Shown: in pieces, positions 1 through 23,561 of the stretch
How the letters are laid out: each line of letters opens with the position of its first letter
How positions within the stretch are numbered: position 1 is the stretch's first letter
Virus record (IMG/VR): IMGVR_UViG_3300004460_000060
Coordinates: 1 to 23,561 of that record
Strand: one strand, 5' to 3'
Length of the DNA: 23,561 nt
Origin: a virus
Notes under the pieces: model-generated
The model's input: only the letters and a program-made list of their open reading frames with translations
What the model was told of the DNA's origin: nothing
Database searches by the model: none
Made by a program: the position numbers and the translations under genes

Positions 1-1200
1 ATAGAACTTGTCATGCCCCATCCAATACACTTGGTTATTAACTGCTATACAGCCACGAGGAGATAACATAGATATATTGTCTGCTAATTCCTGCAAGCCA
101 AACACATCAGTAGTGCCTAAGAACTGTAATGAATACAGCTGACCTTCAGTCCAGACCAGTATTTCCTGTCGAGTAGCCAGTGCCCGTACGATCCGCGATC
201 CTCGTGAAACCCTTATAAATCCTGCGCTATTAGTAACAGCAGGAGTAAAGTTCTTTGGTTCATCTTGATTAGACCAACGTATAAGCAGTAAGTCAGGATC
301 TCCTCCACCAAATGGAGTGCAACCAAAAGCCAGTAAGTGTTTATCGTTCTGAGAAACTAACGTCTGCATGGCTAGCAAAGGCACATCCGTAGCCCCGCTA
401 AGAGAAGATAATAACACTGCACGGGTAGATAACGCTGAGGTCACATCTGCATTTGAGCCTCGTTCCCAATAGTAAATAGGGCCATTACGTATGGTAGCAA
501 CAATGTCATTATCAAAATTATCTAACCACCAATCACGTTGTGGCAAATCAACGGGTACTGTAGACCCAAGACCCCAAAAACCTCTGGCATAAGTTCCTGT
601 ACCCCAACCATAGCCTTCTACTAGTAATTTGTTTCCAGGGGTAATTTCAAAAAAAGCAGCTATAGATGTTCCACCACCTGCGCCTACACTTGAACTCGCA
701 GAAGTTGCTACCGTTATTAAAAAGCTGTTTACGTCTATAACGTCAACTATGTGATCTTTGTTTAAATCTATAGCAGGTACGCCACCGACAGCAACAGCGC
801 CTGTAAAAGACACGGTATCTCCCGTATTAGCCCCATGTGAGTTAATGGTCACTGTTACATTTTTTGACCCGTTAGTAGTAGCGAAACAGTTGTCAGTAGC
901 TGTCGTACCGTAGGTAGCTCGTATAGGAGTGATGTTGTATATAATTCCGCCAACTTCAATATAGAGATTAGAATTAGTCCCTAGTACTAAAAGATTATCA
1001 AGAAACGAAGTGACGTAATTCATCATCTGGCGGCAAACACCGCTAAACTCTTGGGTTGTTTGTTTAACCCAGCCACCTATTTTCTGAGGAAACCCTGAGA
1101 AAAAACGCACTTTATCCGCATCATACCAACCACCCTCATTAGAGTAATTAGTTACGTTGCGATTTAATCCTGGCCTAAATTTTAACTTTATAAATGCCAT
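1..1200 (-). CDS. Putative packaged-DNA stabilisation / tail protein (P22 gp10-like), partial
   Basis: The frame is open from an ATG at 1198-1200 to the window edge, giving 400 codons with no stop, so the C-terminus is missing. The protein opens with MAFIKLKFRPGLNRN and a segment NYSNEGGWYDADKVRF that I recognise from structural proteins of marine podovirus-like phages. It is rich in beta-type sequence, with motifs such as GGDPDLLLIRWSNQ and, near the cut end, AVNNQVYWMGHDKFY, which recall the beta-propeller of P22 gp10-type plug and stabilisation proteins. If so, it acts at the tail end of the portal channel to hold packaged DNA. It starts 2 bases after the endolysin stop, so it is probably co-translated with the lysis genes. 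The structural role is fairly sure; the gp10 assignment is inference. Confidence 0.7.
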   Translation of the reverse strand, partial: MAFIKLKFRPGLNRNVTNYSNEGGWYDADKVRFFSGFPQKIGGWVKQTTQEFSGVCRQMMNYVTSFLDNLLVLGTNSNLYIEVGGIIYNITPIRATYGTTATDNCFATTNGSKNVTVTINSHGANTGDTVSFTGAVAVGGVPAIDLNKDHIVDVIDVNSFLITVATSASSSVGAGGGTSIAAFFEITPGNKLLVEGYGWGTGTYARGFWGLGSTVPVDLPQRDWWLDNFDNDIVATIRNGPIYYWERGSNADVTSALSTRAVLLSSLSGATDVPLLAMQTLVSQNDKHLLAFGCTPFGGGDPDLLLIRWSNQDEPKNFTPAVTNSAGFIRVSRGSRIVRALATRQEILVWTEGQLYSLQFLGTTDVFGLQELADNISMLSPRGCIAVNNQVYWMGHDKFY

Positions 1201-1202
1201 AT

Positions 1203-1655
1203 TTACACCAATTCAAAATGAGGGCCATCAATAAAGGGTCTTCTATTTGCTAACCTACGTATATCTATGTAGTGGGTCATCGCTTGTTCCATAGTACCAC
1301 CCCATTCACATATATTGTTTGTAGTCCAAGACCCTCCCCATCGAACCGCAACACCTAGTTCAGTAGCCGCTTGTTTCATAGCGTCAGCTATGTCATCGTA
1401 TAAATTTAACTCCCAAGACACTCTTGGGCCTATGTAAGCAACAAGATCAACAGCCGAGCCGTTTAAATGCTTACTTTTCATTGTTTTACTAGCGCCTCGA
1501 TCAACTAGCTCTTGCTGTCTTTCTATAGTTCTAAGCCCTTCAATAACACCAAAATCTACTTTTGTGTATTTTATAGCTGTTGTAACCACTTCTATTAATT
1601 TGGCATCAACACCTTTTAGACGATCTACACTTCTTAAAGATAATTTAAAGGTCAT
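1203..1655 (-). CDS. Endolysin, M15-family L-Ala-D-Glu-type peptidase
   Basis: This 150-residue protein has the signature of the VanY/M15 zinc peptidases used as phage endolysins. The motif SKHLNGSAVDL (residues 61-71) supplies the first His (H63) and Asp (D70) zinc ligands, and the C-terminal PHFEL (H146) supplies the last one. FGVIEGLRTIERQQELV (35-51) is the usual family stretch preceding them. The enzyme would cleave the peptide stems of peptidoglycan at the end of infection. Its length matches compact single-domain endolysins such as that of T5, and there is no cell-wall binding domain or signal peptide, so it needs the nearby holin to reach the wall. It lies directly downstream of a small membrane protein gene and the holin module. 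Confidence is high. Confidence 0.9.
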   Translation of the reverse strand: MTFKLSLRSVDRLKGVDAKLIEVVTTAIKYTKVDFGVIEGLRTIERQQELVDRGASKTMKSKHLNGSAVDLVAYIGPRVSWELNLYDDIADAMKQAATELGVAVRWGGSWTTNNICEWGGTMEQAMTHYIDIRRLANRRPFIDGPHFELV

Positions 1656-1657
1656 AA

Positions 1658-1807
1658 TTATTTTATTTTGTTAATTAGGTCAAATAAAATTTTTACTTTG
1701 TCTTCTAGTACTTTAACTCTAATAGTTATCTCTGCACGAAATGCTACGCCAATTGCAGCAACAGCAATAAGTCCTGATATAACAGGCCAAAATTCCATAA
1801 AACTCAT
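1658..1807 (-). CDS. Small single-TM protein in the lysis module
   Basis: This is a 49-residue ORF. It starts MSFMEFWPVISGLIAVAAIG with a hydrophobic segment (about residues 7-23), followed by a charged helix with heptad-like spacing (RVKVLEDKVKILFDLINKIK). This N-in membrane anchor plus short coiled coil is seen in small phage holin-associated proteins and XhlA-like proteins. Its ATG overlaps the stop of the upstream 45-residue gene (ATGA), and its stop lies 2 bases before the endolysin start region, so it is translationally coupled into the lysis operon. It may be an accessory holin, a pinholin or a spanin-like part, but no family could be assigned. Confidence 0.65.
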   Translation of the reverse strand: MSFMEFWPVISGLIAVAAIGVAFRAEITIRVKVLEDKVKILFDLINKIK

Positions 1808-1941
1808 TTTCCTTGCCCTCGATACTTTTTAAAACTCCTTTTATCGCATTTACTGCGAGGTCTAGAATTTACAGAACTCCCTATAGATGTTTTCTTTTTT
1901 ATCTTGGTTCTAAGCGGTGCGTCTAGTTTAAGGCGTGCCAT
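1804..1941 (-). CDS. Small basic conserved phage protein (45 aa)
   Basis: This 45-residue ORF begins MARLKLDAPLRTKIKKKTS and ends RSFKKYRGQGK. It has many Lys and Arg residues, no membrane segment and one Cys. The pattern KKKTSIGSS followed by KRSFKKYRGQG is one I recognise from small hypothetical proteins in marine podoviruses, usually in this position beside the lysis genes. Its ATG overlaps the holin stop (TAATG) and its TGA overlaps the next ATG (ATGA), so it is locked into the lysis operon by overlaps on both sides. The function is unknown. A nucleic-acid binding or virion role is plausible from the charge only. Confidence 0.7.
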   Translation of the reverse strand: MARLKLDAPLRTKIKKKTSIGSSVNSRPRSKCDKRSFKKYRGQGK

Positions 1942-2342
1942 TATTTTGCCACTCCTTTACTTTTTTCAAAACTGCGAAGTCCACCAAGACCTAGCATACC
2001 CATAAGCACGGTCATTAACTGACCCATTTCAAAATTTGGTAGCTCAGGTACTTCCATACCATAGGCAGCGAGACCAAAAATAGCCAAAGGTTGGATAACA
2101 AAATGATAAGCAAAGGCAGTGCCGCACACCCAACCCACAAAAGGTCTCCAGCCACCTTTCCAGACAGAGCTACTAGCTGCTTCCGCTTTATTGACTTCAA
2201 CTTGTGCAAGGGCAAGTTCTTGTGCATGCCTGTCTGCCATCGTCGAAATTTCATGTGCTAGCGCTGCCTTCTGATCTTTATCTTCAACAAATTTGTCTAG
2301 AAGCCCTGTAACAGGGCCAATGAGTGCGTTAAGTAGGGCCAT
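1941..2342 (-). CDS. Holin, 3-TM (GTA-type) family
   Basis: This 133-residue protein fits the holin family with three membrane segments first described for gene-transfer-agent release. The N-terminal part (about 1-60) is an amphipathic and charged helix region with Ala- and Gln-rich sequence (HAQELALAQVEVNKAEA). It is followed by the typical WKGGWRPFVGWVCGTAFAYH block (61-80) leading into hydrophobic segments at about 66-96, and a last one at about 108-122 (LMTVLMGMLGLGGL). The motif SVWKGGWRPFVGW is diagnostic of this family. It would form the membrane lesion that lets the M15 endolysin reach peptidoglycan. The stop overlaps the next gene's ATG by one base. Confidence is high for the family. 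Confidence 0.88.
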   Translation of the reverse strand: MALLNALIGPVTGLLDKFVEDKDQKAALAHEISTMADRHAQELALAQVEVNKAEAASSSVWKGGWRPFVGWVCGTAFAYHFVIQPLAIFGLAAYGMEVPELPNFEMGQLMTVLMGMLGLGGLRSFEKSKGVAK

Positions 2343-2351
2343 ATTGCCTCC

Positions 2352-2456
2352 TTATTTTTGACACTTGCATACATCAACAAACTTAGATACCGCCCACGTT
2401 AGTAACTGTTTAACTTTAACCCAAACCCAAACACAAACATTTTTAATTTTACGCAT
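2352..2456 (-). CDS. Tiny hypothetical protein (34 aa)
   Basis: This 34-codon ORF (start MRKIKNVCVWVWVKVKQLLT) fills the gap between the zinc-ribbon gene and the holin. The ATG has a good ribosome binding site, AGGAGA, ending 5 bases upstream. That site overlaps the stop of the preceding gene, which argues that it is real. The peptide is basic at its N-terminus, then alternates Val/Trp with Lys, and has Cys residues near both ends. It could be a membrane-associated amphipathic peptide, but there is no recognisable family. Its existence rests on the ribosome binding site and on how precisely it fills the gap. Confidence 0.5.
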   Translation of the reverse strand: MRKIKNVCVWVWVKVKQLLTWAVSKFVDVCKCQK

Positions 2457-2457
2457 A

Positions 2458-2673
2458 TCATTCTCCTAAAGTCTTAGCCCCTGCTTGTGGCACTGATGTA
2501 GCCCACACTGAGGTTGATTGTCGAGGACTCCAAGGTTTTCCACAATTAGTGCAAGTGCCTGTACTTTCCTCATGCTTACTTACAGAATCACCACAATGAA
2601 CACACACTATTTCTATTTCATGTTTACAAACAGTTAGTTTTCCCACAATTTTTGCTTCGTATGTAGTTTTCAT
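2458..2673 (-). CDS. Small zinc-ribbon-like protein (71 aa)
   Basis: This 71-residue protein has two CxxC knuckles, C24-VH-C27 and C41-TN-C44 (the second as TCTNCGKPW). They are 13 residues apart, as expected for a zinc ribbon, and an extra Cys is present at 16. The flanks are not recognisable and no catalytic domain is attached. Small zinc-binding proteins are common in phage late operons and may serve as structural or protein-interaction modules. The gene starts 3 bases after the end of the glycine-rich tail gene and is followed by the 34-residue ORF. Metal binding is inferred from the Cys pattern; function is unknown. Confidence 0.7.
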   Translation of the reverse strand: MKTTYEAKIVGKLTVCKHEIEIVCVHCGDSVSKHEESTGTCTNCGKPWSPRQSTSVWATSVPQAGAKTLGE

Positions 2674-2675
2674 AG

Positions 2676-3353
2676 TTAAGATCCTGTTATTGTTACAAAC
2701 CCATTTGCACCTACACTACCACTGGCTTCTCGATTAGCGTTACCACCGTTACCATTGCCTGTACCGTTTTGACCACCTGCGCCACCGTTACCTCCTTGAG
2801 AAGCTGATTGACCTGTAGCACCATTAACACCATTTGGGGATCCCCCGGCACCACCAGCACCCGGAGTACCCGCAGCACCGCCACCGCCACCAGTTGCAGA
2901 TACAGTAGCAGAAGCAGCTACTACACTAGTCGTACCTCCAGCACCTCCACCATTACCACCCGCTTGAAACCCTGGGTAAAAACCTCCAGCACCACCAGTA
3001 CCTATATTAACCGTAAGTTCTTCTCCGGGGGTAACCGCTATAGTTTGAGATACTATAAAACCTCCAGAGCCACCACCGCCACCACCATGTAAGTCTCCTG
3101 TATGGACAGCTGATCCACCACCTCCACCAGCAGCGTATACACTCACAGATAGTTCAAACAAACCAGCAGGTACGGTTACTGTTTGAACGCCAACACTTCC
3201 AGAAGAAAAGTTTAAAGCTCCAGGAAACACCGTACGCCATGTACCATTGTTATTGACTTGTACTTTTTCTATATTTCTCCAAGTGCCCCCGTCATTAACA
3301 AATATTTGCAGGGCTTCTCTAAAAGTACCACTATCGTTAACTGATACAGTCAT
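2676..3353 (-). CDS. Glycine-rich tail / fibre protein (225 aa)
   Basis: The N-terminus carries three 14-residue repeats of the form VN[DN]xGT[FW]R (residues 5-12, 19-26 and 33-40). Such repeats mark attachment segments in many phage tail proteins. From about residue 70 onward the chain is dominated by Gly, Ala, Ser and Asn in runs such as GGGGSGGF and GGAGGFYPGFQAGGNGGG. It ends GANGFVTITGS, a typical C-terminus for glycine-rich fibre tips that bind the host surface. It lies 8 bases downstream of the shorter tail fibre gene, forming a fibre + glycine-rich pair that mirrors the pair at 8101-10064. It is probably an adhesin tip. No enzyme motif is present. Confidence 0.78.
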   Translation of the reverse strand: MTVSVNDSGTFREALQIFVNDGGTWRNIEKVQVNNNGTWRTVFPGALNFSSGSVGVQTVTVPAGLFELSVSVYAAGGGGGSAVHTGDLHGGGGGGSGGFIVSQTIAVTPGEELTVNIGTGGAGGFYPGFQAGGNGGGAGGTTSVVAASATVSATGGGGGAAGTPGAGGAGGSPNGVNGATGQSASQGGNGGAGGQNGTGNGNGGNANREASGSVGANGFVTITGS

Positions 3354-3361
3354 ACTAAACC

Positions 3362-4171
3362 TTAGTTAGAGTATTTATAGTGAATATCACCATCAGAACC
3401 GCCTGACGCATCGGAAGTAGATAGCGTTCGAACGCCTACAGCATTACTGCCCACAGTAACTGAATTAACTGTTGTTCCTGTTATACTACCACCAGTAATT
3501 GATACGCCGTCTGAATCTTGAGTTGCAAGCGTACCTAAGCCTAATGAATTTCTTGCTGTAGTGCCAGATTCTGAAACCCAAGTAGTGCCGTTACCCACAA
3601 TAAAATTACCATCAGACCTAGCAAGTGCAGTTATAGCATCTAGATAAACACTATGGCTTTGGACATCTGCACCAATTTCAAGACCTAAATTTGACCTCGC
3701 TGCGGTAGTAGCAGTGGCTCCTGTACCCCCACTAGCAATAGGTAATGCTGTAGTTAAAGTTAAAGAAGATAAGTGGGTGACTGCATCAACTACGTCCGTA
3801 CCGTTGTTAAACAACAACATCGTTTTACCGGCTGGTACAGCTATACCATTTTGACCTGACACTTTTACAGTACAAGCATCTGCTAATCCATTGTTTACAA
3901 CATACATTTTTTCAATAGCGGGAACAGTTAAGTTTCTCGCACCACCTGATGTGCCTGTAAGGTTTAACCTCATATTTCGAGCAGCCTGCGAAGCATTGCT
4001 GTCAGATAACGTAAGAGTAACATCACCACTTGAGAACGAAACATCAGCGCTACCAGCAATAGCTTCTTGTAATGCGGTACCTAGGTTAGTATTAGTTACT
4101 ACCCCCCAAGTATTAAGGTTCTCTCCAGTAGTCATTAACTGAATTTTTAAAGCGCTGTATGTACTAGCCAT
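3362..4171 (-). CDS. Tail fibre protein, paralogue lacking the S74 domain (269 aa)
   Basis: The first ~150 residues (MASTYSALKIQLMTTGENLN onward) align almost without gaps to the start of the 322-residue fibre encoded at 9096-10064, about 70% identical by eye. Shared blocks include RLNLTGTSGGARNL and NNGLADACTVKVSGQ. After the shared part it has fibre-like repeats such as SGGTGATA and ATQDSDGVSITGGSITG, common in phage tail fibre shafts. Unlike its paralogue it ends in HYKYSN with no chaperone domain. Its ATG lies inside the 3' end of the desaturase gene (8-base overlap, ATGGCTAG). The role is probably attachment of a receptor-binding assembly. Confidence is good for a virion fibre and uncertain for exact position. 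Confidence 0.8.
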   Translation of the reverse strand: MASTYSALKIQLMTTGENLNTWGVVTNTNLGTALQEAIAGSADVSFSSGDVTLTLSDSNASQAARNMRLNLTGTSGGARNLTVPAIEKMYVVNNGLADACTVKVSGQNGIAVPAGKTMLLFNNGTDVVDAVTHLSSLTLTTALPIASGGTGATATTAARSNLGLEIGADVQSHSVYLDAITALARSDGNFIVGNGTTWVSESGTTARNSLGLGTLATQDSDGVSITGGSITGTTVNSVTVGSNAVGVRTLSTSDASGGSDGDIHYKYSN

Positions 4172-4916
4172 TTTGTTTACCTCTAACTTTAATTATATCT
4201 ACCAAATATTTATAAAAATCAATCTCATACCATTTTACCGCTTGATTGTAGTTTGACGGATCGTTATGATGATTGTTATGGTAAGTACTTTCTAAAAAAA
4301 TTGGTATTGGTAAGTTTTTAGAAGTATCTTTAGTATTAAAATTTCTGTACCCAAACCTATGTAAAACTACATTTGTAAAGCTTGACGTATGGAATGTGTA
4401 TACAACAGCAAATGCAAAAAAATAAATCGTAACACGCGGCTCTATTATTGCACTTAGTATAATAATTGACCAGTATATCTTAAAGTAATGCTTTGCAGAC
4501 AATTTGTGCATTTTGACCTTAGAAAGCCTACGAATTGTGCCTACATCAACTTTTAAACGTTCGCCTAACCCTAACCAAAACCAAGTACTAATTCCTTTAG
4601 CTCCTGGATGAGGATCTCCATTTTTGTCAGAGTATCTATGATGCGCTACGTGATGTGCAGCCCAAGCCATAGGTGGGCCTTGCAAAGCCATAATTGCCAA
4701 TAAATTTAACACTGGCTCTAGTTTAAGGTTAAAGCAAAATGATCTGTGAGAAAGATACCTGTGTTCGTATATCCCTACCCCATAACTACCTATAAGCAAA
4801 GTACCAATAGCTGACGCCCATAACCATTGTGGCTCCCATAAAACAATCATTCCTACAATACAAATAATATGTATTGCAACTTGAGACGCTAATAATTTAT
4901 AGTGCGGACTAAACAT
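4164..4916 (-). CDS. Membrane fatty-acid (acyl) desaturase, delta-9 type
   Basis: This 250-residue protein has all three histidine boxes of the acyl-CoA/acyl-lipid desaturase family. They are HRYLSH (residues 52-57), HVAHH (89-93, followed by RYSDKNGDPH) and HNNHH (213-217). An additional His occurs in TNVVLH, about residue 189, where the family has a further di-iron ligand. Hydrophobic segments before box 1, between boxes 1 and 2 and in the middle (about 145-175) fit the usual four-helix membrane topology. The enzyme inserts a double bond in a fatty acyl chain using O2 and electrons, probably from a host ferredoxin. There is no fused electron donor. It overlaps its neighbours by 8 bases on both sides and is AT-rich. 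It is a host-derived auxiliary metabolic gene. The family is very sure; substrate and position specificity are not known. Confidence 0.93.
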   Translation of the reverse strand: MFSPHYKLLASQVAIHIICIVGMIVLWEPQWLWASAIGTLLIGSYGVGIYEHRYLSHRSFCFNLKLEPVLNLLAIMALQGPPMAWAAHHVAHHRYSDKNGDPHPGAKGISTWFWLGLGERLKVDVGTIRRLSKVKMHKLSAKHYFKIYWSIIILSAIIEPRVTIYFFAFAVVYTFHTSSFTNVVLHRFGYRNFNTKDTSKNLPIPIFLESTYHNNHHNDPSNYNQAVKWYEIDFYKYLVDIIKVRGKQNG

Positions 4917-5469
4917 ATTTACTTGGTTTTTGCTTCCATAAGTTAGAAATTATAGAGCGTCTATACCCTTTGACTACTTCAGTAACCCTATGTTGCGCAT
5001 TAGGTGTAAATACGATTAATCTGTTTGGCACAGGTTGTATACGTTCAAGTTCTCCATTACCTCTTTTTATTTCTAAGTAGCCTCCAACACAAGGTTCTGT
5101 ATGCGCATAGTATATAAACCCAGAATCAGCTGTTTTAATTTCCCCAGAATCAACAAGCCTTTGTTCTTCCTCTGAGTCTACTATCCCATCAAGGTCATTA
5201 TCTGTATGAAACCCAACTGGGCCTGCTGGGCCATCAGCGTTTAGGGGCGTAACTAGTCGCGTCCAATACTCCCATCCATTAATATTTTGTTTTATCCCAA
5301 CGACCTCATTCCAAACTAAATGGCATAAATGTTCGAATGCATTTGATAGGTTTTTGTCGTGGTCAACCCATTGAATCGGTGCTCCTGGTTTTAAATTGTC
5401 CCACAGGCTAGAACTCGTAAGGTTTTTCTTTAGGTTACTACTAGGAAGAAAGTCATCAAAAATAATCAT
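4909..5469 (-). CDS. 2OG-Fe(II) oxygenase (prolyl 4-hydroxylase-like)
   Basis: This 186-residue protein starts IIFDDFLPSS, the usual entry of compact 2-oxoglutarate/Fe(II) dioxygenases. It carries the metal triad as H88-x-D90 (GFHTDND) and H160 (NAQHRV), with the 2-oxoglutarate-binding basic residue at R170/R171 (KGYRRSI). The part between contains GGYLEIKRG and RLIVFTPN, matching the core strands of the double-stranded beta-helix. The family hydroxylates protein side chains or small molecules, consuming O2 and 2-oxoglutarate. The substrate cannot be read from sequence. The ATG overlaps the stop of the upstream double-dioxygenase gene by one base (TAATG), and its end overlaps the desaturase start by 8 bases (ATGTTTAG). 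Translation of the three genes is probably coupled. Confidence 0.85.
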   Translation of the reverse strand: MIIFDDFLPSSNLKKNLTSSSLWDNLKPGAPIQWVDHDKNLSNAFEHLCHLVWNEVVGIKQNINGWEYWTRLVTPLNADGPAGPVGFHTDNDLDGIVDSEEEQRLVDSGEIKTADSGFIYYAHTEPCVGGYLEIKRGNGELERIQPVPNRLIVFTPNAQHRVTEVVKGYRRSIISNLWKQKPSKYV

Positions 5470-6623
5470 TATTTAAACCAAGGGCCAACTAACCAAGTGA
5501 CAATACTGCGCCGTATGCCTTTTGTCACAGGCTCAACACCATGTAACATAAAACTAGGAAACGCAATTACGGTGCCTTTTTCTTGATCTGGATACGTTTT
5601 TTCCTTACCTATTTGCAAGTAAAATTTACCGCCCTCAAAATCATCATTTAAAAACGCAAGTACTGTTAATTTTCTACACTCACTTGCGTTTGGACTCATA
5701 AATGTATCCACATGACTTACATAATGTCCTTCGGTGCTATATCTTAAATACTCACTTTGATTGCTATTTGTTATACTAAACCTCCATGCTTTTTGATTCA
5801 TATTTAACCCTATACCACTTAAAGTAGCACCGATACCAACGTCATGAGATATATTTAACTTATCAACATCTCTAACATTTTTCTCAACTACACCTGCACT
5901 CTCATCATCACGTAAGCCGATCTCTGCGGGTTCTAAAGCTACTTGTTCAAATTTCTGTATCATCTGCTCACAGGCAATATCGGCTATCGCATTGCGCGCA
6001 AACCAATAAATTATTTCCTCGTTTGCCTTCGAATTTTGATGATGAGACAATGCAAGTCTTTTATCGTACTTCTGCTCTGCGCAAGGGCCATTTTGATCTA
6101 CATAGTGTAAAAATATTTGTGTTTGCCATCCGTCTTTAAGCGCTTCTCGCCAATGTGGTGCGTCGCACCCTTTATATATAACCCCATCTCCAATAGCTAT
6201 ATCGAGTTTGGTTTGATTTTTTACTCTGAATATTTCATCTACTTGGCCTTTAATGCCTAAATCTGTATCTTGGCCTGGATCAGCAATATATAAGGGCCAT
6301 ACTTCACCGTCGTGACCTAGTGTAATTGTTACGCTGTACTCACAAGCTTCTCTATCTGTGTGGCAAGCTAAGTCTTCACCCTCTAAATAGAACCGAGCAT
6401 ACGCATACGTTGGAAACAGCTTTTTACCTGTTTCTTGTTCCATCCTAGGTAAAAACTCTTCGAGCACTTGCTCAAGTACGGGGTGATGATAAACAGAAAA
6501 ACTATTTGGGCACTGTTCATCTTTTATTGCTGTATTGTTTTCAGCTGATTCTTGTAAAAACTTAGTTAGTTGCGCACAAGTATCTTTACATATTGCTTCC
6601 GTAATATATTTAAAATTATCCAT
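5469..6623 (-). CDS. Two-domain 2OG-Fe(II) oxygenase
   Basis: This 384-residue chain appears to contain two dioxygenase cores. Domain 1 (about 1-178) has ARFYLEGEDLACHTDRE with H88-x-D90. Its distal His is H157 in the stretch GCDAPHWREAL, followed by WQTQIFLHYV. The usual Arg is not obvious here and Q167/Q169 occupy the region. This form of domain occurs in marine phage proteins of unknown substrate. Domain 2 (about 260-384) is a standard prolyl-4-hydroxylase-like core with H304-x-D306 (SHVDTF), FEGGKFYL, H361 (MLHGVEPV) and R371/R372 (GIRRSIVTW). A linker of low similarity (about 190-255) separates them. Both metal triads look intact. The gene overlaps upstream and downstream genes by 8 bases and 1 base. 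The fusion is direct observation; activity and substrate are inference. Confidence 0.82.
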   Translation of the reverse strand: MDNFKYITEAICKDTCAQLTKFLQESAENNTAIKDEQCPNSFSVYHHPVLEQVLEEFLPRMEQETGKKLFPTYAYARFYLEGEDLACHTDREACEYSVTITLGHDGEVWPLYIADPGQDTDLGIKGQVDEIFRVKNQTKLDIAIGDGVIYKGCDAPHWREALKDGWQTQIFLHYVDQNGPCAEQKYDKRLALSHHQNSKANEEIIYWFARNAIADIACEQMIQKFEQVALEPAEIGLRDDESAGVVEKNVRDVDKLNISHDVGIGATLSGIGLNMNQKAWRFSITNSNQSEYLRYSTEGHYVSHVDTFMSPNASECRKLTVLAFLNDDFEGGKFYLQIGKEKTYPDQEKGTVIAFPSFMLHGVEPVTKGIRRSIVTWLVGPWFK

Positions 6624-7236
6624 AAAGTATATCTAAAATCTCCTCAATAGGTTGCATGAAAGCAAGTTGAACTGCGGTACGTGTAATTGTTTTATTATAG
6701 TTAACAAGTTCTTTAGCTCTAAATTTACTATTTTTCATATTTAATTCGAAAGCTGCATTTGGCAAAACTGAATGTGCTTTTGCGGTGTTTAACATCCAAA
6801 CGTCTCCAGGTTTTGCTATAAACCTATATTTAACTTCGAGATTATCAGCCCTGACGTTATAGTAAGTATTACCATTATCAATAGTAAGTCTATCATCTTT
6901 AATGTACTCGTTACCATCCCAAAAACTAGTAACTTCTTGATTTGGGTTAAAGTAAAAATTAATTATAGTTTTTTCATTAGTGTGAGCGTGAGGCGTTAAT
7001 AAACTAATTTTTGTTAACGCGGACTTGTACAGGTGTGGTTTTAGTTTTGGAAATAGATTAATAAATTGATCTGATTCATCAAGACGCCACCTAACAATAC
7101 TAGGGGACTTAGATATTCTTAATTTACCGTAAGATTCAATTTGCGGTCTATCATTAATACTTTTTATTTCAGGACATTTAACATCAAGTTTTTTTGCGTA
7201 AATAATATCCGAATCATTAAATGAATTTAATTCCAT
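6616..7236 (-). CDS. Putative double-stranded beta-helix hydroxylase-like protein (206 aa)
   Basis: The protein shows a cupin/dioxygenase-like order of elements. LLTPHAHTNEKTII (H83, H85) is followed by a variable insert, then FIAKPGDVWMLNTAKAHSV (H155) and RTAVQLAF (R186). The spacing and the GDVWMLN strand recall aspartyl/asparaginyl beta-hydroxylase-like folds that bind Fe(II) and 2-oxoglutarate. However, the first metal motif reads HAH, not HxD, so catalysis may be altered or lost. The C-terminus (PIEEILDILYG) is helical. It is the most AT-rich gene in the window. It overlaps the upstream 165-residue gene by 20 bases and the downstream gene by 8. The fold assignment is moderate; function is unknown. 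Confidence 0.6.
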   Translation of the reverse strand: MELNSFNDSDIIYAKKLDVKCPEIKSINDRPQIESYGKLRISKSPSIVRWRLDESDQFINLFPKLKPHLYKSALTKISLLTPHAHTNEKTIINFYFNPNQEVTSFWDGNEYIKDDRLTIDNGNTYYNVRADNLEVKYRFIAKPGDVWMLNTAKAHSVLPNAAFELNMKNSKFRAKELVNYNKTITRTAVQLAFMQPIEEILDILYG

Positions 7237-7714
7237 AACAATCAGTATGTGCGTTAAAAGTTTGATTGGTTGAAACTATTTTTATTTGGGTAGGGTTTGT
7301 AATAGTTTTATCTCCTACTACTAATGTACCAGTACAAAAAAACAATTTTGTATCTTGTGGTAGATTTTCAGTCTCTCCCGCGGCAAGGTACCATTTTTCA
7401 CATGTAGGTAGGTAGTTATTATTTGCTTCTTTAGGGATGCACCACCAAATAGGATTATCTACCGCCGTATGAGTGCATACCCCATGTCCGCCAATATTTT
7501 CTACCATATCTGCTGGAGTTAACCAATCACCAACTTTATAGTCCGGCAACGTTGTTCCGTCAGAAAATGTATTGTTAATTACGCTACCCTGCGAAAGAAG
7601 GTTATACCACTCTCTATTTTTAGGATACTCATATGAATACGTTGTTACACCCTCGTAGGTATTTTGAAGAATAACCCACCCAAATGCTCTATAAGGTTTT
7701 TGTTTTACATCCAT
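7217..7714 (-). CDS. Hypothetical protein in the accessory cassette (165 aa)
   Basis: No family is recognised with confidence. The sequence is rich in aromatic residues and Cys (C80, C92, C104 and others, e.g. GGHGVCTHTA, WWCIP, PTCEKWYLAAG). Its C-terminal half looks all-beta (KLFFCTGTLVVGDKTI, TQIKIVS). A similar beta-rich pattern occurs in hypothetical proteins beside tail genes in marine phages. There is no signal peptide or membrane segment. It shares 20 bases with the start of the 206-residue gene, so the two are translationally coupled, and begins 3 bases after the end of the 123-residue gene. It may be a small virion or host-modifying protein. Confidence 0.6.
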   Translation of the reverse strand: MDVKQKPYRAFGWVILQNTYEGVTTYSYEYPKNREWYNLLSQGSVINNTFSDGTTLPDYKVGDWLTPADMVENIGGHGVCTHTAVDNPIWWCIPKEANNNYLPTCEKWYLAAGETENLPQDTKLFFCTGTLVVGDKTITNPTQIKIVSTNQTFNAHTDCYGIKFI

Positions 7715-7716
7715 GT

Positions 7717-8088
7717 TTATACCTCCTCAGAAGGAGCATCTTCTGGGGTACTCGTTTCTACCACTCCAGAAGTATCTTCTACTAAATCACTACTATTGTA
7801 AGTATGGACAGTATCTGAAACTAAACTTTTATACATATCTAGTTTAGCGGTGTCCGCATTTAAGTCTTCATTGAGTTTCTGTTGATCAGCAACGTAGATT
7901 CCAGCTTTCGCTAATGCTGTTCGCAATTGTTCTTCTGTAGTTGCTTCTGGAAACATTGTATGCGGTTGATACGCTAGCTCAAAATATGCTTCAGGATCTT
8001 CGTTTGCTGTTTCATCTGAAGCGTATTTTACAAGAAGGGATTTAGATTCTTCCTCCCAACCTACAATTTTCATTTTTAAAGTGTTCAT
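7717..8088 (-). CDS. Conserved hypothetical, tail-associated (123 aa)
   Basis: The protein begins with a beta-type segment (KMKIVGWEEESKSLLVKYAS) that I associate with small proteins encoded after tail fibre genes in marine phages. A helical middle part follows (TTEEQLRTALAKAGIYVADQ) and then an acidic, low-complexity C-terminus rich in Ser, Thr, Glu and Asp. No catalytic motif or membrane segment is visible. It lies 13 bases downstream of the glycine-rich 331-residue protein and just before the accessory oxygenase genes. A role in fibre assembly or in the virion is possible, but it rests on position only. Confidence 0.6.
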   Translation of the reverse strand: MNTLKMKIVGWEEESKSLLVKYASDETANEDPEAYFELAYQPHTMFPEATTEEQLRTALAKAGIYVADQQKLNEDLNADTAKLDMYKSLVSDTVHTYNSSDLVEDTSGVVETSTPEDAPSEEV

Positions 8089-8100
8089 AATTTCCTCTGT

Positions 8101-9096
8101 TTAAGATACGCCACCTTGACGTGTACCTGTAGTTGACCAAGTAATTAAAGAGTTTCCAACTGCATAATTTCCTGCGCTTCCCCCACCCGCCGCTATTGAA
8201 GAGCTCGGATTTGTTGGGCTTGAGGAAGATCCAGCAGCCCCTCGACCACCACCAGGGCCACCGTTACCGGCACTAGCTGTAAAAAATCCTTTAGGACTTC
8301 TACTAGGCCCAGTTTGACCGGAGCCTCCACCACCACCGCCTGTAGAACTTCCAGCACCACCGTTACCGCCACCAGCGCTACCACCAGAGCCACCAGAGTA
8401 TCCTGCGCCACCGCCACCGCCACCACCATTTAGAAAGCGACTAGCAAATGATGGGGCCTTGGGTGAGCCAGCAGGCGCTTGGCGTATTATAGCGGAACCT
8501 CCACCGCCACCGCCACCGCCACCAGCAAAAACACCATTATTAGCAATTGTAGTTGGTCTATTTACATACAAAGCGCTTCCGCCAGGATTACCGCCACCCC
8601 CTTGTCTTCGAGGGCTTGGGACATAGAAAGGGCTAACGGGGCCAGTAGTAGGGAGCGAGAGAGCACTTCCACCGTTACCGCCACGACCTTGAACTACTCC
8701 ATTGTTAATAATGGTTACTGTGTCTCCAGGATTAAAACCACTAGGAACTAACATTGCGTAAGTATTAGTAGCTGATGATCCTACTAACACCCCCGGATTA
8801 ATTGTAAGCGTAAGGTCAGTTGCCCCTGCTGAATACCCTGGGTTAGCAGAAGCGTTACTAAATACATCATAATTTTGCACACTACTAGCAATTGTAAGCG
8901 CTAACGCAGTACGATTTGCAGCGTTATAAAAATTCCCAATAGCAATAGCACCTGACTCAGGTATATTAGAGTTTCCAGCTGCGTCAGGGACTAAACCACC
9001 ACCTCTATAAAAATCACTCATAGAGTTAGGTTGTGAGTCACTAAACTCAGTAGCAATTTCAGATATGGCTAGCTGGCCTGAAGCGGGTAATGCCAT
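8101..9096 (-). CDS. Glycine-rich tail protein (331 aa)
   Basis: The N-terminal part contains LPASGQLAISEIATEF, SMSDFYRGGG and IPESGAIAIGNFYNA, a motif set I recognise from phage tail structural proteins. A central beta region (about 65-135, with NTYAMLVPSGFNPGDTVTII) follows. From about residue 135 to 310 there are long Gly/Ser tracts, including a run of nine Gly. The tracts are encoded by CCACCG-type repeats on the plus strand (8403-8428 and 8501-8524). Such tails often form the adhesin tip. It overlaps the stop of the S74-domain fibre gene by one base and pairs with it in the same order as the shorter copy at 2676-4171. Confidence 0.8.
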   Translation of the reverse strand: MALPASGQLAISEIATEFSDSQPNSMSDFYRGGGLVPDAAGNSNIPESGAIAIGNFYNAANRTALALTIASSVQNYDVFSNASANPGYSAGATDLTLTINPGVLVGSSATNTYAMLVPSGFNPGDTVTIINNGVVQGRGGNGGSALSLPTTGPVSPFYVPSPRRQGGGGNPGGSALYVNRPTTIANNGVFAGGGGGGGGGSAIIRQAPAGSPKAPSFASRFLNGGGGGGGAGYSGGSGGSAGGGNGGAGSSTGGGGGGSGQTGPSRSPKGFFTASAGNGGPGGGRGAAGSSSSPTNPSSSIAAGGGSAGNYAVGNSLITWSTTGTRQGGVS

Positions 9097-10064
9097 TATT
9101 TATCTCCTTTAAGCCTCTCGACTTCATCTGAAAGTTCTTTAACAGCTTCAATTAGTACCGCTACAAGTCTTTCGTATTTAACGGCTTTGTACCCTCCAGA
9201 GTTCTCAGCAACAATTTCTGGAAATACTTTTTCTACTTCTTGCGCAATAACACCAATATCTTGTTTACGTACAAATGTACCGTCTTCACCACCCTTAGAC
9301 TCAATGTAAGCCTCTGTCCAATCGTATCGAACTCCGTTGAGTTGTTTTACTATATCAACTGCGTTATCAATATTAGTGATGTTTTCTTTTAGTCTTTGGT
9401 CTGATGAGTAAAAAGCAGTTACATCGTTGGTTGCTCGTATCTCACCAGTTGTACCTGATGCTGCTGTACCTACTCCAAAAGAATCAAACTGTACATCACT
9501 TGTTGTAGTAAGTGCTTGGTTAATTGCTGCTAGGTTAGTATTGAACGCCTGTACGTCAGAGCCAATAGCAACACCCAATGCTGTTCTTGCGGCAGACGCA
9601 GTACTTGATCCGGTACCACCATCAGCAATAGCGAGATCCGTAGTCAGCGTCAGCGAAGCTAAATGAGTCATAGCATTAACAACGTCTGCACTATTGTTAT
9701 ACAAGAACATTGTTTTACCAGCGGGTACTGCTACACCTGTCTGACCAGATACTTTAACGGTGCAAGCGTCAGCTAAACCATTATTAATTATGTACAGTTT
9801 TTCTATACCAGGAACAATTAAATTACGTGCTCCCCCCGATGTACCTGTTAGATTTAGTCTTAAATTACGTGCTGGTTGTGTAGCGTTATCGTCGGTTAAG
9901 CTAAGCGTTACATCTGCGCTGGAAAAAGACACATCCGCTGAACCCACTATGGATTCTTCAAGCGCGGTGCCTAAGTTTACGTTAGTTACATTACCCCAAG
10001 CCCCGGCGTTGTCACCAGTTCCCATCAGTTGTAACTTAAGATTTGATGAATATGTTGATGCCAT
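9096..10064 (-). CDS. Tail fibre with C-terminal S74 intramolecular chaperone domain
   Basis: The first ~150 residues are the fibre-attachment domain shared with the 269-residue paralogue at 3362-4171. Residues about 150-215 form a shaft with GGTGSSTASAARTALG-type repeats. From residue 218 there is a peptidase S74 (endosialidase-type) chaperone: YSSDQRLKENI with the Ser-Asp self-cleavage pair at S221-D222, then DIGVIAQEVEKVFPEIV, YERLVAVLIEAVKEL and a terminal coiled coil. In this family the domain helps trimerise the fibre and then cuts itself off. The gene starts 9 bases downstream of the beta-repeat protein. Assignment as a receptor-binding or side fibre is well supported; the receptor is unknown. 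Confidence 0.9.
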   Translation of the reverse strand: MASTYSSNLKLQLMGTGDNAGAWGNVTNVNLGTALEESIVGSADVSFSSADVTLSLTDDNATQPARNLRLNLTGTSGGARNLIVPGIEKLYIINNGLADACTVKVSGQTGVAVPAGKTMFLYNNSADVVNAMTHLASLTLTTDLAIADGGTGSSTASAARTALGVAIGSDVQAFNTNLAAINQALTTTSDVQFDSFGVGTAASGTTGEIRATNDVTAFYSSDQRLKENITNIDNAVDIVKQLNGVRYDWTEAYIESKGGEDGTFVRKQDIGVIAQEVEKVFPEIVAENSGGYKAVKYERLVAVLIEAVKELSDEVERLKGDK

Positions 10065-10073
10065 TTTTTACTC

Positions 10074-10973
10074 CTAGGCCGCTATGGGCAACCAATTAGG
10101 TGTTTGATTATCGTCTATATCACTCCAAACAAGTGAAGTGGTTGTGGAAATTGTTGCTGAAACTCCTGTGATTGTAACAGAAGCGTTTGCACTTTCTGAA
10201 GTCGTTCCTAACACATTTGATGCCGAAACGCCTGTGGTATTTATAAAGTTAGTAGTTATAAACCCTATCGCACCCGTACTAGCGGTGGCTTGTAAACCAG
10301 CTGGAGATCCTTTAGCACCTGCTGATGCAACTACACTACCTACAGATACACTAGCTGAAACTCCAGTAACCGGATGATCTGCACCCGCCTCAATTTGTGT
10401 CCCTCCACTTAAAGAGGCTGTAAGTGGTGTTCCAATTAGCGTTACATTAGCAAGCCCTGTCTGAGTAGCTGTGCCTAATTCAGTAGTACCTTGTAGCCCA
10501 GTTAAAGAAACATCAGCGAATAAAAAGCCACCCCAACCTTGATCAGAGCCATTCCAAGTATTGTACCCCCATGTAGTGGGTAATAATACCGCGTCTTCTC
10601 CAAGAGCAGATGTAGCTCCTAACCCAGTAACCGTAACAGATTTAGGTATGCTAGCTACTGCTGTGCCTAAAGTAGCTGTTGCAGGTACTGCACTTAACGT
10701 AACGTTCCCAATACCTGTAACACTTAAATCACCTGCTACTCCAAGAGCGGAAACACTTGTTACTCCGTGCCTACCTTCTGTATCGAGCGCTACATCATCT
10801 GTTGAAACAGTTGCCGTTACACCAGTTACCGTTACATTTATCGACTGCTGTATGTTACCGCTTCCAACGCTTGAAGTCGCAGCTACTCCAGTAACAGATA
10901 CAGAGGCAACGAGAGTGCCTCCCCACCCATTATCGTTATTCCAAGTAGACTCGTTCCAAGCAATTACGGACAT
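10074..10973 (-). CDS. Beta-repeat virion protein (299 aa)
   Basis: The chain is made of about eleven short beta-type units of roughly 20 residues with the pattern V-x-[VL]-[TS]-G-[VL]-x-[AG]-[TS]-x-x-[LV]-G (for example VSVTGVAATSSVG, VTVTGLGATSALG, HPVTGVSASVSVG). A Trp-rich motif occurs twice, STWNNDNGWGG near residue 9 and NTWNGSDQGWGG near residue 136, which suggests an internal duplication. It ends with a short unique tail (TPNWLPIAA). No enzyme motif is visible. Proteins of this kind appear among tail and fibre genes of marine phages and could form an elongated appendage. It lies between the 156-residue structural protein and the S74 fibre. Confidence 0.7.
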   Translation of the reverse strand: MSVIAWNESTWNNDNGWGGTLVASVSVTGVAATSSVGSGNIQQSINVTVTGVTATVSTDDVALDTEGRHGVTSVSALGVAGDLSVTGIGNVTLSAVPATATLGTAVASIPKSVTVTGLGATSALGEDAVLLPTTWGYNTWNGSDQGWGGFLFADVSLTGLQGTTELGTATQTGLANVTLIGTPLTASLSGGTQIEAGADHPVTGVSASVSVGSVVASAGAKGSPAGLQATASTGAIGFITTNFINTTGVSASNVLGTTSESANASVTITGVSATISTTTSLVWSDIDDNQTPNWLPIAA

Positions 10974-10978
10974 ATTAC

Positions 10979-11449
10979 TTAAGCAATTCTAATAATTGCG
11001 TTTGTCGCGTCGTTGGTTGGGAAAATAACTGTAAAGTCTCCAGCTGTTGAAGTCTTATCACCACCAAAATCTAAGACCGCGACTGCTGCGTTAGGAACTG
11101 CCCCACTAATACCGTTAGCTGATGGCGTATTGTTGTAAATAAGTGCGCCACGGGCTGTAACTGTTACATTGGAAAATGTAAGGTCACTAAAGTCTGTAAA
11201 CCCAGTACCAGCGGTCACACTAGTTTCTGTTTTAGCCACACCTGTATTAGTCAGGTTTGCACCACCAGCGCTGTAGTTAGTACCTGTAACTTCGTTAGTA
11301 GCTGAATAGGCTGTGGTGTTTGCGTTGATTGTAGCTGAAGAGGAATAAAGCGCTAACTTAAATGTATCTCCAGTTGAGTTACGAAAATCGTGTACAGCTA
11401 ACATAAGTTCAGCTTTAAAAGAAGTACACATTGCTTGTGAAATTGCCAT
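10979..11449 (-). CDS. Conserved phage structural protein (156 aa)
   Basis: The sequence pattern (SFKAELMLAVHDFRNSTGDT, FKLALYSSSATI, ATNEVTGTNYSAGGANL, RGALIYNNT, AVAVLDFGGDKTSTAGDF) is one I know from a widespread group of phage virion proteins in marine genomes, normally located near the tail genes. It is beta-rich, about 150 residues long, and has no membrane segment. The function is not established; a tail or baseplate accessory role is likely. It begins 10 bases after the end of the 97-residue gene and ends 5 bases before the beta-repeat protein. Confidence 0.72.
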   Translation of the reverse strand: MAISQAMCTSFKAELMLAVHDFRNSTGDTFKLALYSSSATINANTTAYSATNEVTGTNYSAGGANLTNTGVAKTETSVTAGTGFTDFSDLTFSNVTVTARGALIYNNTPSANGISGAVPNAAVAVLDFGGDKTSTAGDFTVIFPTNDATNAIIRIA

Positions 11450-11459
11450 GATTGGCTCC

Positions 11460-11753
11460 TTATGAATCTAAGATTGATATAAGTTCTGAATAACCCGCGT
11501 TGGTGAGCTTGTTAGCCAGAGTTACGTTGTGAGACTTTACAGCCTCGTTTAAATAAAAAATTAGAACTTGTTTGATTTGTGCTCTAAATGCTTCTGCTTG
11601 ATCTCTAATAGCCGGATGGGATTGTGACCCCACCGAAATAATTTTATCTAGTGCCCGTTCTGCTATTTCTTCAGGTGTAAACCCTCGACCACTTGTAGTA
11701 GCTACTGTTATACCATTTCCACCTAATAAAAAAGAAAGTTCTTCGGTTTGCAT
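11460..11753 (-). CDS. Conserved hypothetical protein (97 aa)
   Basis: This is a mostly helical small protein (FTPEEIAERALDKIISVG, PAIRDQAEAFRAQIKQVLIF, NEAVKSHNVTLANKLTNAG) with a short N-terminal Gly-rich segment. There are no Cys residues, no signal peptide and no catalytic motif. It occurs between the head-tail adaptor gene and a structural protein gene. Small helical proteins of this type in the same position are common in marine podovirus-like genomes and may be connector or assembly factors. I cannot assign a function. Confidence 0.6.
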   Translation of the reverse strand: MQTEELSFLLGGNGITVATTSGRGFTPEEIAERALDKIISVGSQSHPAIRDQAEAFRAQIKQVLIFYLNEAVKSHNVTLANKLTNAGYSELISILDS

Positions 11754-11754
11754 A

Positions 11755-12438
11755 TTATTTAACTGGGTACCTTACTTGTGGGGTTCTATACATATCTTGA
11801 CGATTTTTAGCATCACCAAGCATCTTAATTAATCCTAGTGCTTCATCATAGCGTTTCTGATAATTAACAATCTCGTCTGGTTCTGATTTCATGAAGGTAG
11901 CAGCTTCCAGTAAAGAACCGTACAGAAGTACAGAATCAAAATCATCTCCTAAATAAGATGTCCCCGCGTCTACAATAGACTGTGGATAATAAAAGTAATG
12001 TAATTCCATTGCATAGTTACTATTTGGCGTAGGCCCAAGAATAAAAGAGGTGTTATCAAAAATAGCATAATGCGTCGGAACACCTGTTGCTGTTGGATCT
12101 GGGAAAGACTCACGCATAAAGTTAACGTCTTTATTTAAAAGAAACGCCTGACTACCATCGGCGGCAATAACCGCTAATGAAAACGTAGATAGCCAATCCG
12201 ACGGTATACCTAAATACTTATTGTCTGTAGTCAGATTACCTGTAACATTTTTACGTAAATCAGGTAGTTGAACGACGTTAAAAACCCGTTGCTCAGCCTG
12301 ACGTATAAACGTATCAATCTGCTCTTTAGTAGTAAAAGATGTTAACGTACCTAGGTTAGTAGGATCGCCTACAGACGTACTAGGGAACGTATTTTCAACG
12401 TAGCCTTGGATCGTTTTAAATAAAGTATTGTAGTCCAT
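11755..12438 (-). CDS. Head-tail adaptor protein (SU10 adaptor-like)
   Basis: This 227-residue protein begins MDYNTLFKTIQGYVENT and has the features of podovirus head-tail adaptor proteins. These are an N-terminal helix pair with IDTFIRQAEQRVFNVVQLPDLRKNVTG, a beta domain with YLGIPSDWLSTFSLAVI, then HYFYYPQSI, and a C-terminal helix (LYGSLLEAATFMKSEPDEI, YQKRYDEALGLIKML). The family sits below the portal ring and joins head and tail. Gene order supports this, because another adaptor-like gene lies a little upstream. It starts 3 bases before the previous small gene ends on the map. The adaptor type is inferred from pattern memory. Confidence 0.72.
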   Translation of the reverse strand: MDYNTLFKTIQGYVENTFPSTSVGDPTNLGTLTSFTTKEQIDTFIRQAEQRVFNVVQLPDLRKNVTGNLTTDNKYLGIPSDWLSTFSLAVIAADGSQAFLLNKDVNFMRESFPDPTATGVPTHYAIFDNTSFILGPTPNSNYAMELHYFYYPQSIVDAGTSYLGDDFDSVLLYGSLLEAATFMKSEPDEIVNYQKRYDEALGLIKMLGDAKNRQDMYRTPQVRYPVK

Positions 12439-12591
12439 TTAGCCCATCTTTTTGCTATGTCCGGTTCCTTTTGTAGCAGCACCAGTACCACGAGTCTTTT
12501 GTGTCTGAGTATTTGCTACATTGTTTGGGTACCCGTCTACATTTGGTACAGGCACTGATTGAGGCTGTTTAAATTTCCCTGTATCTTTCAT
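12439..12591 (-). CDS. Small basic phage protein (50 aa)
   Basis: This 50-residue ORF starts MKDTGKFKQPQSVPVPNVDG and ends TRGTGAATKGTGHSKKMG. The Gly/Thr/Lys-rich C-terminus (RGTGAATKGT) is a pattern I recognise from short proteins in marine phage late regions. It fills the gap between the zinc-ribbon-like protein gene and the adaptor gene exactly, with 9 bases upstream and its stop right next to the adaptor ATG. No membrane segment or metal site is visible. Disordered and basic, it may contact DNA or another virion protein. The function is unknown. Confidence 0.7.
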   Translation of the reverse strand: MKDTGKFKQPQSVPVPNVDGYPNNVANTQTQKTRGTGAATKGTGHSKKMG

Positions 12592-12600
12592 AGTAAATCC

Positions 12601-12954
12601 TTAACTAGTTGTAATTGTTACAGTTCCTATTGCACCATCGGCTTCTAAATAATTTTCAAGCCCACTTAATTCCAGTGGATTATCTAGTCCTACTGGGTTC
12701 CAACCCCATTGTATATCTCTTGATTGGGGAAAGCTATTGTCTGGTCTTGGGTTACGTAGCGCCTGTGGGTCATCTACAGGATACATACCCAGTTGATTCT
12801 GTGGCTGATCTGGCTCCCAGCAAGTAGGACACACCAAAATGTTAACATTTTTGGTTTTTATAGTTAACTCTTTTAACTGCTTGAGTTTGTATCTAAAACC
12901 GCAACGATCACATTCTGCTATCGCGTTTTTGCCAGAAGCAAATTTATTAGCCAT
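12601..12954 (-). CDS. Zinc-ribbon-like conserved virion-region protein (117 aa)
   Basis: Two CxxC pairs, C15-DR-C18 and C42-PT-C45 (VCPTCWEPDQPQ), form a zinc-ribbon-like N-terminal domain with the conserved CDRCGFRYKL and KELTIK segments. The part after residue 50 is proline-rich (PVDDPQALRNPRPDNS) and ends in a short beta tail (AIGTVTITTS). I recognise the combined pattern from proteins encoded between head-tail connector genes in marine phages. The metal site is inferred from the Cys spacing. It may be a small connector or head-completion factor. No enzyme activity is suggested. Confidence 0.7.
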   Translation of the reverse strand: MANKFASGKNAIAECDRCGFRYKLKQLKELTIKTKNVNILVCPTCWEPDQPQNQLGMYPVDDPQALRNPRPDNSFPQSRDIQWGWNPVGLDNPLELSGLENYLEADGAIGTVTITTS

Positions 12955-12960
12955 ATAACT

Positions 12961-13668
12961 TTAATAAAACATCTGTCGAGGAGCTAATCTTAGAGAGGCT
13001 TTTTCTCTGTCCTCAGTTGAAGCAAAGTTCCATTGTTCTTCGTACGCCATTTTTAACATTTCAATTCTATTCATAGCTTCAGGTAGCTTTAACGATAAAT
13101 AGTAAGCTAGCCCCGCAACCATACAGGGTAAGAACCTAAACGGAATATCTTCAGTATTCACCCCGTTACCAGCATCTTGTATACGACGTAATCTCCAGTA
13201 CGTAAAAGTGTAATTATCATTATTAGGTACAGGCCAGACGTTTATAGTAGGGTATGCTATCCCAGTTGTAGGTTCTGTTGCACCAGACTGTCTGTCTATC
13301 CATACTTGGATCGGTCTACCCTGAGAGTTCTTATTAGGTATAGATGCGTATGTGGAAGAACTAATTCTACTGATGTTTATGTCGTTTTGATTCGTGCCAG
13401 TGCCCGTACGTATAACGCTATCTAGCAGATCAATAGTATCAATAGGAAGATTATAAGTACCAGTGCCTTGCGTAAGTGCGATGCTACCTTGATCGATCGT
13501 CCATAAATTAATGCCACGATTAGCCCATTCTATAGTTAGTAAGTTTAGAGACCTACGAGCGGTACGCATTTCATATCCCGTACGTAACTCCGCACCACAA
13601 CGCTCAAACGCCTCTTCTACGAGGTTATTAAGGTCGAGGTTAAATGTACTTGTACCTGATGTAGTCAT
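12961..13668 (-). CDS. Head-tail adaptor / tail accessory protein (gp4-like)
   Basis: This 235-residue protein has an N-terminal helical part (LNNLVEEAFERCGAELRTG, ARRSLNLLTIEWANRGINLW), a beta middle (GSIALTQGTGTYNLP, DLLDSVIRTG, GRPIQVWIDRQ, TINVWPVPN, YTFTYWRLRRIQDAG) and a C-terminal helix with FRFLPCMVAGLAYYLSLKLPE. This arrangement is that of podovirus adaptor proteins such as P22 gp4 and T7 tail-tube A types, which bind the portal base. The gene is followed by the second connector-like gene at 11755-12438. The connector role is fairly sure; the exact orthology is inferred. Confidence 0.78.
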   Translation of the reverse strand: MTTSGTSTFNLDLNNLVEEAFERCGAELRTGYEMRTARRSLNLLTIEWANRGINLWTIDQGSIALTQGTGTYNLPIDTIDLLDSVIRTGTGTNQNDINISRISSSTYASIPNKNSQGRPIQVWIDRQSGATEPTTGIAYPTINVWPVPNNDNYTFTYWRLRRIQDAGNGVNTEDIPFRFLPCMVAGLAYYLSLKLPEAMNRIEMLKMAYEEQWNFASTEDREKASLRLAPRQMFY

Positions 13669-13675
13669 AAGGTAT

Positions 13676-13936
13676 TTACCTTAAAAGTGTAGCTAAAACT
13701 AGCCCAATAACAGCAATAATAGAAGCCATGTGTAAAGCTTCCATACGAAATATACGTTTATCTAACGCTCCTAATTTATCTAAAACCGAATCATACCTAG
13801 CTGCGCATTCCCTCTCATGTGCGTTTAATTGCGATTGAGTCTGCGTTATTGTATCTACGTGTGTAGCAGCGGGTTTTACTACCTTTGGTACCGCTTTACG
13901 TTTTCTAGGGGTTTTAATACCCGGAGTAGTTGGCAT
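13676..13936 (-). CDS. XhlA-like coiled-coil membrane protein (86 aa)
   Basis: A basic N-terminus (KTPRKRKAVPKVVK) is followed by a heptad-like helix (LNAHERECAARYDSVLDKLG, then ALDKRIFRMEALH) and a single C-terminal hydrophobic segment (about residues 69-85, MASIIAVIGLVLATLL). This layout, including the HERECAARYDSVLDKL stretch, matches small hemolysin XhlA-type phage proteins that often associate with holins. It is placed between the small basic proteins and the adaptor genes, away from the holin/endolysin pair, so a lysis role is only a suggestion. It overlaps the stop of the upstream gene by one base. Confidence 0.68.
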   Translation of the reverse strand: MPTTPGIKTPRKRKAVPKVVKPAATHVDTITQTQSQLNAHERECAARYDSVLDKLGALDKRIFRMEALHMASIIAVIGLVLATLLR

Positions 13937-14196
13937 TATGTTACCTTCCTGTATTTGCTTACCTTCTTGGCAATTTTTTTAGGTTGTTTAGCAACTTGCT
14001 TGCCAGACTTTTTAGCTTTGCGCTTAGCCTTTGTAGTAGCTGCATACTCTTTATCTGATAATGCTTTTATTGCTTTCTCTGGAAGATACCGCTCTCCAGT
14101 TGCTTTTGCACCTTGGGTTGATGGCTTACCACTTTTAGTACGCCATTTTTGTTTCGTCCAAGACTTAAGACTTTTCTGTGATTTAGCGAGAGCCAT
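13936..14196 (-). CDS. Small basic conserved phage protein (86 aa)
   Basis: I place the start at the ATG at 14194-14196 (MALAKSQKSLKSWTKQKWRT). An upstream in-frame TTG at 14214 would add six residues, but it has no support. The protein is extremely basic, with the recognisable stretch SWTKQKWRTKSGKPSTQG, then GERYLPEKAIKALSDKEYAA, and a Lys-rich end (KQPKKIAKKVSKYRKV). This domain recurs in marine phages and some bacteria as a domain of unknown function. The charge suggests binding to DNA or RNA. Its start lies inside the preceding 43-residue ORF (14-base overlap). Confidence 0.75.
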   Translation of the reverse strand: MALAKSQKSLKSWTKQKWRTKSGKPSTQGAKATGERYLPEKAIKALSDKEYAATTKAKRKAKKSGKQVAKQPKKIAKKVSKYRKVT

Positions 14197-14314
14197 TTTG
14201 TTTTTTATCAACAAGCTTCTTTAAAACTTTAGATTGTTTTTTGTGTGAATTCGATGCTTTTTTTAGTTGCGTAATTACCTTTTTAACTTTGCTTTTACTA
14301 TTTTTATTCATCAT
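14183..14314 (-). CDS. Tiny lysine-rich protein (43 aa)
   Basis: This 43-residue ORF starts MMNKNSKSKVKKVITQLKKA and ends KKLVDKKQNGSR. It has about a third Lys and a predicted basic helix. Its ATG overlaps the stop of the upstream 79-residue gene (ATGA) and its 3' end overlaps the next gene's start by 14 bases, which is how the other real genes here are arranged. It would otherwise leave a gap of about 115 bases in a nearly gapless operon. There is no recognised family. Confidence 0.55.
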   Translation of the reverse strand: MMNKNSKSKVKKVITQLKKASNSHKKQSKVLKKLVDKKQNGSR

Positions 14315-14550
14315 GACTTGTAGCCCCCACCAGCTTCTTTGTATCTTTTAGCTAACATCTGAGCTTTTCGAGCACTCCATTGACCTGGAGCACCACCTTT
14401 ACCACCGGCTTTAATACTGTTAAAGATACGCTTGCGTAGTCCTGGTTTGGTGTAATTGCCAGCTTCGTTGACTTTAGACTTAGACTTAGACTTAGGTTGC
14501 CCACCTGAAGCCATCTTTTTAATCTTACCCATTCCACGAGAAGGCATCAT
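14311..14550 (-). CDS. Small basic conserved phage protein (79 aa)
   Basis: The C-terminal two thirds (VNEAGNYTKPGLRKRIFNSI, then KAGGKGGAPGQWSARKAQML and YKEAGGGYKS) form a conserved small phage domain that I recognise, probably catalogued as a domain of unknown function. The N-terminus has a Lys/Ser stretch (KSKSKSK) encoded by a hexamer tandem repeat at 14474-14495. It is strongly basic with no membrane segment. It lies 4 bases after the end of the repeat-bearing 124-residue gene. The WSARKAQMLAKRYK helix suggests nucleic-acid or capsid contact, but no function is known. Confidence 0.75.
   Translation of the reverse strand: MMPSRGMGKIKKMASGGQPKSKSKSKVNEAGNYTKPGLRKRIFNSIKAGGKGGAPGQWSARKAQMLAKRYKEAGGGYKS
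14474..14495. repeat. Hexamer tandem repeat (TTAGAC), about 3.7 copies
   Basis: The plus strand reads TTAGAC three times and then TTAG. On the coding strand this encodes alternating Lys-Ser in the 79-residue basic protein. The length is a multiple of three, so a loss or gain of a whole unit would keep the frame. Confidence 0.9.
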
Positions 14551-14554
14551 ACGA

Positions 14555-14929
14555 CTAAACCACCCTTCCTTTGGTCTTACCTTTTACTGCACAACCATCG
14601 GCACGTTTAGAAGCAGATCCACCATGAGACATTTTCTTAACTTTACCGCCGTGTCCCATTTTATGAGATGCACCTTTCATCATGGTTCCATCTGGCATTT
14701 TGTGCATAGCACCGCCTTTACTCATTTTTTTGGGGGCTACTCTGGCTTGTCCTTCTTGAAGTGCGTTTTGACCTTGGCCTTTTTTAAGCATGTCTACTAC
14801 ACCACTATCCATAGGTCTTGCAACTGCTTTTTTCTTTTCCATACCCAACATTTTAGCAACTGGGCCAGATTTATTAACGACACTAGCTACTGGACTTGCA
14901 AAGTTTAATGCTTTTTTAAACATACCCAT
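14555..14929 (-). CDS. Small basic repeat protein with DGCAVKGKTKGR tail (124 aa)
   Basis: The N-terminus (MGMFKKALNFASPVASVVNK) is helical and hydrophobic-basic. The second half contains repeated Met/Gly/Lys blocks (KMSKGGAMHKMPDGTMM, KMGHGGKVKKMSHGG) and ends ADGCAVKGKTKGRVV. This C-terminal motif is common in small marine phage proteins of unknown function and is shared with the next upstream gene (14931-15356). The protein is very basic and probably flexible. It starts 2 bases downstream of that gene. A role in DNA condensation or in the virion is speculative. Confidence 0.75.
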   Translation of the reverse strand: MGMFKKALNFASPVASVVNKSGPVAKMLGMEKKKAVARPMDSGVVDMLKKGQGQNALQEGQARVAPKKMSKGGAMHKMPDGTMMKGASHKMGHGGKVKKMSHGGSASKRADGCAVKGKTKGRVV

Positions 14930-14930
14930 A

Positions 14931-15356
14931 TCAAACCATCCTTCCTCTAGTCTTACCCTTAACTGCGCAACCGTCGCCTCTGCGTTTTGCTACTTTTGCG
15001 GTTTTCTTTTTCTTTGTAACCATCTTACCATCAGCCATCTTCTTGACTTTACCGCCGTAAGACATTTTACCTACACCGTCAGCAGCAAACGTAGGAACCA
15101 TTTTCCCATCTTTTTTAACCATAGGCATGCCACCATCAGCCATTTTGTTTACTTTACCGCCGTAAGCTTTGTTTTCTGTTGTATCTTGCATGCGTTTTTT
15201 TCTTGCCATTTCTAACATCTTATTTCTTGCTTCTCGTTCTTTTTCCATTTCTTTTTGAGTTTCAGTCATAACAGGGTTACCGTCTGCGTCCGTCAAACCG
15301 CCAGATCCTTCTCCTGTTCCGGGTTTAACATATCCTTTGCTCGTCTTTTCAGCCAT
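14931..15356 (-). CDS. Small basic repeat protein with DGCAVKGKTRGR tail (141 aa)
   Basis: The N-terminal part is a disordered Gly/Ser region (SKGYVKPGTGEGSGG) followed by a charged helix (TETQKEMEKEREARNKMLEM). The C-terminal half has three Tyr/Lys/Met-Gly repeats (AYGGKVNKMADGG, SYGGKVKKMADGK) and ends GDGCAVKGKTRGRMV, nearly the same tail as the adjacent 124-residue protein. The two therefore look like a diverged tandem duplication of at least the C-terminal part. There is no recognised enzyme domain. Confidence 0.75.
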   Translation of the reverse strand: MAEKTSKGYVKPGTGEGSGGLTDADGNPVMTETQKEMEKEREARNKMLEMARKKRMQDTTENKAYGGKVNKMADGGMPMVKKDGKMVPTFAADGVGKMSYGGKVKKMADGKMVTKKKKTAKVAKRRGDGCAVKGKTRGRMV

Positions 15357-15377
15357 ATCAATCCTTGTTAGGTTGTG

Positions 15378-15653
15378 TTACCACTTTACTTTATCAGCCC
15401 AATAAGCAGCTGACATCTTGCCCTTCTTTATGTTCTTTCCGTGTCTAGCTTTAAATGATTTACGCTTAGCCTTCATACGTGCAGATTCACCAGCTTTAGG
15501 TTTCCCCGCTGTACTAGCGCCTTTCTGCCCAAATCGAATAATTTTTTCTGTACCGCCCTCACATGCTTTCACAGCGTGAGATTTTTTTGGATGCCCTGGA
15601 GTTCTTCTCGGCTTATTACAAGCCATAGATTTTTTATCTAGTTTTCTACGCAT
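15378..15653 (-). CDS. Small basic conserved phage protein (91 aa)
   Basis: I choose the ATG at 15651-15653, because the codon before it is GTG and an AAGG ribosome binding site lies about 9 bases upstream. A later in-frame ATG (MACNKPRRTPGHPKKSH) is an alternative. The body, ACNKPRRTPGHPKKSHAVKA, then EKIIRFGQKGASTAGKPKAG, a basic helix and finally MSAAYWADKVKW, is a pattern I know from marine phages, always in the structural region. It has two Cys and a very high pI. Its function is unknown. Because the motif KIIRFGQKG is so well kept in phages, a specific virion or packaging role is likely. Confidence 0.78.
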   Translation of the reverse strand: MRRKLDKKSMACNKPRRTPGHPKKSHAVKACEGGTEKIIRFGQKGASTAGKPKAGESARMKAKRKSFKARHGKNIKKGKMSAAYWADKVKW

Positions 15654-15672
15654 CACATAACCTTAATATAAG

Positions 15673-15701
15673 AATTGACCCACCATCTAGGCAGGTCAAT
15701 T
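15673..15701. repeat. 8-bp inverted repeat between two small genes
   Basis: AATTGACC at 15673-15680 and GGTCAATT at 15694-15701 are perfect inverted arms around a 13-base loop. They sit 12-40 bases beyond the stop of the 98-residue gene. On the minus strand only a weak T-rich tail follows, so it could be a weak terminator, an attenuator, or part of a promoter or operator for the small basic genes. Confidence 0.6.
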
Positions 15702-15712
15702 TCCCACAGTAT

Positions 15713-16009
15713 CTACCCAAAAAACAAAGTTACAGATTCAGCAGTGCCAATATTAATAGAAATACCGTTTTCACATATAATACCTTCACCCGGAACATCT
15801 ACAATATTTTGGCCTACTACACTGTTAGATAGCCTAAGAACCTGAGTACCAGAAGCTGCTCCTGCATTGTCAAAAAACGTCATATCAACAATATCAGCTG
15901 CGTTTGCGGGTACTGTTTTAACTGTGTAATACACAGTTTTTATACGGGTTCGAGCAGCATAAGCAACACCTGTAGAAGTTAAATGTACTGACTTTACATC
16001 ATATTGCAT
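15713..16009 (-). CDS. Small structural protein (98 aa)
   Basis: This is a beta-rich 98-residue protein (YDVKSVHLTSTGVAYAARTR, TVYYTVKTVPANAADIVDM, GTQVLRLSNSV, ISINIGTAESVTLFF). There are no membrane segments or enzyme motifs. Proteins of this sort appear after the capsid gene in marine podovirus-like phages and may be small head or tail proteins. Its start follows the 174-residue gene by 13 bases. It is followed by a 56-base gap holding an inverted repeat. Confidence 0.65.
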   Translation of the reverse strand: MQYDVKSVHLTSTGVAYAARTRIKTVYYTVKTVPANAADIVDMTFFDNAGAASGTQVLRLSNSVVGQNIVDVPGEGIICENGISINIGTAESVTLFFG

Positions 16010-16022
16010 GAGCTATCTCCTA

Positions 16023-16547
16023 TTAAGATCCGCTACCATCAGTACCAAATGTAGGATCGTATACGTGGTAGAAAATACGTAATGTAATAGATCCACCCGT
16101 AGCAGCTGAAGCACCTACACCACCTGTAAGTTTTACAGGGTAATTAGAACTCATTGTAAACCCCATATCGTCACCAGCGGTGGCTTCTGCAAAAGCTATT
16201 CCAAAGTTACCTACATCAGCATCACCATCATCAATAATTCCATCTGTGTCAGAAGCAGGATTAACTGCTTTAACCTCAATCCAACCTAGATCAAATGTTG
16301 GGTTTGTACCGCCTGTAGCTTGTGCGATACCTTCAACCCTAGTAATAATAGCGTTTGCTGGGAGAATAACTGGTAACGCAGATGGGCCTGTAGCACTGCT
16401 GCTACGACGTAAATCTGTTGTAACTGCTGCTGTAGGGTCTGGTAAATTTGCTTCAACAACGAGCCTAACTGCTCCGGCAGGTTGTGCATTAACAACTTGT
16501 TGAGCTTTACCAACGCGTAGTGGCCCAGAAAAAGTAGTAGTAGCCAT
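16023..16547 (-). CDS. Putative structural protein after the capsid gene (174 aa)
   Basis: This is a beta-rich protein (LRVGKAQQVVNAQPAGAVR, LPVILPANAIITRVEGIAQA, FDLGWIEVKAVN, YPVKLTGGVGASAATGGSIT) that ends in ILRIFYHVYDPTF-like sequence (as read, LRIFYHVYDPTFG). There is no Cys and no membrane segment. It is the first gene after the terminator that follows the major capsid gene, with an AAAGGA ribosome binding site. It could be a head decoration or a minor head protein, but no family is recognised. Confidence 0.65.
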   Translation of the reverse strand: MATTTFSGPLRVGKAQQVVNAQPAGAVRLVVEANLPDPTAAVTTDLRRSSSATGPSALPVILPANAIITRVEGIAQATGGTNPTFDLGWIEVKAVNPASDTDGIIDDGDADVGNFGIAFAEATAGDDMGFTMSSNYPVKLTGGVGASAATGGSITLRIFYHVYDPTFGTDGSGS

Positions 16548-16645
16548 TTTAAATCCTTTCGTGTAATAGCACTTCTTATATCGTCTCTATTAAGTCTGCT
16601 AGGTCAGTCAATATAAGTTATATGTATCCTAGTACGTACAGTATA
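16548..16645 (-). promoter_or_regulatory. AT-rich intergenic region likely holding a promoter
   Basis: This is the only sizeable gap in the window and sits just past the terminator of the capsid operon. On the minus strand it contains TATACT and TTGACT elements and a TAATAGAGACGATATAAG stretch reminiscent of T7-like promoters. There is also a palindrome, GTACGTAC (16632-16639). No single pair of sigma-70 boxes with proper spacing was found, so the promoter itself is inferred from position. The ribosome binding site of the 174-residue gene, AAAGGA, lies at its downstream end. Confidence 0.4.
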
Positions 16646-16650
16646 GATTA

Positions 16651-16676
16651 AAAAAGGGGGGCTTGTAACCCCCCTT
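16651..16676 (-). terminator. Intrinsic terminator after the major capsid gene
   Basis: On the minus strand the RNA would form a stem of AAGGGGGG with CCCCCCTT around a 7-base loop (TTACAAG), followed by a T-run (TTT, then AATC). The stem is at 16669-16676 and 16654-16661 on the plus strand. It lies 15 bases past the capsid gene's stop. The run of six G-C pairs makes it a strong hairpin. The tail is short but T-rich. Confidence 0.85.
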
Positions 16677-16690
16677 CCCTTGTTGCTTTG

Positions 16691-17599
16691 TTATGCGCCT
16701 TGTGAGCCGAACATTCCAAGTGGATCAGACCACCCGAAAGAGTATCGTTCACGAGCCTTATAACGAACATTACCTGTATCAAAATCCCCGTCCATAGAGT
16801 TAGCCATAGGCGAACGAACGAAGTACTTTAGACCATTTGGTACGTCAGTTGTAAGGAACCAAGCATCGGTATCTGTCAAGAAATGGTTAACTGTGTAACC
16901 CTCTGGGATAGAACCGTTGTTTGCAAGTGCATTAATGTCGTTATCCGCCGTGCCAGGTCGCCCTTCAGTCTCTAGGAGTCTAGTAGCAACAAACATTAGG
17001 TTTGGTGGAACAACAAGTTTACGTGGCTTAGCAGCAATCAATAGACCGCGCTCGTCTGTCCATCCAGCAATTTGGATAACAGACGCCTCTAGAGAAGTCT
17101 CGTTGAGGTCAGCTTGAACAGCGGGAGTGTTACTGTTTGTACCACCAGAAACTAGTGGGTGTGCAGTAGAGAAAAGAGGTACTCCATCTCCACCGTTTGC
17201 ACCAGCAGTAAAACCATTGTTCAAAATTCCTGCGGCTTTAGTTTGCTTAGTGAATGCCATAGCACGAGCCAAAGCTTTGGTGTAACGAGATGACAATGAG
17301 TCATACAAGTTATCCTCAATGGCTTCCTCAGTAAGAGAAAAACCAAGCGAAATGGTTTCGTGATTATAGCGAGCAGTCCAAGCTTCTTGTGCATTATCGT
17401 AAGCGATAGAGTTACCCTCATCCTTCACAGGTGCTGCTGCGAAGCCGGATAGCTTTGTCTCTTCTTCAAATGAACGCTCGGAAGTTTCAGTTTCAAAAAT
17501 CTCCTTGTGCTCTTCACCGTATCTAGCATACTCCATGCCAAATAAAGCGTTAAGCCCTGGAAGGAGTTCCTTCAGTAGTTGGGCGCGTGAAATAGCCAT
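16691..17599 (-). CDS. Major capsid protein (HK97-fold, Mu gpT-like)
   Basis: This 302-residue protein fits the gpT-like group of HK97-fold major head proteins. Recognisable parts are an N-terminal helix (LLKELLPGLNALFGMEYAR), the segment SGFAAAPVKDEGNSI, a long helix (LTEEAIEDNLYDSLSSRY, then KALARAMAFTKQTKA), PLFSTAHPL at 141-149, LVVPPNLMFVATRLLETEG and the C-terminal KARERYSFGWSDPLGMFG. The family forms the icosahedral shell. It has a GGAG ribosome binding site upstream, a decoration-like gene before it and a strong terminator after it. Placement after the scaffold-like and co-chaperonin-like genes supports this. Confidence 0.87.
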   Translation of the reverse strand: MAISRAQLLKELLPGLNALFGMEYARYGEEHKEIFETETSERSFEEETKLSGFAAAPVKDEGNSIAYDNAQEAWTARYNHETISLGFSLTEEAIEDNLYDSLSSRYTKALARAMAFTKQTKAAGILNNGFTAGANGGDGVPLFSTAHPLVSGGTNSNTPAVQADLNETSLEASVIQIAGWTDERGLLIAAKPRKLVVPPNLMFVATRLLETEGRPGTADNDINALANNGSIPEGYTVNHFLTDTDAWFLTTDVPNGLKYFVRSPMANSMDGDFDTGNVRYKARERYSFGWSDPLGMFGSQGA

Positions 17600-17611
17600 T
17601 TACATATCTCC

Positions 17612-18220
17612 TTATAATCCAACGTTATTGCCATATGAATGGGCGCTGGGGTTAAACTTTACCAAAACGTCTGTAAATGCGTCACCTGGTTCGGAGACAA
17701 AACCTACAATACGGAAGGCAGCGGCTGCTGTTTGAACAGTAGCATCCAAAGCACTTGTAGAGTTACCAGTAGCAGTACTACCAGTAGATGTACTCTGTGC
17801 AGCAGCGAAGAATGTATTATTACCCAAAACTGTTTGTGCACCAGAACCATCTAATTGAGCTTGGAAAGCTACAGATGGGTCAGTAATCACTTTAGCTTTA
17901 ATTTCTCCACCGTTAGAAGTTCCTGATGGGTAGTATTGAGCGTTGAGTACTTGACCTTGAGCATTAATATACTCGCAACCAACAAACACACCAATAGCAC
18001 CTACGCCAGAACCGCCAAGGTTGTTAGTAGTAATGTCAGCACCAGTAGCGGTTGATAGGGCGATATACCCGTCAGCGCCAATGATAACGACTTGTCCATA
18101 AAAAATGTTGGTGGCTTCACCAGCTGGATCAATCAGAAAAGTATCTGTTGCACCAGCGTAAGGCATGCCATCAACCCGATTAATAGGCCGAAGCCCATAA
18201 GGGGCAGCTACAGTAGCCAT
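17612..18220 (-). CDS. Putative head decoration / capsid-associated protein (202 aa)
   Basis: The start, MATVAAPYGLRPINRVDGMP, then YAGATDTFLIDPAGEATNI and IFYGQVVIIGADGYIAL, is a pattern I know from a widespread marine phage protein encoded directly before the capsid gene. The chain is beta-rich with a Ser/Thr/Gly-rich middle (AQSTSTGSTATGNSTSA) and ends near FRIVGFVSEPGDAFTDVLVK. There is an AGAGAGG ribosome binding site. It is probably a head decoration or cement protein, inferred from position. No direct family signature is visible. Confidence 0.7.
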   Translation of the reverse strand: MATVAAPYGLRPINRVDGMPYAGATDTFLIDPAGEATNIFYGQVVIIGADGYIALSTATGADITTNNLGGSGVGAIGVFVGCEYINAQGQVLNAQYYPSGTSNGGEIKAKVITDPSVAFQAQLDGSGAQTVLGNNTFFAAAQSTSTGSTATGNSTSALDATVQTAAAAFRIVGFVSEPGDAFTDVLVKFNPSAHSYGNNVGL

Positions 18221-18243
18221 GTTATAACCTCTCTAAAAAAAAT

Positions 18244-18705
18244 TTATTTACCTTTACCGAATGATGTAGTTGAACGCTTTTCTTTGAACAAAGGCATTCT
18301 TTGATCATTCTCTCTCATAAAATTGTTGTCTACAGAGTCCATTTGACTTTGGTTTTGTTCCGCAAAGTATTCTCTACGTTGCTCAACCATCTCGTCAGGC
18401 ATCGTGCAAAGCAACAAACCCGCGACCTCAATGTTGTCTTTGAAACGACTACTGGGGTCAACAAGCATTTGTAAATGTGGTTGTTCGCTAGCCAAAACAG
18501 GTTCCCAGCCTTCTCGCATTTTGGACGAGACGTTACGTGGGTCTTGTTGGCCTAACATCGCAACCCGAACCCAGCGGTACGTAAATCCAGGTTTTTGGTT
18601 TGGTTCTGGAAGTACTTCAGGTCGTACCCATTGTTTTGGTCGTTCCTGTGTATCGCGTGATTCTAATTCGCGTGCAAGTCTAGTATCTTTACTATTATTA
18701 GCCAT
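18244..18705 (-). CDS. Conserved hypothetical head-region protein (153 aa)
   Basis: This is a conserved marine phage protein whose core reads RPKQWVRPEVLPEPNQKPGF, then YRWVRVAMLGQQDPRNVSSK and MREGWEPVLASEQPHLQML. The second half is helical with MPDEMVEQRREYFAEQN and a basic disordered end. There is no known domain. It lies between the scaffold-like and the decoration-like genes and overlaps the scaffold's end by 8 bases (ATGGCTAA). Conservation of this order suggests a head-assembly or scaffold-helper function, but that is inference. Confidence 0.65.
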   Translation of the reverse strand: MANNSKDTRLARELESRDTQERPKQWVRPEVLPEPNQKPGFTYRWVRVAMLGQQDPRNVSSKMREGWEPVLASEQPHLQMLVDPSSRFKDNIEVAGLLLCTMPDEMVEQRREYFAEQNQSQMDSVDNNFMRENDQRMPLFKEKRSTTSFGKGK

Positions 18706-19651
18706 TTTGGTTCTCCAATCTCCTAAGTTCTTTAGCGTATTGTTCAGGTGTCAAGCCAAGTTTTTTAGCTAGCGCTACCTGTGACTGCTTTAGTACGATC
18801 CGTTTGGAAGATGTACTTCGGGATGCTGGTGCAACCACTGTGGCGGGTTTGTTTTCTGCACGAACAGGCTTGCCGCCCCCGTCCGTAGAATTGTCTTCCC
18901 CAAAATACTCAGGGAATCTGCGGCGCATTGTGTTGTCAACGTCCGACCAATAATCATCTGAACCTACGTAAGCATCGCCTTTCTGTCGAACTAACTTTTG
19001 GTGAAACCCTAGGGCCGCCGCAGTCATTTCTTCATCAGACCCGTACCAAGTATTGCGCTCTTGCCACGCCATTGTCTTAGAGTCTAGTTGAGGCTTAACA
19101 GCTTCAGTTGATGTACTATTTACACTATTTCCCTCCTCTTGTCTAGGAGGTCGATAACTTTCAATTTGCTGTCTTCTGAAATTTGCATCAGAAAGTTTAG
19201 TTTGAGCGTCAACAATAGAGTCCGTATCACCTGATTCATACGCGTCTTTATAGGCTCGTTTAGCCATTTCAGTCTCGTATTCAACAGATTTTTTAGCGGT
19301 ATTTAAATACGCTTCACGGCCTTTTTTAGCTTCTTCTTGGAGTTTTTTGTTTTCCTCCATAGCTTTTTTAGCCATTTCTACCGCTTGTTGTTGCTCGCGT
19401 TGCGCAGATTCTTTAGCACGGCGTTCATCATGCCACACCTTTTTCATCTGCTTGAAACGTTCTTTTACTCCGTCTGAATAGTTATCTAACTCATCTTTCT
19501 CTAAGTCTTCAACTATTTCTTTAGGCATTGGAGACCTATTACGGTCTGCTTCAGGAGTATCATCTTCAACTTTGAGTTCTACTTCTTGCTCTTCACCTTC
19601 TATTTCAAAATCTACTTCTTCCTGTTCTACTTTTTTCTCAGCTTCTGCCAT
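18698..19651 (-). CDS. Putative head scaffolding protein (317 aa)
   Basis: The N-terminal 40 residues are strongly acidic (EKKVEQEEVDFEIEGEEQEV). Next comes a Lys/Glu-rich coiled coil of about 110 residues (around 60-165, such as FKQMKKVWHDERRAKESAQR and KAMEENKKLQEEAKKGREAY). A less ordered middle follows, then a basic C-terminus with KRIVLKQSQVALAKKLGLTPE (shown in part) that could bind capsid subunits. This acidic-coil-basic layout is typical of phage scaffolds that fill procapsids and then leave. Position between co-chaperonin and capsid genes supports it. The family is not assigned by motif. Confidence 0.7.
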   Translation of the reverse strand: MAEAEKKVEQEEVDFEIEGEEQEVELKVEDDTPEADRNRSPMPKEIVEDLEKDELDNYSDGVKERFKQMKKVWHDERRAKESAQREQQQAVEMAKKAMEENKKLQEEAKKGREAYLNTAKKSVEYETEMAKRAYKDAYESGDTDSIVDAQTKLSDANFRRQQIESYRPPRQEEGNSVNSTSTEAVKPQLDSKTMAWQERNTWYGSDEEMTAAALGFHQKLVRQKGDAYVGSDDYWSDVDNTMRRRFPEYFGEDNSTDGGGKPVRAENKPATVVAPASRSTSSKRIVLKQSQVALAKKLGLTPEQYAKELRRLENQNG

Positions 19652-19660
19652 AACCCTCTC

Positions 19661-20071
19661 CTAACTACGCGATATGCCACGAGGATCTTCTACAACCCCC
19701 TCAACACTATCGTCGTTAATGATCCGAAATTCTTTACCATGAATTTTTAAACGGGTACCTGCGTGTGGTCGAACAAGGACAAAATCCCCTTCTTTACACC
19801 AAGCCCCACTTGGGAAACGGTCTTTGTCTTTATAACAATCCGGCCCCATCTTCATAATAAATAAAACAGTAGTCAGTAACTCCTCGTTAGTCATAGTAAT
19901 GTCTGCTTTAGCGAGGCCACTTTCATACTCTTGTTCTTTGTCGGGAATTGCGCACAAAATGCGATAACCAGAGGGTTCTGGTAGTTGCTTAGCTTTACGC
20001 TCAGCAGTATCAGGTAGTACCGTTGCTTCTTCTGGATTATCGGGGTTCGTGCCGATAAGAAGTTCACTCAT
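19661..20071 (-). CDS. Phage GroES-like co-chaperonin
   Basis: This 136-residue protein resembles the Cpn10/GroES fold. It has an N-terminal strand (PSGYRILCAIPDKEQ, 33-47), a flexible stretch at about 48-65 in place of the mobile loop, a VLFIMKMGPDC strand (69-79), and a C-terminal dome/beta part, GAWCKEGDFVLVRPHAGTRL (89-108), then KIHGKEFRIINDDSVEGVV. The final part matches the GroES pattern of GDxVLV followed by G-x-x-x-K-x-x-G-x-E-x-x-I. Such proteins would work with host GroEL to fold the capsid protein, as T4 gp31 does. It sits between portal and scaffold genes. The N-terminal 30 residues are extra. The identification is by pattern and quite likely. Confidence 0.75.
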   Translation of the reverse strand: MSELLIGTNPDNPEEATVLPDTAERKAKQLPEPSGYRILCAIPDKEQEYESGLAKADITMTNEELLTTVLFIMKMGPDCYKDKDRFPSGAWCKEGDFVLVRPHAGTRLKIHGKEFRIINDDSVEGVVEDPRGISRS

Positions 20072-20264
20072 TGTCAGTTTCCATCCTTTCTAATGTTTCG
20101 GTTATTATGTTTTTCGCCAGTAATAGCCCTCTATAGATTCCGCATGTGTGTTTGTATTCCGCGTAGTCTTTAGCGTGGCCTACTGCTAAGTCCTGCTCTA
20201 TGTTCGCTAATTCTCCATCTACCCTAGTAGTAAGGTAATTTAGGACGTCGTTAGCTTGACTCAC
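20064..20264 (-). CDS. Small hypothetical protein with GTG start (66 aa)
   Basis: The first codon is GTG at 20262-20264, overlapping the portal stop (GTGA), with a GGAAG site a few bases upstream. The stop overlaps the next gene's ATG by 8 bases (ATGAGTGA). The peptide, SQANDVLNYLTTRVDGELAN and then YKHTCGIYRGLLLAKNIITE, is helical and recalls small proteins next to portal genes in T7-like marine phages. The function is unknown. The arrangement is a good case for translational coupling. Confidence 0.7.
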   Translation of the reverse strand: MSQANDVLNYLTTRVDGELANIEQDLAVGHAKDYAEYKHTCGIYRGLLLAKNIITETLERMETDNE

Positions 20265-22780
20265 TCATCTTCCTTTCTTGGTTGTTGCTGATTCTGTTGC
20301 ACTTGCTGCATTGTTTGGTCTTCTTTAGATATTTCTCTAGCCATGTCAATACCCATACGCAGCTTAGCTTCTTGTTGTTTAGCAGTTAGATTCGCTTCGT
20401 CTGTAGCAATTCTGGCTCCGACTTGCATACCTGCAATACGCTCTTGAGAAGCGATACGGTCTTTCTCCAGTTGCAAACGATCCATCTTTTCTGACGCATC
20501 CAAAGCAATTTTCTGTTGTTTCGTTTGTGCTTCTTGTTGTTTGATTTGCAACTCTTGTTGTTGCATTTGAACGATTGGATCTTTTGCAGCTTGTTGCGCT
20601 TTCTGTTGTGCCACTTCTGCTTTGTTTCCTTGTAGTACTTGTTGAGCGGCTGCCGCAGCGAGTCGAGAAATTTCAACTTCTGTATCTTCATCCATTTCAG
20701 CGTTTGGAGCAGGGTATGGAACACCCGCAGCTTTTTCAATCTGTTTGCGATATTCAAAAGCTAAGTGATCTTGTATGTGTGCGGCTAAGGCTGCACCCAT
20801 TTGTTTTGCCATAGGGCTTTGTTGTACTAATGCCATTAGTTTCGGGTCTTCCATAGCTGACATATGAACCGTAATATGGGACTCGTGATCTTGATAAATA
20901 AATGCTTTAACGGGCTTTCCTCTAAGGACATCCATATTTTCTGACACTGGGTCACGCGGTATCTGGTCATCTTCCATTGGTACCAGCTTCTGGGCATTTT
21001 TAATTCCTAACACTTCGAGCATTTGACGATGTAGGTACGGTAGGTCGTATAGCTGTGGAGCTTGCGCTGCCATCTGCAACACTGCTTGATACTGCGTAAC
21101 TTTCTGCGCCATTGTTGCAGCGTTTGGATCTGACACAGGAATAATATCAACCATGTCATAGTCGGAACCCTTTGCACGGTCTGAACCTTCTATTGGTTCG
21201 TAAGAGTATTCATCTGGTGTGTAGTCACGGATAATCCCTTTAAGGAGTTTGAACTCCTCTTTCATAGAGTAGTGAATCCGCGCCTGTACTGCACTCATGA
21301 CTTTCAACGTGCGCTCTAGTATGGCTAGTGTCGTACCTACAGGAGCCTGTCCTGACATGTCACTAAGTTTAAGGTCAGCAGCTGAAGCAAACCTACGTCC
21401 TTCTTCTACAATGTTACCTAGCAGTGTATATAGCACCTGACTCGGCTCCTTATACGGGAGCGTCATAATGTTATCTTTTATTGTTCCGCTAGTTACATCA
21501 ACATCTCTAAACTCAGCTGGAGCTATCGGCGTATCATCGCCTTTAACTCTAAGCCCTCTAGTTTTAAAACCACCAGGCAGATTGGAGAGAGTACCAGCAT
21601 CAACAAGCTGCCTAATAATGCTAGTCCCAGATTTAGCAAAAGCACCAATAAGGTGAATAAGACCAAAAGCGTAAAAACCAAACCCTGGAATATAAGGGTA
21701 GTGAACGAAATGATTTCTTTTCTGTTTGGTATCATCCTCTGATCTCCAGTTACGTCTAATAGCTAGTATCTGCCCTGTTTGCTTCTCAATAGTAACAATG
21801 TACGGCAGGGCAATACCTGTCTCTTTTCCGTCCTCTACATCTTCGTACCCCATAAGATCTAGATCACATTGTATTTCCAGCATTTTGTATCGGTCATCAG
21901 AAGAAGCTCGGAAGCCCATCTTTTCAGCGATACTCTTTTCAATCTCATCAAACGTATTCTGTGGTTCTGGTAACTCTATATCGAGGTAAAACCCTGCATG
22001 CATCAAACGTCGCATTTCATTAGGAGTTTTACGCATGACATGGGTGACACGCGGCGATGTCCTAAGATCAGACACTCCGTAAGGCACTACAACGTCTTCT
22101 GATGGGACATAAACAGAAACTTGACGTTTGAGGGATGGATCGTAATAGACCTTCTTAAACGCATTACCAGACAGTCCTAGGCCCCATAGCATTCTTTCAT
22201 GCTCGGCTCTGTACTCAGGCATTTTGTCGGTCAGCTGATAATTCATATCATCCTGTACCCGTTTAGCTGCCGCTTTGTTCTCTTTTGTTTCTTTACCAAT
22301 GATCTGTGTTTTTACAGGGCCAGCCGCTGGAAAGGTTTCCATCATAGTTTCGGCTTGGAACTTAACCAATGCTTCGGATAAGAGTGGGTGATAAACACCA
22401 CAAGCACCAGGCCAAGGTTCTGTACGTTCTTCTACTTTCATACCTAACAACTCAAGACCATCTACATAAGTTTGCATCCAGTCTTTTCGAGATGCTAAGT
22501 CTTCTTCAAAATCACCAAGTAAATCACTTGCTATGGTTTGTAGTTCTTGCGGGTCAAACTCTTCTGCTAAGTTAGCTCCAAATTCATCGGGGTCAATAGC
22601 ATCAGGATCAATAACAATCTCCATATCAGGAGTCGATATAGTGACGCTTTCAGGATCTTCAATCTCTATTTCAAGATCAGCCTCCAAGTTCTCCGGCATG
22701 GACAGTCCACCCATACCATCTGTGTCTCCTATACCCATTGGTGCTTGGTTTACTGCTTTATCTATAGAGTTTGTAGCCAT
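20261..22780 (-). CDS. Portal protein (long, P22-type)
   Basis: This 839-residue protein, in place just after the terminase, has portal-type features. These are a core with DWMQTYVDGLELLGMKVEER, WPGACGVYHPLLSEALVKFQ (shown in part), MLWGLGLSGNAFKKVYYDPS, the wing/stem segments (FGLIHLIGAFAKSGTSIIRQ) and FASAADLKLSDMSGQAPVGT. The C-terminal part (about 680-830) is a Gln/Lys-rich helix with QQKAQQAAKDPIVQMQQQEL and similar repeats. This probably forms a barrel-like extension, as in P22-type portals. The protein forms the dodecameric vertex ring for DNA entry and the tail. Start AAGGA ribosome binding site is present. Confidence is high for portal, moderate for the P22-like subtype. Confidence 0.88.
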   Translation of the reverse strand: MATNSIDKAVNQAPMGIGDTDGMGGLSMPENLEADLEIEIEDPESVTISTPDMEIVIDPDAIDPDEFGANLAEEFDPQELQTIASDLLGDFEEDLASRKDWMQTYVDGLELLGMKVEERTEPWPGACGVYHPLLSEALVKFQAETMMETFPAAGPVKTQIIGKETKENKAAAKRVQDDMNYQLTDKMPEYRAEHERMLWGLGLSGNAFKKVYYDPSLKRQVSVYVPSEDVVVPYGVSDLRTSPRVTHVMRKTPNEMRRLMHAGFYLDIELPEPQNTFDEIEKSIAEKMGFRASSDDRYKMLEIQCDLDLMGYEDVEDGKETGIALPYIVTIEKQTGQILAIRRNWRSEDDTKQKRNHFVHYPYIPGFGFYAFGLIHLIGAFAKSGTSIIRQLVDAGTLSNLPGGFKTRGLRVKGDDTPIAPAEFRDVDVTSGTIKDNIMTLPYKEPSQVLYTLLGNIVEEGRRFASAADLKLSDMSGQAPVGTTLAILERTLKVMSAVQARIHYSMKEEFKLLKGIIRDYTPDEYSYEPIEGSDRAKGSDYDMVDIIPVSDPNAATMAQKVTQYQAVLQMAAQAPQLYDLPYLHRQMLEVLGIKNAQKLVPMEDDQIPRDPVSENMDVLRGKPVKAFIYQDHESHITVHMSAMEDPKLMALVQQSPMAKQMGAALAAHIQDHLAFEYRKQIEKAAGVPYPAPNAEMDEDTEVEISRLAAAAAQQVLQGNKAEVAQQKAQQAAKDPIVQMQQQELQIKQQEAQTKQQKIALDASEKMDRLQLEKDRIASQERIAGMQVGARIATDEANLTAKQQEAKLRMGIDMAREISKEDQTMQQVQQNQQQPRKEDE

Positions 22781-22791
22781 TTTTTCTATCC

Positions 22792-23561
22792 TTAATAATA
22801 TCCTGGTGAGAACCTTCTAAAAGTACGTTCTTCCTCTTCTTCATCCAATGTTGCACGGAGATATCCACCTTTTCTGAACCGCATTAGTGCCAAGGATACC
22901 GAGTCAACATAATCGTCATGCTCCCCCGCAGGGAACGACGCAACTTCATCAATTACTTCTTCCGCCCAATGTGTAGGCGGTGCCCATACTCTACCAGACG
23001 CAAACATATCTGACACTGCGTTGAGCCTAGTGATCTTGTCGTTACCTTTTACAGGGGTAAACTCCTGCACAGGTATACCCATTGCACGCATTTCATAAAT
23101 AAGCGGAGCACCGGACGCTTTCTTCTCTATAATTATTGAATCAGGATTAAATTCATCAACCTGTTCTAGTGCTTTGCGTTTAAGCGCTGGAAACTCCAGC
23201 CTATCTCTGAATGCGTCAAGTAAAATTATATTCGCTTCTGTCTTTCCTGTGTCAGGATCTTCTTGGTAGAACACCCCCCACGTTGTACACGCAGAATAAT
23301 CCGACCTAGTTGTCTTTTCAAACGCCGTATCCCACGATTGTAGTACAAAATCACAATAAGGTGGCCCTTCTTCTTCCCATGTCTGCCACCATTCGCGTTT
23401 TACGATGGCTGAAACCTCTGATGTAGGCGATTGTTGGTACTGAGCTTGCCATTTCGGGTTAGGAAGCTCCTCTTTTAGAGCAGTAAGCTCGTCCATTGAC
23501 CAAAATTCAGGCCAAAGTGGGTTCCCGGTGGGCAAAATAGCCGGAAATTCAATAACTTCCC
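22792..23561 (-). CDS. Terminase large subunit, C-terminal part (partial)
   Basis: The frame is open to the window edge, so the ATPase domain and start are missing. An apparent TTG start at 23533-23535 is internal, because coding continues upstream (EVIEFPAILPTGNPLWPEFW). Visible parts are the linker WQAQYQQSPTS and the nuclease domain: VLQSWDTAFEKTTRSDYSAC with the first catalytic Asp, IIIEKKASGAPLIYEM with the second acidic site, and HDDYVDSVSLALM with the last. This RNase H-like nuclease cuts concatemeric DNA to finish packaging. The portal gene follows 11 bases downstream, the usual phage order. Confidence 0.93.
   Translation of the reverse strand, partial: EVIEFPAILPTGNPLWPEFWSMDELTALKEELPNPKWQAQYQQSPTSEVSAIVKREWWQTWEEEGPPYCDFVLQSWDTAFEKTTRSDYSACTTWGVFYQEDPDTGKTEANIILLDAFRDRLEFPALKRKALEQVDEFNPDSIIIEKKASGAPLIYEMRAMGIPVQEFTPVKGNDKITRLNAVSDMFASGRVWAPPTHWAEEVIDEVASFPAGEHDDYVDSVSLALMRFRKGGYLRATLDEEEEERTFRRFSPGYY

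Follow-up and report, generated by a model that had tools for sequence, protein, structure and literature searches.

A recurrent oxygenase-desaturase gene row behind a glycine-rich tail adhesin in a virus genome, with a possible role in adhesin proline hydroxylation

The window analysed here, the whole 23,561-nucleotide stretch of IMG/VR record IMGVR_UViG_3300004460_000060, carries a row of genes in the order adhesin, 123-aa protein, 165-aa protein, DSBH-fold protein, double oxygenase (ox2), single oxygenase (ox1) and membrane fatty-acid desaturase (Table 1). The first-pass annotation had reported the last four as an overlapping cassette in a tail-fibre setting, so the row is larger than was described. 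The layout was found as given: the junctions from the DSBH protein gene to the desaturase gene overlap by 8, 1 and 8 bases in turn, the 165-aa gene overlaps the DSBH protein gene by 20 bases, and the desaturase gene runs 8 bases into the adjoining fibre gene (3362-4171). This fibre gene and that at 9096-10064 encode products with 71% identity over 181 aa. With a DNA identity of only ~70% over 389 bases, the flanking duplication was rejected as a present-day recombination repeat.

Table 1. Features of the gene row and its borders (positions within the window)
Feature	Position	Strand	Basis or remark
gp38-like Gly-rich tail adhesin (331 aa)	8101..9096	-	PF05268 GP38; first gene of the row, proposed substrate
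123-aa protein, slot between adhesin and enzymes	7717..8088	-	homologues in same slot
165-aa protein	7217..7714	-	20-base overlap with DSBH protein gene
DSBH-fold protein (206 aa)	6616..7236	-	HxH...H motif
ox2, double DSBH oxygenase (384 aa)	5469..6623	-	motifs, AF2 model
ox2 N-half, phrog_2954, labelled 'ferrochelatase'	6039..6623	-	HxD...H conserved
ox2 C-half, phrog_61/PF13640 oxygenase, prolyl-hydroxylase-like	5469..6038	-	Pfam, profile match
ox1, single 2OG-Fe(II) oxygenase (186 aa), optional slot	4909..5469	-	PF13640, motif
Membrane fatty-acid desaturase (250 aa), optional, final slot	4164..4916	-	PF00487, His boxes
Tail-fibre gene (269 aa), borders the row	3362..4171	-	N-terminal part common to fibre gene 9096-10064
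Second Gly-rich protein, beyond the row	2676..3353	-	PF21722, 31.3 bits (cut-off 24.3)

The adhesin, which heads the row in every contig that includes the upstream side, was assigned to the gp38 family by a score of 32.7 bits to PF05268 (cut-off 25) and an alignment of Gly runs; 31 Gly fall within its richest 60 residues. Like the polyglycine-sandwich adhesin gp38 of phage S16 (6F45; PMC6851490), it appears to combine long Gly runs with variable loops between them; unlike S16 gp38, it has Pro-rich loops, another N-terminal part and enzyme genes behind it. Neither of the two small proteins gave a match of weight in Pfam, PHROG or NCBIfam, and the 165-aa protein had none among cultured phages. 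Their homologues occupy the same slots in other contigs, at 34-79% identity for the 123-aa protein and 27-77% for the 165-aa protein.

Pfam families and conserved metal-site motifs bore out the identities proposed for the four enzyme-type genes, with one exception in detail. The desaturase is a membrane enzyme of the PF00487/SCD type (44.2 bits, cut-off 29.7, E = 2.6e-11; profile match to acyl-CoA desaturase 1, SCD1, 4ymk, at 1.2e-33), in which eight of the nine metal-binding His (H52, 57, 89, 92, 93, 186, 213, 216 and 217) are invariant and the ninth is conserved in at least 90% of relatives; it had no match at 1e-5 among cultured phages. The ox1 protein scores 30.9 bits to PF13640 (cut-off 27, E = 5.3e-7), carries the 2OG-Fe(II) oxygenase residues H88/D90/H160/R170, invariant in 8 sequences, and matches the C-half of ox2 with an hhalign probability of 95%. 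The exception is the DSBH protein, whose H83, H85, H155 and R186 are invariant in 10 relatives and form an HxH...H rather than an HxD/E...H motif, so that the two-His-one-carboxylate triad of 2OG-Fe(II) oxygenases is absent. It had no match in Pfam, PHROG or NCBIfam nor among cultured phages, and its AF2 model (pLDDT 82) matched ribosomal oxygenases and cupins only weakly in Foldseek (TM ~0.4). Against PDB sequences, both it and ox1 yielded chance-level matches only. As 2OG-Fe(II) oxygenases, ox1 and the ox2 C-half are confirmed, but a count of three 2OG enzymes is too strong, because the DSBH protein has a three-His motif and lacks a 2OG family match.

The C-half of ox2 scores 54.8 bits to PF13640 (cut-off 27, E = 2e-14), keeps H304/D306/H361/R371 in the HxD...HX9R arrangement of 2OG-Fe(II) oxygenases, invariant in 40 sequences, and matches the profiles of prolyl 4-hydroxylases 3itq/5hv0 at 3e-8. 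The N-half has no Pfam match; H88/D90/H157 are invariant in 40 sequences, and since no invariant Arg/Lys stands ~ten residues past H157, the usual position of the Arg, its co-substrate is unsure. The two halves gave neither a sequence match nor a significant hhalign match to each other, so an internal duplication was rejected at the sequence level, and the evidence for two domains comes from the model and the motifs. The AF2 model (pLDDT 89.5, pTM 0.57) comprises two beta-barrel domains, whose packing is uncertain, and its best PDB fold matches are Tpa1 and OGFOD1, with prolyl hydroxylases next. Like these double-DSBH ribosomal prolyl hydroxylases, ox2 is modelled with two tandem DSBH domains; unlike them, it keeps HxD...H in both halves, and sequence identity to them is ~12%. 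The protein resembles protein prolyl hydroxylases, and prolyl hydroxylation is predicted from this similarity and from the proline correlation described below.

Three further viral contigs carry all four genes in the same order, so the outcome that the first-pass annotation named as refuting, presence only separately in related phages, did not occur; as the order recurs, the arrangement is more than chance. Sub-sets of the row preserve the order in three or more phage backbones, including a T4-like one, and overlaps too are kept in several backbones. Individual contigs vary, with the desaturase present without ox1, ox1 without the desaturase, or ox2 alone, and relative to another locus (L107) the desaturase is 82% identical and the DSBH protein 38%. 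The genes of the cassette are exchanged independently between unrelated phages; the cassette is horizontally mobile, with interchangeable enzyme slots and probable translational coupling. In 20 of 23 non-redundant cases ox2 lies no more than four genes from a Gly-rich protein, compared with 3/84 for non-cassette desaturases and 13/1423 for background ORFs.

The adhesins linked to ox2 differ from other adhesins in their proline content. The sample comprised the matches listed by the scan and is not exhaustive. Among these listed matches, proline makes up 10.6% of the non-Gly residues of the Gly-rich region in ox2-linked adhesins vs 4.2% in the others (2.5-fold), and it is the most shifted of 19 residues (AUC 0.95, P 1.4e-7). 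When a proline-masked tree is used and GC is taken as a covariate, the excess among the listed matches is +5.5 points (P 2.4e-4), the tree holding only about five independent ox2 gains or losses. The excess also holds in the sub-sample of listed matches gathered without using ox2 (5 vs 31, P 0.004). Listed adhesins beside a desaturase only are low in proline (1.4-4.3%), and two adhesins near a lone gene resembling the ox2 C-half (L281 and L287) have little. In the listed matches the excess extends beyond the Gly-rich part (8.1% vs 4.1% in the stretch before it), and other proteins of ox2 loci are slightly proline-richer too (4.5% vs 3.8%). A literature search found no report of such a correlation for phrog_61/PF13640 phage oxygenases. 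A 'PK' loop motif that tracked the DSBH protein (11/14 vs 3/39 of the listed matches) was not retained, since it occurs only in a single adhesin clade and is missing from three loci (L289, L299 and L310).

We tentatively favour, at a little under an even chance, a reading of the row as a mobile tail-adhesin cassette in which ox2, possibly together with ox1 and the DSBH protein, would hydroxylate proline of the adjoining adhesin. The modified sites would lie within or between the polyglycine strands and the receptor-binding loops, and hydroxylation may alter the shape, stability or binding of these strands or loops. The desaturase would be separate cargo, desaturating host acyl chains during infection via host electron carriers; it would share operon and timing with the oxygenases, not a pathway. 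Two parts of this picture were already known, each by itself: phage desaturases, and the presence of Fe(II) oxygenases in host-recognition islands. In the metaviromic islands of marine phages, the genes most often identifiable include gp38 adhesins and Fe(II) oxygenases, both of which occur here, and they are listed under host recognition; unlike here, the accessible part of that report proposes no cassette order, desaturase or substrate (PMC3909814). The ox2 C-half is a member of the phrog_61/PF13640 marine-phage 2OG-Fe(II) oxygenases, to which ox1 is related and whose prolyl-hydroxylase likeness (EGLN3) has been published (PMC12774648), but here it forms one protein with a second domain and keeps a set place behind a Gly-rich adhesin. 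More tentatively still, marine phages may hydroxylate prolines of their own polyglycine-type receptor-binding adhesins by means of a dedicated double oxygenase that is transferred along with the adhesin, one half of the enzyme being at present misannotated as ferrochelatase. Few accessory genes are commoner in marine phages than 2OG oxygenases, which are for the most part taken as host-metabolism genes with no assigned substrate. If the adhesin is the phage's own substrate, many of them would be recast as host-recognition genes, and the chemistry of host recognition would extend beyond the 20 genetic amino acids, a prediction open to direct test in the virions of cultured pelagiphages and cyanophages.

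Tail-fibre regions collect unrelated cargo anyway, which counts against adhesin hydroxylation. The enzymes might act on unrelated host targets and sit in an insertion hot spot, their link to the adhesin being incidental to frequent exchange. The combinatorial cargo agrees with this, as do the allele identities to L107, which shuffle gene by gene, desaturases behind such adhesins without oxygenases at L136, L139 and L273, and the hypervariability of marine-phage tail-fibre islands (PMC3909814). Random insertion would not, however, lead one to expect a fixed order, overlaps preserved between backbones, the 20/23 linkage or the proline correlation, and we consider it less likely than adhesin hydroxylation. 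An improbable alternative is that the desaturase travels with adhesins because it changes acyl chains in the outer membrane of an infected cell and so weakens binding by phages with related adhesins, whether progeny or rivals. Desaturases do lie near adhesins resembling the 331-aa protein in several phage contexts, including some that lack oxygenases, but only 5/88 viral desaturases are near Gly-rich proteins, and outer-membrane or lipid A substrates are purely hypothetical.

The first-pass annotation had suggested that oxygenases and desaturase could share one pathway, for example acting on host membrane lipids or virion proteins; in the lipid form of this model, host membranes would be modified by desaturation plus hydroxylation. 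The overlapping genes, the common O2/iron chemistry and the four-gene contigs speak for such a pathway, as does the cultured pelagimyophage Mosig, where a hydroxylase-type gene (Asp_Arg_Hydrox) stands beside a desaturase near tail-fibre genes. Mosig is also a precedent for the desaturase coupling that had been regarded as undescribed; that single 2OG oxygenases are common in marine phages is indeed known. Independent sorting of the genes leaves the pathway unsupported: desaturase and ox1 each occur where the other is missing, most ox2 relatives have no desaturase close by, and the majority of viral desaturases are without the neighbours found in this row. The likeness of ox2 is to protein prolyl hydroxylases, and the adhesin proline signal tracks the oxygenases, not the desaturase, which weakens the claim further and leaves it very improbable. 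Fatty-acid desaturases of cyanophages were reportedly described by Roitman in 2018. Viral desaturases from sea ice and cryopeg (PMC7300359) are, like the one here, PF00487 proteins resembling acyl-CoA desaturases with complete His boxes; unlike them, the present one is tied to a tail-adhesin cassette.

That the ox2 N-half acts as a ferrochelatase alongside an iron oxygenase, as the PHROGs label of its family (phrog_2954, 2.8e-49, named 'ferrochelatase' in phage annotations) and two papers (PMC9599517, PMC11561400) would have it, has a negligible chance: ox2 and three annotated 'ferrochelatases' had no ferrochelatase match at E <=1 in Pfam or NCBIfam, HxD...H and HWR are invariant, and the modelled beta-barrel domains match double-DSBH enzymes, so the identity was rejected. 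On the same grounds, the pairing published as 'ferrochelatase + oxygenase' probably joins one oxygenase to another. If so, claims of viral haem/iron partner genes, including their seasonal enrichment, need revising. Such partner genes were described in HTVC023P-type pelagiphages (PMC9599517) and in seasonal viruses (PMC11561400), as separate genes, whereas they are fused as ox2 here; these partner genes have the same two domains as ox2 and in HTVC023P adjoin Gly-rich proteins.

The four genes that the first-pass annotation had described as an overlapping oxygenase-desaturase operon were found at exactly the positions claimed, all on the minus strand, and the junctions were borne out as well (overlaps of 8, 1 and 8 bases between the four, plus 20 at the 165-aa gene and 8 at the fibre gene). 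The row extends beyond these four genes (Table). The desaturase and both 2OG oxygenases, the double ox2 and the single ox1, scored above the Pfam cut-offs; neither the DSBH protein nor ox2's N-terminal half had a match in Pfam. The His motifs of the row enzymes are kept across relatives. The claim of three 2OG/DSBH-type genes holds for the two oxygenases that pass Pfam; the DSBH protein carries an HxH...H motif and resembles ribosomal oxygenases and cupins weakly in fold (TM ~0.4), so that the '2OG' assignment is unproven for it. ox1 is related to the C-terminal half of ox2 (hhalign 95%). The fibre genes flanking the row have a common duplicated N-terminal part (71% protein and ~70% DNA identity). 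The phage genome to which the window belongs has a portal sharing ~42% identity with its counterparts in the Pelagibacter phages HTVC023P and HTVC027P, and the same virus was found on a 44-kb IMG/VR contig with 100% identical row proteins, a terminase and a DNA polymerase.

Table. Genes of the row in order of transcription, and loci of other phages
Locus	Positions	Feature
Window	9096-10064	322-aa fibre protein with S74 domain
Window	8101-9096	331-aa Gly-rich adhesin, gp38 match
Window		123-aa protein, then 165-aa protein, function unassigned
Window	6616-7236	DSBH protein, 206 aa
Window	5469-6623	ox2 (N-half 6039-6623, C-half 5469-6038)
Window	4909-5469	ox1
Window	4164-4916	Desaturase, PF00487
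Window	3362-4171	Another fibre gene
Window		Second Gly-rich protein
L105 (HTVC023P)	36056-51894	Gly-rich proteins and split ox2-like genes
L118 (T4-like)	3776-7433	Desaturase array
L145 (viral contig)	2488 onward	Synthase-desaturase cluster
L268 (Mosig)	53765-66247	Hydroxylase-desaturase pair

Seven scans of IMG/VR took the four proteins, or alignments built from them, as queries, and one took the adhesin. The order is kept: all four genes lie together in the viral contigs L107, L021/L109 and L020/L123. The desaturase is present without ox1 in L108, L110, L111, L022, L034 and others, and ox1 without the desaturase in L104, L035, L103 and L036; in L027-L030 the adhesin and the 123-aa gene are followed by ox2 alone, and in L102 the positions of desaturase and ox1 are exchanged. 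Among the row relatives, L299 and L310 have ox2 split into separate genes with extra 179-189-aa genes between, and L310 has two genes for the DSBH protein. Among the desaturases found, those with 52% identity or more to the window's all lie in the row wherever the upstream side is covered; the next-closest, 38% identical, lie outside it. Short gene overlaps were seen again across phage backbones. The row occurs in the window's backbone, in a second one whose phrog_3287 and phrog_2941 structural proteins bear only remote likeness to the window's, and in that of the T4-like L108 (head closure, tail sheath stabiliser and terminase). Between the window and L107 the desaturases are 82% identical and the DSBH proteins 38%; L100, with the second backbone, encodes a DSBH protein that shares 88% identity with the window's. 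The order of slots is kept while alleles are swapped between phages, and individual row genes, to judge from these identities, have separate histories.

The C-terminal half of ox2 matches phrog_61, whose likeness to human EGLN3 was already noted (PMC12774648), and PF13640, and its profile matches prolyl 4-hydroxylases of known structure. The N-terminal half matches phrog_2954, labelled ferrochelatase, and belongs to the same family as the 'ferrochelatases' of HTVC023P, HTVC033P and S-CAM8. These three proteins had no ferrochelatase match at E <=1 in Pfam and NCBIfam, and share with the ox2 N-half an invariant H-x-D-R...H-W-R. An AF2 model of ox2 (40 sequences, pLDDT 89.5) shows strands arranged as in two beta-barrels, with both HxD...H motifs in equivalent places; the domain packing is uncertain because of a pTM of 0.57, and the useful TM-scores are those of single domains. 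The best PDB fold matches include the known two-DSBH prolyl hydroxylases Tpa1 and OGFOD1, whose fold the model resembles, followed by single prolyl hydroxylases and double cupins. Where 2OG enzymes usually have an arginine, the N-half has none, and a sequence match between the two halves was not detectable. Given the missing database matches, the motif and the beta-barrel model, we concluded that phrog_2954 is very probably mislabelled as ferrochelatase and that the N-half is a predicted DSBH domain, which may be catalytic. A hypothetical protein 'with ferrochetalase domain' had appeared in an early comparison of cyanophages (PMC3037559), and functional inferences of Wittmers et al. (PMC9599517) and of a Western English Channel study (PMC11561400) rest on this label. 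In HTVC023P, four tandem Gly-rich proteins (443-491 aa) lie directly upstream of the split ox2-like genes; Pro makes up 11-16% of their non-Gly residues, among the highest seen.

After collapsing at 80% identity, 20 of 23 ox2 genes had a Gly-rich protein (20 or more Gly within 60 residues) at most four genes away, compared with 5/88 desaturases (3/84 outside the row) and a background of 13/1423 ORFs. Were the adhesin the target of the oxygenase, the residue that is modified might be overrepresented in it. Adhesins were sampled with patterns and an adhesin profile, ox2 not being used, among the matches listed, and the row adhesins were added. Across all 19 non-Gly residues of the Gly-rich region, Pro showed the strongest shift, with 10.6% near ox2 (n=18) versus 4.2% (n=35; AUC 0.95, P 1.4e-7). 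With GC as a covariate, a tree of proline-masked N-termini gave an effect of +5.5 points (P 2.4e-4), and under full Brownian correlation P was 7e-4. The adhesins sampled without ox2, taken alone among the matches listed, gave P 0.004, or 4e-4 with any row gene as label. Adhesins adjoining a desaturase only have 1.4-4.3% Pro, and that of L297, a locus without oxygenase inside the ox2 clade, has 3.3%. Against the correlation count the few independent ox2 events (five label changes by parsimony on the adhesin tree) and the Pro content raised also in the preceding part of ox2-linked adhesins and, slightly, in other proteins of ox2 loci. Since the statistic was picked after the sequences were viewed, the test can suggest a link but not confirm it.

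Host-recognition islands of marine phages had already been reported to count Fe(II) oxygenases and gp38 adhesins among their commonest genes (PMC3909814); in the open-access literature searched, we found no earlier account of hydroxylated adhesins, the proline correlation or the cassette together with a desaturase. The gp38 of S16 forms a polyglycine-II lattice whose helices resemble the polyproline-II helices of collagen, and its hypervariable loops relate to host range (PMC6851490). We propose that ox2 may hydroxylate adhesin prolines, much as collagen prolyl hydroxylases act on their substrates, which would change how rigid the loops are or how the receptor is contacted; these residues, or ones next to them, might also be the targets of ox1 and the DSBH protein.

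The desaturase is a membrane enzyme, so its action on the adhesin is implausible; most likely it modifies host acyl chains, by analogy with the proposal for other viral desaturases (PMC7300359). It is acyl-CoA-desaturase-like, with nine of nine His positions present. Its relatives are plentiful in viruses (at least 553) and fewer in genomes of species (65 loci, the closest 34% identical), a comparison that is indicative only because the scan patterns differed. In L136, L139 and L273 desaturases lie close behind an adhesin like the window's, without oxygenases: desaturases arrived at adhesin loci more than once. In the T4-like L112, L113 and L115-L122, between three and five diverged PF00487 desaturase genes stand in tandem, flanked by a UvsW-type helicase and late sigma factor/SbcD-type genes. 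In L145, five desaturase genes come immediately after a beta-ketoacyl synthase gene and PF13759-type oxygenases lie upstream, which looks like a phage-encoded lipid-synthesis cluster. In the cultured pelagimyophage Mosig, an Asp_Arg_Hydrox gene lies directly 5' of an FA_desaturase gene near the tail fibres, accompanied by aminotransferase, FMN reductase and peroxiredoxin genes.
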